Part shown: positions 1 through 64,000 of the stretch, one piece after another
How positions within the stretch are numbered: position 1 is the stretch's first letter
How the letters are laid out: each line of letters begins with the position of its first letter
Assembly: GCF_009856605.1 (NCBI RefSeq)
Contig: NZ_CP047242.1
Location: forward strand, 5,028,001 to 5,092,000
DNA from: Trichormus variabilis 0441
GTDB taxonomy: Bacteria; Cyanobacteriota; Cyanobacteriia; Cyanobacteriales; Nostocaceae
Direction: 5' to 3'
DNA length: 64,000 bases
Notes under the pieces: generated by a model
Told to the model about the DNA's origin: nothing
Seen by the model: the letters and a program-made list of their open reading frames with translations, nothing else
The model's database searches: none
Position numbers and translations under genes: made by a program

Positions 1-2380
1 CACCATTGGCATCAATGGAACCTTGATATAGCTCCACTTGCACATCATCATTATTTAATGTTGCCAAGTCTACTTTGGCTTTGACAGCAACGGTTTGATT
101 AACTTCAATATCTGCGCCTGCGGATACATCGACATCTTTGATTTTGATATTAAACCAATGGTCACTAAGTTTGGCTTTCCAATCTGCTAATTCCTTAGCT
201 GGGGCATAATTATCAGATGTTAAAGTGTGATAGCGATCGCTGGCTGGGAAATAAGCCCGTTGTGCATATTCCCTAACCATCCGCGCTGTATTAAAGAAGG
301 GACAGTTCAACCGGATAGCGTCTTTCATTTTGGCAACCCAAGGTCTGGGTAAACCATCGATATCGCGGTGGTCGTAAAATAAGGGTACGACTTCTTTTTC
401 CAGTAAATCATAGAGAGCATTGGCTTCTACTTCATCCTGGTAGTTGGGGTCTTCGTAATTTTCCCCATGTCCAATCGCCCAGCCTGTGCGGACGTAATCG
501 GCTTCATCCCACCAACCATCTAACACACTCAGGTTAGGTAAGCCATTCATGGCTGCTTTCATCCCACTAGTACCAGATGCTTCTCTGGGACGACGGGGTG
601 TGTTTAACCAAATATCGCAACCCGCAACCATCAACCGGGAAATATGAATGTCGTAGTTGGGAACAAACACTATTTGTTTTTCTAGGTGTTGTTCGCGGAT
701 AAAGTGATTAATTTCGCGGATGAGTTCTTTTCCAGGAATGTCTTTAGGGTGGGCTTTACCCGCGATGACAAATTGTACTTTGCGGTCTTTGTTGCCTAAT
801 AAGATGCGTTTAATCCTTTCCACATCCCGCATCCACAGAGTAGCGCGTTTATAGGTGGCAAAACGACGGGCAAAGCCAATAGTTAATACGTTGGGGTCTA
901 GAACTTCCTGGGCTTGGAAAATTTCGGAAGCAGAAGCACCGCGATCGCGCAGGTGTTTAACCAAATGGTCGCGCACATACAGTATCATGTCCAAGCGACA
1001 TCGTTCGTGATTTCGCCACAACTCCTCATCAGGAATTGCATCCATCCGTTCCCACAATTGGTTGTCTGGTGGTGCTGATGACCAATTTGGCCCCAAGTAG
1101 CGATCGTATAATTCCTGAGTTGATTTGGCAACGCAACTACGGGCGTGAACACCGTTGGTAATCGCTGTAATGGGTACTTCCTCAACAGGAACCTTTTTCC
1201 ACAAACCTTGGAACATTTGCCGGGACACCACACCGTGTAACTGGGCTACACCATTAGAAAATGTTGCCATCTTCAACGCCAGCACCGCCATACTAAACGG
1301 CCCAGATAAATCACCTGTGTTTTCTCGCCCCAACCCTAAAAATTGCTCTTTAGGTAAGCCAAAGATGTCTGCATAATAACCAAGGTAATACAGAATCTTG
1401 TCCGGAGGAAATAAGTCGATTCCTGCCGGTACTGGTGTATGCGTGGTAAAGATGTTACTCGAACTCACCACCTGTTTAGCTTCCGCATAACTCAAACCCT
1501 CTTCTTGAATTAACAAGCGGATACGTTCTAGGGCTGAGAAGGCGGCGTGACCTTCATTCATGTGGTAAGCCGTGACTTCATAACCCAAAGCCTTCAACAT
1601 CTGCACACCACCAATACCCAACATAATTTCTTGGTGGATACGCATATCGATATCACCACCGTAGAGTTGGTCTGTGATGTCGTGGTCGTAGGGGTTATTC
1701 GGCTCAATATTCGTGTCTAGCATATACAGGGGTACTGTTCCCACCTGTACCCGCCAAACTCTGGCATATACCTTGCGTCCGGGGTAATCCACCGCAATCT
1801 GCAATTCTGAACCATCAGGATTGCGTTCCAGGTGCAAGGTCATGTTGTAGAAATCGTTAATCGGGTAACGTTCTTGCTGCCAGCCATCGGCATTGAGATA
1901 CTGAGCAAAGTAACCTTGCTGGTATAGTAAACCCACACCAACTAAGGGTAGACCTAAATCACTGGCTGATTTCAGGTGATCCCCTGCCAGAACACCCAAA
2001 CCACCAGAATAAACGGGTAGACAATCAACCAGCCCAAATTCAGCCGAAAAATAGGCGTAACATTCTTTTGGCTGTTGACCGCGTTGTTTGTGATACCAAC
2101 TGCGCTCTTGTAAATAATCATCTAATTGACGGTTAGCACGATCCAACTGTGCCAGGAAGCCTTCATCTTCCACGACTTCCCAAAGCCGTCCTTGACTGAT
2201 TGTACCCAGCATTAGTACGGGATTGTGGTGGCTAGATTCCCACAAATCTGGGTCTAAACGACGAAATAAATCTTTAGTCTCAACGTTCCAATCCCAGTGT
2301 AAATTATACGCCAGTCGCCGCAACGGCTCAAGTCGCGGCGGCAAGGAAGGAGAAACATTGAATGTACGAATCGGCTGCAT
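1..2380 (-). CDS. glgP: Alpha-glucan (glycogen) phosphorylase, C-terminus cut by window edge
   Basis: The enzyme releases glucose-1-phosphate from glycogen by phosphorolysis in the cytoplasm, using pyridoxal phosphate. The frame opens with MQPIRTFNVSPSLPP and runs open to base 1, giving 793 visible codons against roughly 850 in this bacterial subfamily. An N-terminal DUF3417-like segment (YNLHWDWN) is followed by SAEFGL and YSGGLGVLAGDHLKSASD near residues 105-135. The PLP-binding lysine lies in EASGTSGMKAAMNG, at about residue 608. The last 60 or so residues fall outside the window. The gene is transcribed leftwards as a single unit after a 260-bp spacer. Family assignment is secure; whether glycogen or maltodextrin is preferred cannot be told from the sequence. 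Confidence 0.96.
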   Translation of the reverse strand, partial: MQPIRTFNVSPSLPPRLEPLRRLAYNLHWDWNVETKDLFRRLDPDLWESSHHNPVLMLGTISQGRLWEVVEDEGFLAQLDRANRQLDDYLQERSWYHKQRGQQPKECYAYFSAEFGLVDCLPVYSGGLGVLAGDHLKSASDLGLPLVGVGLLYQQGYFAQYLNADGWQQERYPINDFYNMTLHLERNPDGSELQIAVDYPGRKVYARVWRVQVGTVPLYMLDTNIEPNNPYDHDITDQLYGGDIDMRIHQEIMLGIGGVQMLKALGYEVTAYHMNEGHAAFSALERIRLLIQEEGLSYAEAKQVVSSSNIFTTHTPVPAGIDLFPPDKILYYLGYYADIFGLPKEQFLGLGRENTGDLSGPFSMAVLALKMATFSNGVAQLHGVVSRQMFQGLWKKVPVEEVPITAITNGVHARSCVAKSTQELYDRYLGPNWSSAPPDNQLWERMDAIPDEELWRNHERCRLDMILYVRDHLVKHLRDRGASASEIFQAQEVLDPNVLTIGFARRFATYKRATLWMRDVERIKRILLGNKDRKVQFVIAGKAHPKDIPGKELIREINHFIREQHLEKQIVFVPNYDIHISRLMVAGCDIWLNTPRRPREASGTSGMKAAMNGLPNLSVLDGWWDEADYVRTGWAIGHGENYEDPNYQDEVEANALYDLLEKEVVPLFYDHRDIDGLPRPWVAKMKDAIRLNCPFFNTARMVREYAQRAYFPASDRYHTLTSDNYAPAKELADWKAKLSDHWFNIKIKDVDVSAGADIEVNQTVAVKAKVDLATLNNDDVQVELYQGSIDANG

Positions 2381-2607
2381 AGGTTAGCAAAGCTCCCAGT
2401 TTAGCTATGGATATTGTTCACTGTCTTTCCCCAATGTTGCCAATTCTTTATACTATGTTTGTAAAATTGCCATGACTTTGTTAAGGAATGGAAATCTTTG
2501 CGCCCATACCTGCTAAACTTCGTGCCATCAGTCCTTTTATTAGGTTGCTGGTTAGAAAAACTTGTATCTTAGGTGTGAAAATCTCAAGATTCTCTTAAAG
2601 ATTATCT

Positions 2608-2643
2608 TAGATCCCCGACTTCTTTGAAAAAGTTGGGGATCTA
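2608..2643. terminator. Hairpin overlapping the stop codon of the 112-aa gene
   Basis: A 14-bp stem (tagatccccgactt pairing with aagttggggatcta, one G-U pair) encloses an 8-nt loop. It sits at the end of the leftward gene that stops at 2641 and includes its stop codon. The GATCCCC(G/A)ACTT hairpin is a common dispersed Nostoc spacer repeat, so it may be a repeat that also terminates transcription. Confidence 0.55.
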
Positions 2644-2979
2644 ATTAGCACCAAGGGAAGGCTGGTCTGGTGAATTTTTGGGCATCGTCAGGGCGACTGC
2701 GGCGGCAAATGTCATCTCTGCGGCTATTTGATAAGCAAGTTTAATATTAGACTTCCTGTCTCTGCTGTTGTTAGGTGTGTAGGATTTATGGCGGGGTAAT
2801 TCCTGCTTAACCCTACCAGAGGCGATCGCCCGTTGTAAGATAATCAACGCATCTACATCTTCTGAATCAAAATTTGTTTTCAGCAGCACTTGAATTTGGT
2901 TTTGGTCAGCAATACTCAAACAACCAGTATTTAAAGCTTTTTGGGCGATGTCCTGAATTAAAACCATAATCCGTGCCAA
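2641..2979 (-). CDS. Conserved cyanobacterial hypothetical protein, 112 aa
   Basis: A small soluble protein. Residues 5-60 (MVLIQDIAQKALNTGCLS onward, with ALIILQRAIASGRV) resemble a short helical domain found in many cyanobacterial hypotheticals, in which a repeated 'I..G.L....E..I..LL' pattern precedes an 'AL..L...I..G.V' helix. The second half is basic, then Ala-rich. No catalytic motif or membrane span is visible. The start could also be Met5. A hairpin covers its stop codon, and no gene is close enough to form an operon. The function is unknown. Confidence 0.65.
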   Translation of the reverse strand: MARIMVLIQDIAQKALNTGCLSIADQNQIQVLLKTNFDSEDVDALIILQRAIASGRVKQELPRHKSYTPNNSRDRKSNIKLAYQIAAEMTFAAAVALTMPKNSPDQPSLGAN

Positions 2980-4609
2980 CTGTATAAGTTTATAGTAATA
3001 CCTGATACTGCAAATTTTTGGGCGATCGTAAAACCTTGAACGATGGGAAGTATATCAGGATTGTTTCCAAAATCTACAGCAACTGACACCCAAAACACAT
3101 CCCCCAATTGGCTCACCTGATTGGGGGATTTGCACATTTTTGGCTATTTTTAGTATTGACAATTAAAAAAGTATTGTATGTTGCATTCGCTAATGATTTG
3201 TCCAAAATTGTCTCTCAAGCTGACTGAATATAAATTCGATATCTAGAACTTATATTTAATTTCATTTTTGACAGAAATATTAAGTATAAACCCATAAGGC
3301 TTATTCACTAAGTCCTATCTATACAAGTACGTATGTCTATTGACCTGTATATCTAGCGATCGCTTTTCTTAGTAGTTTGATGAGAATAAAGTGAAATCCA
3401 ATATACATCATACTGAAAACCGAAAATATTCCCGCAACAAGACAATTCAACATTAATCAGTAAAATTCGCTACCACAAGTCTAAATATTGATTCTTATGT
3501 CTAAATTTATATTGATTTAATATTTGCTTGAAACTTAAATCTGAATTTACTTTTTTCCGGATATGTTTCATAGTATTTTCTACCCAATATACTAACAAAT
3601 GGCATTCGAGACTCAATCATAAATAAAATATTATTTCATAAATATGTGGCTTTACTTACATAAAACCAATTTTTGTTATTAACAACACATCAAATTTATT
3701 ACATATCAACAATATTAAAGAAACTATTTCCTGCGGTTGATCCACAAACTATAAAATGTGTTATGCTGGTGAGCAATTATTGTTAAAAACCATTCATGTG
3801 ATTATAAACGTGATTAGGTTAGTTCGTAAATCATCAGTGTGCAACATGATGAGAGCAGCATACTCTAAAAATTCTTTGCCGGAGAGTCGCCATAGCAATC
3901 GGGGAAGCGCTTACTTGTTTGCACCGATGGTGAATTTTAATGTGATGGCCGAAGTTGGAGATACTCCACCATAACTTGGTTATATTTCAGTAAAATACCA
4001 AGTATTATTCAACACAAATTACATTTTGATATATAGACAAATTTCCTCAAAAATTTTATTTAGTCTGGACAAAATGTATTTGAGTTGACGAAAGCTTGTT
4101 CAATTGAGTTGTGAAAAATACTTCGCTGCATATAGAGCGGATGTCAGACGAAAAATAACTATATCTATCCGTTGCTATTGTCTAAACAGTAGTGAAATTA
4201 GTCTGTCCCAAGCTAGATCAACTCACAATTTAATACTCTGAGTTTTGACACTGTAATTACCTGAGCATTAGCTTTTGTATCGCCGGAGATAAAAATAGCA
4301 ACAATCTTGAAATAAGGGATGGATAAATACTACCAAGATATGTTGTTGCTGGCAACACAGCTAATCAAATTGGGGTGCAGAAAAACAGCATACTAATTCT
4401 GTTATCTCTTGGAAAAATTACAAACGTTGTAAACCTGGATTCTTATTCAAAAATCTTTTGAGTTATATCCAGCACAGTGGGCATTTGTGTATCAATACTC
4501 ACCAAAATTAATACTGGATAAATATCAGGATAATTGGCACTACAGAAATAAAGATACATATCCAAGACACTAGCCACATCGTTCACAATATTTATCGGAT
4601 AACTTAATC
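2980..4609. other. 1.6-kb AT-rich gap without a convincing gene
   Basis: The longest spacer in the window. It is strongly AT-rich, with one HIP1 site near 3357. A hairpin at 3099-3129 is the only clear structure. A 72-codon frame at 3756-3974 has no recognisable domain and no good ribosome binding site. No tRNA, transposase remnant or repeat array was seen. The part before 4610 probably carries the acyltransferase promoter, but no clear -35/-10 pair stands out. Confidence 0.5.
3099..3129. repeat. Inverted repeat / possible terminator
   Basis: A perfect 10-bp stem, atcccccaat with attgggggat, encloses an 11-nt loop. No long T-tract follows, so termination is uncertain. It lies alone inside the long gap. 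Confidence 0.4.
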
Positions 4610-5305
4610 ATGAATCATCAGAGATATTCTGCCAAATCACAGCGATTTCAAGAACTTCTGGCAATCACTGTTTTCGGGAATATCCCCACACTACTGCTAG
4701 GCCCAAAATTAAGGAATCTCGTATATCGAATGATTTTTGCTCACATAGGCAGTCCTGTATATATTCAACATGGAGTAGAATTTACCAACGCTTCTAATAT
4801 TGAAATTGGCAATAGTGTACATCTATTTAAAGGTGTACGTCTTGATGCTAAAGGGCATCCAAACAATAGAATTTATTTGGCAGATGGAGTGGCAATTGAG
4901 CGCAACGTTGATATAGGGTGTCTGGAAAATACGTGTATTCACATTGACGTGGAAACTTTCATTGCTTCTGATGTTTGTATTTCTGGGCCAGGAGACATCA
5001 CAATTGGTAAGCGTTGCATGATTGCTGCTCATTCAGGTATATATGCTAACAATCACAACTTTACAGATCCGATATTGCCGATTAAATACCAAGGTGTTAC
5101 TTGTAAAGGGATCGTGATTGAGGATGATTGTTGGCTAGGACATGGAGTAACGGTATTGGATGGTGTGACCATTGGTAAAGGAAGTGTCATTGGTGCAGGG
5201 GCAGTCGTCACCAAAGATATTCCCCCATTCTCCGTAGCTGTAGGCGCACCTGCACGAGTAATTAAAAGCCGTGTTGCCCAGGATTTAGTTACATCTGGAG
5301 ATTAG
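4610..5305 (+). CDS. Left-handed beta-helix (hexapeptide) acyltransferase, WcaF/Maa/CysE-like
   Basis: A 231-aa transferase of the hexapeptide-repeat family, which moves acetyl or acyl groups from CoA to sugars or other acceptors, often in exopolysaccharide or O-antigen synthesis. Residues 55-130 carry imperfect hexads (IEIGNSVHLFKGVRLDAKG, VAIERNVDIG). Residues 130-215 hold the usual end of the fold: IGKRCMIAAHSGIYANNHNF with the probable catalytic His, then VIEDDCWLGHGVTVLDGV, IGKGSVIGAGAVVTKDIPP and VAVGAPARVI. It stands alone after a long gap, with no glycosyltransferases beside it, so the acceptor cannot be inferred. The ATG at 4610 is the only good start. Confidence 0.85.
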   Translation: MNHQRYSAKSQRFQELLAITVFGNIPTLLLGPKLRNLVYRMIFAHIGSPVYIQHGVEFTNASNIEIGNSVHLFKGVRLDAKGHPNNRIYLADGVAIERNVDIGCLENTCIHIDVETFIASDVCISGPGDITIGKRCMIAAHSGIYANNHNFTDPILPIKYQGVTCKGIVIEDDCWLGHGVTVLDGVTIGKGSVIGAGAVVTKDIPPFSVAVGAPARVIKSRVAQDLVTSGD

Positions 5306-5585
5306 GGATGGGGATCAAGGGAAGAAGCAATTACCAATTTATCTTCAAAATAGGAAACCTCCGGCTGAAGAAAACGTCACAAGATGAACTAGTTAACAAC
5401 TAAATCCTATTCAGGGTCATCCACTCCGCCAGAAAAAACTGAGCATTAGCTAAGGAAACTGAACATGGTCTTAACGACCACTGCGGCACTCTCAAAAAGT
5501 AACGAGATGCGGGTAATATAAAGAAACTACCTTTTCTGCATGGCAGATACTGAGGACGAAGCTCTACCTTTTGGAGATATCGCAG

Positions 5586-5702
5586 ATGCTCACTTTAAAA
5601 ATCGCTGTTTATATTGTTGTTGCTTTCTTTGTGGCTATCTTTGTCTTCGGATTTTTGTCTAATGACCCAGCTCGTAACCCCGGTCGTCGGGATTTAGAGT
5701 AA
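5586..5702 (+). CDS. psbI: Photosystem II reaction center protein I (PsbI)
   Basis: A 38-aa single-span thylakoid membrane protein, the full usual PsbI length. It begins [15 protein letters not shown], continues with a hydrophobic helix to FGFLSN, and ends with the stromal tail [12 protein letters not shown]. PsbI binds beside D1 and CP43 and helps early assembly of the photosystem II core. The gene is monocistronic: about 280 bp of spacer precedes it, and a hairpin at 5756-5795 follows. A TAATAT hexamer near 5513-5518 could be its -10 box, without a clear -35. Confidence 0.95.
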
Positions 5703-5755
5703 AAGCGAGACAATTTATCCGTGAGCGCCGGAAGTTAGAAAACACCAGATTGAAA

Positions 5756-5795
5756 AACACTACCTGCCAAAGATTTTTCCTTTGCAGTGTAGTGT
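5756..5795 (+). terminator. Hairpin downstream of psbI
   Basis: An outer stem, acactac with gtagtgt, stacks on an inner stem, ctgccaaag with ctttgcag (one bulge), with a T-rich loop. It lies 54 bp after the psbI stop and 80 bp before the next gene. It lacks a long U-tract, but its position fits transcript-end processing or termination. Confidence 0.5.
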
Positions 5796-5877
5796 CTCCC
5801 TCAGGGAGTTTACTCAAGCACAGGTGAATTCATTCCGGCTATTAATTGGCTATTTGTTAGGTTGATTGTGTCCCAAT

Positions 5878-8535
5878 ATGCTTCATCCAGTTCTGCCGCC
5901 TGCACCTCCTTCCCTTGTTGAACCTATACAACCTGCAAATTCCACCCCATCTGCTAGTGATAGTCGATTTCATTTAGTGAGTGAGATTGATACCACTAAG
6001 CAAAACAAACTAGAGACCGCCAAACCCCCAGAGAAACAGTTTCAAAATCCAACTGTAGAGAAAACAGAAGATTCTTTGCAGTTACCAAGACCCACCAGCA
6101 ATAAAACAGAGCATTTAATTGCAACTCCTGTTCTGGCAAAACCCAGTACACCAGAAATCTTCACTTCAGAATTTTCCCCCCTTACCCCTTCTAGTAGCGC
6201 TGTTAATTTAGGACAAACCTTGACAATTGGTTATTCTGTCCAAAAAAATACAAGCACTAATTCCCCAGTCTTCCCTACAGCGACAATTCCTCAGTCTGTC
6301 CAAAAAAATACAAGCACTAATTCCCCAGTCTTCCCTACAGCGACAATTCCTCAATCTGTCCAAAAAAATACAAGCACTAATTCCCCAGTCTTCCCTACAG
6401 CGACAATTCCTCCAGATGTATCACCTCAAACAAAACTAGTCGCCTCGGCATTGACTAAGCAAGAACAGAAAGACGAGGTTACTGTACAACAGACTGGGGA
6501 CAAAATTAATATCTCTGTATCTGATAGTGACCCGGTAGTTAATAATCAACCAATTCAAAATGTTATTGAGTTTAAGTCGCGTAACTCGTTAAATAAACTA
6601 TCAATACAAACTGTCACGCCAGCTCTTAGTTCACAAGCACAGTCACCAATACCAACTCGAACACCTGCTACACCCAACAATACACTACCAGCCCGACAAA
6701 GAATTGTAGAAGTGACTTCAGATCGGCAGGAGTATGATGAGCAAAGACGCGTGATTACTGCCGAAGGTAATGTATTAGTACGGTTTGATGGGGCGCTACT
6801 GGATGCCGATCGCGTGCAGGTAAATTTAGATAACTTGATTGCGGCGGGAGAGGGAGATGTAGTTTTAACTAGAGGAGATCAGTTATTACGAGGACAACGC
6901 TTTACTTATAATTTTGTCCAAGACAGTGGGGAATTAGAAAACGGAAGCGGTGAAATCAACGTACCCTCAGCATCAAGAGATTTTGCCTTCTTACCCACTG
7001 ATGTGACAGCTGGTGGCGTACCACAACAACCACCAAGCAACTCTATCCGCACCAATCAACCTCTTTCTAATGTCAGCAGTCCCGGTGGCATTGAATTTAC
7101 ATTTGGGGGAGGGAGCGAAGCGAGTAATCTGCCTCCTCCCAAAGCTGGGGGTGAGGTGAAGCGTATTAGGTTTGAAGCCGAGCAAATTGAGTTTTATCCC
7201 CGTGGTTGGCAAGCGCGAAATGTGCGCCTGACAAATGACCCATTTTCACCACCAGAATTGGAGTTACGGGCAGATACAGTCACCGTCACACGGGAGGCTC
7301 CTTTAATTGATCGGATCACCACACAGCGACAGCGTTTAGTCTTTGACCAAGGCTTGACCTTACCAATCCCCATAAATCAGCAGAAAATCGACCGTCGAGA
7401 ACGGGATAGCACACCCTTTATCGTCTCTCCTGGCTATGATGGCGATAAGCGGGGTGGTGTTTTTATTGAGCGCGGTTTTACACCTATTAGTACGGATAGT
7501 ACTAATTTGCAGATCACTCCCCAGTTTTTCGTCCAGAAAGCCATACAAGGTAATGATGATGTGACGGGGTTATTTGGTGTCAAAGCCAGATTAAATTCTG
7601 TTTTAGGTACCCGATCTGTACTTGAAGGTATCGGAGAACTAACTAGTTTTAATTTTGACGACATAGACGAGAATTTAAAGGCGAGTTTACGTTTACGCCA
7701 AGCCTTAGGCGATCGCAATCCTCATGTGGTGAATTGGGAATACAGTTACCGCGATCGCCTCTATAACGGTACACTTGGCTTTCAAACCGTCCAAAGTAGT
7801 TTGGGTGGTGTCATTACTTCTCCAGTTATTCCTCTGGGGAACTCTGGGATCAACCTCAGCTATCAAGCCGGCGCGCAGTATATCAACGCCAACACTGACC
7901 GCCAAGACTTGCTAGATCCCATCAGAACCAATGATCGAGTCTCTCTTGGTCGCCTACAAGGTAGCGCCGCCTTGAGTAAAGGGTTTTTACTATGGCAAGG
8001 AAAACCACTACCACCCACAGCCACGGAAGGTTTAAGATATACAGCTACTCCTGTAGTTCCTTACTTACAGGCGATCGCCGGTATTACTGGTACTTCTAGC
8101 TACTACACCAATGGCGACAACCAAAGCAGCCTGACTGGCACAGTTGGCTTAGTAGGGCAGCTTGGTCATTTTTCTCGCCCCTTCCTTGACTACACAGCTT
8201 TTAACGTCCGTTATTCCCAAGGTTTAACCAGTGGACTATCACCCTTTTTGTTTGACCGCTACGTTGATGAAAGAGTACTCAGTGCCGGCATCTCCCAACA
8301 AATTTACGGCCCTTGGCGTTTAGGTTTTCAAACATCAATTAACTTAGATACTGGTAAAGAAAGTAGCACAGACTACATTGTTGAATATAGCCGACGCACT
8401 TACGGAATCACCTTGCGCTACAATCCGGTACTGGAATTAGGCGCTTTTAGCATCCGCATTAGTGACTTTAACTGGACTGGCGGTGCAGATCCATTTTCGG
8501 AGGTTAGACCAGTTGTCGGTGGTGTGAGTCAGTAG
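5878..8535 (+). CDS. OstA/LptA-like and DUF3769 outer-membrane protein
   Basis: An 885-aa protein. Residues 1-270 are low-complexity, rich in Pro, Thr, Ser and Gln, and contain a 20-residue unit repeated three times. Residues about 275-360 resemble the OstA/LptA periplasmic fold (RIVEVTSDRQEYDEQRRVITAEGNV, cut here to its core VITAEGNVLVRFDGALLDAD). The C-terminal half matches the cyanobacterial DUF3769 beta-rich region, LptD-like, ending in a beta-strand pattern. It probably takes part in lipopolysaccharide export or outer-membrane assembly. The ATG at 5878 gives the N-terminus MLHPVLPPAPP; an in-frame TTG lies 12 bp upstream. No classical signal peptide is visible at either start, which is odd for an exported protein. 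Confidence 0.8.
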   Translation: MLHPVLPPAPPSLVEPIQPANSTPSASDSRFHLVSEIDTTKQNKLETAKPPEKQFQNPTVEKTEDSLQLPRPTSNKTEHLIATPVLAKPSTPEIFTSEFSPLTPSSSAVNLGQTLTIGYSVQKNTSTNSPVFPTATIPQSVQKNTSTNSPVFPTATIPQSVQKNTSTNSPVFPTATIPPDVSPQTKLVASALTKQEQKDEVTVQQTGDKINISVSDSDPVVNNQPIQNVIEFKSRNSLNKLSIQTVTPALSSQAQSPIPTRTPATPNNTLPARQRIVEVTSDRQEYDEQRRVITAEGNVLVRFDGALLDADRVQVNLDNLIAAGEGDVVLTRGDQLLRGQRFTYNFVQDSGELENGSGEINVPSASRDFAFLPTDVTAGGVPQQPPSNSIRTNQPLSNVSSPGGIEFTFGGGSEASNLPPPKAGGEVKRIRFEAEQIEFYPRGWQARNVRLTNDPFSPPELELRADTVTVTREAPLIDRITTQRQRLVFDQGLTLPIPINQQKIDRRERDSTPFIVSPGYDGDKRGGVFIERGFTPISTDSTNLQITPQFFVQKAIQGNDDVTGLFGVKARLNSVLGTRSVLEGIGELTSFNFDDIDENLKASLRLRQALGDRNPHVVNWEYSYRDRLYNGTLGFQTVQSSLGGVITSPVIPLGNSGINLSYQAGAQYINANTDRQDLLDPIRTNDRVSLGRLQGSAALSKGFLLWQGKPLPPTATEGLRYTATPVVPYLQAIAGITGTSSYYTNGDNQSSLTGTVGLVGQLGHFSRPFLDYTAFNVRYSQGLTSGLSPFLFDRYVDERVLSAGISQQIYGPWRLGFQTSINLDTGKESSTDYIVEYSRRTYGITLRYNPVLELGAFSIRISDFNWTGGADPFSEVRPVVGGVSQ
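6235..6412 (+). repeat. Three-copy 60-bp in-frame tandem repeat
   Basis: Three consecutive 60-bp units beginning tctgtccaaaaaaatacaag encode a 20-residue unit (SVQKNTSTNSPVFPTATIPQ). Units 1 and 2 differ by at most one base, and unit 3 diverges only in its last few bases. Being a multiple of three, the array can expand or shrink without breaking the frame. Confidence 0.97.
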
Positions 8536-8565
8536 TGGAGACTACCTTTTTTGATAAACAACTGA

Positions 8566-10068
8566 CTATTGACAATTTAAAGGTAAAGTAATTGTAAACG
8601 TAGTCCCAACACCTTCTTGGGAGTTAAAAGCAATTTCTCCTTTGTGAGCTTCAACGCATCTTTTAACTATCACTAAACCTAGCCCAGTCCCTTGAATTGA
8701 TTGAGAATTAGAAGCTCGATAAAATGATTCAAATAGATGGGTTTGATCTGCAACAGGAATACCAATACCTTCGTCTTGAATCCGGAAAATTGCTACACCT
8801 TTAGTTTGATCAAAAGTTAAGTCAAACCTGATAGTTTCATTTTGGGGAGAATACTTGACAGCATTAGAAAGTAAGTTCACAAATATGTAATGTAATAGTC
8901 GTTCATCCATAAACGCATTTGTAGTTTCGTCACTACAGGTAAAAATAATTTCATGTCCACTAATTTCTACAGTTGTGAATTCTTCTATTAACTCTTGACA
9001 AAATCCCTTTAAATTTAAGAGTACAGGGTTACAATCAAGCTTTGCCGCGTCAGATTTACCCATAAACAGGACATCTTCCATGAGTAACTTCATGGATTGC
9101 ACAGCGCCTTTAATTCTCTTTATATATGTATTTTTTTTGGTTTCGGTTAAATTTTGCCCGTGTAATTCTATCAGTTCTATTGCTGTTTGAATTACACTCA
9201 AAGGATTGCGAAATTCGTGAGAGACAGTAGAGATAAATAAGGATTTAAGATTGTTCAGTTCTCGTTCTTTTTGCAGCGCTTGCTCTAGTAATTCTGTTTG
9301 TCTTCGTTCACTGAGATCCCAAAAAACAATTACCACACCGTTGATTTTGTTTGGTAGTCCCATGATGGGTGAAGCACTATCACCGATAGGTACCCTTCTG
9401 CCATCTTTGGTAATCAAAGATGTATATTCATCTAAATAAACTACTTTTTGTTCTCTGAGAACTTTTGTAACTGGATTTTCTAAAACATTTTCTGTAACTT
9501 CGTCAATGATATTAAAAATCTGGGATACTTCATGTCCAATAGCATCTGCTTGATGCCAACCAGTAATTTCCTCGGCGGCTGGGTTCATAAATGTGACGTT
9601 TCCAAACTCATCAGTGGCGATAACAGCATCACTAATTGAGTTTAGGAGGGTTGCTAACCGATCACGATTTTCTCTTATGTCCCTTTCCAAGCGATGTTTC
9701 AGCAAACCCATTTCAATGGAAATACGCAAGTCTTTAGAGGTGAATGGTTTGACAATATACCCAAATGGTTGAGTGATCTTTGCCCGCTCTATAGTATTAT
9801 CGTCACCATAAGCAGTTAAAAATATAACCGGAATATCTAAATGTTCCCGAATGTAACTGGCAGTGGTGATACCATCGATTTCACCTTTGAGGATAATATC
9901 CATGAAAACTAGTTCTGGGCTAGTCTCTATTGCTTTAGCGATCGCCGCTTTTCCAGAAGAGGCTGTACCGATAACAATATAACCTAGTTGATTCAGTTGA
10001 CTAGCAATAGTTCTAGCTACGATCACTTCATCTTCAACGACTAAAATTTTGACTGGCTCCATTGTCAA
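8566..10068 (-). CDS. Response regulator-PAS-histidine kinase (REC-PAS-HisKA-HATPase)
   Basis: A 500-aa cytoplasmic signalling protein. The REC domain (7-120) has Asp57 in LVFMDIILKG and a KPF motif. A PAS domain follows (about 135-250, DAVIATDEFGNVTFMNPAA). HisKA carries His284 in STVSHEFRNPLS, and the HATPase has DEGIGIP and GTGLGLVIVKRCVEAHKG. There is no transmembrane span. Its start lies 15 bp after the stop of the larger sensor kinase upstream, so the two are almost certainly co-transcribed. The N-terminal receiver could be phosphorylated by that partner, with this kinase passing the signal on; no output regulator is encoded in the operon. This phosphorelay direction is inference. Confidence 0.93.
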   Translation of the reverse strand: MTMEPVKILVVEDEVIVARTIASQLNQLGYIVIGTASSGKAAIAKAIETSPELVFMDIILKGEIDGITTASYIREHLDIPVIFLTAYGDDNTIERAKITQPFGYIVKPFTSKDLRISIEMGLLKHRLERDIRENRDRLATLLNSISDAVIATDEFGNVTFMNPAAEEITGWHQADAIGHEVSQIFNIIDEVTENVLENPVTKVLREQKVVYLDEYTSLITKDGRRVPIGDSASPIMGLPNKINGVVIVFWDLSERRQTELLEQALQKERELNNLKSLFISTVSHEFRNPLSVIQTAIELIELHGQNLTETKKNTYIKRIKGAVQSMKLLMEDVLFMGKSDAAKLDCNPVLLNLKGFCQELIEEFTTVEISGHEIIFTCSDETTNAFMDERLLHYIFVNLLSNAVKYSPQNETIRFDLTFDQTKGVAIFRIQDEGIGIPVADQTHLFESFYRASNSQSIQGTGLGLVIVKRCVEAHKGEIAFNSQEGVGTTFTITLPLNCQ

Positions 10069-10083
10069 TTTACAGTTGTTCAG

Positions 10084-12909
10084 TTAATGCGAAAATTGGA
10101 TTTTAAATGTAGTTCCTGGTTGACGTTCGATACTAACAGTGCCTTCTAGTTGTTCTGTTACTAAGTCATGAACTAGCGAAAGGCCTAAAGAATCTGTATA
10201 CCGCCAATCTAAATTATCTGGTAAACCGATACCATTATCTTGAATAGTCATCTCAATTTTGTCATCGACTTTTTGTAAATCAATTTTTATTGCACCTGTT
10301 GTATTTTGAGGAAAAGCGTGTTTCAGTGAATTGGAAATTAGTTCATTGATAATTAAACCGCAGGCAATGGCTTGATCAAGATTTAAATCAACCGGGTGAA
10401 TATGAGTTTCTAAACTGATTCTCCCTGGCTCTAATTGATAGGATATTAAAATACTCGTAGCTAAATTATTAACATAATCAACAACATCAAGTTGCCCAAT
10501 ATTTGGTGAAGTATATAAGTTCTTGTGAATCATTGAGATGGACTCAATACGGTTTTGACTTTCTTGCAGAGTTCTGATTAATTCTGGGTCTTTGAGTGTT
10601 TGAGAATGAAGTAGTAATAATCCAGAAACTATCTGTAAATTATTTTTAACCCGATGATGAACCTCTTTGAGTAAAACCTCTTTTTCCGCTAAGGCACTTC
10701 TCAAGCGAACTTCTACTTTTTGGCGTTCAGCCAATTCATTTTGGGCTTGCTGAAGTATGCTTGATTGCTGGATGGCGATCGCAATGGGGACGGAAAGTTG
10801 GTCGAGCAAATCTAGTTCATGCGCTTCCCAGTCCCGTGGGGTAGAACATTGATGGGCTATTAATAAACCCCAAAGCTGCGGCACAGTGTTGCCTTCACTC
10901 ACTTCTAACAGAATAGGTACAACTAAGTTAGCTTTAACTTGAAATTGTTCTAATAAATGCAGATGACAATCAGTTAATCCAGCTGTGTAGATGTTGGCGA
11001 TCGCTCTTTTATGTCCTTGACAATAATCTGCTCCTGCGCCTGACTGGAAACAATTATCTTGAATATCTGCACCTAGAGCAATTTTCCATCCAGGCTTCAC
11101 CGATTCTGCTACGATTTTACCACTCATATCTGGGGCAAACTGATAAACCACGACCCGATCAACCCCAAGCAAGTCTTTAATTTCTTTAACTGTGGCATTC
11201 AGAATATTTTGTAGATTCAGCGATTGGCGAATTCGTTGAGCAACAGCACGCATTAACTGTTCTCGCTCAATCTGTCCTTTCAAAGCCCGTTCGGTTTGTT
11301 TACGCTCGGTAATTTCTTGACCAATACCAATTATTCGACCGTCGGCAAGTTTGATATTTATCCAAGAAGTATCTAATACTTGCCCATATCGTGTCTGAGT
11401 TCTAAAATCACCCCAAATACATTCTCCTGATTGCATAAACTTGATGACCGATTGACGATATTCAGGCTGAGGATATAACTCTGCAAAAATATCAAGGGTT
11501 TGATAATCTCTCAAACTCCAACCTAAAAGACGCTCTAATTCTTGATTTATCCATTGAACCTGACCTTCAGGACTAATCAGTGCAATCATCAACGGGATAC
11601 CAGCAAAAATACTTTGTAAAAGTGCATTTTGCTCTTGTAACTTGGCTTCAATATTTTTGCGCTCTGTAATATCGTAGAGGACGGTTAAAATTGCATACTC
11701 GTTGTTGAAATTTAAGTACTGAATTGAGGCGATCGCCCAAAATGAAGTTCCGTCACTTTTCTTAAATTGAATATCATAATTCTGAAGTGATCCATGTTGA
11801 CTAAGAGCTTCTAATATCTGCTGTCGGTCTTCGGAGTTTTCATATAAATCTGCGGCATAGTGATTAATTAAATCATTTCCAGATAGTTGGAATGTTTGCA
11901 GAAACTCTGAATTAGTATATAAAATTAAGCCATCATCAACGCGGGAAATCACCAAAGGTACGGGAATTGCTTCCAGAATAGTTCTAACTCTGGCTTCACT
12001 TTTTTGTAGATTCCGTTCTATTTGAATATGTTCAGTAATATTTATGGTATCAACTAAACAAGCTTGATAACCTGAATATTCTATATAATTAATAGCTAAT
12101 TCAACATCAATAACTTGTCCACCCCTTAGACGATGTTGACATTCCATTAGGAAGGGAAGTTGAGAATATTCCTGTTCTATATCCCTGATTAAGTCCGATA
12201 TAAACTCAGGTACAAAAACTTGGGCAAACTGCATTTGTAAAAACTCTGTTTTTGAGTAACCATATTGTGTAATAGCAGCTTGATTAACATCTAAAATTTG
12301 TAGACTTTGCATCTCACATATCCACATAGGACGAGGATTATTAGTGAACAAGAGATGAGCATTGAAGCTGCTTTCATGATTAATTCGCTTTTTGTGTAAC
12401 TCTAATTGTCTGATGATTTGACGCGCTAAACGTTGGAGTATTTGCTGTTCTTTTAAACTTAAGTTACGGGGGGTAAAATCTATCACGGCCAGACAACCCA
12501 AGGCAAAACCCTCAGAGTTAATTAAGGGAACTCCTCCATAGAAACGGAAAGCGCTTGGCTTTTGCCTCACTAGGGGATTTTCTACAAATCGTTCATCTTG
12601 CCAGGTGTCAGGAATAATCAATATGTCATTTTGCCCAATTGTATGAATACCAAGACATATATCACGTGGTATTTCTAATTCAGAAATTCCTACTTTTGAC
12701 TTAAACCATTCTCTTTGAGAATCTAAAATACTGATCAGAGCAATTGGTGTATTACAGCTATCGGCAGCAATATTTACCAGATCGTCAAATACTTCTTCTG
12801 GTGGTGTATCTAAAATGCAATATTGATAGAGCGCTTCTAAGCGTAGGCTTTCACTGTCGGTAAACAACATTATTGCTTTATTTGATGAATAATTGATGAT
12901 AAGCTGCAT
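10084..12909 (-). CDS. Multi-GAF/PAS histidine kinase with DXCF-type cyanobacteriochrome GAF domain
   Basis: A 941-aa soluble sensor kinase. Domains in order: GAF (about 30-165); three PAS domains (about 185-300, 305-420, 425-540), two of them ending in DITERK/EITERK-like linkers; a second GAF (about 555-725); HisKA_2 with His751/His752 in EVHHRVKNNLQ; and HATPase with DNGIGLP near 895. The second GAF has Cys648 followed by His (TDCHLHLL), the bilin-attachment site of phytochrome-like GAFs, and Cys620 in DNCF, the second-cysteine motif of DXCF cyanobacteriochromes. The 28-residue spacing equals Cys494 to Cys522 in TePixJ. It is therefore probably a bilin-binding blue/green-type photosensor kinase. 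It is the first gene of an operon with the REC-PAS kinase. Confidence 0.9.
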   Translation of the reverse strand: MQLIINYSSNKAIMLFTDSESLRLEALYQYCILDTPPEEVFDDLVNIAADSCNTPIALISILDSQREWFKSKVGISELEIPRDICLGIHTIGQNDILIIPDTWQDERFVENPLVRQKPSAFRFYGGVPLINSEGFALGCLAVIDFTPRNLSLKEQQILQRLARQIIRQLELHKKRINHESSFNAHLLFTNNPRPMWICEMQSLQILDVNQAAITQYGYSKTEFLQMQFAQVFVPEFISDLIRDIEQEYSQLPFLMECQHRLRGGQVIDVELAINYIEYSGYQACLVDTINITEHIQIERNLQKSEARVRTILEAIPVPLVISRVDDGLILYTNSEFLQTFQLSGNDLINHYAADLYENSEDRQQILEALSQHGSLQNYDIQFKKSDGTSFWAIASIQYLNFNNEYAILTVLYDITERKNIEAKLQEQNALLQSIFAGIPLMIALISPEGQVQWINQELERLLGWSLRDYQTLDIFAELYPQPEYRQSVIKFMQSGECIWGDFRTQTRYGQVLDTSWINIKLADGRIIGIGQEITERKQTERALKGQIEREQLMRAVAQRIRQSLNLQNILNATVKEIKDLLGVDRVVVYQFAPDMSGKIVAESVKPGWKIALGADIQDNCFQSGAGADYCQGHKRAIANIYTAGLTDCHLHLLEQFQVKANLVVPILLEVSEGNTVPQLWGLLIAHQCSTPRDWEAHELDLLDQLSVPIAIAIQQSSILQQAQNELAERQKVEVRLRSALAEKEVLLKEVHHRVKNNLQIVSGLLLLHSQTLKDPELIRTLQESQNRIESISMIHKNLYTSPNIGQLDVVDYVNNLATSILISYQLEPGRISLETHIHPVDLNLDQAIACGLIINELISNSLKHAFPQNTTGAIKIDLQKVDDKIEMTIQDNGIGLPDNLDWRYTDSLGLSLVHDLVTEQLEGTVSIERQPGTTFKIQFSH

Positions 12910-13558
12910 TTTCCAGTAGAAATCGCAGTTTTAAACTCATCTGTAAAGTCTAGCTAAGCTATTCTGCCTTTAAGTTGCACAATCCATCGTCAGTGCTGTT
13001 GATTGTTGACTGTTAACTGTCAACAGCCCTTATTAGTAGTTATGCAATTTAGACGCTTAGTAGCTGAATATTCATTAATTTTAATCTAGCTAGGTCAGCA
13101 TATATTGCCAACAACGTATGAGTAAAGTTGCCAAAAGTGCTTACCTAGTTGAGAAAGCTGACGGTGTTAAGTTCCCACTCCCCAGTCTCACCGCCATTTC
13201 ACCAAGCGTCTCTTAAGATAAGGAAATCGTTCCTCATAGCTGTTTCATTCGTCTTTATGTACGTAGTTCATAGTGATACTTAAAAAACAGTAGCCTACGG
13301 CAAAGCGTAGGCTAGATAGGAAATAACTCTATGACTCTCAATTTACAATCGATAGCGATCGCTTTGATCAAATTCTTTATGGGGCTGACAAGCAGGTAAA
13401 ATTCTGCGGCGTTTACCCTAAAGTATGTTAAATGCTGCCTAGCGTTACTGTACGCAGTCGGCAATAATAGTATAACCTTTGTCTACAAGACTCCCTACAA
13501 AAACATCAGGGTGCCAAAGAGAACATAAAGATACTCTCCAACCGACCGCAGGTCATCG
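12910..13558. other. 650-bp spacer with small inverted repeats
   Basis: It separates the sensor operon, whose promoter should lie at its left end on the minus strand, from a leftward response regulator gene that ends at 13559. It contains a TGTTGA/TCAACA-type inverted repeat near 13000-13027 and the palindromic repeat at 13291-13314. The 13440-13558 end lies just downstream of the regulator gene. No coding region was recognised. Confidence 0.5.
13291..13314. repeat. Short palindromic spacer repeat
   Basis: A 9-bp stem, tagcctacg with cgtaggcta, has a 6-nt loop. A related agccgtaggct core occurs near 56650, so it appears to be a dispersed palindromic repeat. Confidence 0.6.
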
Positions 13559-14197
13559 CTACTTAATTTTTTGTTTAATAAAAGTGACTACTTGGGCGAG
13601 CTGTTTCTTCAAACCTTCAATTTCTGCCTGCATCTTAGCAACTTTGTCATTAAGTGCTTGAATTTCAGCAGCCGCATCTGCATCTATTCCAGCCGTTGCT
13701 ACTGTAGTAGTGGTAGCAACTGTAGGTGGAGCTACTGTTGCTACAGCGCCATGTGTCATAGTAGCAGTGGCTGTATTACCATTCTTAGCAGCAACTGCTC
13801 CTACTGGTTCTTGGCGCGGTAATTTAGCCTTAGTCATTGCTGACTTAATCGCATTAATGAGCTGTTTCTGATCAAAAGGTTTACCCAAAAATTCAAAATA
13901 CTCGAAAGGTTCAGTGATTTTTTCCGTCACCTCTTCCTTCCTCCCAGACATAATTACCAAGGGAATTTTTCTCAGTTCAGGATGCGCTTGAACTTGCTGG
14001 AATACTTCCCAACCACTTAATTTAGGCAGCAGGAAATCCAACATGATCAAGCTGAGTTTTTCTTGTCGGATGAGATTTATCCCTTCCAAGCCGTCCTTGG
14101 CTTCTAATACCTCAAAATTGCCAGGGGGCAACATTTCACGTACTTTTACCCTGACAACGGTAGTGTCATCGATAACTAAAATTTTGTTACTTGCCAC
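13559..14197 (-). CDS. CheY-like response regulator with Ala/Thr/Val linker and C-terminal coiled coil
   Basis: A 212-aa protein. The receiver domain (4-122) has the acidic pair Asp10-Asp11, the phosphoacceptor Asp54 in IMLDFLLPKLSG and the lysine of LGKPF. Residues about 130-172 are a low-complexity Ala/Thr/Val linker. Residues 175-205 form a predicted coiled coil (AEIQALNDKVAKMQAEIEGL). There is no DNA-binding or enzymatic output, so it probably works by binding partners or oligomerising. It is divergent from lipA and 570 bp away from the sensor operon on the same strand. A link to that operon is possible but unproven. The ATG start is well defined. Confidence 0.9.
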   Translation of the reverse strand: MASNKILVIDDTTVVRVKVREMLPPGNFEVLEAKDGLEGINLIRQEKLSLIMLDFLLPKLSGWEVFQQVQAHPELRKIPLVIMSGRKEEVTEKITEPFEYFEFLGKPFDQKQLINAIKSAMTKAKLPRQEPVGAVAAKNGNTATATMTHGAVATVAPPTVATTTTVATAGIDADAAAEIQALNDKVAKMQAEIEGLKKQLAQVVTFIKQKIK

Positions 14198-14521
14198 GAC
14201 TGATTACTCTAAAAGAATATTGAAGTTTAAATAGCGGCTTCCCTGGGGGATGCTGTGTGAATTCCGAATGACCGTGAGAATCTCCCCACTATATCCAACA
14301 TTGTTATTAATTGGGGGATAGTATATTTCGGTATAAATGTCGTCGTCGGCAGTGTTTAACAAAACTTTGAGGATATGGAGTAATAGGAGAAAATAGGAGA
14401 GAGTTTATTGATTTGAAGTTATATCTCCCTACACCCCTAAACCCCTACACCCCCACACCCAGTCTCAACCGACAATTTTAGTGCGTAAGTCCAATAGAGA
14501 TTTATTTTTATTTATCAGCCT
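14198..14521. other. Divergent spacer between response regulator and lipA
   Basis: It holds both divergent promoters. A short run of CCCCTA/CCCACAC units lies at 14427-14460, and a copy of the element-end motif tgcgtaagtcc at 14482-14492. No gene and no clear ribosome binding site for lipA were seen. A long 5' leader or an element insertion is possible. Confidence 0.45.
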
Positions 14522-15439
14522 ATGACTGCCTCACAACCTGCTCAGTTTAAGTCGGAAATCACGGCAATGCCCAGTTGGTTGCGCCGTCCCATTGGCAAAG
14601 CTAGTGAACTGTCAACAGTACAGCGCATTATTAAACAGCGTCAAATTCATACAATTTGTGAAGAAGGTCGCTGCCCGAATCGGGGTGAGTGCTATGCCCA
14701 AAAAACGGCTACATTCTTACTTATGGGGCCTACCTGCACCCGTGCTTGTGCTTTTTGTCAAGTCGATAAGGGTCATGCACCAATGCCAATTGACCCAGAG
14801 GAAGCAGCAAAGGTGGCAGAAGCGGTACAACTTTTGGGACTGCGTTATGTAGTACTTACTTCTGTCGCTCGTGATGATTTACAAGATCAGGGAGCAAGCC
14901 ACTTTGTCCAAACTATGGAGGCAATTCGTCAACTAAATCCGGGTACTCAAATTGAAGTGTTGACACCGGATTTTTGGGGTGGTGCAGGCGCAGGGGAAGC
15001 CGGACAACGCCAGCGCCTAAAAATGATTGTAGAGGCGCAACCAGCTTGTTTTAACCATAACATTGAGACAGTGCGTCGCTTAACCGGGCCAGTCCGCCGG
15101 GGTGCTAAATACGATCGCTCTTTGCGGGTTCTCTCTCTTGTCAAAGAACTAAACCCCCATATTCCCACCAAATCAGGCTTAATGGTGGGACATGGAGAGA
15201 CGGTTACTGAACTAGTCGAAGCAATGACAGACTTAAGGGCTATAGGATGCGATCGCCTCACTATCGGTCAGTATATGCGCCCATCCCTAGAACATTTACC
15301 AGTCCAAAAATATTGGACACCAGAAGAATTTGAGCATCTGGGCAAACTAGCCAGAGAAATAGGCTTTAGCCACGTCCGTTCGGGTCCACTAGTTCGCAGT
15401 TCCTATCATGCTGGGGAGGAACCAATACCGTTCGGATAA
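14522..15439 (+). CDS. lipA: Lipoyl synthase
   Basis: A 305-aa radical-SAM enzyme that inserts two sulfurs into octanoyl groups on E2 and H proteins of pyruvate dehydrogenase and glycine cleavage. The auxiliary cluster cysteines are Cys46, Cys51 and Cys57 ([12 protein letters not shown]). The radical-SAM cysteines are Cys72, Cys76 and Cys79 (CTRACAFC). The C-terminal RSSYHAGE supplies the serine ligand. Length and motifs are complete, so it should be active. It stands alone; lipB is not in the window. Cyanobacteria often carry two lipA paralogues, and which one this is cannot be decided here. Confidence 0.96.
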
Positions 15440-15544
15440 GCAGGGGAGGCAGAGGAAGCAGAGGAGGCAGGGGAGGAAAGAAGTTTATTTTCATAATTTT
15501 TCTCTTCCCCTACTTCTGTTCTCCCCTTACTTCCCCTGCCTGCC
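15440..15544. repeat. Purine-rich/pyrimidine-rich inverted repeat after lipA
   Basis: Tandem gcaggggaggcagagga-type units are followed, about 30 bp later, by their near complement (cttcccctgcctgcc). Together they can fold into a long imperfect hairpin directly after the lipA stop codon. This is a typical Nostoc short-repeat spacer and a possible transcription end. Confidence 0.6.
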
Positions 15545-15718
15545 TTAACCAAGAAATCCCTTAACCGAAACGTATTGGGGTAGGAACAGGAATAATTCCA
15601 GATTCTCTACTCAACACCCCCTAATTTGCGATTCACACAAATATTTTTAAAGAATGTGGGCAATTGTGTCCTCTGTTTGGTATTTCTGAAAAAGTCATGA
15701 CATAAGGAGAACCGATTT

Positions 15719-15853
15719 ATGGCTAAAGCCAAAACTCCCGCAGTTGCCAATACCGGCGCTAAACCCCCCTATACTTTTCGTACAGCTTGGGCGCTGTTGC
15801 TACTAGGTGTTAACTTTCTGGTAGCAGCTTATTATTTCCACATTATTCAATAG
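15719..15853 (+). CDS. psaX: Photosystem I 4.8-kDa subunit (PsaX)
   Basis: A 44-aa thylakoid protein. A basic, Ala/Pro-rich N-terminus (MAKAKTPAVANTGAKPPY) is followed by TFRTAWALLLLGVNFLVAAY, one membrane helix, and a short HIIQ end. This matches PsaX, a peripheral one-helix photosystem I subunit present only in some cyanobacteria. AAGGAGA at 15703-15709 is a good ribosome binding site for the ATG. The gene is monocistronic, lying between lipA and the oppositely oriented natD. Confidence 0.93.
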   Translation: MAKAKTPAVANTGAKPPYTFRTAWALLLLGVNFLVAAYYFHIIQ

Positions 15854-16009
15854 TTCAATTGGGGAAGTAGGGAATAGGGACTAGGAAGGGAGAAAAATTT
15901 TACCCAATCCCCCTTTGTGTTTGCAGTAGCCTGGGTCGGGAAACCCTCCCGCAGCGCTGTCTCACCAGTTCCTAATTCCCAGTCCCCAAACTAAGTGGAA
16001 TGGTGTTGC

Positions 16010-16876
16010 TCACATCGTGCCTTTAAATAAACCTTTAGGACGAATGAGCAACACCAAAATCATGATTAGTAGGGCAACACCTTGTTTGTATTGGGAACCT
16101 AACAAGGGTGTACTCACTTCTTGAACAATACCAATGATAAAAGCTGCGGCGATCGCACCGTAAGGGTTGCCAATACCGCCCAAGATTACGGAAGCGAATA
16201 GCGGCAAAATTAAAAACCAACCCATATTAGGACGTACTGCCGTAATTAAGCCATACATACTGCCACCTAAAGAGGTAACTGTGCCGGCAATTAGCCAAGT
16301 CCAAAAAATTACTTGCTCCACATCAATCCCAGAAACCTTGGCTAAATCCAAATCGTCAGCAACAGCACGCATCGCCTTACCAATTTTTGTGTTTTGTAAG
16401 AGGTAGTGCAGTGCGCCGATGGATAATACTGCTAATGCCAACACCAGCAATTGATTTTGTGGTACTTTCACACCAAAAATATCTAAAGCAGGAGTGATGG
16501 GTAAATTATAATTTTGGTTTCTGCCGCCCCAAATTAAAATAATCCCGTTACGCAGGAATAATGCCAGCCCAATTGAGATAATAATAAGAGTAGTGGAATT
16601 AGCTCGGATCGAGCGCATTCTAGACCATAGCAATTTTTCTGACAGTAACATTGCTCCCACCGTTCCCACTACTGCCACTATCATCGATAACCAAATATTT
16701 ACCCCAAAAGTGTTGACCAACAAAGTCAAATAAGCCCCTAAAGTTAAGAAATCACCGTGGGCAAAATTAGACAACCGTAAAATTCCATAAGTTAAAGTCA
16801 GTCCCACAGCCGCAAGAGCGATAATGCTACCTACCGCAATACCATTGACAATCAGTTGAATCGTTTGTATGTCCAT
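16010..16876 (-). CDS. natD: Branched-chain/neutral amino acid ABC transporter permease (LivH-type)
   Basis: A 288-aa inner-membrane permease with about eight hydrophobic helices and the LivH signature near the N-terminus (AAVGLTLTYGILRLSNFAHG). It should pair with a LivM-type permease, two ATPases and a periplasmic binding protein, none of which is encoded nearby. In Anabaena PCC 7120 the N-I neutral amino-acid transporter (NatABCDE) is scattered around the chromosome, and NatD is the lone LivH-like subunit. The isolated position next to lipA and psaX agrees with that. The symbol therefore rests on family plus recalled context. The start is ATG at 16876. Confidence 0.85.
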   Translation of the reverse strand: MDIQTIQLIVNGIAVGSIIALAAVGLTLTYGILRLSNFAHGDFLTLGAYLTLLVNTFGVNIWLSMIVAVVGTVGAMLLSEKLLWSRMRSIRANSTTLIIISIGLALFLRNGIILIWGGRNQNYNLPITPALDIFGVKVPQNQLLVLALAVLSIGALHYLLQNTKIGKAMRAVADDLDLAKVSGIDVEQVIFWTWLIAGTVTSLGGSMYGLITAVRPNMGWFLILPLFASVILGGIGNPYGAIAAAFIIGIVQEVSTPLLGSQYKQGVALLIMILVLLIRPKGLFKGTM

Positions 16877-17066
16877 ATTGCTAATTAAATAAGCTAATCT
16901 ATAGTTATTTAGAAAGTGGTGATTGACAACAAAAATTCCCAGTTTATCACCAAAAATCAGTACTATAAGTTATGATTTATCGACAAAAAAGAATTGTGAG
17001 CTAATATACATAGAATCGTGTTTGCATTTTTTGCAAAACTAAAGTTGTTAAACGGTCTAGTTGACC

Positions 17067-18878
17067 ATGCAGCAGTATTCAAGCTTACCAGAACACAACT
17101 CATCGATAGACACAACGCCGACTCTGTTGGCAAAAAGTCAGCAGCTTTGCGCTGAGTTATGGCTGGAACGCAGCTTGAACCAGCTACAAACACGCCTGCT
17201 TAATTGCTTAGAGTCTGCTTTCAACAGTGTTCCCACAAGAACCACAGAAGCGGATATTTTCCAAACAGTGGTTAATGAACTAGACATTGCTTTAAACAAT
17301 AGCAATGTGGGTTTTCCTTTGTGTGCTGTGGGGATTGCTCTGTTGCAACCGCAAGCAGCAGTTGGTAAAGTTTACTATATTTCTCGCCCTCTATCTCTAG
17401 GCTGTCAACCTCCACTCTTAGAAGAAATATCCAAAGACGGGAAAAAACTGCGGTTGCAATTGCAAGAAGCGATCAAAATTACAGATTTACAAAAACTAGA
17501 AAAGCAACAACCTCCACAAGCTTGGCAATTAAGGGATGATGCTGATGGTGTGATCGGGTGGTTACTTCTGGCGACAGATAACTCAAAGCCTCATGAAAAC
17601 GCATTCACAGCACCACATCCTCAACTTAATACGCAACTCATGGAGCGATCGGCCGAACAATGTGTGAAAGCCTTAGCACATCTCAAAAAAATACAATCTT
17701 TGCAGCAGAAATCTCAAAATTTAGGTATTTCTAATCAGGAATTGGAGCGGACTAATCAACTGAAAAATCAGTTTTTAGCCAATACAAGTCATGAAATTCG
17801 CACACCCCTAAGTTCGATTATTGGTTTTACTCACCTGCTTCTAGCGCAAGGTTACGATCCAACGAGAGAGCGCCATCATGAATATTTAAATATTATTCAA
17901 TCTAGTGGTAAACATCTATTGGCTCTGATTAACGATATTTTGGATCTCTCCAAGATTGAGGCTAATCAGTTAGAAGTACAGTGGGAAAAGGTGAATGTAC
18001 CAGAACTTTGTCAAAATGTATTAACGCTGATCAAGGAGAAGGCCGCAAATAAAGGGGTGAAATTGTCTTTGGAATTAGATCCCCATATCAAGACTTTTGT
18101 TGCTGACCCTTTGCGGCTCAAACAGATGCTTTTGAACTTGTTATTTAATGCTCTCAAATTTACTAATCAAGGCACTGTTGGCTTAAAGGTGACACAGCGA
18201 GAGTCATTTATCCACTTTACAGTCTGGGACACTGGTAGCGGTATTTCTCCAGAAAATCTGGCGCTACTGTTTCAACCATATTTCCAAATTCCTAATTCTT
18301 CAGTTGCCCAACATGAAGGTACTGGTTTAGGTTTAGTGGTGACTCGTAAACTGGCAGAAATTCACAATGGTTCTGTAGAAGTAGAATCCCAAGTTGATCA
18401 CGGTTCCCGCTTCACTATTATCTTGCCTCTACAACAGAATGGGCAAGTATTAGTAGGAGAAGATATGGAGGATGAGGAAACGACATCTCCTGCATCTTTG
18501 ACACCTAACAGTTCAAAAGACATTTTGTTAGTTGAGGATGATTTACCCAACGGTGAATTGATGCAAACTCACTTGTCTAAGTTGGGATATAACGTTACTT
18601 GGGTCAAGAATGCCCATGAAATGTGGGCAAAACTAGACCAACAACAAGCAGCAGTTATCTTAATGGATATCCGGTTACCAGATGGTGATGGTTTAGATTT
18701 AGTCAAGCAGTTGCGAGAAAAATCTCAATATCAACAGATTCCTATTATTGCCCAAACAGCGATGGCGATGAAAGGCGATCGCTCTATCTGTCTATCTGCT
18801 GGAGTCAACGACTATATTTCTAAACCCATAGATTTAAATCTTTTGGCCAGTCTGGTGGCTAAGTATAGTCAGCTTTAG
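17067..18878 (+). CDS. Hybrid histidine kinase with N-terminal GAF-like region and C-terminal receiver
   Basis: A soluble hybrid sensor of 603 aa. Residues about 30-205 form a GAF-like sensory region (FPLCAVGIALLQPQ, GWLLLATDN). A short coiled coil precedes HisKA, with His242 in ANTSHEIRTPLSSIIGF. The HATPase has WDTGSGISP and GTGLGLVVTRKLAEIH. The receiver at 485-600 has Asp534 in VILMDIRLPDGDG and a KP motif (ISKPIDLNLL). The ATG at 17067 is preferred over an in-frame TTG two codons upstream. It is divergent from natD with about 190 bp between, and no neighbour suggests the stimulus. Confidence 0.92.
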   Translation: MQQYSSLPEHNSSIDTTPTLLAKSQQLCAELWLERSLNQLQTRLLNCLESAFNSVPTRTTEADIFQTVVNELDIALNNSNVGFPLCAVGIALLQPQAAVGKVYYISRPLSLGCQPPLLEEISKDGKKLRLQLQEAIKITDLQKLEKQQPPQAWQLRDDADGVIGWLLLATDNSKPHENAFTAPHPQLNTQLMERSAEQCVKALAHLKKIQSLQQKSQNLGISNQELERTNQLKNQFLANTSHEIRTPLSSIIGFTHLLLAQGYDPTRERHHEYLNIIQSSGKHLLALINDILDLSKIEANQLEVQWEKVNVPELCQNVLTLIKEKAANKGVKLSLELDPHIKTFVADPLRLKQMLLNLLFNALKFTNQGTVGLKVTQRESFIHFTVWDTGSGISPENLALLFQPYFQIPNSSVAQHEGTGLGLVVTRKLAEIHNGSVEVESQVDHGSRFTIILPLQQNGQVLVGEDMEDEETTSPASLTPNSSKDILLVEDDLPNGELMQTHLSKLGYNVTWVKNAHEMWAKLDQQQAAVILMDIRLPDGDGLDLVKQLREKSQYQQIPIIAQTAMAMKGDRSICLSAGVNDYISKPIDLNLLASLVAKYSQL

Positions 18879-18882
18879 GGAT

Positions 18883-18960
18883 TGGGGACTGGGGACTGGG
18901 AGGAAGGACTAATTACCACTGACAACTGACAACCGACAACTGACAACTAACAACTGACCA
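18883..18960 (+). repeat. Short tandem repeats after the hybrid kinase
   Basis: GGGGACT heptamers are followed by about six degenerate copies of a 10-mer close to CAACTGACAA. These are the short tandemly repeated repetitive sequences common in Nostoc spacers. No coding or regulatory role can be assigned. Confidence 0.85.
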
Positions 18961-19001
18961 ATGATTAAAATATTGCTATAGGGTTTTGGCAGGATTTGGG
19001 A

Positions 19002-19832
19002 ATGATGTTAACTGAAAAGCTTGAGCAATTGAAGGCCTTATTTACAGAAATGGAACAGGCTTTAATTGCCTATTCTGGGGGTGTTGATAGTACTTTGGTA
19101 GCGAAGATAGCCTATGATGTGTTGGGCGATCGCGCTTTGGCTGTGACTGCGGTTTCACCTTCGTTGTTACCAGAGGAACTAGAAGACGCGAAAATTCAAG
19201 CCGCAACGATTGGTATTCCCCATAAAGTTGTCCAAACACACGAAATGGACAACCCCAATTACACATCTAATCCCGTCAATCGTTGTTATTTTTGTAAAAG
19301 CGAATTACACGACACCCTCAAACCTTTAGCTGTAGAGATGGACTACCCCTACGTAGTCGATGGGGTAAATGCTGATGATTTGCATGATTATCGTCCAGGG
19401 ATTCAAGCTGCGAAGGAAAGAGGGGCGCGATCGCCTTTAGCAGAAGTTGGTGTGACTAAATTAGAAGTCAGACAGCTTTCTCAGCAATTAGGCTTACCTT
19501 GGTGGGAAAAACCAGCCCAGCCTTGTCTGAGTTCCCGTTTTCCCTACGGTGAGGAAATTACCATAGCCAAATTGCAACGGGTAGGTAGAGCCGAAATTTA
19601 TCTTAGGAAGTTAGGTTGGCAAAATTTGCGTGTCCGTTCTGAAGAAGATACAGCCCGGATTGAATTACCACCAGAAAAAATCAAAGATTTTGTCTTAACA
19701 ACAGATTTACCCTCTGTAGTCAACGCATTCCAAGAGTTGGGATTTATCTACGTCACCTTAGATTTAGAAGGTTATCGCAGTGGTAAATTAAACCAAGTTA
19801 TCAATCAGGCGAATACCCCAATAAAGGTCTAA
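19002..19832 (+). CDS. larE: ATP-dependent sulfur transferase LarE-like protein
   Basis: A 276-aa PP-loop ATP-pyrophosphatase of the LarE family, which adds sulfur to the nicotinate-derived precursor of the nickel-pincer cofactor of lactate racemase. The PP-loop is SGGVDS at 25-30. Cys95 and Cys98 (NRCYFC) and Cys175 (QPCLSSRFPYG) match the three-cysteine subset reported to hold a 4Fe-4S cluster and recycle sulfur, rather than the single sacrificial cysteine. No larB, larC or larA lies in the window, so its true substrate may differ. The ATG at 19002 (or 19005) is preferred over TTG at 18996. Confidence 0.85.
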   Translation: MMLTEKLEQLKALFTEMEQALIAYSGGVDSTLVAKIAYDVLGDRALAVTAVSPSLLPEELEDAKIQAATIGIPHKVVQTHEMDNPNYTSNPVNRCYFCKSELHDTLKPLAVEMDYPYVVDGVNADDLHDYRPGIQAAKERGARSPLAEVGVTKLEVRQLSQQLGLPWWEKPAQPCLSSRFPYGEEITIAKLQRVGRAEIYLRKLGWQNLRVRSEEDTARIELPPEKIKDFVLTTDLPSVVNAFQELGFIYVTLDLEGYRSGKLNQVINQANTPIKV

Positions 19833-19842
19833 TCACCAATGA

Positions 19843-20205
19843 TCAAAAAGTCTCTGCTTCCACAGAAACGAGAATACAACCATTAATCCTCCAACTATCA
19901 TCTGGTTGTTTCTCCATAAAATACAAAGCCCTGAGAGGAACACCATCGGGTGCTAAAAGCAACACTGGTTGAGTGATATTGTCCTGAATTGTGGTAACGT
20001 TTTCAAAGAAAACTGAGCGTGGACGATACACCGCCGGATAACTCATACTCACCATCCGCAGGAAATTCTCGGCGTTTTGAAATTGCTCTTGAATTGCTGG
20101 AGTAGCACAAGCAAAAGCACTTGGTGCATCATCTTGTTGAAAAGCTGCTAATTGGCTTTCAATCACAGATCGGATGGTAAGAAAATCTTGATCAGTAACT
20201 TCCAT
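19843..20205 (-). CDS. DUF4864 family protein, 120 aa
   Basis: A small soluble protein with an NTF2-like feel: helix-rich N-terminus (FLTIRSVIESQLAAFQQDD), then FACATPAIQEQF and a beta-rich half ending in the WRINGCILV strand. This pattern is typical of DUF4864. No catalytic residues are known for the family. It converges with larE, with only 10 bp between the two stops. A start at ATG 20205 is supported by the conserved N-terminal helix. Confidence 0.8.
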   Translation of the reverse strand: MEVTDQDFLTIRSVIESQLAAFQQDDAPSAFACATPAIQEQFQNAENFLRMVSMSYPAVYRPRSVFFENVTTIQDNITQPVLLLAPDGVPLRALYFMEKQPDDSWRINGCILVSVEAETF

Positions 20206-20363
20206 AAATGTATCAATTACGGTAGTTTTTGTTGACGCTTCACTGTTAAATATTGACTGTTATACAGTTTCTTAATAAAGATGTGCTTTGTTCTCGACTG
20301 TAGAGACGTTGCACGGAACGTCTCTACATCATTTATTTGGTGCAACTTCATAGATGATTAGTA

Positions 20364-21515
20364 TTAACGGTCAACATTTTTGTTTTGAGAGAGTTTGAAT
20401 TCTACCTGTTGGATAGCAAATCGCCACACATCATAACCATCAGCCGACAAATGCAAGCCATCTGTGGTTAAATCAGAACGTAAATTGCCATCACCGTCTG
20501 CAAACCAAGTATGAATATCTAAATAATTTACTTTTTCTTTCTTAGCAATTTGAGCCAGTTTTGTATTAATTTCCCGAATCCGACTATTAGAAATTGTTGG
20601 TAGGTTAGTAGGTAATATAGATTGTATAAAAATCTGAGTCCTGGGGTGAGACTGCCGTAATCTCCGAACCATCTGCCGGTGATTACGCAAAATGACTTCA
20701 TCGCTGGTTCCTTTTCGTAGGTCATTAATCCCAGCCATGATGTAGATAGCATCAGGACGCGTATATGAAAAAGCTGTCAATCTATTGGCGATACCAGTGG
20801 AAGTATCTCCAGATATACCTTGATTTAGCCACAACTTACCAGATGGTAGCTTTTCTCTAGGAAACCACATACTCAAGGAATCCCCAACAAGGATACTGAG
20901 ACGGTTTTTACCTTGACCTTGAGCGATCGCTTTAGCTTCTAGAGCCAATAGACTTTTCCAATCATCATAAGTTAGTTGCTGCTTTTGAGTCGCATCTCGT
21001 AATGATTGGTCACTATCACCATCCTGGCGTGTGTAAATCTGACCTGTTTTCAGTGCAGCTAATCGGTAATAGTAAAGTTGATTACCAGAAGTTAATAGTT
21101 GGTTAGTCGGCTGGGGATTGAGGTTAAAGAATGAGTTTATGGGTGTTGATGATTCTTGATTGGTAAATTGCAGTAAAGGGTTATGAGAACCGGGAATATT
21201 TTTCTCGCCATTCGTTGATTGAGAGGCTTTAGATGGTGACAAAGGTTGACTGCTAAATTCGGGGAAGGATACGTTAAAAAGCGTAGGCAAGCTTTTTTCA
21301 TCTGCATCCTGTGGTAAGCTCTCAAACGCCTGTGATAGTTGGTTACTGAATGGGGATAAAGATATATCCTCGGTAATCACCTCCGGTGAGCTTTGTTTTA
21401 TATCCGATGCGAAACTAGAATTATCTGGCAGGATATTCGATATCTGTGGTAGAGCTGATGCTGGTAGTGTCAATCCTGTTAACAAGCCTACTGCCAACAG
21501 ATAAGAATCCCTCAT
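20364..21515 (-). CDS. Secreted SGNH/GDSL-family hydrolase
   Basis: A 383-aa esterase/lipase-like protein. An N-terminal signal peptide (SYLLAVGLLTGLTLPASAL) and a Ser/Pro/Asn-rich stretch to about residue 165 precede the catalytic domain. Block I is ILVGDSLSMW with the nucleophile Ser, block II has a Gly in NQGISGDTS, block III is AGINDLRKG, and block V is DGLHLSADGY with the catalytic Asp and His. All SGNH residues are present. It probably acts in the periplasm or outside the cell on acyl esters of lipids or polysaccharides. A GTG one codon upstream is a possible start. Monocistronic. Confidence 0.88.
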   Translation of the reverse strand: MRDSYLLAVGLLTGLTLPASALPQISNILPDNSSFASDIKQSSPEVITEDISLSPFSNQLSQAFESLPQDADEKSLPTLFNVSFPEFSSQPLSPSKASQSTNGEKNIPGSHNPLLQFTNQESSTPINSFFNLNPQPTNQLLTSGNQLYYYRLAALKTGQIYTRQDGDSDQSLRDATQKQQLTYDDWKSLLALEAKAIAQGQGKNRLSILVGDSLSMWFPREKLPSGKLWLNQGISGDTSTGIANRLTAFSYTRPDAIYIMAGINDLRKGTSDEVILRNHRQMVRRLRQSHPRTQIFIQSILPTNLPTISNSRIREINTKLAQIAKKEKVNYLDIHTWFADGDGNLRSDLTTDGLHLSADGYDVWRFAIQQVEFKLSQNKNVDR

Positions 21516-21518
21516 CAC

Positions 21519-21908
21519 TTTATGTCTCCTCTGTGTACTTTTTTGTTCTATGACAGTTTTGATTTCCTACATTCAGGAATTTTACTGTTGTTAAAATATT
21601 ATTTTTATTGAAAACGTATAGTTCTGTAAACTAGGTTAACGAGATCATATTTAACAATTCACCAATTCTTTAAAGCACGTCTTGCGGTTGAATTAGTAAA
21701 AATGATTGCACTGATGTTAACAGCCTGTATTAATAGGTCATTAACTAAGTATTATTACTAGCTTTATGACGTATGTAATAATTACTACTTAATTCCAGCA
21801 TATCTTCCGTATCAAAACTTGTAAATATTCATCTTCATCCATTTAAATAAATTTCTATTGGTATAGAAGAAACCAGGATAAAGTGCTAAGATTTAGTCGC
21901 AGTGATTG
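21519..21908. other. Divergent AT-rich spacer
   Basis: It separates the leftward GDSL hydrolase from a small rightward gene and must hold both promoters. One perfect GTA-N8-TAC match, the NtcA consensus, lies at 21775-21788, about 120 bp before the small gene. At this stringency such matches are expected by chance many times in 64 kb, so this is only a candidate. No other structure was seen. Confidence 0.4.
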
Positions 21909-22121
21909 ATGATTCCCCATAATTTTGTGGCTAGAGCTAGTACAGCAATTGGTGTTAGTCCAATTATTAAAGAGATTGTGCAGAAACAGGCACATTCTAC
22001 CCGTTTAACCCTAAAAGAGGTAATTCTCATGGGAATGTTAGCAATAGATAAACTTGACGATCAAGGTCGTCAAGAGTTAGCAGACAAGGTTCATCAAATG
22101 CAAGTTAATGGTGAAATATAA
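21909..22121 (+). CDS. Small hypothetical protein, 70 aa
   Basis: A small, probably helical protein (ARASTAIGVSPIIKEIVQKQ, then LTLKEVILMGMLAIDKLDDQ). Hydrophobic periodicity and the absence of stop-rich or repeat-like sequence suggest a real gene, perhaps a small DNA-binding or antitoxin-like protein, but no domain is recognised. The ATG at 21909 overlaps an in-frame TTG at 21906. It points towards the methyltransferase gene, which runs in the opposite direction. Confidence 0.5.
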   Translation: MIPHNFVARASTAIGVSPIIKEIVQKQAHSTRLTLKEVILMGMLAIDKLDDQGRQELADKVHQMQVNGEI

Positions 22122-22266
22122 ATTTGTTTGCTCTATGTTAGTAGTCACAAGTTCATAACACAATTGATTGGCTATTAAGCGAACAAGAGTAAGGATACAA
22201 ACCCCTAAATTGTTTATGGGAATTGTGCTTCTGGACTCCAAATTTGGAATTTTTTGTAGTGGCTGA

Positions 22267-23172
22267 CTATTCACTAAATCTATAGCGACTTCCCAGAACA
22301 TAATCCTGATTAATTTCCACAGCAATCCAACGACGTTGGAAAGTTTCAGCAACAAACCCAGTAGTATTAGAACCTGCAAATGGGTCTAATACTAAATCCC
22401 CTTCATCAGTCAAGAATTTGATGAAGAACTCAGCAAACCCCTGAGGAAATCTAGCTGGATGTGGTTTAACCCCTGCTGCTTTACAACGTCGTAAATAAGT
22501 ACTGTTGGATTCAGTATTAGCAATTTCTAGCAAATTTGGGGGAATTGCACCCTGATTATCTTTTTGAAACTTATCAGAAATATCATGTCCACTAGGACGA
22601 ACTTGCGCTTTATAACCTTTTTTGAGTAATCGCTTCATACTCTGGCTATAGGGCTTTAAAATTTTTTTGTTATCTGCTTTGGGATTGGGAGTTTTTGATA
22701 GCCACCAAACAATATTTACTGCATCTTTGACACGGACTCTTCTAATAGTTACCCATTCAGCCGGGGTAGGTAATCGTGCAGGATTGTAATGATAGAATTC
22801 CTGAGCCAGAAAAAATCCAACTTCCTTACATAATCTCACTAGCAGTTCGTATTGATAAATACTCCGCACAGGATTTCCTGGAAGGTATGCACCGCCTAAA
22901 TCTAAAATAAATGAACCATTTTCTGCTAAGACTCTCTTAAATTCGTCAGCGAAAGGTAAAAACCATTCAATATATTTTTCTGCGCTTTCGTTACCGTATT
23001 CTTTTTTACGCGTTAAAGCGAATGGTGGTGAAGTGAGGATTAAGTTAACACTGTTGTCGGGGATAGACTTGATAATTTCTAAACAGTCGCCTAAATATAC
23101 TGCTCCGTGTTGCTGAGTATAGGAAGGTATAAAATTAGTTAATTCTATGGTTGTTGTTTGTTGTGAGTTCAA
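22267..23172 (-). CDS. DNA methyltransferase, beta-class, probable N4-cytosine type
   Basis: A 301-aa amino-methyltransferase. Catalytic motif IV is TSPPF at 47-51, and the AdoMet-binding motif I is DPFAGSNTTGF at 263-273. This order (IV, target recognition, I) defines the beta class. SPPF rather than DPPY points to N4-cytosine methylation. No restriction enzyme gene is adjacent, so it is an orphan; its sequence target cannot be read from the protein. One candidate is the GGCC enzyme known in other cyanobacteria. The frame appears to start at TTG 23172; an ATG slightly upstream is out of frame. It ends a leftward run with cynS, 32 bp apart. Confidence 0.88.
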   Translation of the reverse strand: MNSQQTTTIELTNFIPSYTQQHGAVYLGDCLEIIKSIPDNSVNLILTSPPFALTRKKEYGNESAEKYIEWFLPFADEFKRVLAENGSFILDLGGAYLPGNPVRSIYQYELLVRLCKEVGFFLAQEFYHYNPARLPTPAEWVTIRRVRVKDAVNIVWWLSKTPNPKADNKKILKPYSQSMKRLLKKGYKAQVRPSGHDISDKFQKDNQGAIPPNLLEIANTESNSTYLRRCKAAGVKPHPARFPQGFAEFFIKFLTDEGDLVLDPFAGSNTTGFVAETFQRRWIAVEINQDYVLGSRYRFSE

Positions 23173-23204
23173 GCGACATTTTAACTATTGCGATGAGTCA
23201 AAGA

Positions 23205-23645
23205 CTACCACTTTTTGTAAGGTAAGAATTTACCAGACATAGTAATCTTAACGCGATCGCCTTTTGGGTCTGCTTCTTTTTCCACATCCAAGGTAAAGTC
23301 AATTGCACTCATAATTCCATCGCCAAACTTTTCCTGAATGACTTGCTTAATCGGAAAGCCATACACCTGCATAATCTCATAGAAGCGGTAAATCAGTGGG
23401 TCTGTAGGTACAATTGGCCCCAAGCCTTTGATTGGATATTCAGTTAAATGTTGAATATAGCTGGGGTCTAATCCCAATGCTTCCACCAGTAACTTAGCTT
23501 CTTCCTCTGATGCGCTTGCTTGGCGGTAGAATAAGGCAGCAATCCATACTTCATTCCGCCCCAAAATTGCTTCTAAGTCAGCAAAGCTGAGTCCTTGGTC
23601 TTTCTTCGCCTGTAAGAGAGTTTGCGTAATTTCCGGTATCGACAT
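23205..23645 (-). CDS. cynS: Cyanate hydratase (cyanase)
   Basis: A 146-aa enzyme that converts cyanate and bicarbonate to ammonia and CO2 (through carbamate), as a decamer in other bacteria. The catalytic triad is intact: Arg87 and Glu90 in [13 protein letters not shown], and Ser113 in [10 protein letters not shown]. The N-terminal helical domain and FLPYKKW end are typical, and the length is normal. In cyanobacteria cyanase supplies nitrogen and is often under NtcA control, but no GTA-N8-TAC site was found in the 120 bp upstream. No cynABD transporter is adjacent. It may be co-transcribed with the methyltransferase gene downstream. Confidence 0.96.
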
Positions 23646-23765
23646 CTGATAAATCTTCTACTGAATTAATTTTGTCAGAGAAAATTCTACCATGACGTAG
23701 CAAGTAATAGGCGATGGTAGGTCATCGTAGTCTTGCTATTCTACCAAGGTGCAAATTGATCTACG

Positions 23766-24194
23766 TTAAACCGCAATCTGACCACTCATACGCTGTTCTA
23801 ATAATTCCAACAACCCATCTACATCCTGCCCGACTTGCTCAAAACAGAGTGGTGGCGGGGGTTCTGGTGCAAACTGAATTAACTTGATTTCACCTCTACC
23901 AATACCAATCATCAAGACTTCAATTTCTGGTTGATTATGTTCAATAATTCCCAAAAGTTCCTGGAGTCGATTTTCTACATTATTATTTAATTTCTCTACA
24001 GCCTCTTGCGGGCAGTAAACAAAATGTGGGGTAGGCTGTAAATCGATACCGATAGTACCTTGGCTATCACCATTTTCTAACCATAACCCCCAAAAAAGTG
24101 CAGCCAAATCTTGCTGGTTTTCTTTGACAAACCTATCTAACTGGCTACGCCACTTACTATCACCTGATTCCGGCTTAGTACTACTAAACATCAT
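23766..24194 (-). CDS. CcmS-like conserved cyanobacterial protein, 142 aa
   Basis: A soluble acidic protein: helix WRSQLDRFVKENQQDLAALF, then GLWLENG, IGIDLQPTPHFVYC, a second helix pair VEKLNNNVENRLQELLGII, a strand VLMIGIGRGEIKLIQF, and a final helix. From memory this pattern resembles the family named CcmS, a chaperone that binds the carboxysome shell protein CcmK1 in Nostoc. I cannot align it here, so a paralogue or a more general family is possible. It lies 120 bp upstream of cynS and 38 bp after an ABC exporter gene, all leftwards. No carboxysome genes are nearby. Confidence 0.55.
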   Translation of the reverse strand: MMFSSTKPESGDSKWRSQLDRFVKENQQDLAALFWGLWLENGDSQGTIGIDLQPTPHFVYCPQEAVEKLNNNVENRLQELLGIIEHNQPEIEVLMIGIGRGEIKLIQFAPEPPPPLCFEQVGQDVDGLLELLEQRMSGQIAV

Positions 24195-24232
24195 AAATAA
24201 TTAGCCATTGGTCAACAGTCAATATTTATTAC

Positions 24233-26041
24233 TCATTTCAAACCACTCTGCACACGCCAGAGGTTAGCATATATTCCATCCTTGTCTAACAATGCTTCAT
24301 GGGTTCCTGACTCCACTAATTGTCCATGTTCCATGACATATATACAATCAGCATTGCGAATTGTGGAAAGACGGTGAGCGATCGCAATTGTAGTTCTATT
24401 GATGGTAATTCGTTCGAGCGATCGCTGAATTGCTGCCTCTGTTTCATTATCCACTGCCGAGGTAGCTTCATCTAAAATCAAAATCGGTGGATTCTTCAAA
24501 ACCGCCCGTGCAATGGCTATTCGTTGTCTTTGTCCCCCAGATAACTTTTGCCCCCTTTCTCCCACAATTGTTTCATAACCCTGGGGTAGATGGCTAATAA
24601 ATTCGTGCGCTTCTGCTATCTTGGCAGCAGTGATGATTTCTTGTTCTGTCGCATCGAAAGTACCGTATGCTATGTTCTCAGCTACCGTGCCATGAAATAG
24701 GAATACATCTTGACTAACTAAACCCATACTACGGCGTAAATCGCGTAACTTTAAATCTTCTATATTGATCCCATCTAAGGTTATTTTCCCAGCTTGCACT
24801 TCATACAAGCGCAGCAGCAGTTTTACTAAAGTACTTTTACCAGAACCAGTAGAACCAACAATAGCAATAGTATTACCTGCGGGTATTTGCAAAGATAAAT
24901 GTTTAACTACAGGTAATCTATCTTTATAGGCAAAAGTAACATTGTTAAATTCCACGGCACCGCGTACTTCTTCTACAGGTAAAGCAATATTTCCTGTATA
25001 CGCTGTAATCGGAGTATCTAACAACTCCATCACTCTATTAGTGGAAGCCATAGCCCTTTGATAAAGATCAAAAGTTTCCCCCAATCTAGTTAAAGGCCAA
25101 AGTAGTAGCTGGACTAAAAATACTAATGAACTATAAGCGCCTACGGACATTCTCCCCGCAACGGTTGCCATACCCCCAAATAGCAGCAATGAGGTAAACC
25201 CTACGAGAATTAGCATCCGAATTAGGGGAATAAAAGCGGCAGACAAGGCGATCGCTCTTGTGTTACTTTGACGATAAGCGGAACTATCTATTTCTAAACG
25301 CCCTTTTTCATACTCTTCCGCCGTAAAGCTTTTAATTGTGGTGATACCACTCAGGTTATTGGACAAACGCCCATTGAGTAACCCTACTTTTTCCCGTACA
25401 TCGGCGTAACGTGGTGCTAGCAATTTCTGGAAAGCCACCGAACCCCACAGAATAAATGGCATTGGTAAAATAGCCATCCAAGCTACGCTGGGAGCCAAAA
25501 TAAAGAAGGCGCCGCCAACGACTACAATAGTCGTGACTACCTGGATAATGTCGTTAGCGCCCACGTCCAAAAAACGTTCTAGTTGGTTAACATCATCACT
25601 GAGGATAGACATTAAACCACCTGTGCTACGTTCTTCAAAATAAGCCAATTCCAATTCTTGTAGGTGACTATATGCGTCCAAACGTAAGTTATGCTGGATA
25701 TTCTGTGCTAGGTTACGCCATAACACGCGATAGCGATATTCAAAAAATGACTCTAGTATCCAAGTGATGACTGTGAGCAGCGCCACAATTAAAAATTGCC
25801 CAAAGATATCTTTTATTCCCAACTGAGCAATGATAGAATCCTGCTGCTTAACTACCACATCCACCGCCATACCAATTAAAGCTGGTGGAGCTAAATCAAA
25901 AAGCTTATTTAGAATTGAACAACCAACCGCCAACAACATTTGTTGACGATACTGGTATCCATAGTCAAACAGGCGCTGTAAAGGATGTGCAGAATGTCTA
26001 CGCCTTTGTAATACCCGGTGAGATGGAGATGCTATAGCCAC
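24233..26041 (-). CDS. ABC transporter, fused membrane and ATPase domains (exporter type)
   Basis: A 602-aa half-transporter of the MsbA/LmrA/Atm1 class that works as a dimer. Six membrane helices span residues about 35-325. The ATPase follows: Walker [15 protein letters not shown] near 395, Q-loop [11 protein letters not shown], signature [14 protein letters not shown], Walker [13 protein letters not shown], and switch His in [13 protein letters not shown]. Substrate cannot be deduced; lipid or multidrug export is typical. It is the first gene of a leftward run with the CcmS-like gene 38 bp downstream. Start ATG at 26041. Confidence 0.93.
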
Positions 26042-26108
26042 AGCCGTTGCAAGTTGTGTGCAACTGATATTACCACAGAGTGGAGACAGGGAGCATGGTG
26101 TGAGACAA

Positions 26109-26152
26109 CGCGGTCTTCTCGACGAGGTGCTACGCGAAGGGTAGGAAGAGAA
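26109..26152. repeat. Spacer repeat of the CTTCTC...ACGCGAAG type
   Basis: Contains ggtcttctcgacgaggtgc followed by tacgcgaagggtaggaag, parts of a palindrome-rich dispersed repeat also seen near 33650-33720 and 58088-58140. It lies between divergent genes. Confidence 0.5.
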
Positions 26153-26215
26153 GAGAACTATTAACTATGGACTGTCAACCGTCAACCTTTAACTAATGAC
26201 TACGGAGAAACAAGC

Positions 26216-27064
26216 TTGAAAAATCAGCAATTGGGAAATTGGCAAACTACTGTGTTCGGAATTTTGGTGGCAATAATTGTGATTATTGGGTTAAATTCCT
26301 TTATTATTATCAATCCAGGGCAGGCAGGAGTGTTGAGTATCTTAGGGAAAGCTAGGGATGGGGCGTTACTAGAGGGAATTCACTTGAAGCCGCCTTTGAT
26401 TTCGGCGATAGATGTTTATGATCTCACCGTCCAAAAATTTGAAGTACCAGCAGAAAGTTCTACCAAGGATTTACAAAATTTGTCTGCTAGGTTTGCTATT
26501 AACTTTCGCTTAGATCCCATTCAGGTGGTAGATGTGAGAAGAAAGCAAGGAACTTTAGAAAATATTGTCTCGAAAATTATCGCGCCCCAAACACAAGAAG
26601 CATTTAAAATCGCTGCGGCTAGAAGAACCGTGGAAGAAGCAATTACCAAGCGGAGTGAATTAAAAGAAGACTTCGATAATGCTTTAGGCGATCGCCTAGA
26701 TAAATATGGAATAATAGTATTAGATACTAGCGTAGTTGACTTGACCTTCTCGCCGGAATTTGCCAGAGCCGTAGAAGAAAAACAAATTGCTGAACAACGC
26801 GCCCAAAGAGCCGTTTACGTAGCGCGAGAAGCCGAACAAGAAGCGCAAGCAGAAATTAATCGAGCCAAAGGAAAAGCAGAAGCCCAAAGACTTTTAGCAG
26901 AAACTCTCAAAGCCCAAGGTGGGCAATTAGTACTGCAAAAAGAAGCCATAGAAGCCTGGAAAACTGGTGGCGCGCAAATGCCCAAAGTTCTAGTCATGGG
27001 TGGAGAATCACAGGGCAGTGTACCCTTTATCTTTAATTTAGGGAACACCCAAAATTTAAACTAA
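26216..27064 (+). CDS. Prohibitin-like SPFH/band-7 membrane protein
   Basis: A 282-aa membrane-anchored scaffold protein. One N-terminal helix (VFGILVAIIVIIGLNSFIII) is followed by an SPFH domain (about 35-200, QAGVLSILGKARDGALLEGI) and an Ala/Glu/Gln-rich coiled coil (EAEQEAQAEINRAKGKAEAQ) that drives oligomer rings. Prohibitin homologues in cyanobacteria sit in the plasma and thylakoid membranes, often with FtsH proteases. The initiator is a TTG at 26216, with GGAGA about 12 bp upstream and no ATG near. The next gene begins within 50 bp of its stop, so the two may be co-transcribed. Confidence 0.88.
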   Translation: MKNQQLGNWQTTVFGILVAIIVIIGLNSFIIINPGQAGVLSILGKARDGALLEGIHLKPPLISAIDVYDLTVQKFEVPAESSTKDLQNLSARFAINFRLDPIQVVDVRRKQGTLENIVSKIIAPQTQEAFKIAAARRTVEEAITKRSELKEDFDNALGDRLDKYGIIVLDTSVVDLTFSPEFARAVEEKQIAEQRAQRAVYVAREAEQEAQAEINRAKGKAEAQRLLAETLKAQGGQLVLQKEAIEAWKTGGAQMPKVLVMGGESQGSVPFIFNLGNTQNLN

Positions 27065-27112
27065 TTGTCTACTCACACACAAACACAACTTAGGAACATA
27101 ATAAAGTCATTT

Positions 27113-27529
27113 ATGTCAATGCCCAATCATCCCAATCTTACCACCGCCGACGCGAAAAAAATCCTCAATAAATTCAACTGCTTAGATATCGCCCCGATTC
27201 TCAAGCCATCAGAAAAAGAATCAGTTCGTCGGGCATTGATTTTGATCACCAAACTTTCTGACTATCAAATATTAGGAATTTGCGCCGATACAGCCGACGA
27301 AGGACTACTAGCTATGAAAACCTACTCTCACGCTTTAGGTTATGAAGTTCCTATTGATCTACCTGTAGTTGAAGGCCCAGTCTACATTAAATTAAATGGC
27401 AAAAATGGTCTGTGTTATCTCGACTCCTACGCAGGACATCATCGCGGTGTCCTAGTATCATGCCAATCTTACTATGAAGGAGGAATTAACGAAATGTATG
27501 GACATCTACCCCTCGACTTATTTGTTTAA
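27113..27529 (+). CDS. DUF1824 family protein
   Basis: A soluble protein of 138 aa from the preferred ATG at 27113; an in-frame TTG at 27065 directly abuts the prohibitin stop and would add 16 residues. The body matches the cyanobacterial DUF1824 family: AKKILNKFNCLDIAPILKPS, ALILITKLSDYQILGICADT, VEGPVYIKLNGKNGLCYLDS and the ending YGHLPLDLFV. The function is unknown. It is likely co-transcribed with the SPFH gene upstream. Confidence 0.85.
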   Translation: MSMPNHPNLTTADAKKILNKFNCLDIAPILKPSEKESVRRALILITKLSDYQILGICADTADEGLLAMKTYSHALGYEVPIDLPVVEGPVYIKLNGKNGLCYLDSYAGHHRGVLVSCQSYYEGGINEMYGHLPLDLFV

Positions 27530-27641
27530 AAGTTTAGATTTAATCTGAGGTACGCTACACTCAATAAGCGTACCTCTTCCTCCTCAAATCTTCTGACCTT
27601 TGCGCCTGGGCGTGAGCTAAACAGTATCTTTTAAAATTGCT

Positions 27642-29582
27642 ATGAGCGTCATCACATTACAATCAGTTAAAAAAGACTTTGGAATCAAAGAAATTTTAAA
27701 AGATGCTAGCTTTAGTTTAGATGCTACTGATAAAGTTGGCTTAATAGGTACAAACGGTTCCGGCAAATCCACTTTATTAAAAATGATCGCCGGCATAGAA
27801 TCTATTGATAGTGGACAAATTCTTTGTACTTCTGGTTCTAAAATCATCTACTTACCCCAACAGCCAGACTTAGATGAAAACCTTACTGTTTTAGAACAAA
27901 TTTTTGCCGACAGTGGCGAACAAATGACCTTAGTACGTGAGTATGAAGAACTTTCTGATAAACTAGCTCACTACCCAGAAGATAGCCAAATCATGTCCCG
28001 TCTTTCTGTTGTCATGCAGCGCATGGACGCAACTAACGCCTGGGAGTTAGAAACCAATGCCAAAATTATCCTCAGCAAACTAGGAATTACTGATTTTGAT
28101 GCGCCCATTGGCAGTTTATCTGGCGGCTATCGTAAGCGTATAGCTTTAGCAACAGCCTTACTTGCAGAACCAGATGTTTTACTGATGGATGAGCCAACAA
28201 ACCATCTGGATGCTTTGTCTGTAGAATGGTTACAAAGCTATCTTAACCGCTTTCGTGGGGCATTATTCCTGATTACACACGATCGCTACTTTTTAGATAA
28301 AGTTACCAACCGCATCATCGAAATCGACCGAGGCGATGTTTACAGCTATGCAGGTAATTACTCATACTACCTGGAAAAGAAAGCTCTGGCGGAAGAATCA
28401 GCCATTAGTACCCAACGCAAACATCAAGGTGTATTGCGGCGAGAACTAGAATGGCTCAAGCGCGGCCCCAAAGCCAGAAGTACCAAACAAAAAGCCCGCA
28501 TTCAACGCGTCCAAGCCATGCGCGAAACTGAGTTTAAACAAACTCAAGGTAAAGTGGATATCTCCACAGTTAGCCGTCGCATTGGCAAAAAAGTGATTGA
28601 TTTGCATAACATTTCTAAAGCCTATAATGACCGCATCTTAATCAAAGATTTTACCTACGAATTTAGCCCGGAAGACCGCATCGGCATTATCGGCGGTAAC
28701 GGTGCTGGCAAGTCTACCTTAATGAATATCATCACCGGGCGTATAGAACCCGATGCCGGTAAAGTAGAAATTGGTTCTACCATCCACATTGGTTATTTTG
28801 ACCAACATTCTGAAGAATTACTCACAGCTGTAGATGAAAATCAGCGCGTGATTGACTACATTAAAGAAGAGGGAGAATTTGTTCAGATAGCCGATGGGAC
28901 AAAAATTACTGCTTCCCAAATGTTAGAACGCTTTCTCTTTCCAGGGAATCAGCAGTATGCACCAATTCATAAACTATCTGGTGGTGAAAAACGCCGATTA
29001 TTTCTCCTGCGTATCCTCATCAGCGCCCCCAATGTCTTAATTTTAGATGAACCGACAAACGATTTAGATGTGCAAACACTAGCAGTCTTAGAAGACTACT
29101 TGGAAGATTTTAGCGGTAGCGTGATTGTAGTTTCCCACGATCGCTACTTTTTAGACCGTACTGTTGATACAATATTTGCCTTGGAAGAAGGTGGAAACCT
29201 GCGGCAATATCCAGGTAATTATTCAGTTTATCTAGACTACAAAAAAGCCGAGGAAGCACAACAAGCAACACTCAACACTAAAGAAAAGACAAAAAATTCC
29301 CCAGAAACAAAAGTTACATCGCAAACTAAAGATGTAGAAACTAAAAAACGGCGTAGACTATCCAATTGGGAAAAGCGGGAATTTACCGAGTTAGAAGGCA
29401 AAATTGCTCAACTAGAGGACGAAAAAACCCAAGCCGAGCAAGCACTAACTCATGTCCCTCCCGGCAATTATACCCAAGTACAAAAACTCTACGAACAAAT
29501 AGAAGCGCTGAAGCAAGCAATTGATGTAGCGACTGAGCGCTGGTTAGAATTAGCGGAGATAGAGTCTTCCGAGAGTGGGTAA
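27642..29582 (+). CDS. ABC-F family ATPase (Uup/EttA-like), two ATP-binding domains
   Basis: A soluble protein of 646 aa with tandem ABC domains and no membrane part, so not a transporter. Domain 1: GTNGSGKSTLLKMI, LSGGYRKRIALATALL, LLMDEPTNHLDALS. A charged linker (RKHQGVLRRELEWLKRGPKA) follows. Domain 2: GGNGAGKSTLMNII, LSGGEKRRLFLLRIL, LILDEPTNDLD. A C-terminal coiled coil (about 550-640) is typical of Uup, which binds nucleic acid. ABC-F proteins act on the ribosome to resolve stalled or misfolded states. The C-terminal extension favours Uup over EttA. Confidence 0.92.
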   Translation: MSVITLQSVKKDFGIKEILKDASFSLDATDKVGLIGTNGSGKSTLLKMIAGIESIDSGQILCTSGSKIIYLPQQPDLDENLTVLEQIFADSGEQMTLVREYEELSDKLAHYPEDSQIMSRLSVVMQRMDATNAWELETNAKIILSKLGITDFDAPIGSLSGGYRKRIALATALLAEPDVLLMDEPTNHLDALSVEWLQSYLNRFRGALFLITHDRYFLDKVTNRIIEIDRGDVYSYAGNYSYYLEKKALAEESAISTQRKHQGVLRRELEWLKRGPKARSTKQKARIQRVQAMRETEFKQTQGKVDISTVSRRIGKKVIDLHNISKAYNDRILIKDFTYEFSPEDRIGIIGGNGAGKSTLMNIITGRIEPDAGKVEIGSTIHIGYFDQHSEELLTAVDENQRVIDYIKEEGEFVQIADGTKITASQMLERFLFPGNQQYAPIHKLSGGEKRRLFLLRILISAPNVLILDEPTNDLDVQTLAVLEDYLEDFSGSVIVVSHDRYFLDRTVDTIFALEEGGNLRQYPGNYSVYLDYKKAEEAQQATLNTKEKTKNSPETKVTSQTKDVETKKRRRLSNWEKREFTELEGKIAQLEDEKTQAEQALTHVPPGNYTQVQKLYEQIEALKQAIDVATERWLELAEIESSESG

Positions 29583-29821
29583 GCGCAACATGATAGCTCG
29601 AAAGCAGAATCTACCATCAAACCTGGCATTAAAGGATGCCCGAATTGCCAACACAAATCAATTCTTTAAAAACTCTGCCACTGAGTTTACCAAAAGTTCG
29701 CCTTAATATTGACAATCAGATGTTACTCTTTGTCTGAGTGGAAGTTTGACTAGGTTTTCAGGTTAGTGCTTTTCATCGGGCTATTGATAACTTTAGCCGT
29801 GCATCCAATAGTTAGATATAG

Positions 29822-30334
<513 letters not shown>

Positions 30335-30386
30335 ATTGCAGTATTAACTATTAGGCTGCTGGATTTTATTTATCTGGGAAAGGTGC

Positions 30387-31562
30387 ATGAGTAAGGCAAT
30401 TAAGCTACCCCAAAAACTAATGTTATTGGGGTCAGGTGAGTTGGGCAAAGAATTTGTCATTGCGGCTCAACGTCTTGGTAATTATGTGATAGCCGTTGAC
30501 CGCTACGCCAACGCACCCGCGATGCAGGTTGCTGATTTTTGTGAAGTAATATCAATGCTTAGTGCTGATGATTTAGAAGCTGTAGTCACTAAGTATCAAC
30601 CTGATTTTATCATACCAGAGATTGAAGCAATTAGAACCGAGAAACTACAGGAATTTGAAGACAGAGGTATCACTGTCATCCCCACTGCGGCAGCTACGAA
30701 TTATACAATGAACCGCGATCGCATTCGGGAATTAGCCCATGAAGAATTAGGTATTAGAACCGCGAAATATGGTTATGCTATTACTTTAGAAGAATTGATT
30801 GCTGTTTCTGATGAGATAGGTTTTCCCAATGTAGTCAAACCTGTGATGTCGTCCTCAGGTAAGGGACAATCGGTAGTAGCTACAAAAGAGGAAGTAGAAA
30901 AAGCTTGGAATTATGCGATCGCTAATTCTCGTGGTGATAGTCAAAAAGTCATCGTCGAAGAATTTATCAACTTTGAAATTGAAATAACTCTCCTCACCAT
31001 TAAACAGTGGGATAGTCCGACAATTTTCTGTTCACCCATCGGACACCGTCAAGAACGAGGCGATTATCAAGAATCTTGGCAACCGGCCGGCATTAGTGAA
31101 GATAAGATATTAGAAGCGCAAGCCATAGCCAAAAAAGTCACAGATGCTTTAGGCGGTGCTGGCATATTTGGGGTAGAATTTTTCATTACCAAAGACGAAG
31201 TAATCTTTTCTGAACTATCACCTCGTCCCCACGATACGGGAATGGTGACATTAATTTCACAAAATTTGAACGAATTTGAGTTACATTTACGAGCAATTTT
31301 AGGCTTACCCATTCCCAAAATAGAACAGTTGGGGCCTTCAGCCAGTGCCGTAATTTTAGCATCAGAAAAATTAGATGCACCCGTGTTTACGGGTATCGCC
31401 GAAGCATTAGCCGCACCAGACGTAGATATTAGACTATTTGGTAAACCCACAGCACATCCTTACCGCCGTATGGGTGTCGCCTTAGCCAAAGCCGAGAATG
31501 TGCAAGCCGCTAGGGAGAAAGCGACAGACGCAGCAAGTAAAATCCAAATCAGTAGTCAATAA
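30387..31562 (+). CDS. purT: Formate-dependent phosphoribosylglycinamide formyltransferase
   Basis: A 391-aa ATP-grasp enzyme of purine synthesis that makes formyl-GAR from GAR, formate and ATP, without tetrahydrofolate. The N-terminal Rossmann-like part starts KLMLLGSGELGKEFVIAAQR. The ATP-grasp core has FPNVVKPVMSSSGKGQSVV and the metal-binding FFITKDEVIFSELSPRPHDTG. The end AHPYRRMGVALAKAENVQAA is typical. Length and motifs match E. coli PurT. The upstream pentapeptide gene is close, but no functional link is known. Confidence 0.96.
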   Translation: MSKAIKLPQKLMLLGSGELGKEFVIAAQRLGNYVIAVDRYANAPAMQVADFCEVISMLSADDLEAVVTKYQPDFIIPEIEAIRTEKLQEFEDRGITVIPTAAATNYTMNRDRIRELAHEELGIRTAKYGYAITLEELIAVSDEIGFPNVVKPVMSSSGKGQSVVATKEEVEKAWNYAIANSRGDSQKVIVEEFINFEIEITLLTIKQWDSPTIFCSPIGHRQERGDYQESWQPAGISEDKILEAQAIAKKVTDALGGAGIFGVEFFITKDEVIFSELSPRPHDTGMVTLISQNLNEFELHLRAILGLPIPKIEQLGPSASAVILASEKLDAPVFTGIAEALAAPDVDIRLFGKPTAHPYRRMGVALAKAENVQAAREKATDAASKIQISSQ

Positions 31563-31686
31563 TTGCTGACTACTGCAAAAAAATTTTCAAAGTTCCTAAA
31601 AATGTCCATATCTCAAAGGAAAAATTTAGTTATGCAGGCACTATCCGATGAGATTATAATTAACTAATGTTACCAATGTCACGAGG

Positions 31687-32148
31687 ATGATAAAAATGGA
31701 TGTTGAGAAACTCCGTGACGAAACAATAGAGATATCAGATATTACAGCCTGGAATAAAAATGGGCAAAAACTTTTAGTATCAAAAATTAGAGCCAGAGAC
31801 ATTCAAGAAGATATTAAATCTAAATTAGAAGAAATTCTCAAATTTGAATATAAACATAATGGAATTATAGTGCCTTATGCTATAACCGCTACTCGTGAAG
31901 AAATTAAGATTTTTGAATGGGATGGCAAAAATCTCAAGGATATCTACACCTTCCCAACTCATGAAATTATGTCTGAGTACGATGCAGAATTTAGTAATAA
32001 GAGAATTTTTGAGTATTATCTAGAAACATTAGTCGAGGGATGGTTAAGAGATTTAGCTGAACACTGGAAAACTGATAATCCACCTAAATCAAAAGAATTA
32101 AAGCAGATAGGTTTCGTGGAAAAGCTAGCCGATGCGGCGGTACAGTGA
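31687..32148 (+). CDS. Hypothetical protein paired with PIN-like gene
   Basis: A soluble protein of 153 aa (150 from the second Met at 31696). An N-terminal mixed region is followed by IIVPYAITATREEIKIFEWDG, a strand pattern reminiscent of the N-terminal part of type I restriction R subunits and similar nuclease-like proteins, but the catalytic PD-(D/E)xK residues cannot be identified. The C-terminus is helical and charged. It is AT-rich like its partner, whose start lies 15 bp downstream, so the two form an operon. A role as antitoxin or partner of the PIN-like protein is inference from pairing only. Confidence 0.6.
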   Translation: MIKMDVEKLRDETIEISDITAWNKNGQKLLVSKIRARDIQEDIKSKLEEILKFEYKHNGIIVPYAITATREEIKIFEWDGKNLKDIYTFPTHEIMSEYDAEFSNKRIFEYYLETLVEGWLRDLAEHWKTDNPPKSKELKQIGFVEKLADAAVQ

Positions 32149-32163
32149 AGGGTCGTAATTTTA

Positions 32164-32823
32164 GTGATAACGCTTTATATCGAAACTAATTTCTTTATTG
32201 GGTTTGCTAAAAGCCAGGATAAGGATTCTGAAAAATTAGTCAATAACATATCGCCAGATAGAAATACACTGATTAAAATTGTGACTCTTTCAGTGTGTTG
32301 TATGGAATCTCTTTCTGTACTAAATGATGAAATTAGTATAAGCAATCGTTTCCAAAATAATTTGGATTTTGAAAGAAATAAACTAAAAGGAGATAAAAAT
32401 TCCCCATATTCTCAAGAAATTCAAAGATACCTTGAACAAGCCAAAATTAAAAATAAAGCGCGATTGAATTATATAAATAATCGTCTCTTTCAAGTTCTTG
32501 AATGGGCTACTAAGAATGTAGAGTTAATACAATTAAAACCAGATATACTAAGTGCAAGTCTTCAACAAATACTTATTACTGATCAAACAGATAACCTAAT
32601 TTTGCATTGTATTCTTGATCACGCCCGAACTCATCAGAACACATATCCAAATGGGAAGAAAATCTTATTAACTGAAAACTCTAGAGACTTTGGTACAAAA
32701 GAAATCAAGGAAATATTGCAGGGAGTTGGTATCAAGTATCTTACTAGCACGGAAAAGTTTCTAGGTTGGCTGCAATCAAAAAACATAGAAGCTTACAATT
32801 CCATACAACCAACTTTTGGATGA
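32164..32823 (+). CDS. PIN-like domain protein, possible RNase
   Basis: A 219-aa protein from GTG at 32164. The N-terminal strand TLYIETNFFIGFAKS carries an acidic residue in the place of the first PIN aspartate. DQTDNLILHCILDHARTH supplies another Asp, and ILLTENSRDFGTKEI resembles the closing acidic strand of PIN nucleases. A long helical insertion (about 60-120) is unusual. It follows the 153-aa gene by 15 bp. A toxin-like or RNA-processing nuclease is likely, but the acidic cluster starts with Glu rather than Asp, so activity is uncertain. Confidence 0.6.
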   Translation: MITLYIETNFFIGFAKSQDKDSEKLVNNISPDRNTLIKIVTLSVCCMESLSVLNDEISISNRFQNNLDFERNKLKGDKNSPYSQEIQRYLEQAKIKNKARLNYINNRLFQVLEWATKNVELIQLKPDILSASLQQILITDQTDNLILHCILDHARTHQNTYPNGKKILLTENSRDFGTKEIKEILQGVGIKYLTSTEKFLGWLQSKNIEAYNSIQPTFG

Positions 32824-33000
32824 CTTTAATTCATCACACTTACGATCATGAACTATCAATGGCTAATCTGTGATATATCCATCAAGTTGATCATCTCACG
32901 CCACTGTGGGCGACTATTTATGCCCTTGCATCAACAATATGTACCAGAAAGCCGCCACTCATTAACATAGATAAAGATATAGCATTTGCCCGTCTAGGTT

Positions 33001-33579
33001 ATGAAGTCAGAACTACCGATAATTGCTAGCGATCGCCTAATATTACGTATAGGTATCCAAGAAGATATCCCCAAAATCCTCAAATACTTTCTGGAAAATA
33101 AAGATTATCTCACTCCATTCTATCCTACTTGGGTTGACCAGTTCTTTACAGCAGAATATTGGCACTATCAATTAGAAAATAATTTTTTAGAATTTATCCA
33201 TGACCAGTCTTTAAAACTATTTATCTTTCCCAAAAAGCGACCGACAGAAATTATCGGGACTATAAATTTTAATAATTTTGTTAAAGGCGCTGCCCATTTT
33301 TGTTATGTAGGATATAGTCTCGCAGAAACTGAACAAGGCAAAGGATATATGACGGAAGCTTTAAAAGCAGCTACCGATTATGTGTTTGAAGAATTGAATT
33401 TCCACCGCGTTATGGCTCATTATATGCCCCACAATCAGCGTAGTGGCAACGTACTCAAAAGGCTAGGTTTTGTCGTGGAAGGTTACGCCAGGGACTATTT
33501 ATTAATTAATGGTAAATGGCAAGACCATATTTTAACTAGTCTTATCAACCCCAACTGGCAAGAAAACGAAAATGGGTAA
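33001..33579 (+). CDS. GNAT acetyltransferase, RimJ/RimL type
   Basis: A 192-aa N-acetyltransferase. It shows SDRLILRIGIQEDIPKILKY at the start, the strand IIGTINFNNF, the acetyl-CoA pyrophosphate loop region VGYSLAETEQGKGYMTEAL (Q/RxxGxG/A-like EQGKGY), and HRVMAHYMPHNQRSGNVLKR followed by LGFVVEGYARDYLLINGKW. The pattern matches RimJ/RimL enzymes that acetylate ribosomal proteins or small amines. It stands alone. The ATG at 33001 lacks a strong ribosome binding site but fits the family start. Confidence 0.88.
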   Translation: MKSELPIIASDRLILRIGIQEDIPKILKYFLENKDYLTPFYPTWVDQFFTAEYWHYQLENNFLEFIHDQSLKLFIFPKKRPTEIIGTINFNNFVKGAAHFCYVGYSLAETEQGKGYMTEALKAATDYVFEELNFHRVMAHYMPHNQRSGNVLKRLGFVVEGYARDYLLINGKWQDHILTSLINPNWQENENG

Positions 33580-34068
33580 TGAGTACTGAAAATCCCATAA
33601 TTAACCTATTACCACTAAAACTCCAAAGGGGTACGCCGACAAAATACCTTTTGCAACGCTACCGCGTAGCTTGCTTCCCCGTGAGGGTAAGGGTTCTCCG
33701 TAGGAGTACGAAAAGAAAGAACAAGCGTTTGAGGCTGTGTATTTGTCGCATTCTTTTTTCAAATTGGTCTAACAACCATAGAAAAATTCTATGCAAACAA
33801 TATTTTTATCTTAATCATCCATTAAGCACGAATACCCATAGTAGCGTAAAGTTAAAAACATCCAAATAATTTAAATATTACGATTTAGTTTTTTAAAGCT
33901 TGAAATCGCTCGACAATCATCCTCAACATTCTGTTGTTGAGAATTTTTTGAGTGTCTGATTGCCGATGCCAGACTTCATTCTCCAACTGAATCTTTATTC
34001 GTGGCCGATCTTTTCTATGAAAGGGAGCGCTTCCAATTAGTTCGATCTACCGTTCATTGACCACAACT
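33580..34068. other. Spacer with dispersed repeat before the bicarbonate block
   Basis: It begins with palindrome-rich repeat sequence (gctaccgcgtagcttgcttc within 33650-33720) that breaks a spurious 96-codon frame. A terminator hairpin lies at 33921-33949. The last 100 bp lead into the decayed transporter remnant. A GC rise begins here, towards 34100. No gene was recognised. Confidence 0.5.
33921..33949 (+). terminator. Rho-independent terminator
   Basis: The stem ctcaaca with tgttgag and a 6-nt loop is followed, after two bases, by six Ts. It ends rightward transcription coming from the acetyltransferase side before the sbt block. Confidence 0.7.
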
Positions 34069-34280
34069 ATGGCAATCACCAATCTCATCCAGTTTAATAA
34101 CCTCCGAGGCGATATCTTCGGCGGTGTCATTGCTGCCATTGTCCCGTTACCCCTGGCCTTCTGATCTGCCTCTAGGGCGGGTTCCCTCGGTGAACTCTAT
34201 GGGGCAGTTTGTGTTGGCTTTTTTGCCGACTTGTTTGGCGGTAGCCAACGTTAATTTCTGAACCGACTGGGTTAATGACT
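34069..34280 (+). pseudogene. Decayed N-terminus of a SulP-family (BicA-like) anion/bicarbonate transporter
   Basis: From ATG 34069 the frame reads MAITNLIQFNNLRGDIFGG and AAIVPLPLAF, then hits TGA at 34162. Translation continues in the same frame with GSLGELYGAVCVGFFADLFG. After a one-base shift it reads LISEPTGLMT. Intact SulP proteins have the order ALPLALAFG-ASGAGP-AGLYGA-F-GGTP-LISEPTGPMT, so stop, small deletion and frameshift are all visible. The homology ends at about 34280, and the other 450 or so residues are gone. This is therefore a 5' fragment, not a working gene. SulP members such as BicA carry bicarbonate with Na+, matching the sbt genes directly downstream. Confidence 0.85.
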
Positions 34281-34421
34281 ATCAGACCCGTCTACAGGTT
34301 CCCATACAGCACCTGTGATGTAAAGGTGAAGCTCCTCACTCTTACTTAGAGTAAATCTTGAAAGTTCATTTAGTTCATTTATTGCAATACTCCTCATCAG
34401 AGGAAGCACAAGGAGGTATTC

Positions 34422-35949
<1,528 letters not shown>

Positions 35950-35955
35950 ATCGAA

Positions 35956-36075
35956 ATGACTCGCCACGAAAGGAACAAGCAAGTCATTGCTGCGAGTTTC
36001 TGTGGGTCAGACGACTGTTGCATCAAGAGGACACAGACCCCAAAGGCCGAGGTCATAACCTCGGCTTTTGAGTGA
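35956..36075 (+). CDS. Possible 39-aa ORF repeating the SbtB cysteine tail (doubtful)
   Basis: Six bases after the sbtB stop an ATG opens a 39-codon frame: MTRHERNKQVIAASFCGSDD, then CCIKRTQTPKAEV and a short tail. Its FCGSDDC corresponds to the FCGPDGC end of SbtB, and the DNA of the two tails matches at 25 of 28 positions (35925-35952 against 35997-36024). The frame runs through the terminator hairpin, which argues against a selected protein. Either it is a partial duplication relic or a small Cys-motif peptide. There is no clear ribosome binding site. Confidence 0.25.
   Translation: MTRHERNKQVIAASFCGSDDCCIKRTQTPKAEVITSAFE
36042..36069 (+). terminator. Rho-independent terminator after sbtAB
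   Basis: A perfect 8-bp stem, gccgaggt with acctcggc, has a CATA loop and is followed by four Ts, with As on the 5' side. It ends the sbtAB transcript, about 110 bp before the antiporter gene. Confidence 0.85.
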
Positions 36076-36175
36076 CCGTGTTTCCTGTCCGCACTACCTT
36101 GATCCTGGTGCAGAAGTTATTCCCCCCGCAGTTTTATAACTTCCTCAAACCCTTAACCTTCATTGCTTTAAACTC

Positions 36176-37588
36176 ATGATTTTGTCCAACATTCTGCCTC
36201 CTTTCATTGGGGGGATGACCACTCTCATGGCTCCGATACCATTCCTGGCGACCGTTGTTGCTGAGGATTCACCCATTATTCTGTCTGGCGTATTGCTGAC
36301 GCTGGTGGTGATTTATCTGGCCAGCAAGTTCGGTGCAGAGGTCGCCAGACGCTTGGATTTTCCTCCCGTCCTGGGGGAACTAGTCGCCGGTGTAATTGTC
36401 GGCGTTTCGGCATTGCACCTGGTGATATTTCCCGAAGGGGGGCTGTCTGCCTCTGACTCGGTGATTATGACTGCGTTGCAAGGATTGAATCAATTGGCAC
36501 CAGATGCCCTCACCCGAATCTTTGAGTCGCAAAGTGAAGTGATTTCAGTTCTAGCTGAAATCGGCGTGATTATTCTGCTGTTTGAAATCGGACTGGAATC
36601 CGATCTGCGGCAACTGAAGGAAGTGGGAATTCAAGCCACGGTTGTCGCCTGTGTCGGAGTCGCGGCACCTTTTGCGGCAGGTACGGCAGGGTTAATGATA
36701 CTCTTTCATGTCGCAGCCATTCCAGCGATTTTTGCGGGGGCTGCGTTAACGGCAACGAGTATTGGCATTACCTCTAAAGTGTTGTCAGAGTTAGGTCAAC
36801 TCAAATCCAAAGAAGGACAAATCATTGTTGGCGCGGCGGTGATTGATGATGTTCTCGGCATTATTGTCTTGGCTGTAGTCGCCAGTTTAGCCAAAACCGG
36901 TGAAATTGATGTTGCCAATGTCATTTATTTGATTGTCAGTGCTACGGCATTCTTGATTGGATCAATTTTATTGGGGGGTGTCTTTAACAAAGGTTTTGTG
37001 GCGATCGTAGAGCAGCTCAAAACCCGTGGAAATATCGTCATTCCGGCATTTATCTTCGCTTTCTTTATGGCATTTTTAGGGAACGCCATTCACCTCGAAG
37101 CGATTTTGGGTGCCTTTGCTGCGGGTTTGGTACTCGATGAAACCGATCCCCGGAACGAGTTGGATGAATTAATCAAACCGATCGCCGATTTACTGGTACC
37201 TGTCTTTTTTGTGACGGTGGGAGCGCGTGCCGACCTCGGTGTTTTAAACCCGGCGTTACCAGAGAATCGGGCGGGACTATTGATTGCAACGTTTTTGATC
37301 GCAGTGGCGATTATCGGCAAGCTGATCACAGGTTGGGCAGTGTTTGGACAACCCGGCATCAATCGAGTGGCGATCGGGATTGGGATGATTCCACGAGGTG
37401 AGGTGGGTCTAGTGTTTGCCGGCATCGGATCAGCTAGCGGCATTTTGGATAAGCCTCTGGAGGTGTCAATTATTATCATGGTAATTTTGACAACTTTTCT
37501 GGCCCCACCTTTTTTACGGGTTGCCTTTGGTTCATCCACGAATCCCATCCCAGAATCTACCACGCCTGTAGAAACAGTAAGTGAGTAA
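36176..37588 (+). CDS. nhaS3: Na+/H+ antiporter, CPA2 family (NhaS3-like)
   Basis: A 470-aa membrane antiporter with about twelve helices. Characteristic segments are LDFPPVLGELVAGVIVGVSA, ILLFEIGLESDLRQLKEVG, GAALTATSIGITSKVLSELG, GAAVIDDVLGIIVLAVVA with the Asp-Asp ion site, and GMIPRGEVGLVFAGIG. It resembles NhaS3 of Synechocystis, a thylakoid-associated CPA2 exchanger, and close homologues often lie near sbtA. By exporting Na+ it can maintain the gradient that SbtA uses, which fits the gene order sbtA-sbtB-antiporter. It has its own promoter region after the sbtAB terminator. The symbol is by similarity only. Confidence 0.82.
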   Translation: MILSNILPPFIGGMTTLMAPIPFLATVVAEDSPIILSGVLLTLVVIYLASKFGAEVARRLDFPPVLGELVAGVIVGVSALHLVIFPEGGLSASDSVIMTALQGLNQLAPDALTRIFESQSEVISVLAEIGVIILLFEIGLESDLRQLKEVGIQATVVACVGVAAPFAAGTAGLMILFHVAAIPAIFAGAALTATSIGITSKVLSELGQLKSKEGQIIVGAAVIDDVLGIIVLAVVASLAKTGEIDVANVIYLIVSATAFLIGSILLGGVFNKGFVAIVEQLKTRGNIVIPAFIFAFFMAFLGNAIHLEAILGAFAAGLVLDETDPRNELDELIKPIADLLVPVFFVTVGARADLGVLNPALPENRAGLLIATFLIAVAIIGKLITGWAVFGQPGINRVAIGIGMIPRGEVGLVFAGIGSASGILDKPLEVSIIIMVILTTFLAPPFLRVAFGSSTNPIPESTTPVETVSE

Positions 37589-37651
37589 CGGCTTTAGGGA
37601 GTTCCAAGCAATAAAATCCCCAATGTATAAGAATGATAATTATTATAGGGG

Positions 37652-37695
37652 AAGGGAAGTCAGGGCTGCCGATGGCAGCCCTGACTTCCCTTTTT
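37652..37695 (+). terminator. Strong rho-independent terminator after the antiporter
   Basis: A perfect 17-bp stem (arms 37654-37670 and 37674-37690, starting gggaagtcag) has a 3-nt GAT loop and is followed by five Ts. It is the strongest hairpin in the window and closes the bicarbonate block. Confidence 0.93.
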
Positions 37696-37972
37696 ATTGA
37701 ATATATGAATTCACAACATATGATGAATAGGAAGGCAAATTTGCTTACTTAGTAGTCAATCTCAGATAAGAATAACAGGGTCAGAAATAATGAATGAACT
37801 TAAAACACTCTTTCCTGTTGAGTTATGAGGGATGAGTAAGTAGAACGTAGCCTAAGCAAATAACAAAAGAAGCAAGTTATTAACTGTTAAATGGGTTCTT
37901 TATTAGAAAAAACTTTCACAACTCCCCTATTAGAAGTAAGGGGAGTTTTTGGATTTTACAAGCAGACGCTTT
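37696..37972. other. Spacer between antiporter and Zn-ribbon gene
   Basis: AT-rich, with a second terminator at 37921-37950 just beyond the end of the leftward Zn-ribbon gene. No coding sequence was recognised. Confidence 0.45.
37921..37950. terminator. Terminator hairpin between convergent genes
   Basis: The stem actcccct with aggggagt has a 10-nt loop followed by four further Ts on the + strand, and has A-rich sequence on its 5' side. It can serve rightward transcripts and, less well, the leftward Zn-ribbon gene. Confidence 0.75.
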
Positions 37973-38245
37973 TTAGTTCCAGGGTGAAGGGATAGCTGTT
38001 GTTGATAGTACCTTATCAGCCATCAACCTGATTGCGGTTCTACCACAACTGGGACAAGTGAGTTCTAAAACTTGTGGGGAAACTCCTTCTACCTCACTTA
38101 ATAACCCTTGTTTACAGTGCCAACATTCAAAAATAACTCTGCTGACTGGTTGGTTACAGTCTAGTATTTTAACGTGTTGAAAGTTTCTAGTTTCGTTGTC
38201 TTGAGTTCTTGGCTTGTAAGATTTTTTAATTTCTTTAATTTCCAT
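37973..38245 (-). CDS. Small zinc-ribbon protein, 90 aa
   Basis: A small protein with a basic N-terminus and two CxxC pairs, Cys41/Cys44 (FECWHCKQG) and Cys64/Cys67 (LTCPSCGRT), enough to hold one zinc ion in a ribbon fold. It could bind nucleic acid or act as an adaptor. No homologue was recognised. It is divergent from the 270-aa gene across a 250-bp spacer, and AT-rich, unlike the sbt block to its left. The start is the ATG at 38245. Confidence 0.65.
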   Translation of the reverse strand: MEIKEIKKSYKPRTQDNETRNFQHVKILDCNQPVSRVIFECWHCKQGLLSEVEGVSPQVLELTCPSCGRTAIRLMADKVLSTTAIPSPWN

Positions 38246-38493
38246 ATTGTCTGTAAGTGCTGGTAATTTACATTACAAAATGATGCTCAAGGCATGGGTT
38301 GACAATCCGTAGAAGAAAAGGAAGTGTTCAAACCTTGGCTTTTTCTCTTTTCAGGCTTTTTCACATAAAACTGGGTGTCCTTCGATTTTATTTGGAAGAC
38401 TTCCTTAACTCAATAGAAATGCGGAAATTCATAATAAGGCTGGGTAGATTATTTTATAAAAATCACCATCTCTGAGATCAACAGGGTATATTT

Positions 38494-39306
38494 ATGACGG
38501 ACTTAAAAGAAGTATTAACCTTTATTGAAAAAATTGAAAGTGAAAATCTGGGCAAATCGGCTTATGAAATCGCTAATCTTTTACGTGGTTATACAAAGTC
38601 AGAATACACGAGTAAGTTATGGACTTTAGCCACAGGGTATGAGCAAAAATACATTGCAGGAGCATTTCAAGGCAGACTCAACAAACATTTATTATTGAGT
38701 GGCGAAATGACTGACTTTGCTCATTTCATCGCCTCACTTTCCGACCAAATCAACCAACCAGGAATTAAAAAGTCTGACTTAACCAGTTGGACTGCTGACC
38801 ATACCTCATGGGCTGGGGATATTGGCTCTGCTATTATATTTTATCGCTCTCAAGCTGATAAAGGGAATGCCATGACCCTTGAGAGAGTACTGATGGGTCT
38901 GGCTAGTGACTCCGATTTTACCGCTAATGTTGCCGCTTACTTAGTTGGCTTTGTGATTAATTTAAATCAACAAACTACCATTTCACAAGCTATTGCTGAT
39001 TACGATGAAATCCAATATGCAGAGCATATTAAAATATTTATCAAGAAACGTTTTGGGGGCATTATTGAGGGTAATAAATTACAAAATCCAGATTTAATTG
39101 AATCGGAAATTCAGCAATCTGTGTCTACTTTTATGAAGTTATATTCCCCTGCATCTAATTTATATAAATCTTTAAAAACCTTACTAAAATTTCCACCTCA
39201 ATTAAGATGGCAGAACAAGACTGTGCTTAATAGTAGTGATTTGCAGATTGGTTCTCAACATTTCTTGTCTCATGTGATGAAATATGCAGCCTTAGAGAGA
39301 CAATAG
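38494..39306 (+). CDS. Unrecognised 270-aa protein with DHTSWAGD motif
   Basis: A soluble, largely helical protein without signal peptide or membrane spans. Notable segments are FQGRLNKHLLLSGEMTDFAH (about 58-76), the conserved-looking LTSWTADHTSWAGDIGSAI (96-114), and VLMGLASDSDFTANVAAYLV (about 130-150). The Asp-His-x-Ser-Trp-Ala-Gly-Asp core with preceding Phe-Ala-His looks like it could build an active site, but I do not recognise the family. It is AT-rich, with no operon partner on its strand, in an accessory-looking stretch. A toxin or hydrolase role is speculation. Confidence 0.6.
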   Translation: MTDLKEVLTFIEKIESENLGKSAYEIANLLRGYTKSEYTSKLWTLATGYEQKYIAGAFQGRLNKHLLLSGEMTDFAHFIASLSDQINQPGIKKSDLTSWTADHTSWAGDIGSAIIFYRSQADKGNAMTLERVLMGLASDSDFTANVAAYLVGFVINLNQQTTISQAIADYDEIQYAEHIKIFIKKRFGGIIEGNKLQNPDLIESEIQQSVSTFMKLYSPASNLYKSLKTLLKFPPQLRWQNKTVLNSSDLQIGSQHFLSHVMKYAALERQ

Positions 39307-39891
39307 TTATTTTTCAGAATCCTTGGCTTTTCTCATCCTCCTACTCTCAGGGACTTCCAGCTAAAAAAATATCCCATCGCTTTGATGAGCAGAGAGAAGT
39401 CTGAGCGCAGGTTTCCTCGGATCAGAATTTCGGGGGGAGCAGAGGGAGAAATCATCTTCTCATCGTCTTTGCTATCAACATTGGATAATGTATTTTCTGG
39501 AAATCCCCGATAACTGTGTTTTTTGACGCTTTGTCATCAAGCCGAGGTAGGAGCATGAGGCTTCTAGAATTAAATTGAGCGATCGCGCTTACCTCCTTGA
39601 GCATGAGCATTCAAAAACCAAACAGAATTTCTCTATGCTGCAATTTAAAGGAGTAGCATAGTTTAAGAGTTGATAAAACTTGAATTATTTCCGGGATATT
39701 ACAGTTGCCACTGATTACTTTATCAAAAATCTACGCTTTTGCGACCCCCTTCTTCCCCAAATCCTAGTCCGAATTTAAAGATTACTCACAGACTTTTTAA
39801 GAATCTCTATAAAGTCTATTTTTCTCTGCCAGTATTCATCAACCTGAAGCGTACAATAAATATATATAAGTACATAGTGTAGATATGATGG

Positions 39892-39912
39892 GCAAATACC
39901 ACCCGTATTTGC
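39892..39912. repeat. Hairpin in long spacer
   Basis: An 8-bp stem, gcaaatac with gtatttgc, has a 5-nt CACCC loop. It is preceded by AT-rich promoter-like sequence and followed by a second 7-bp hairpin, without a U-tract. Confidence 0.4.
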
Positions 39913-40045
39913 TCGGAATCTCTGGTTTACTGACAAAACTTCTAGCTTCATTGTCTAGAAAGTTCAATGAAAATTGCCACTGGCTATCTGAATGCTGTTA
40001 GTTTAGTGAAATTTCGGGGAACTATGTAACTATAAACTTTTAATA

Positions 40046-40070
40046 TTTGTCAGTAAAATACCCGAACAGT
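40046..40070 (+). promoter_or_regulatory. Copy 1 of a repeat shared by two upstream regions
   Basis: tttgtcagtaaaataccc followed by gaacagt, 56 bp before ATG 40126. It matches copy 2 at 40406-40431 at most positions with one gap. It could be an operator or part of a duplicated leader. Confidence 0.4.
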
Positions 40071-40125
40071 CAATGCAACTGCTTTATAAAGCTTGTGAAA
40101 AGACAGTTTCTGAGTATATAAACCT

Positions 40126-40362
40126 ATGAATATGAAAGAAAGAGCTACCGATGCGGATTCAATCCAAGCCGATAAGGTAGAAATCGCTGTCCAACTGGAT
40201 TCGGAGTTATTGGAGCAAATTCAGCACCTAACTAACGACCCCAGCAAAGTGATTGAAGTAGCCATTCGTCAATGGTTACGGGGTGAAGCTCTCAGAGATG
40301 ATGAACTGACACGCAGTCCCAATCGCGTGCCAGTCCCGCCTCGTGGAGAATGGAACGATTAA
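40126..40362 (+). CDS. Small ribbon-helix-helix-like protein, 78 aa
   Basis: A small acidic protein. The segment VEIAVQLDSELLEQIQHLTN followed by DPSKVIEVAIRQWLRGEAL has the strand-helix-helix spacing of ribbon-helix-helix antitoxins and regulators, with a Pro/Arg-rich tail. It may bind DNA and regulate itself or the histidine kinase gene 180 bp downstream, since both upstream regions share a repeat. No toxin gene is adjacent. The start is ATG 40126 (or Met3). Confidence 0.6.
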   Translation: MNMKERATDADSIQADKVEIAVQLDSELLEQIQHLTNDPSKVIEVAIRQWLRGEALRDDELTRSPNRVPVPPRGEWND

Positions 40363-40405
40363 CTTTCATAAATAGGCTGTAAAGATAAAGCCTAAAAATG
40401 TAAAG

Positions 40406-40431
40406 TTTGTCAATCTAAATACCAGAACAGT
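40406..40431 (+). promoter_or_regulatory. Copy 2 of the shared upstream repeat
   Basis: tttgtcaatctaaatacc followed by agaacagt, 114 bp before the preferred start of the histidine kinase. It is similar to copy 1 at 40046-40070. Confidence 0.4.
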
Positions 40432-40544
40432 TACAATACGCAATACTCAGTATGTAAAATTGGTCAAATTTTACGCCAAGCTTTGCCCAGCCTTAGTAAG
40501 ACTGTTTTGAGTTGCCATTAGTCCATCCAACTCGATTCAACGTA

Positions 40545-42302
40545 ATGACTATTACTGCCAATTCCCAATTACCAAATAGATTTCCCCAAAATCTAGAATC
40601 GATGAACCACAAGGCTGATGGATTATTAGCAACCCTCGGCGCTGAGTTGGTATATGTGCAGGATGGGGTGGGGCGTTACCTGTCTTTTTATTGGCAGAAA
40701 AGTGAACTTTTGGGTTTCAACCAAGAGCAAATAGTATGCGATGGTAATGGACAGGAAATTTTTGTCCCACTGGACAAAGTTTCTTACATGAAGAGACTGC
40801 ACTATGTCATGGCTAACTTAGCTCCAGAAAAGTTCTCTTGCTGGTTTAGCTGTCATCAAAATCTATTTGAGTTGGAACTGGCTATCACGCCGATTATTCC
40901 ACCTTTGGGAACTGCTGCCACGACGGTCTTGGTAATGGGAAGGTTATTACAAGTTAAAGTAAATAACCAAGAGGTCAATGTAGCAATTACCACCCCTACA
41001 CAAACAGACCTAGCTTCGCGATCGCAGCAACACCAAAGATTGGTAAATAAAATTACCAGAAATATTCGCCGGACACTAGATTTAGACGTTATTTGGCAAC
41101 AAACAGTTGACAGTCTAGGTAAAGCACTCAGGCTAGAGCGCTGTATTATTTGTCCTTACCAGCCCTCTAGCTCTAAAGTGCGAGTAATTGCCGAATATCA
41201 TCAACCAGATCGTCCTTCCATGCTGGGTTTAGAAATAGATGTGACTTCTGAACCAGCTTTTGCTCAGGCGTTGACAACCTTGGAACCAATCATTATGGAA
41301 GTTCCTGGTTATAAACTTTGCCCACAACAGAAAATTTTAGTAGTAGCCACTTGTTACCAAGACCAAGCTAATGGCTTAATAGCGATCAATTTACGGCATG
41401 AATGTTATCCCTTAACCAATGCCGAATTAGAACTAGCTAAAGAAGTAGCAGATCAGTTGGGAACAGCGATCGCTCATGCTACCTTATATAAAGAATTAGA
41501 AGCAGCACGACAAAAAGCTGAAGAAGCTTCCCGCCTCAAGAGTGAGTTTCTCGCTAATGTCTCCCATGAAATCCGCACCCCCTTGAATGGGATGATTGGT
41601 TTCCTCAAGCTGATTTTAGAAGGTATGGCAGACGATGTCGAAGAAAAAAACCAGTTTTTATCGGAAGCTCATCAATTATCTTTACATCTACTCAACATTA
41701 TTAACGACATCTTAGATATAGCTAAAATCGAAGCTGGCAAAATGGAGTTGGTGTGCGCTCCCATCAAGCTGGAAGAGCTATTCTCTGATGTAGATAACTT
41801 TATGCGTCCACAAGCAGAAGTCAAAAACCTCAGTTTCCGGATGCAATTGCCACCAACCTCCGATGAAATCGTTGTGCAAGGCAATTACCAAAGGCTTTTA
41901 CAAGTCATGTTAAATATAGTCGGGAATGCGATTAAATTTACCCACGAAGGTGGTATTACCGTTTCTGCCGACGTTGTCCTGAAAAAAGGGAAACTCCAAG
42001 AACAGCACTTTCCTGGTATGGTGAGAGTCAGAATAGCCGATACAGGCATTGGTGTTTCCTTAGACCAGCAAGACAAATTATTTCAATTATTCTCTCAAGT
42101 AGATGGTTCCCGTACTCGTCAGTATGGTGGTACAGGTTTGGGACTGGCAATATCCCAAAAACTTGTAGAGACGATGGGTGGCGAAGTGCATTTTTACAGT
42201 CTTGGTGAGGGACTTGGTTCGACAGTCACATTTACCGTACCTCTATACCAACAGCCAGTCATGCTTTCCTCTAACGACGCTGATGCTGAGTGCATCGGTT
42301 AA
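40545..42302 (+). CDS. GAF-domain sensor histidine kinase
   Basis: A soluble kinase of 585 aa. An N-terminal region (about 15-130) has a PAS-like feel (ADGLLATLGAELVYVQDGVG). A GAF domain follows (about 165-320, LERCIICPYQPSS, VVATCYQDQANGLIAINL). HisKA carries His341 in LANVSHEIRTPLNGMIGF. HATPase motifs are ADTGIGVSLDQQDKLFQLFS and GTGLGLAISQKLVETMGG. The GAF lacks the Cys-His pair of bilin-binding GAFs. There is no receiver domain. The ATG at 40545 is preferred over TTG 40512. No cognate response regulator is adjacent. Confidence 0.92.
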   Translation: MTITANSQLPNRFPQNLESMNHKADGLLATLGAELVYVQDGVGRYLSFYWQKSELLGFNQEQIVCDGNGQEIFVPLDKVSYMKRLHYVMANLAPEKFSCWFSCHQNLFELELAITPIIPPLGTAATTVLVMGRLLQVKVNNQEVNVAITTPTQTDLASRSQQHQRLVNKITRNIRRTLDLDVIWQQTVDSLGKALRLERCIICPYQPSSSKVRVIAEYHQPDRPSMLGLEIDVTSEPAFAQALTTLEPIIMEVPGYKLCPQQKILVVATCYQDQANGLIAINLRHECYPLTNAELELAKEVADQLGTAIAHATLYKELEAARQKAEEASRLKSEFLANVSHEIRTPLNGMIGFLKLILEGMADDVEEKNQFLSEAHQLSLHLLNIINDILDIAKIEAGKMELVCAPIKLEELFSDVDNFMRPQAEVKNLSFRMQLPPTSDEIVVQGNYQRLLQVMLNIVGNAIKFTHEGGITVSADVVLKKGKLQEQHFPGMVRVRIADTGIGVSLDQQDKLFQLFSQVDGSRTRQYGGTGLGLAISQKLVETMGGEVHFYSLGEGLGSTVTFTVPLYQQPVMLSSNDADAECIG

Positions 42303-42305
42303 GTC

Positions 42306-42450
42306 TAGGACTTATGTACTCAGGGATTAGGTGTAAGGGTATAAGGGTGTGAGGGTGTAAGGGTGTGAGGGTGTAAGGGTATGAGGGTTTTAAACATTTA
42401 CATTCCCATATCCATAAATCCCTATACCCATAAACCCCTATACCCCTACA
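42306..42450. repeat. Tandem GTGTAAGGGTGTGAGG repeats with inverted counterpart
   Basis: Five or more units like gtgtaagggtgtgag run to about 42388. After 20 bp come their approximate complements (cccatatcc, ccctataccc). The block starts with an element-end motif, taggacttatgta, four bases after the kinase stop codon. It is repeat DNA, able to fold on itself; no gene. Confidence 0.8.
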
Positions 42451-42672
42451 AGCAATCACAGATTTGCTATGTAGGAATATTATGTGTTCATGACTATCGC
42501 ATGAAGCAACCGAGAATAAAACACAATTTGGCAGCAATTGGATCTAGGATCGATTTAATCAAGCTGCAAAATAAAACTTTGTGTGGGATATAGAAAAATA
42601 GGTAAAGGCAAAATAGCCGATGCCAAATGTTTCGTATCTCACAAATTTTGTTAATTTACTAGGTATCAAGCA
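42451..42672. other. Spacer upstream of the Nfu gene
   Basis: About 220 bp with no recognised element. The promoter of the Nfu gene should lie here. Confidence 0.35.
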
Positions 42673-42903
42673 ATGGAACTAACAATTGACAACGTGGAAA
42701 CTGTTTTAGATGAAATGCGCCCTTATCTAATTTCTGATGGTGGTAACGTGGAACTTGTAGAACTCGATGGGCCTATTGTTAAATTACGTTTACAAGGTGC
42801 TTGCGGTTCTTGTCCTAGTTCTACCATGACTCTGAGAATGGGTATTGAGCGCCGTCTGCGGGAAATGATTCCTGAAATTGCCGAAGTTGAACAGGTAATT
42901 TAG
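42673..42903 (+). CDS. nfu: Nfu/NifU C-terminal domain iron-sulfur scaffold protein
   Basis: A 76-aa stand-alone Nfu domain that carries or delivers Fe-S clusters, for example to photosystem I in cyanobacteria. It has the conserved start [20 protein letters not shown], the cluster-binding CGSCPSS (Cys-x-x-Cys), and the end [18 protein letters not shown]. Length matches the short cyanobacterial Nfu. It stands between repeat blocks. Confidence 0.95.
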
Positions 42904-42904
42904 G

Positions 42905-43030
42905 GAATAGGGACTGGGGACTGGGGACTAGGTAAGGACTGAGGATTAGGAAAGAGGCAATTTACCCAATCCCCAATACCCAATCCCCGATACCCAATAC
43001 CCAATACCCAATCCCCAACACCCAATCCCT
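42905..43030. repeat. GGGGACT / CCCAATACC tandem repeat block with inverted halves
   Basis: Three or so GGGACTGGGG units are followed after about 45 bp by eight or more CCCAAT(A/C)CC-type units. The halves are roughly complementary. A Nostoc short-repeat spacer. Confidence 0.85.
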
Positions 43031-43038
43031 AAGACCCT

Positions 43039-45273
43039 ATGACTCATCCGCTATACGTTGCTTTTATTTGGCATCAACATCAGCCATTGTATAAATCTCC
43101 TGGTAGCAGCCTTTCCGTGCCTTCTAGTCAGCAATATCGCCTGCCTTGGGTGCGCTTACATGGTACAAAAGATTATTTAGATTTAATACTAATTTTGGAA
43201 AAGTATCCAAAATTACATCAAACAGTAAACTTAGTTCCTTCCTTAATTCTGCAACTGGAAGATTATATTGCTGGTACAGCGTTTGACCCTTACCTCAAAG
43301 CCAGTCTGACACCAACTGAGCAACTGACTCAGCAACAACGAGAGTTTATCATTCAGCACTTTTTTGATGCTAATCACCACACCTTGATTGACCCTCACCC
43401 TCGTTACGCCGAGTTGTACTATCAAAGGCAGGAAAAAGGGCCGGCTTGGTGTTTGGCGAATTGGCAATTAGCAGATTACAGCGACTTGTTGGCGTGGCAC
43501 AATTTGGCATGGATAGACCCACTGTTTTGGGATGATCCAGAAATTGCGGCTTGGTTACAGCAGGGGCGTAACTTTACCTTAGGCGATCGCCAGCGCATTT
43601 ATTCCAAACAACGTGATATTCTCAGCCGCATTATTCCTCAGCACCGGAAAATGCAGGAATCTGGGCAATTAGAAGTTACCACCACGCCCTACACTCACCC
43701 GATTTTGCCTTTGTTAGCTGACACTAATTCTGGTCGGGTGGCTGTGCCAAATATGGCATTACCTGAGTCCCGGTTTCAGTGGTCAGAAGATATTCCTCGT
43801 CATTTGAGAAAAGCTTGGGAACTATATACAGAAAGATTTGGGCAGGAACCCAAGGGCTTATGGCCGTCCGAACAGTCAGTTAGTCCAGATATATTACCGT
43901 ATATTATCAAACAAGGATTTCAGTGGATTTGCTCAGATGAAGCAGTCTTAGGGTGGACACTGAAACACTTCTTTCATCGGGATGGGGCAGGGAATGTACA
44001 GCAGCCAGAACTGTTATATCGACCTTATCGCCTAGCAACTCCAGCCGGAGATTTGGCAATTGTCTTCCGTGACCACAGATTATCAGATTTAATAGGCTTT
44101 ACCTATGGGGCAATGCCCGCCAAACAGGCAGCCGCTGACCTGGTGGGACACCTACAAGCGATCGCCAAAATGCAACGAGAACGGCCAAGCGAACAGCCTT
44201 GGTTAGTGACTATCGCCTTAGATGGCGAAAACTGCTGGGAATTTTACCCCCAAGATGGCAAACCATTCCTAGAAGCTTTATATCAAAGTTTAAGTAACGA
44301 ATCCCATATCAAACTCGTTACCGTCTCCGAATTTATCGAGGAATTTCCCGCCACAGCCACTATTCCCGCAGAACAACTACATAGCGGTTCTTGGGTTGAT
44401 GGTAGCTTTACCACCTGGATTGGTGATCCTGCCAAAAACCGGGCTTGGGATTACCTCACCGAAGCGAGAATCATGTTGGCAAATCATCCCGAAGCAACAG
44501 AAGAAAATAACCCCGAAGCTTGGGAAGCTTTATATGCTGCCGAAGGTTCAGACTGGTTTTGGTGGTTTGGTGAAGGACATTCCTCAAATCAAGATGCCAT
44601 TTTTGACCAATTGTTTCGAGAACATTTGTGTGGCATCTATAAAGCTTTGAATGAACCCATACCCGCATATCTCAAGAATCCAGTGGAGGTTCATGCAGCC
44701 AGAGCAGATCATTCTCCTGAAGGCTTCATTCATCCTGTAATTGATGGCAGAGGAGATGAGCAAGATTGGGACAAAGCTGGACGGATAGAAATTGGTGGGG
44801 CGAGGGGGACAATGCACAACAGCAGCATAGTTCAGCGCCTATGGTATGGGGTAGATCACCTGAATTTCTATTTGCGAGTAGATTTTAAAAGCGGTGTTAC
44901 CCCTGGACATGGTTTGCCCCCAGAGTTAAACCTGTTGTGGTTTTATCCAGATCGAACAATGCACAATAGTCCGATTCCTTTAGCTGATGTGCCGGACACA
45001 GCCCCACTTAATTATCTATTCCATCATCATTTGGAAATTAACTTGCTGACCCAATCAATTCAGTTTCGGGAAGCAGCAGAAAATTATCAATGGCATCCCC
45101 GTTTCAGCCGCGCTCAAGTCGCCTTAGAAAATTGTTTAGAAGTGGCGATACCCTGGGCAGATTTGCAAGTTCCGCCAGATTATCCTCTGCGGCTAATTCT
45201 AGTACTTGCTGATGAGGGACGTTTTAGTAAATATTTACCAGAAGATACTTTAATTCCGATTGAAGTGCCGTAA
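43039..45273 (+). CDS. GH57 family glycoside hydrolase (alpha-glucan-active)
   Basis: A soluble enzyme of 744 aa. It starts with the GH57 motif YVAFIWHQHQPLYKS. The catalytic nucleophile is probably Glu278 in LWPSEQSVSP, and further GH57 regions are GFQWICSDEAVLGW and IALDGENCWEFYPQ. A C-terminal half of about 250 residues (SDWFWWFGEGHSSNQD, then a DUF1957/DUF1925-like beta region) follows. GH57 includes amylases, amylopullulanases, 4-alpha-glucanotransferases and branching enzymes; the exact reaction cannot be fixed here. It would act on glycogen-type glucans, fitting the phosphorylase at the other end of the window. Confidence 0.9.
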   Translation: MTHPLYVAFIWHQHQPLYKSPGSSLSVPSSQQYRLPWVRLHGTKDYLDLILILEKYPKLHQTVNLVPSLILQLEDYIAGTAFDPYLKASLTPTEQLTQQQREFIIQHFFDANHHTLIDPHPRYAELYYQRQEKGPAWCLANWQLADYSDLLAWHNLAWIDPLFWDDPEIAAWLQQGRNFTLGDRQRIYSKQRDILSRIIPQHRKMQESGQLEVTTTPYTHPILPLLADTNSGRVAVPNMALPESRFQWSEDIPRHLRKAWELYTERFGQEPKGLWPSEQSVSPDILPYIIKQGFQWICSDEAVLGWTLKHFFHRDGAGNVQQPELLYRPYRLATPAGDLAIVFRDHRLSDLIGFTYGAMPAKQAAADLVGHLQAIAKMQRERPSEQPWLVTIALDGENCWEFYPQDGKPFLEALYQSLSNESHIKLVTVSEFIEEFPATATIPAEQLHSGSWVDGSFTTWIGDPAKNRAWDYLTEARIMLANHPEATEENNPEAWEALYAAEGSDWFWWFGEGHSSNQDAIFDQLFREHLCGIYKALNEPIPAYLKNPVEVHAARADHSPEGFIHPVIDGRGDEQDWDKAGRIEIGGARGTMHNSSIVQRLWYGVDHLNFYLRVDFKSGVTPGHGLPPELNLLWFYPDRTMHNSPIPLADVPDTAPLNYLFHHHLEINLLTQSIQFREAAENYQWHPRFSRAQVALENCLEVAIPWADLQVPPDYPLRLILVLADEGRFSKYLPEDTLIPIEVP

Positions 45274-45508
45274 GCAGCAATGGAGAGTCTAGTATGAAAT
45301 TTTACAGGATTGGTATGTAAAGGTTAATAAAACTATGATGATATCCTGAGCTTTATGGTGATTACTCATAGCTTTATAAAAAACCTACACTTGTCAGACT
45401 CTCCACTACCCAATAAATATTAATTTTGCAAAGTTGCCGTAATGCTACTGGCACAGAAAAACTTTTGTGGTTAGATTGATAACATCACAAAGTAGCTATT
45501 GTTAGGCT

Positions 45509-46591
45509 ATGAATCGCTTTTCGGGAAATATTACTAATTTACATCAGTACAATTTGCAGCAGAATCAGCTAGCGCAAATGTGTGGTTCTAAAGAGCTATT
45601 TTGCGATCGCTATCAGATATTGCGGATATTAGGTAGAGGCGGTTTCGGGATCACGTTTCTAGCTGGAGATGCGGTGTTACCAGGAAATCCTTTGTGTGTA
45701 ATTAAACAGCTTTGCCCTAAAGTTACTAGTGCTAAAAGCTGGCAAAATGCCTGTCAGCGCTTTCAAAAAGAAGCTAAAACTCTCGCTAAACTCGGTAGCC
45801 ACTCGCAAATTCCCATGCTGCTTAACTACTTTGAAGGCGACGGGGAACTGTATTTAGTCCAAGAATATGTGCGGGGCTATACTTTGTCACAAGAAGTCAG
45901 ACATCATGGTATAAAGACAGAAGCAGAAGTTAAACGATTTTTGCTAGAATTACTGCCAATTTTGCAATATCTTTATCAAAATCAAGTAATTCACCGAGAT
46001 ATTAAACCGCAAAATATAGTACGTTGTGCAGACGACGGCCGCATAGTATTAATAGATTTTGGTGCAGTTAAGGAAAAATTATCTGATGTGGGTCTAAGTT
46101 CATTTAGTCAAAATGCTCACACCAACTTCGTGGGGACAACGGGATTTGCACCACCAGAGCAGTTTTCTTTACGTCCAGTTTATGCCAGTGATATTTACGC
46201 CTTGGGTATGACTTGTATTTATCTGTTAACTGGCAAAGCACCTTTAGAAATGGAAAATAACAGCAAAACTGGGGAAATATGTTGGCATAAATACGTAAAA
46301 GTTAGTGATGATTTCGCCAAAATTATTCGCAAAATGGTGAAATTTTCCTTAGATGAGCGTTTCCAAAAACCACAGGATGTCATTGAGGCTTTGAATAAAG
46401 AAAGGGATTTACCCAACTTTAGTGATTGTCTGACTAGCCAACCATTAAGTAATAAGCGCCAAACAAAAGTAGAAACTTCCGAGAAATACGTCCCATCTGT
46501 AACTAGAACTGCAATGGCAATTCGTGAATGGAAAGCCAAACTGCAACAAAAACAGTTACAACGTTCATTGCAGCATTTTTCGTCTGTATAA
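45509..46591 (+). CDS. Serine/threonine protein kinase (Hanks type)
   Basis: A 360-aa eukaryotic-like kinase. The Gly-rich loop is LGRGGFGITFLAGD, the ATP-binding Lys lies in VIKQLCPK, the catalytic Asp164 in HRDIKPQN and the metal-binding Asp183 in IDFGAVKEKL. The activation segment (GTTGFAPPEQF) and ASDIYALGMTCIYLLTG follow. After the kinase domain there is only a basic tail of about 60 residues, with no sensor or membrane span. It is a cyanobacterial SPK-type kinase with an unknown target. It stands alone. Confidence 0.93.
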   Translation: MNRFSGNITNLHQYNLQQNQLAQMCGSKELFCDRYQILRILGRGGFGITFLAGDAVLPGNPLCVIKQLCPKVTSAKSWQNACQRFQKEAKTLAKLGSHSQIPMLLNYFEGDGELYLVQEYVRGYTLSQEVRHHGIKTEAEVKRFLLELLPILQYLYQNQVIHRDIKPQNIVRCADDGRIVLIDFGAVKEKLSDVGLSSFSQNAHTNFVGTTGFAPPEQFSLRPVYASDIYALGMTCIYLLTGKAPLEMENNSKTGEICWHKYVKVSDDFAKIIRKMVKFSLDERFQKPQDVIEALNKERDLPNFSDCLTSQPLSNKRQTKVETSEKYVPSVTRTAMAIREWKAKLQQKQLQRSLQHFSSV

Positions 46592-46755
46592 TACACAATT
46601 CTGGGGATGAAAAACTAATCAATCACTCCTGTCCTCTGCTTTTCTGCGATAATTTTCACAGCTTGGGGGTTGTTAAAGTTGCTCGACAATCACTAGAGTA
46701 AATAGAGAAGAACACAAAGCATATTTAACATACAGCTAACTAAGCATAATTGCCC

Positions 46756-48120
46756 ATGACCACTTCTAACCGCCGCTATCACATCACTACCTTTGGTTGC
46801 CAAATGAATAAAGCCGACTCAGAGCGCATGGCTGGCATCTTAGAAGACATGGGCTTTGAGTTTTCCGAAGATCCCAACAATGCAGATGTGATTCTCTACA
46901 ATACTTGTACAATTCGGGATAATGCTGAACAGAAAGTCTATTCTTACCTCGGCAGACAAGCCAAGCGCAAACACGAACAACCAGACTTAACTTTAGTTGT
47001 AGCTGGTTGTGTTGCCCAACAGGAAGGCGAAGCACTACTACGGCGAGTACCAGAACTAGATTTAGTCATGGGGCCACAACACGCCAACCGTCTCAAAGAT
47101 TTGCTGGAGTCGGTGTTTGCGGGTAATCAAGTCGTTGCTACTGAAGCCGTCCATATTATGGAAGATATCACCCAGGCGCGGCGAGATAGCACCGTGACAG
47201 CTTGGGTAAATGTGATTTATGGCTGCAATGAACGCTGTACTTATTGTGTAGTTCCCAACGTGCGCGGTGTGGAACAGTCTCGTACACCGGAAGCCGTTCG
47301 TGCAGAAATGGAAGAATTAGGACGGCAAGGTTACAAAGAAATCACCCTACTTGGTCAAAATATTGACGCTTACGGTAGAGATTTACCGGGTGCGACACCA
47401 GAAGGACGACACCTACACACCTTTACAGACTTACTGTATTACGTCCATGATGTGCCAGGTATAGAAAGAATCAGATTTGCTACCAGCCATCCCCGTTATT
47501 TTACGGAGAGACTAATTAAAGCTTGTGCAGAGTTGCCCAAAGTTTGCGAACATTTCCACATTCCTTTTCAATCTGGCGATAACCAACTATTGAAAGCGAT
47601 GGCACGGGGTTACACTCAGGAGAAATATCGCCGGATTATCGACACAATTCGTAGATATATGCCAGATGCTTCCATTAGTGCTGATGCAATTGTTGGGTTC
47701 CCAGGAGAGACAGAGGAACAGTTTGAGAATACTTTGAAACTGGTGGATGATATTGGCTTTGACCAATTAAACACAGCCGCCTATTCACCCCGTCCCGGCA
47801 CACCAGCAGCTTTATGGGAAAATCAACTGAGTGAAGAAACCAAAAGCGATCGCCTACAAAGATTAAACCATTTAGTGAACGTGAAAGCAGCCGAGCGATC
47901 GCAACGTTACATGGGGCGCATCGAGGAAGTTTTAGTAGAAGAACAAAACCCCAAAGATCAAACCCAAGTCATGGGACGCACACGCGGTAATCGTCTCACC
48001 TTCTTCAAGGGAGATATTAATGAACTAAAAGGGCAATTAGTCAAGGTGAAAATTAACGAAGTTCGCGCTTTTAGTTTGACTGGTGAACCGATAGAAATAC
48101 GGCAAGCTGTACAAGTTTAA
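46756..48120 (+). CDS. miaB: tRNA-2-methylthio-N6-dimethylallyladenosine synthase MiaB
   Basis: A 454-aa radical-SAM methylthiotransferase that modifies A37 of tRNAs reading UNN codons. The N-terminal UPF0004 domain holds auxiliary-cluster cysteines ([14 protein letters not shown] with Cys15; [23 protein letters not shown]). The radical-SAM motif is CNERCTYC, Cys157/161/164. A C-terminal TRAM domain carries [19 protein letters not shown]. All motifs and length are complete. The ATG at 46756 is preferred over TTG 46750. Confidence 0.96.
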
Positions 48121-48169
48121 ATGAATTTACACCACCCTGGAAGTAATTATTTGTGGAGTCTGAATCTAA

Positions 48170-48394
48170 ATGTCAAACTTGTTGCAAAGAATCACAGTCA
48201 ACCCTAAACAGTGTGGTGGTCGTCCCTGCATTCGTGGTATGAGAATTAGGGTATCAGATGTACTTGATTTGTTAGCTGCGGGACTTAGCTCCGAGCAAAT
48301 CTTAGCAGAAATGCCCGATTTAGAGATGGATGATTTGAAAGCATCACTCGCTTACGCTGCTCGTAAATTAAATCATCCCATCCTGACGGCATGA
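48170..48394 (+). CDS. DUF433 protein, probable antitoxin
   Basis: A 74-aa protein of the DUF433 family: ITVNPKQCGGRPCIRGMRIR, VSDVLDLLAAGLSSEQIL, then DLEMDDLKASLAYAARKL. This family has a winged-helix-like fold and usually precedes a DUF5615 PIN-like toxin. Its stop overlaps the next start by four bases (ATGA), so the pair is translationally coupled. Its DNA-binding character suggests autoregulation of the pair. Confidence 0.88.
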   Translation: MSNLLQRITVNPKQCGGRPCIRGMRIRVSDVLDLLAAGLSSEQILAEMPDLEMDDLKASLAYAARKLNHPILTA

Positions 48395-48732
48395 CAACGA
48401 TTTGGATTGATGCACATCTGTCGCCGGTGATTGCTACCTGGATTAACAACACATTTGGGATTACAGCATTGGCATTGCGTGACATTGGCTTGAGGGATGC
48501 TGAAGACCTGGAGATTTTTGAAGCAGCAAAAGCTCAAGGAGTTATCTTCATCACCAAAGACAGCGATTTTGTTGACTTAGTAGAACGCTTAGGAGAGCCA
48601 CCAAAAATCATCTGGCTAACCTGCGGTAATACATCAAATGCTCGTTTGCAAGAGATTCTGAGTGTTACACTACCGGACGCATTGAGGCTTCTACAAGCAG
48701 GCGAGAGATTGGTAGAGATTAGCGGAGTTTAA
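48391..48732 (+). CDS. DUF5615 PIN-like protein, probable toxin
   Basis: A 113-aa protein. It starts MTTIWIDAHLSPVIATWI with an N-terminal Asp. ALRDIGLRDAEDLEIFEAA and GVIFITKDSDFVDLVERLG provide more acidic residues, matching DUF5615 (PIN-like, Mut7-C related). It overlaps the DUF433 gene by four bases. A nuclease activity against RNA is inferred from the fold and has not been shown for most members. Confidence 0.88.
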   Translation: MTTIWIDAHLSPVIATWINNTFGITALALRDIGLRDAEDLEIFEAAKAQGVIFITKDSDFVDLVERLGEPPKIIWLTCGNTSNARLQEILSVTLPDALRLLQAGERLVEISGV

Positions 48733-48764
48733 TATAACTGCATAAAAGCGATCGCCAGTTAGTC

Positions 48765-49538
48765 TCAAGCTGTCTTAAAAAAGCGAATGATTTCTCGTAC
48801 ATGATCGAGGAATTGTCCATCGGTAGAAAGCTGGGCGATCGCATTTCTGGCTTCCCTAGATAATCGCTCATGTTCAGTTTGATTTGTAGCCCGTAATTCT
48901 TCTAAATTGGCGGCGATTTTTGCTAAATCTCTACGGGTTTCTTCACCAAAGCGTTGTTGTGTGGCTGCTAAAGAATAGGGCTGTTCTAGGTTAAATTGGT
49001 CTTCCAAAACTTGGACTTTCTGTTCTAATTCAACAAAGCGATGACGGAGTTCTACTATATCTTCGCGGGGATATTTCCATTCTTGGCTAATCATTGTTAG
49101 TCGTGCATAGATATACTCATAAGCACGAATTGCCGGTCTGAGGATTGTTAATAATAAAGCTGCGCCAGAACTGATATAACCTACAGTACTAATACCTGTG
49201 GCGGCGAGGAGATAAAGACCAATAGCTGAGAATAAGTGTAAAGCCAAAGCCACCCACAGCGATCGCTTGGCTAATCCTTGGACATATCGCACTTGTCGCT
49301 CATCCACAGGAATTTCTTTTTCTCTAGACTGTGCTGCTTCAGCTAAAACTTGTTTAGCTTGAAAATGAATATTCCACGGTACAGTCACAATGACTAACAA
49401 CCACCAAAAACTCGCCCCTCCAATTACCCAATCAAGGAAGCTACCCGCAGGTACATGAAACCATTGCAATACGCTAAAAGCTAGCAATACTGTAATGACA
49501 ATTCCGGCAATAGAACTAATAAAAAAATTTACATACAT
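48765..49538 (-). CDS. Membrane protein with C-terminal coiled coil, 257 aa
   Basis: Two hydrophobic segments lie near residues 5-28 and 32-56 (FFISSIAGIVITVLLAFSVL, FWWLLVIVTVPWNIHFQAK). Two more lie at about 88-135 (SLWVALALHLFSAIGLYLLA). A long helical coiled-coil tail follows (about 165-250, FVELEQKVQVLEDQFNLEQP). No enzyme motif is visible. It could be a membrane-anchored scaffold. It is convergent with the DUF5615 gene. The start is ATG 49538. The family was not recognised beyond cyanobacterial hypotheticals. Confidence 0.75.
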   Translation of the reverse strand: MYVNFFISSIAGIVITVLLAFSVLQWFHVPAGSFLDWVIGGASFWWLLVIVTVPWNIHFQAKQVLAEAAQSREKEIPVDERQVRYVQGLAKRSLWVALALHLFSAIGLYLLAATGISTVGYISSGAALLLTILRPAIRAYEYIYARLTMISQEWKYPREDIVELRHRFVELEQKVQVLEDQFNLEQPYSLAATQQRFGEETRRDLAKIAANLEELRATNQTEHERLSREARNAIAQLSTDGQFLDHVREIIRFFKTA

Positions 49539-49578
49539 ATAGCCATTTCTCCAATGAAACTACTTTGTAATAGTTAAT

Positions 49579-49698
49579 ACTTACGCAAGTGTCATAATCA
49601 AAGTAACTGTAGGGTGCGTCAGCCCCAATAATTTCGTACACATTAGAGGATTTTCCGCATCTGACGCACCCTACTATTGTGCCAGTTGCATAAGTCCT
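49579..49698. mobile_element. MITE-like element, about 120 bp
   Basis: Ends acttacgcaa and ttgcataagt are imperfect inverted repeats. Just inside is a perfect 14-bp inverted repeat, gtagggtgcgtcag (49609-49622) with ctgacgcaccctac (49661-49674). It has no coding capacity. The outer motif matches other element ends in the window, and the inner arms match those of 58075-58247. Confidence 0.7.
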
Positions 49699-49810
49699 GA
49701 TAGTCTTGCCATAGGCAGGCTATGACAAATTACGAATTAGTTTCATCATGGCTGTGCTGGAGGATTTATACAGAAAAGTCTGTGATGCTTTTTCCAGTTG
49801 CATATATGAT

Positions 49811-50218
49811 TTATGGGATGAGATAACTATGCCAAACTGGTTGCGTATCTTTACTGGTCTTATCTGGAAGTAGCAATCGCCAAGTTTTACCTTCTTGCTG
49901 GATTTGGAGGTAAACATCAAAGGGTTGTTGCAGTTTGGTTAACTGTCTCTTGGGTAACTGGAAAATTAAGTCATAAGTTCCCAGAACTCGGAAGGCGGGA
50001 AGATTTTGAATTGTCAGGGGTTGTTCCTGGCGAATCTTCAGGCGTTTAATTTGAAAGCCTTGGAAATTTAAATCTAACTGTTGATTAAGTTTTTCTTGGG
50101 TTTGCTCTAGCTGGAGTGCGATCGCTCTCTGCACTAACTCGCTAGTCGGCAATAGGCCAATATTATTACAACCCACTAATAGTAATAGTAATACTGCTGT
50201 GAAAAAAAACCGCACCAT
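49811..50218 (-). CDS. Putative lipoprotein, 135 aa
   Basis: A lipoprotein-type signal is clear: MVRFFFTAVLLLLLVGCNN, with the lipobox LVGC and Cys at residue 17. The mature part begins with a helix (ELVQRAIALQLEQTQEKLNQ) and continues with strands (IKRLKIRQEQPLTI, LGTYDLIFQLPKRQL, FDVYLQIQQEGKTWRLLLP). It probably sits in a periplasmic membrane leaflet. The ATG at 50218 is preferred; an upstream in-frame opening to 50278 would hide the signal peptide. It is divergent from the solute-binding gene by 125 bp. Confidence 0.78.
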   Translation of the reverse strand: MVRFFFTAVLLLLLVGCNNIGLLPTSELVQRAIALQLEQTQEKLNQQLDLNFQGFQIKRLKIRQEQPLTIQNLPAFRVLGTYDLIFQLPKRQLTKLQQPFDVYLQIQQEGKTWRLLLPDKTSKDTQPVWHSYLIP

Positions 50219-50342
50219 GTCACTTGTAATAGACTTCAGCGATAGTATAGCGGTAGATACCTGTAGTTTTTTAGTCAATAGTCAGTAGTCAGTAGTTATC
50301 TTTCCCATATCCCTGCTTCTTCCCTATCCTCTATCTCTGGCG

Positions 50343-51599
50343 ATGAAAAAAAGTTGGTGGCAATTTTTGGGATTAGTGATGGCGATCGCGATCGCCATTG
50401 TTGCTTACCATAGTTGGCAAATACAGAGTTCGCCTTCAGCATCTGCCCCAGTCACTGTTAAACTCAGTGGCTGGGGTGGTTCTCCGGTTGAGCAAAAACT
50501 ATTGAAACAGGTTTTACAAGACTTTGAAGCACAGCATCCTCTGATCAAGGTCAAATACGAGGTGATTTCTGACCAATACATGGACGTGATCAAAACCCGC
50601 TTGATTGGAGAAGCTGCCCCTGATGTCTTCTACTTGGATGCTCTGGAGGCTCCTTTTTTGATGAGCCAGAATGTGCTGGAACCATTAGAAAGTTACATCA
50701 CTCCCGCATTTGACTTAAGTGACTTTGAAACCAATCTCCTAGATAGCTTTAAATACCAGAACCATATTTACGGTTTCCCTAAGGACTATTCCACTTTGGC
50801 GCTGTTTTATAACAAAAAAGCCTTTGCTGCTGCTGGTTTGAGCAGCCCCCCTGCGACATGGCAAGAATTACGCACCTACTCCCGAAAATTAACAGGTAAA
50901 CTCAACAAGTATGGCTTTGGGGAAGCACCGGAATTAGCTCGCCAAGTTTACAAAATTAAAGCTTTTGGTGGAGAAGTTATCAATCAAAATGGTCATGCTA
51001 CCTTTGCGAGTGAAGCTGGTTTACGGGGATTGCAATTAGTGATAGACCAGTATCAAAAAGATAAATCATCTGCTCAAAAATCTGACGTAGGGACAAACTC
51101 AGGTAGCGAAATGTTTGGTCAGGAGAAAGTGGCAATGGTAATTGAAGGTAATTGGGCAATTCCATACTTACAAGAAACCTTTCCGCAATTGGAGTTTGCA
51201 ACTGCACAATTACCAACGATTAATCAAAAAAAAGGCACAATGGTATTCACTGTTGCCTATGTCATGAGTAAGCAATCACAGCATAAAGCTGAAGCATGGG
51301 AGTTAATTTCCTATCTCACAGGTAAAGCCGGAATGCAGAAATGGACAAGTACAGGCTTTGCTTTACCTACACGCAAATCAGTATCCCAAAAACTAGGATA
51401 TGAGCAAGATCCCTTGCGATCGCCTTTAGTTGCCGGTGTTGATGATGCTACACCCTGGCAGGTTGGTAAATACCCAGCCCCAATTGTGAACAATTTTGAT
51501 AATCAATTTGTCAGTGCCTTACTAGGACAACAACCATTAAAACAGGCGATGCTCAGGGCGCAGAATCAGGCAAATAAGCAAATTCAAGCAATGGAGTGA
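50343..51599 (+). CDS. ABC transporter extracellular solute-binding protein (sugar type)
   Basis: A 418-aa periplasmic binding protein of family 1. The N-terminal signal/anchor (WWQFLGLVMAIAIAIVAYHS) is followed by KLSGWGGSPVEQKLLKQVLQ, DVFYLDALEAPFL, GFPKDYSTLALFYNKKAFAA and EKVAMVIEGNWAIPYLQ, typical of maltose, glycerol-phosphate or glucosylglycerol-type binding proteins. No permease or ATPase gene lies nearby, so it must share components encoded elsewhere. Substrate unknown; a carbohydrate or compatible solute is likely. Confidence 0.88.
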   Translation: MKKSWWQFLGLVMAIAIAIVAYHSWQIQSSPSASAPVTVKLSGWGGSPVEQKLLKQVLQDFEAQHPLIKVKYEVISDQYMDVIKTRLIGEAAPDVFYLDALEAPFLMSQNVLEPLESYITPAFDLSDFETNLLDSFKYQNHIYGFPKDYSTLALFYNKKAFAAAGLSSPPATWQELRTYSRKLTGKLNKYGFGEAPELARQVYKIKAFGGEVINQNGHATFASEAGLRGLQLVIDQYQKDKSSAQKSDVGTNSGSEMFGQEKVAMVIEGNWAIPYLQETFPQLEFATAQLPTINQKKGTMVFTVAYVMSKQSQHKAEAWELISYLTGKAGMQKWTSTGFALPTRKSVSQKLGYEQDPLRSPLVAGVDDATPWQVGKYPAPIVNNFDNQFVSALLGQQPLKQAMLRAQNQANKQIQAME

Positions 51600-52132
51600 A
51601 GCAGGGAAGCAGGGAATTGTGGACTGAGAACTAAACTGCTACGTACAGACGTTGCTGTGCAGCATCTCTATTGAATACTTGGTAGCGATCACCACCAAAT
51701 AAAACCCTTTGATATTAGTAATTAAAACTCGATAAATGTTGATGTTGGGGTATTTAGCAGTATTGAATTTATTTCAATCTAGAGAATCAATCAACACATA
51801 TATAAACACTACTATTACCATTAGAAAAATGAATTTCCATTTTTTCAGCCTAATTGGCATAGCACAGCCATCAATTACGATAATCTTTTTAAAGTCGGAG
51901 ATCACCTACTACTGATTTGCCAATAGAATAATTTTGAAGACCCACGATATCACACCAACATCCCATCCGACCAAATCATTGAACGCATAAAATAGTCTGT
52001 TTGTCTAGTCTTACTATATTGCAATTTCTTCTTAGATATTGCTATTTAACCCAAGCAAATCACAATTAAAACCTAATATTGAAATTTTACTCACTATCAG
52101 TTTAGCTAACTCGTTTTGCGGTCAATAAGATA
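51600..52132. other. 530-bp spacer before the CBS-PAS hybrid kinase
   Basis: AT-rich, with no repeated block or convincing hairpin. It should contain the promoter of the kinase gene. No ORF worth calling was seen. Confidence 0.4.
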
Positions 52133-55100
52133 ATGAAGATTGACGAATTAACTATGCCATTCAACGAGCTACCGATTGACTTACATAATTTATATCATTT
52201 GATCGATCGTCATCCTTTAACGATCGCTCCTGATAGTTATGTTATTGATGCTATTAGATTGATGAATCAACAAGGTAATAGTCCACCATTCATCAGCTTA
52301 AACTCATCGGGAACTTATAGCAATAAGAATTCAAAACAAACTAGCTATGTTTTAGTAGTTGAGGCAGGAAATATCTTAGGAATCTTTACAGAGCGGGATT
52401 TAGTCAGGTTGGCTGCATCAAAATTTGATTTATCAGATTTAAAAATATCTGAGGTGATGACACAACCAGTGATCACGATGAAAATGTCAAACTCCCCAGA
52501 TATTTTTACAGCTTTGTCCTTATTAAATCACCATCAGATTCGCCATTTGCCAGTTTTGAACAGTAGAGAGCAATTAATAGGGGTTGTGAGTGCAACTAGC
52601 TTATTGCAAGGATTGCATCAATTAGAAAGCTTTTACTGTCTGCAATCCTTACAACAAGCACAACAGATAGAATTTTTACGCTACCCGTCTCGTAACCCTC
52701 TCAACGAAGTGGAACATCACGACGAATTTCTGGGATTGAGGAAGGTTTGCCAACGAGGCATTGTTGAGGTTCAACGGGCAGAACAAGCTTTACAGCAAAG
52801 TGAGGAACTGTATCGCCAGTTAGTTGAGCTGCAAAATGAGGTAATTTTGCGTGTTGATAATTTAGGGAGACTGACATTTGTTAATTCAGTAGCTTGCAAA
52901 ATTTTTGGCAAGCCAATGGATGAGTTAATTGGTCAGCTAATATTTGAGTGGATGTTCCCTGAAGATGAAATCCCTCAAGCAAAAGAATATTTCCAAGCCC
53001 TCAAATCACCACCTTATCAAATCAGTATTAGCGAGCAGCCTGTATTAACACCTAGTGGTATACGTTGGTTTCAGTGGAATATTATCGGCATTGAAAATAC
53101 CATTGGGGAGGTTGTTGAGTTTCAAGGAGTAGGCAGAGATATTACCGAACGCAGACAGGCAGAAGAATCGCTACGACAGAGTGAGGCAAGATTAAATTTA
53201 GCCTTGGAAGCCGCCAACATGGGTATCTGGGATTGGTATCTTTTGACCAATGAAACCATCTGGTCTGCCAATATGGGATTACTGTATGGTCTGCCAAGTA
53301 CAACTTTATGTCCCAGTCCTGAAGACTTCCTGCAATTAGTCCATCCTGAAGACCGAGAGAAGTTCTCTCAGTCTGCCAAGAACAGCATTGAGCAAGGAAT
53401 ACCATTTACTATCGAATATCGGACTGTCTGGAATGATGGCAGCATTCATTGGCTCAATAGTAAGGGTCAAGTCTACTATGACAAAGCGGGTAAACCAATC
53501 AGGATGATTGGCACTACTAGAGATATTAGCGAACGCAAACAAGCAGAGGCATCCCTACGGGAAAGTGAGGAACTTTATCGCTCAGTGGTGACAGCTATGA
53601 GTGAGGGTATTGTTTTGCTACATACTGATGGCCAAATTATTGCTTGTAATGCAAGTGCCGAGAGAATTTTAGGGTTAAGCCGAGAGCAAATATTAGAACG
53701 TACCTGTGTTGATGAGCGTTGGCTGACTATTCATGAAGATGGCTCTCCGTTTCCTCGTGAACAGCATCCAGCAATGGAGACGCTACGCACAGGCAAACCC
53801 TGCTCTAATGTGGTCATGGGAGTTCACAAGCCAGACGGACAAATAAGCTGGATTTCGATTAATTCTCAACCTTTGTGTCGGGAAAATGAAACGGTTCCTT
53901 ATGCAGTAGTTACATCCTTTGCCGATATTAGTGAACAGCAAGCTGCACTACGCTCACGCCAACAAGCAGAGCAGAAGATTCGTGAGCAAGCAGCTTTACT
54001 AGAAATAGCCACTGATGCCATTTTTGTTCGAGACTTACAAAGCAATATCTTATTTTGGAATCAAGGTGCAGAACGCTTGTATGGTTGGTCACAACAGGAA
54101 GCTATCGGCCGTAATACCCAAGAATTACTATATTCTGAAACTTCATTTCACCTGCATGAAGCAGCTCTCAATGTTGTTATGGAGTTGGGATTGTGGCAGG
54201 GTGAGTTGCAAAAACTGACTAAATCTGGCAAGGAAGTTATTGTGGAAAGCCGTTGGACACTAATGCGTGATGCAGCTGGGCAACCCAAATCAATTTTAGT
54301 TGTTGATACCGATATCACCCAAAAAAAACAACTAGAAGAACAGTTCTTCCGCGCTCAAAGATTAGAGAGTCTGGGTACCCTTGCAGGTGGTATTGCTCAC
54401 GACTTGAATAATATCTTGACCCCCATTTTGGCAGCGTCCCAACTCCTGAAAGTCAAATTTCCCGACGAGCAAGGACGAACACCTATGGTAGGCAGTACAT
54501 CTTTTCAACACCTGTTAGAGATTGTGGAAAGCAACGCCAGAAGGGGAGCAGGTTTAGTCAAGCAGGTGTTATCCTTTGCACGCGGTTTTAAAGGAGAACG
54601 GACAATAGTCCAACTCAAACACTTAATTACCGATATTATTCTGATTGGTAAACAGACGTTTCCCAAGTCAATTGAATTTATCAGTAGCTTTCCCGAAGCA
54701 CTGTGGTCAGTCTGTGGGGATGTCACTCAATTACACCAAGTGTTGATGAATCTTGTCGTCAATGCTCGTGATGCCATGCCCAATGGTGGGAAGATCAATG
54801 TTACAGCAGAAAACATTTTTATTGATGAAACCTATGCCAGCATGATTTTAGAGGCGCAAGTTGGCAACTACATTCAGCTGACAGTCACTGACACTGGTAT
54901 AGGAATGCCTCCAGAAATCTTAAATAGAATTTTTGAGCCATTTTTTACGACAAAAGAGGTGGGAGCAGGTACGGGTTTGGGACTGTCAACTGTGTTGGGA
55001 ATTATCAAAAGTCATGGAGGTTTTGTCAAGGTCTCCAGCAAAGTTGGTCAAGGTAGCCAATTTAAGCTGTTCTTGCCAGCAATTCCAGCAACGCCAGATT

Positions 55101-55501
55101 TAACGATAGAAGAAATAGAAACACCATCGGGTAGCGGTGAATTAATTTTAGTTGTCGATGATGAAGCACCAATTTGCGAAATTGCCAAGGTGATTCTCGA
55201 AAAGTTTAACTATAAAATTCTTACCGCCTGTAATGGTATTGAGGCGATCGCACTTTATGCCCAACACAAACATCGTATTAGCGCTGTTCTCATGGATATG
55301 ATGATGCCAGAAATGGACGGTATCACAGCCATTCGCACTTTGAAAAAAATGAACTCAAAGGTACAAGTTATTGCTAGTAGTGGGATCAATTCTACAGAAA
55401 CAGTGGCGCAAGCAGCCATGATAGGTGTGCAGCAAGTTTTACCCAAACCTTTTACAGCCAAGGAATTATTAAATAGCTTACATCACGTACTTAGATGTTG
55501 A
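52133..55501 (+). CDS. Hybrid histidine kinase with two CBS and several PAS domains
   Basis: A soluble hybrid kinase of 1122 aa. Domains in order: a pair of CBS motifs (about 22-165, VLVVEAGNILGIFTERDLVR and IRHLPVLNSREQLIGVVSAT); four PAS domains (about 220-345, 350-475, 480-605, 625-740), some closed by DITERRQ/DISERKQ linkers; HisKA with His756 in AGGIAHDLNNILTPI; HATPase with DTGIGMPPEILNRIFEPFFT and GTGLGLSTVLGIIKSHGG; and a receiver with Asp1055 in VLMDMMMPEMDG. CBS pairs usually bind adenine nucleotides, so energy state may be one input. No partner regulator is adjacent; the gene converges with pfkA. Confidence 0.94.
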   Translation: MKIDELTMPFNELPIDLHNLYHLIDRHPLTIAPDSYVIDAIRLMNQQGNSPPFISLNSSGTYSNKNSKQTSYVLVVEAGNILGIFTERDLVRLAASKFDLSDLKISEVMTQPVITMKMSNSPDIFTALSLLNHHQIRHLPVLNSREQLIGVVSATSLLQGLHQLESFYCLQSLQQAQQIEFLRYPSRNPLNEVEHHDEFLGLRKVCQRGIVEVQRAEQALQQSEELYRQLVELQNEVILRVDNLGRLTFVNSVACKIFGKPMDELIGQLIFEWMFPEDEIPQAKEYFQALKSPPYQISISEQPVLTPSGIRWFQWNIIGIENTIGEVVEFQGVGRDITERRQAEESLRQSEARLNLALEAANMGIWDWYLLTNETIWSANMGLLYGLPSTTLCPSPEDFLQLVHPEDREKFSQSAKNSIEQGIPFTIEYRTVWNDGSIHWLNSKGQVYYDKAGKPIRMIGTTRDISERKQAEASLRESEELYRSVVTAMSEGIVLLHTDGQIIACNASAERILGLSREQILERTCVDERWLTIHEDGSPFPREQHPAMETLRTGKPCSNVVMGVHKPDGQISWISINSQPLCRENETVPYAVVTSFADISEQQAALRSRQQAEQKIREQAALLEIATDAIFVRDLQSNILFWNQGAERLYGWSQQEAIGRNTQELLYSETSFHLHEAALNVVMELGLWQGELQKLTKSGKEVIVESRWTLMRDAAGQPKSILVVDTDITQKKQLEEQFFRAQRLESLGTLAGGIAHDLNNILTPILAASQLLKVKFPDEQGRTPMVGSTSFQHLLEIVESNARRGAGLVKQVLSFARGFKGERTIVQLKHLITDIILIGKQTFPKSIEFISSFPEALWSVCGDVTQLHQVLMNLVVNARDAMPNGGKINVTAENIFIDETYASMILEAQVGNYIQLTVTDTGIGMPPEILNRIFEPFFTTKEVGAGTGLGLSTVLGIIKSHGGFVKVSSKVGQGSQFKLFLPAIPATPDLTIEEIETPSGSGELILVVDDEAPICEIAKVILEKFNYKILTACNGIEAIALYAQHKHRISAVLMDMMMPEMDGITAIRTLKKMNSKVQVIASSGINSTETVAQAAMIGVQQVLPKPFTAKELLNSLHHVLRC

Positions 55502-55546
55502 GATGAGGGGGAGTAGGGGGAAGAATTATTTTTGAATTTTGGATTG

Positions 55547-56620
55547 TTAAGTTTTTTCTCCTACATAAATACCCAAACAACGAGCGCTCTGTACCAACGA
55601 ACCTTGGGGATTTACGTGTAAAGGACTTTGAGCTACAACGTCTTGAATGGGTACTGGGATAGCTTCGCCATTTTGCCAGGCTACCATCTGCCCAAATTTA
55701 CCTTGAGCTACTAAATCAACGGCTGTTTTCCCAAAGACTGTGGCTGTTAAACGGTCTAAAGCTGATGGGATACCGCCACGCTGAATGTGTCCCAATACAG
55801 AAACTCTGGTATCGATGAGATTTTTACTGCATCGAGCAATTTGCTCCGCAATATATTGACCACGACCGCATTTAGGAGACACACAAGCAGAGGCAATATT
55901 TTCTTGCACGTCTTCCAGACATAGTTTCGCACCTTCAGCAACAACGACGATCGCAAATTTGCGTTGCCAGCGATCGCGCAACTCAGCTATGTATTGACAT
56001 AAACCACTAATTGTGTATGAAATTTCGGGGATTAAAATCACATCTGCACCCCCGGCAATACCCGCGTGTAGGGCTAGATGTCCGGCACTGCGTCCCATAA
56101 CTTCGACAATCATCACGCGATCGTGACTTGCAGCCGTAAAGGTCAAACGATTGAGGGCATCGACAATTGTATTGACAGCCGTATCAAAACCCACAGCGCG
56201 TTCTGTCAACGCCACATCACTATCTATAGTTTTGGGAATCGCCACTAAATTCCAATTACCTCGGCTAGCTAGTTCATGGAGAATGCCCAGACTACCATCA
56301 CCACCAATGACGATCAAAGCATCCAAAGCCAAAGCCTCATAACTGGCAAGCATCTCATCTACGTGCGCTAAGGTGTCACCCTTATTAATAGTGCCTAAAA
56401 TCGTGCCACCCATATTTAGCAGAGGGTCAATACCCCGCAAATCCCAGCCGTGCATATTCAGAGCGATCGCTTGACGCTCTAGTAAACCCTGAGTGGCATA
56501 AGGTATACCAAATACTTCCCAATCATAAGTAAGTGTTGCATGGCTGACAACTGCACGAATCACGCAGTTAAGCCCTGGACAGTCACCACCACTTGTGAGG
56601 ATACCAATTTTTTTACGCAT
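55547..56620 (-). CDS. pfkA: 6-phosphofructokinase
   Basis: A 357-aa PFK-A family enzyme that phosphorylates fructose-6-phosphate in glycolysis. The start is KKIGILTSGGDCPGLNCVIR. GGDGS at 106-110 has Gly where PPi-using enzymes have Asp, which favours ATP. PKTIDSD at 129-135 has Lys where E. coli PFK has Gly, as in PPi-dependent and Streptomyces-type enzymes. Further motifs are VEVMGRSAGHLALHAGIAGG and LGHIQRGGIPSALDRL. It converges with the CBS-PAS kinase gene. Cyanobacteria often have two PFKs with unusual regulation. Confidence 0.94.
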   Translation of the reverse strand: MRKKIGILTSGGDCPGLNCVIRAVVSHATLTYDWEVFGIPYATQGLLERQAIALNMHGWDLRGIDPLLNMGGTILGTINKGDTLAHVDEMLASYEALALDALIVIGGDGSLGILHELASRGNWNLVAIPKTIDSDVALTERAVGFDTAVNTIVDALNRLTFTAASHDRVMIVEVMGRSAGHLALHAGIAGGADVILIPEISYTISGLCQYIAELRDRWQRKFAIVVVAEGAKLCLEDVQENIASACVSPKCGRGQYIAEQIARCSKNLIDTRVSVLGHIQRGGIPSALDRLTATVFGKTAVDLVAQGKFGQMVAWQNGEAIPVPIQDVVAQSPLHVNPQGSLVQSARCLGIYVGEKT

Positions 56621-56682
56621 ATTAGTTTTGGCGTTAACCTCTTTTAAAGAAGCCGTAGGCTATAAGTGAATTTTGATTTTGT

Positions 56683-56986
56683 TAGGACTTACGCAAACAG
56701 GTTATCTGTTGAGACCAGGTGTAAGGGTGTAAGAGGATGTTTGAAAAGTCCTATGCTTGGTAGCAAAACATTTTAGATCCCCCTAAATCCCCCTTAAAAA
56801 GGGGGACTTTGATTCATTTCCCCCCTTTTTAAGGGGGGTTAGGGAGGATCAATGAGTGCTTAAAATCACAGCCAATCACTTTTCAAATAACCTCTAAGGG
56901 TATAGGGGTGTAAAACATTTATTTTGAATTTTGAATTGATTCATACCCCTACACCCTTAATCTTTCGTTTTCATGCGTAAGTTCTA
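56683..56986. mobile_element. Nested MITE-like elements
   Basis: Outer ends taggacttacgca (56683-56695) and tgcgtaagttcta (56974-56986) pair with one mismatch. Inside them lie the ggtgtaagggtg and cccctacacccttaa arms. In the middle, the pair gaggatgtttgaaaag and cttttcaaataacctc brackets a strong hairpin: ccccctaaatccccctt with its complement near 56775-56850. It looks like one element inserted into another. There is no coding capacity. The right end stops 6 bp before the end of the leftward dehydrogenase gene. Confidence 0.7.
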
Positions 56987-56992
56987 GTTGTA

Positions 56993-58024
56993 TTACCCGT
57001 GATAATGAGAAGGCTCGTAAACTCGCCCCCAGTCTGGTTGATAAGTTTGCAGCGCCCGCATATATTGAGCGCGTTCAAAGGCGCTGGGGTTAGGGCAGTG
57101 TTTTTGACTCATGCTTCCCTGGAGTTGTTCTACTGATTCGTATTCATGTTTTTCCATCCATTGACGTATTTCCTGTTCGATATACTTGATATGCTCGATG
57201 CCGTGTCGTAATAAAACGGAACACAACATAGTAATATTTGCTCCTGCCATGAGCATTTTTAAGACATCATGACCATTGTGAATCCCACTGGTAGCAGCGA
57301 GGTGAGCATTGATGCGGCCGTAAAGAATGGCAATCCAACGCAGAGGTAAACGCATTGCTTGAGGGGTGCTTAACAGTACATGAGGTTCTACTTCTAGGGT
57401 TTCTAAATTAATATCTGGTTGGTAAAAACGGTTAAATAGCACCAAAGCATCAGCCCCAGCATCATCTAAACGCTTGGCCATGTTTGCCATATTGGTAAAA
57501 TATGGACTCAGTTTAATTGCTACGGGAATCTGTACAGATGCTTTGACAACCTTGAGCATATTGATATAACTCTGCTCTATTTGTTCGCTAGTTAATTCGG
57601 GATCGGTATGGACAGAGTAAGTATTTAACTCCAAGGCTGTTGCACCAGCTTGCTCAATCATTCTGGCGTATTCTGTCCAGCCATCTAGTGAAGAACCGTT
57701 CAGACTGGCAATGATGGGGATTTTTACCTTTTCCCTAGTTTTTTGAATCAGGTTTAAGTATTCTTCTGGCCCAAGGCGAAAATCTTGGTGTTCAGGGAAA
57801 TATGTTAAGGATTCAGGGAAACTTTCAGTTCCGTAAGTCAAATGATGATGTAGTTCGTAACTTTCTAAACTCAACTGTTCTTCAAACAACGAAGGCAGAA
57901 CCACTGCACCTGCGCCTGCGTCTTCCATCCAGAGAATGTTGTCTATTTCTCCAGACATGGGAGACGCTGACGGGACGAGTGGCGATCGCAATCGTAATCC
58001 CAGATAATTAGTAGTTAAATCCAT
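56993..58024 (-). CDS. Dihydroorotate dehydrogenase-like protein (PyrD family)
   Basis: A 343-aa TIM-barrel flavoprotein-like protein. It starts MDLTTNYLGLRLRSPLVPSA. Barrel strands include IPIIASLNGSSLDGWTEYAR, GATALELNTYS, IPVAIKLSPYFTNMANMAKR, GADALVLFNRFYQPDI and ANITMLCSVLLRHG. This subfamily lies next to pyruvate:ferredoxin oxidoreductase genes in many bacteria and differs from the standard quinone-dependent PyrD in lacking a membrane N-terminus. Substrate is unproven; a redox reaction with NAD or a ferredoxin partner is plausible. It is 250 bp downstream of nifJ, same strand, and may share its transcript or have its own promoter after an inserted element. Confidence 0.85.
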   Translation of the reverse strand: MDLTTNYLGLRLRSPLVPSASPMSGEIDNILWMEDAGAGAVVLPSLFEEQLSLESYELHHHLTYGTESFPESLTYFPEHQDFRLGPEEYLNLIQKTREKVKIPIIASLNGSSLDGWTEYARMIEQAGATALELNTYSVHTDPELTSEQIEQSYINMLKVVKASVQIPVAIKLSPYFTNMANMAKRLDDAGADALVLFNRFYQPDINLETLEVEPHVLLSTPQAMRLPLRWIAILYGRINAHLAATSGIHNGHDVLKMLMAGANITMLCSVLLRHGIEHIKYIEQEIRQWMEKHEYESVEQLQGSMSQKHCPNPSAFERAQYMRALQTYQPDWGRVYEPSHYHG

Positions 58025-58074
58025 GATTATTTTCCTGAAAAACTTTTAAATATAGTCAACAGTCAACAGGTTTG

Positions 58075-58247
58075 GTAGGGTGCGTCAAGTCGCTTCTCTA
58101 CGAGACGCTACGCGTAGCTTGCTTCCACGAAGTGGTACGCTCCAATTCAAAATTCAAAATACCCTACGGGAAGGCTACGCCAACAAAATTCAAAAAAAGT
58201 CATTACGAATAATTTCTGAGTATATTTAGGTTCCTGACGCATCCTAC
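58075..58247. mobile_element. MITE-like element with internal palindromic repeat
   Basis: Arms gtagggtgcgtca (58075-58087) and tgacgcatcctac (58235-58247) pair with one mismatch, as in the element at 49579. The inside carries palindrome-rich sequence (cgagacgctacgcgtagctt) and two ATTCAAAATTCAAAA-like runs. No coding capacity. It sits between the dehydrogenase and nifJ genes. Confidence 0.65.
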
Positions 58248-58276
58248 ATTTTGGATATTTTTTATCTGGAAGTCTC

Positions 58277-61200
58277 TTATCCCTGTGTAACCTCTCTCGC
58301 AGCCAGATATTGATACATCTGCCACCGTAGGTTTACATCTGTTTGCGCTTCTTTGAGTAACTCTTTCGCCACTTCAGGATTAATTTTGGTCAGCATCTTG
58401 AAGCGGTTTTCCAGATACATCGATTCTTCCAGGGGTAGCTTTGGTGTGCGCGAGTCAAGTTGCAGGGGATTTTTACCTTGCTTGACTAAATCCGGATGAT
58501 ACCGATACAGCAACCATCTGCCAGAATCGACGGCAGCTTTTTGATTTTGCATTGCCGTACTCAAGTTAATACCGTGAGCAATACAATGGCTGTAAGCAAT
58601 AATTAACGAAGTCCCAGAATAAGCCTCTGCTTCTAAAAATGCTTTTAGGGTATGTTCATCCTTTGCACCCATCGCCACACTAGCAACATAAACATTACCG
58701 TAAGTCATTGCCATCAAACCCAAGTCTTTTTTCGCCGCAGGTTTACCGCCAGAGGCAAACTTAGCTACAGCGCCCTTGGGTGTGGCTTTCGACATTTGTC
58801 CGCCAGTATTGGAATAGACTTCTGTGTCGAGGACGAGAATATTTACGTTGCGTCCACTGGCTAAGACGTGATCTAAGCCCCCATAGCCGATATCATAAGC
58901 CCAACCGTCACCACCAATAATCCAGACGCTCTTTTTCACTAAGTAATCAGCCAGACTCAGAAGGAGTTGGGCTTTGCTGGTTAATTCTGGGTTGACAAGG
59001 GCTTGTAACTTTTGCTTGAGTATAGAGATGCGATCGCGTTGTTCCCAAATCTCAGCTTCATTGTTTTGCTGATTATTCAAGATATCATCGACCAATTCCC
59101 TACCTACCACCGTTGCCAGTTCTTGCAGTAATTGGCTGGCAATTTCTGTTTGTTTATCTATAGATACCCGGAAACCTAAACCAAATTCGGCGTTATCTTC
59201 AAATAAACTATTAGACCAGGCCGGGCCTCGTCCTGCGGCGTTCTGCGTCCAAGGTGTGGTGGGTAAATTACCGCCGTAGATGGAAGAACAACCGGTGGCG
59301 TTAGCAACAATCATGCGATCGCCAAACAACTGTGTTCCTAATTTAATATAGGGTGTCTCTCCACAACCCGCACAAGCCCCAGAAAATTCAAATAACGGTT
59401 CCTGCATCTGTTGTTGATTAATATGGGTCAGCTTCAACTCCCGCCTATCGGGGTTGGGAATACTCAAAAAGAAATCCCAGTTTTCCCGTTCTGCTTGGCG
59501 TAACGGTAACTGCGGCTCCATATTAATCGCTTTCTTGCGTGGTTGCGCCTTATTCTTGGCTGGGCAAACATCTACGCAAATACCGCAGCCTGTACAATCT
59601 TCTGCTGCTACCTGGATGGTAAATTTTAACCCATGCCAATCATGATCTTTTGCATTGGCACTCTTAAAGGTTGACGGTGCATTCTCTAGTTGTTCCGGTT
59701 CATAAACCTTACTGCGAATCACACTATGAGGACACACCATCACACACTTACCACACTGAATGCAAACATCTGTATCCCAAACCGGGATTTCTTGGGCGAT
59801 ATTACGTTTTTCCCATTTCGCTGTTCCCGTGGGATATGTGCCATCGTTAGGTAATGCACTCACAGGTAACTCATCCCCTTCACGGGCAATCATTTTACCC
59901 AGGATATAGGGGATTGAGGAAGGTGGGGCCCCCTCTGGGGATAAGGGGTAATGGTGATTGGGGATTTGGGGTGGGGCAGAATATTCTCTAGTAACTAACT
60001 CATGTAAATTATCCAAGGTGGTATCAACAGCTTTGATATTCATTTGGACGATTTGGTCGCCTTTTTTGCCGTAAGTTTTGCGGATATATTTTTTAATTTC
60101 GGCGATCGCTTCTTCCCTTGGTAGTACATTAGATAATGCAAAGAAACAAACCTGCATCACCGTATTAATTCTTCCAGCCATCCCTGCTTCACGGGCAACT
60201 TTATAAGCGTTAATTACATAAACCTTGAGTTGCTTTTGTTGAATTTGTGCCTGAATTTTACCGGGTAGGCGTTCCCAAACTTCATCTTGATCATAGGGAG
60301 AATTTAATAAAAAAGTACCTCCCTGGACAATATCTTTCAAAATGGGGAATTTTTCTAAAAAGTCCCATTGATGACAAGCGACAAAGCTAGCTTTGTTAAT
60401 CAGATATGTAGAACGGATCAGTTGAGAACCAAAACGCAGGTGAGAAACCGTCACCGAACCCGACTTTTTCGAGTCGTAAACAAAGTAACCTTGAGCGTAA
60501 TTGTTTGTCTCTTCACCAATAATCTTGATAGAATTTTTATTCGCTCCTACTGTTCCATCAGCACCCAAACCGTAGAAAATAGCTCTAACTATATTGTCTG
60601 GCTCAATGTTAAAGTCGGGGTCATAATCTAAACTAGTATGGCTGACATCATCATTAATCCCAATCGTGAAATGATTTTTGGGTATAGTAGCTGCCAAATT
60701 ATCAAACACAGCCTTAACCATCCCCGGCGTAAATTCCTTGGAAGACAAACCATAACGACCACCAATAACCGTAGGAAGAGATCCTACACCCCATTTTTCA
60801 TACAAAGCCGTCACTACATCCAAATACAACGGCTCACCCGATGCGCCTGGTTCTTTGGTACGGTCGAGAACAGCGATGCCACGAGTAGTTGTTGGCAAAG
60901 CGGCGATAAATCTCTGGCTATCAAATGGCTGATATAACCGCACTTTGATCACCCCAACTTTTTCCCCAAGGGCGTTGAGATAATCGACAGTTTCATGTAC
61001 AGTTTCACAACCAGAACCCATGAGGATAATAACTCGTTCTGCTGTTGGGTCGCCATGATATTCAAATAGTTGATATTGTCGCCCAGTCATTTGGGCAAAC
61101 TCATCCATAACTTTTTGGGTAATCTCTGGACAAGCTAGGTAATAAGGATTAACGGTTTCTCTAGCTTGGAAATAAACATCAGGGTTTTGGGCTGTACCGC

Positions 61201-61849
61201 GTAAAACTGGTTTATCTGGTGTTAAAGCCCTTGACCGATGGGCAATCACTAATTCATTAGGTATAAATCCTTTGAAATCTTCTGTTGTTAAGAGTTCAAT
61301 TTTATTAATTTCGTGGGAGGTACGAAAACCATCAAAGAAATGTAAAAAAGGTATGCGTGATTCTAAAGTTATTCTGGTAGAAATGAGCGCAAAATCATGG
61401 GCTTCTTGAACAGAAGCCGCGCACAGCATCGCAAAGCCAGTCCCACGGGTAGCCATGACATCACTGTGGTCGCCGAAAATTGATAGGGCTTGGGCAGCGA
61501 GCGATCGCGCCGCAATATGAAATACTGTAGGTGTTAGTTCCCCTGCAATCTTGTACATATTAGGGATCATCAGCAATAATCCCTGGGATGCGGTAAATGT
61601 CGTTGTTAATGACCCTGTTTGCAACGCCCCATGTACTGCACCCGCTACTCCTCCTTCACTCTGCATTTGTACTACCGTCGGTACAGTACCCCAAATATTT
61701 GGTTTACCTTCACTCGCCCAAGCATCTGACCATTCCGCCATCGGTGAAGAAGGTGTAATCGGATAAATAGCAATAACTTCATTGATTTGATAGACGACTT
61801 GGGCAACAGCCTCATTGCCATCTATGGTTGCAAAGGTTCTGTTTTTCAT
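58277..61849 (-). CDS. nifJ: Pyruvate:flavodoxin/ferredoxin oxidoreductase
   Basis: A homodimeric TPP and Fe-S enzyme of 1190 aa that oxidises pyruvate to acetyl-CoA and reduces flavodoxin or ferredoxin. It starts [20 protein letters not shown], with [20 protein letters not shown]. Two 4Fe-4S motifs are [14 protein letters not shown] (about 690) and [16 protein letters not shown] (about 750). A third cluster site is [12 protein letters not shown] (about 825). The TPP-binding region is [20 protein letters not shown], near 985. In heterocystous cyanobacteria it can supply electrons to nitrogenase under iron limitation or in the dark. All cofactor sites are intact. The promoter lies in the 570-bp spacer upstream. 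Confidence 0.97.
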   Translation of the reverse strand: [1190 protein letters not shown]

Positions 61850-62422
61850 CTTCCTGGCCTATGAGAGTTGCTGCACTCAATCATCAAACTATTAGTTGGA
61901 CTGAGATTTAGCCCGTAGCTTCTATCTTGAAATTAAGCCCAAAAGTTGAGGAACTTGTGAAGAAATGCCAGAGACATTCCCATAGTTTTGTCCACTACAC
62001 ACTATAAAGCAGTGCTAATCCGCAATTAAATATACTAAGTAAAAATTCTCGCCCTCTAATTCCAAAATCAGATAGGCTCCTCACAACTTCCTCAAATTTT
62101 TTTGATAAATTGTCGGTGTAAACAAGCCAATGTTTGTGTAACAACTAATCAGGGAAGTTGGGCATTCCGCCATCATACAACTATAATCTGGCATTTTTAA
62201 ATCAAACTTTATCTGCAACTAAAATATTTTTAATTCCGCCAAAACTTTATACAATTACCAAATTTGTTAAATATTAGAAAGTCTCTAAAAACTTGAATTA
62301 ATACTTTTTTATCCAGAGTTCTTCTTCATCAATATTTGTCACATGAGTAATCTTAAACATCAAGAAAAAGGTTATGTATTGCAAAATTTACAGATAACTC
62401 ACGAATCGAGGAGGTGATGATA
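61850..62422. other. Divergent spacer upstream of nifJ
   Basis: About 570 bp, AT-rich, that must hold the nifJ promoter on the minus strand and the promoter of the small phosphatase-like gene. No perfect GTA-N8-TAC site was found by eye. A 24-codon frame at 62343-62417 ends in the ribosome binding site of the next gene. No repeats were recognised. Confidence 0.4.
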
Positions 62423-62806
62423 ATGGATACTGTTAGAAAGATTAATAACGAGTTAGCGATCGCCGGACAAATTACACCTGATCAGTTCCAAAAAATCACT
62501 GAAGATGGTTACAAATCAGTGCTGAATTTGCGATCGCCTGATGAAAGAGGATTGCTCGATAATGAACAAGAGAAGCTTGAGTTTTTAGGACTACGCTATA
62601 TTAATTTCCCCATGAAATTTGAAGAGATTAATAATCGAACCACACTACAAATCTTACAAACAATTAATGAATTGCCAAAACCTCTCTTAATTCACTGTGA
62701 TAATTCTATTCGTTCCTCAGTTTTAGCACTTTTATATGTCGCTACCAAACAAGGTATCACATTTGAAAAAGCTCTAGAATTAAGCAGTAATTTAGGTTTG
62801 ATATAG
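62423..62806 (+). CDS. DUF442/beta-lactamase hydrolase-like phosphatase family protein
   Basis: A protein of 127 aa with a rhodanese/tyrosine-phosphatase-like fold. It has MDTVRKINNELAIAGQITPD, ITEDGYKSVLNLRSPDERG, LGLRYINFPMKFEE, and the active-site loop LIHCDNSIRSSVLALLY with Cys and Arg in the family spacing (C-x4-R). It may remove phosphate or move sulfur, as in sulfide-responsive relatives. The ATG at 62423 is preferred because GAGGAGGTG lies at the right distance; earlier GTG and ATG codons overlap that site. Confidence 0.82.
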   Translation: MDTVRKINNELAIAGQITPDQFQKITEDGYKSVLNLRSPDERGLLDNEQEKLEFLGLRYINFPMKFEEINNRTTLQILQTINELPKPLLIHCDNSIRSSVLALLYVATKQGITFEKALELSSNLGLI

Positions 62807-62853
62807 CAGTTATTTATCGGAAAAGCGAATTGCTTTTATTTTGAATTGATTTA

Positions 62854-62866
62854 TGCGTAAGTCCTA
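62854..62866 (+). repeat. Element-end motif overlapping the chromate transporter stop codon
   Basis: tgcgtaagtccta matches the ends of the elements at 49579 and 56683. Its last three bases are the stop codon (read on the minus strand) of the following gene, so an insertion end may have set the present C-terminus. Confidence 0.55.
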
Positions 62867-64000
62867 AAATATATGTGAGGCAAATCCGATCGCTCCTCCT
62901 GCTAGCACTAACCAGGCAGAATTGATTTTAAATCGGAATACAGCGATCGCACTCATAATTGCCAAAATAATGGTTAACCAATCCACTAGTGCGGTTTGTC
63001 CCAAGGTGTAAGTTACACCTACCATTAATCCCAGGGAGGCTGCATTCACGCCATCGAGAAACCCACTAGCCCAGGGAGATTGACGCAACTTAGTCACCCA
63101 AGGGTTAACTACCCACACCAGTAGGAAAGCTGGTAAGAATATACCGATAGTACCAGCGATCGCTCCCGCATTTCCTGCCAACAAGTATCCAATAAATGTG
63201 GCAGTAGTAAACACAGGCCCCGGTGTAAACTGTCCAATAGCTACCGCATCTAGAAGCTGCTGTGATGTCAGCCATTGGTTGCGTTCAACTAAATCCCGTT
63301 GCAGAAACGCCAGCAACACATAACCACTACCGTAGAGAATACAGCCAATCTTCAGAAAGAAGAGAAACACACTCAGCCAAGTAACTGAGGTGACTGCTGC
63401 TGTTGTTGTCCCAACTTGAGCGAGAATACCTGAGAATGGCAGTAAAAATGCTCCGGTGATACGCCCCCGATTGTGCCAATTCTTCAGCACCATAACGGCG
63501 ACACCTAGCAAAATTAGCAGCAAAATTTCATTCAATCCGGCAAAGTAGGCGGCTACGGCTATCACTCCAGCAATTCTCGTAGGTAAGTCTTTAGCTGCCT
63601 TTTTACCCAGATTCCACACAGCTTGCAGCACGATCGCCACAATTACAGGTTTAATCCCATATAGTAGCCATCCCACCTGTGGCACAGTTTGATAACGGTC
63701 ATAAATGGCGGCTAATATCCAGACTATAAGCATAGCCGGGAGAATAAAGCAACTACCCGCCACCAATAAACCACGCCATCCGCCTTGTTCGTAGCCTATG
63801 TGTATAGCTAATTCCGTCGAGTTGGGGCCAGGAATCAAATTTGTGATTCCCAACAAATCCAGCAGTTTCTCCCGACTCATCCACCGACGGCGATTCACTA
63901 CCTCATTATCCATCATGGCAATATGAGCAGCCGGGCCACCAAAGGCGATCGCTCCTAGTCGCAAAAATACCACCGCTAATTCTCTTAATCGCTGCTGCTG
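62864..64000 (-). CDS. chrA: Chromate transporter (ChrA family), N-terminus cut by window edge
   Basis: A membrane protein of the long-chain ChrA family that exports chromate, perhaps with sulfate or proton exchange. It runs open to the right edge, so a few N-terminal residues are missing; the visible part is 378 aa. The two related halves each carry the signature: FLRLGAIAFGGPAAHIAMM with LLGITNLIPGPNSTELAIHI, and FLKIGCILYGSGYVLLAFL with AIGQFTPGPVFTTATFIGY. About ten hydrophobic segments are visible. No regulator (ChrB) is adjacent. Function in cyanobacteria is mostly inferred. Confidence 0.9.
   Translation of the reverse strand, partial: QQQRLRELAVVFLRLGAIAFGGPAAHIAMMDNEVVNRRRWMSREKLLDLLGITNLIPGPNSTELAIHIGYEQGGWRGLLVAGSCFILPAMLIVWILAAIYDRYQTVPQVGWLLYGIKPVIVAIVLQAVWNLGKKAAKDLPTRIAGVIAVAAYFAGLNEILLLILLGVAVMVLKNWHNRGRITGAFLLPFSGILAQVGTTTAAVTSVTWLSVFLFFLKIGCILYGSGYVLLAFLQRDLVERNQWLTSQQLLDAVAIGQFTPGPVFTTATFIGYLLAGNAGAIAGTIGIFLPAFLLVWVVNPWVTKLRQSPWASGFLDGVNAASLGLMVGVTYTLGQTALVDWLTIILAIMSAIAVFRFKINSAWLVLAGGAIGFASHIF

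Follow-up and report, generated by a model that had tools for sequence, protein, structure and literature searches.

In the 64,000-nucleotide window of Trichormus variabilis 0441 analysed here, a DXCF-type cyanobacteriochrome sensor kinase very probably lies beside its cognate REC-first kinase, as judged from the sequence, and conservation supports reading the DXCF-HisKA_2 kinase and the REC-PAS-histidine kinase as a two-gene unit. This conserved pairing is a more useful result than the photosensor itself. To our knowledge, few DXCF photosensors have a known signalling route, although as isolated GAF domains they have been well characterised; co-inheritance of the motif and the REC-first kinase in the orthologues examined offers a specific candidate acceptor for the signal.

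Architecture of the sensor kinase and its partner

The sensor kinase gene is a minus-strand open reading frame (ORF) for a 941-aa protein that Pfam and NCBIfam resolve as GAF-PAS-PAS-PAS-GAF-HisKA_2-HATPase_c, which bears out the first-pass annotation in its account of a second GAF domain, three PAS domains and a HisKA_2 kinase around the chromophore domain. The features of both genes are as follows.

10084..12909, minus strand: sensor kinase, GAF1-PAS-PAS-PAS-GAF2(DXCF cyanobacteriochrome)-HisKA_2-HATPase_c, 941 aa (ORF; Pfam, NCBIfam)
12415..12804, minus strand: GAF1, residues 36-165 (Pfam GAF_2, E 1.2e-06)
12016..12345, minus strand: PAS 1, about residues 189-298, limits approximate (TIGR00229, 3 stretches; NF045595 189-283)
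11638..12003, minus strand: PAS 2, residues 303-424 (TIGR00229 best stretch; PAS_9 318-416)
11296..11601, minus strand: PAS 3, residues 437-538 (PAS_4, E 3.8e-11)
10771..11217, minus strand: GAF2, DXCF cyanobacteriochrome domain, residues 565-713 (Pfam GAF, E 8.9e-31)
11047..11058, minus strand: DNCF motif, residues 618-621, with second cysteine C620 (aligned to TePixJ D492/C494)
10963..10968, minus strand: C648-H649, predicted canonical bilin-attachment position (aligned to TePixJ C522/H523)
10438..10665, minus strand: HisKA_2, residues 749-824 (Pfam; profile search of genome)
10093..10359, minus strand: HATPase_c, residues 851-939 (Pfam)
8566..10068, minus strand: partner REC-PAS-HisKA-HATPase_c kinase, 500 aa from TTG at 10068 or 498 aa from ATG at 10062 (ORF; Pfam)
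9715..10047, minus strand: partner REC, residues 8-118, with Asp57 (codon 9898-9900) (Pfam, E 5.9e-22)
9319..9660, minus strand: partner PAS, residues 137-250, seen in this module type and not in the other (Pfam)
8578..9246, minus strand: partner HisKA (275-341) and HATPase_c (388-497) (Pfam)

The HisKA_2 match (PF07568, 749-824; E 4.7e-25) scored 87.9 bits against a curated cut-off of 22.3, and the protein has the HRVKN box as HHRVKN, N and G boxes and an ATPase domain; the phospho-accepting residue, chosen from the family motif, is probably His752 in HHRVKN. Inspection of GAF1 (residues 36-165) by eye revealed neither a DXCF nor a Cys-His motif. Translation may truly begin at Met14, since the alignments of several close relatives reach no further towards the N terminus than residues 11-13. 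For the partner, the earlier description as a neighbouring REC-PAS-kinase with a receiver aspartate stands, while the 15 bp it gave for the gap applies only to the listed TTG start and becomes 21 bp with the ATG at 10062; Asp57 likewise follows the TTG numbering and is Asp55 counted from the ATG. Between a receiver gene at 13559-14197 and the sensor kinase, a stem of 9 pairs followed by a run of T (13291-13314, minus strand) may be a terminator, though sites of this kind are no commoner here than in shuffled sequence.

Conservation and frequency of the gene pair

The partner directly follows the sensor kinase in all close orthologues (17/17; L001-L017, own genome included). We then considered a 53-locus set (L001-L023 plus L070-L099, the latter being 30 of 73 genomes with a match, best matches first), in which a HisKA_2 kinase was accompanied by a receiver ORF within 450 bp at 52 of 53 loci, or 45 of 46 once the 7 repeat entries for a place already included are left out. 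The one missing locus, L080, ends early, and the loosest pair, L099, has a gap of about 250-350 bp. Receiver and kinase share a single ORF at 50 of 52 loci, the exceptions being L077, which ends early, and L021, where the kinase was not matched, and the receiver aspartate is kept in every aligned row (53/53, repeats and this locus included). A DXCF or EXCF motif together with Cys-His/Tyr was present at 47 of 52 loci (41 of 45 distinct; those without are L019, L022, L023 and L096). At L019 (the same place as L098), L023 and L096 the two genes are laid out alike but the DXCF motif is absent, and the relay would therefore be independent of this photosensor. In L022 one half of the GAF motif is in a different reading frame from the other, through a genuine frameshift or a fault in the assembly; the kinase of L016, from the same family, is divided between two ORFs.

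The spacing between REC and kinase in the partner was bimodal over 50 loci (146-147 aa in 26; 13-20 aa in 24). Read from the sequence, the longer spacing is that of a PAS-bearing partner, the type of this locus, and the shorter that of a partner without PAS. Genome G226 holds a pair of this locus's type (L079); it also has a second match, whose 49% identity is at the level of the other type. The two module types provide a comparison set.

Sites resembling promoters or terminators are no commoner near the pair than in shuffled sequence, and the case for co-transcription is therefore made by spacing and conservation. We rejected the receiver gene at 13559-14197 as a member of the unit, as it adjoins the pair in just 2 of 17 loci (with 1500-base flanks, reduced on the upstream side for matches that begin within the protein; L007 begins at a contig end). 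It was likewise missing beside the pair in L032 and L033, for which 5000-base flanks were used.

Contrary to the first-pass annotation, which had called the arrangement uncommon, HisKA_2/REC-first pairing looks common rather than rare in cyanobacteria. A survey of 59 genomes from the class gave 73 HisKA_2 matches, spread over 31 of them; 32 of these matches were examined, namely 30 best-per-genome loci and two further loci from the own genome. A REC-first kinase lay directly downstream in 15 of these 32 (14 of 31 without this locus), and rarity was discarded on this count. Among the other examined loci, 5 of 32 had a REC-first ORF without a kinase match in the fetched stretch, 1 of 32 had a receiver 213 bp on, 2 of 32 had receiver pieces about 700 bp on, and 9 of 32 showed no receiver downstream (including L128, which ends with its locus). 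The gene order of this locus is common to those 15, with varying inputs. L068, an own-genome locus among the 15, has no bilin-GAF match nearby, and light sensing is therefore not bound up with the HisKA_2/REC-first layout.

These counts bear on whether the second kinase probably takes over the signal of the sensor beside it, as the gene order suggests. It could instead be that the photosensor is real and the REC-PAS-histidine kinase is not its acceptor, with adjacency reflecting a common promoter or output and the HisKA_2 kinase addressing an orphan regulator. The examined HisKA_2 loci at which no receiver was found downstream fit this alternative, as does the fact that phosphotransfer to the neighbour is read from adjacency. 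However, the pair is retained across the close orthologues and among the best matches from other families and orders, and a REC-first kinase follows nearly half of the examined HisKA_2 kinases; we consider the alternative unlikely, though it survives better than any other.

The DXCF motif and the class of GAF2

GAF2 reads D618-N619-C620-F621 and then C648-H649, with 28 residues from C620 to C648. It thus has the canonical Cys-His as well as a second cysteine in Asp-x-Cys-Phe, and shuffling the protein 20000 times at constant composition never produced a D.CF-x26-CH pattern (0/20000). In the alignment with TePixJ, C620 and C648 fell without gaps on its C494 and C522. The predicted fold matches cyanobacteriochromes, although of the five structure models only the best was confident (87.6), the other four scoring 69.8-74.5. 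Pfam detected no PHY domain in the sensor kinase, leaving a cyanobacteriochrome GAF fold that stands without one. Sequence, alignment and fold thus uphold the DXCF-type cyanobacteriochrome named at the outset, with C620 (DNCF) and C648-His 28 apart, and sequence and model support both cysteines in TePixJ positions.

TePixJ (PDB 3vv4, 4glq), a DXCF blue/green GAF, has the same fold, a gapless register and the same 28-residue cysteine spacing, and the pairs D492/D618, H523/H649 and N535/N661 are kept. Where TePixJ contacts the propionates through H498 and W499, GAF2 has G624 and A625, and L652 stands in place of Q526; the chromophore pockets are therefore not identical. The hosts differ as well, TePixJ being a methyl-accepting chemotaxis protein according to the PDB and the host of GAF2 a kinase. 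The two fell in separate clades of a 74-domain GAF tree whose deep forks were weak: GAF2 belonged to an all-DXCF group of 11 rows (99/98) together with its orthologues and L035, a paralogue from the own genome, and both the TePixJ clade and the GAFs of the other module type lay outside this group. Blue/green colour is a prediction for GAF2 by analogy. For pigment isomerisation, passages of the AM1_1186g2 work (PMC6628166) yielded no usable rule for GAF2.

To follow the motif among homologues, we used a search with words from residues 1-420, which favours proteins with like N-terminal parts and yielded orthologues; a search with the GAF2 region was dominated by multi-GAF proteins. The best 120 of 609 matches were taken, which include the 941-aa kinase itself and a few partial sequences. 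Among these best 120 of 609, D618 and F621 were invariant (120/120 each), C620 was kept in 118/120 (Tyr in the other 2), C648 in 119/120 (1 gap) and H649 in 118/120, with both cysteines at the exact 28-residue spacing in 117/120. A third cysteine, Cys630 (11020-11022), lies ten residues past the DXCF cysteine; it occurs in 1/120 of the best 120 of 609, the 941-aa kinase itself, and elsewhere the position is Tyr (99), His (9) or Arg (6).

The own genome (7.1 Mb, 5 contigs) encodes one PF05996 bilin reductase and two heme oxygenases by profile search. It has 34 matches to GAF2 and three HisKA_2 kinases. One paralogue (L035 / L067; G000:C1 1373-1378 kb), an open frame of 1715 codons, combines a HisKA_2 domain with a DXCF GAF 60% identical to GAF2; no REC-first kinase was found downstream at that locus.

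GAF2 might alternatively be a DXCF relative that binds no bilin or forms no second linkage, with the kinase sensing otherwise through GAF1 or the PAS domains. The two homologues with Tyr at C620, the related HisKA_2/REC-histidine kinase modules that lack the motif and the pocket residues unlike those of TePixJ are in keeping with such a domain. Both cysteines, D618, F621 and H649 are nevertheless retained in nearly all of the best 120 of 609 homologues, and the genome carries pigment genes, which makes this improbable. A photosensor of red/green (XRG) or phytochrome type is hardly credible and was set aside, as GAF2 has I616-Q617-D618-N619-C620-F621 where XRG cyanobacteriochromes carry WXDXXL (motif as given in the introduction of PMC11284453), with Ile616 in place of the Trp and C620 present, and it lacks PHY and sits within the all-DXCF set of the tree.

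A candidate light relay and its relation to known systems

The DXCF-type sensor with its neighbouring kinase would work as follows, where pigment, colour, phosphotransfer and final output are modelled on the DXCF and two-component families. GAF2 would bind phycocyanobilin through C648, and isomerisation to phycoviolobilin may follow. C620, reversibly linked to C10 of the pigment, would give a dark state absorbing violet/blue, and light would break the C620-C10 bond to give a longer-wavelength photoproduct. The pigment change in GAF2 would alter autophosphorylation of His752 in HisKA_2, and the phosphate would pass to Asp57 of the partner receiver and tune the partner's own HisKA kinase, whose target may be a response regulator encoded at another locus of the genome. 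Should such a relay operate, the partner kinase would be where light input is combined with a second one, from PAS. More tentatively, and with rather less conviction, the pair may represent an old, unnamed cyanobacterial light cassette of a DXCF-HisKA_2 kinase and a REC-first kinase, in two parallel forms (with and without PAS) whose GAFs belong to different DXCF clades, passing a blue-type signal to a second kinase that integrates further PAS input.

That the photosensor is new, as first annotated, is doubtful: all congeneric genomes searched hold an orthologue (12/12), and the GAF domain of the Nostoc PCC 7120 orthologue may already have been studied. Named species among the close relatives include Nostoc parmelioides (92%), Anabaena subtropica (80%) and A. 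azotica (75%). In 7 of the 12 congeners (G001, G004, G007-G010, G012) the open frame has 821-836 codons, therefore insufficient for the full domain set of the 941-aa kinase; in the other 5 it has 927-958.

Judging by gene order, the sensor kinase may be the orthologue of Nostoc PCC 7120 all1280. The order and strands of the permease, lipA, receiver gene, kinase, partner and DUF3769 genes fit the gene numbering around all1280, if the permease is NatD. By its title, the study of Ma et al. (2012, FEBS J 279:4095) concerns seven blue-absorbing bilin-binding GAF domains of Nostoc sp. PCC 7120, a related Nostoc. All1280-GAF2 is reportedly among the domains on which this group worked. Beside those seven, the own genome here has 7 GAFs labelled DXCF by one pattern, GAF2 included, and 5 by a stricter pattern. 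Orthology to all1280, if it holds, would make the photosensor less new. PMC7472364 names natD both all1284 and All1248, and gives residue 239 of NatD as Tyr in the discussion and as Trp for the same change earlier; the permease at 16010-16876 has Tyr at 239, as in that discussion.

Literature searches found, among the papers covered, nothing naming all1280 or the four neighbours looked for, no title on a cyanobacteriochrome with a HisKA_2 histidine kinase and, for the relay, no title on this gene pair among the matches listed. DpxA of Fremyella diplosiphon belongs to the DXCF class. It is a teal/yellow cyanobacteriochrome studied with kinase measurements, according to the commentary PMC4937213, and the protein of GAF2 is likened to it by description.

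In the surroundings of the pair, scanning 5000-18000 against Rfam with gathering thresholds gave no match, and no repeats were found in 12900-13600. A gene for a DUF3769 protein (5866-8535; Pfam E 1e-203), which matches LptA/LptD-like sequence at its N terminus, is convergent with the partner gene, and a HisKA-HATPase-REC hybrid kinase of 605 aa is encoded nearby at 17061-18878.
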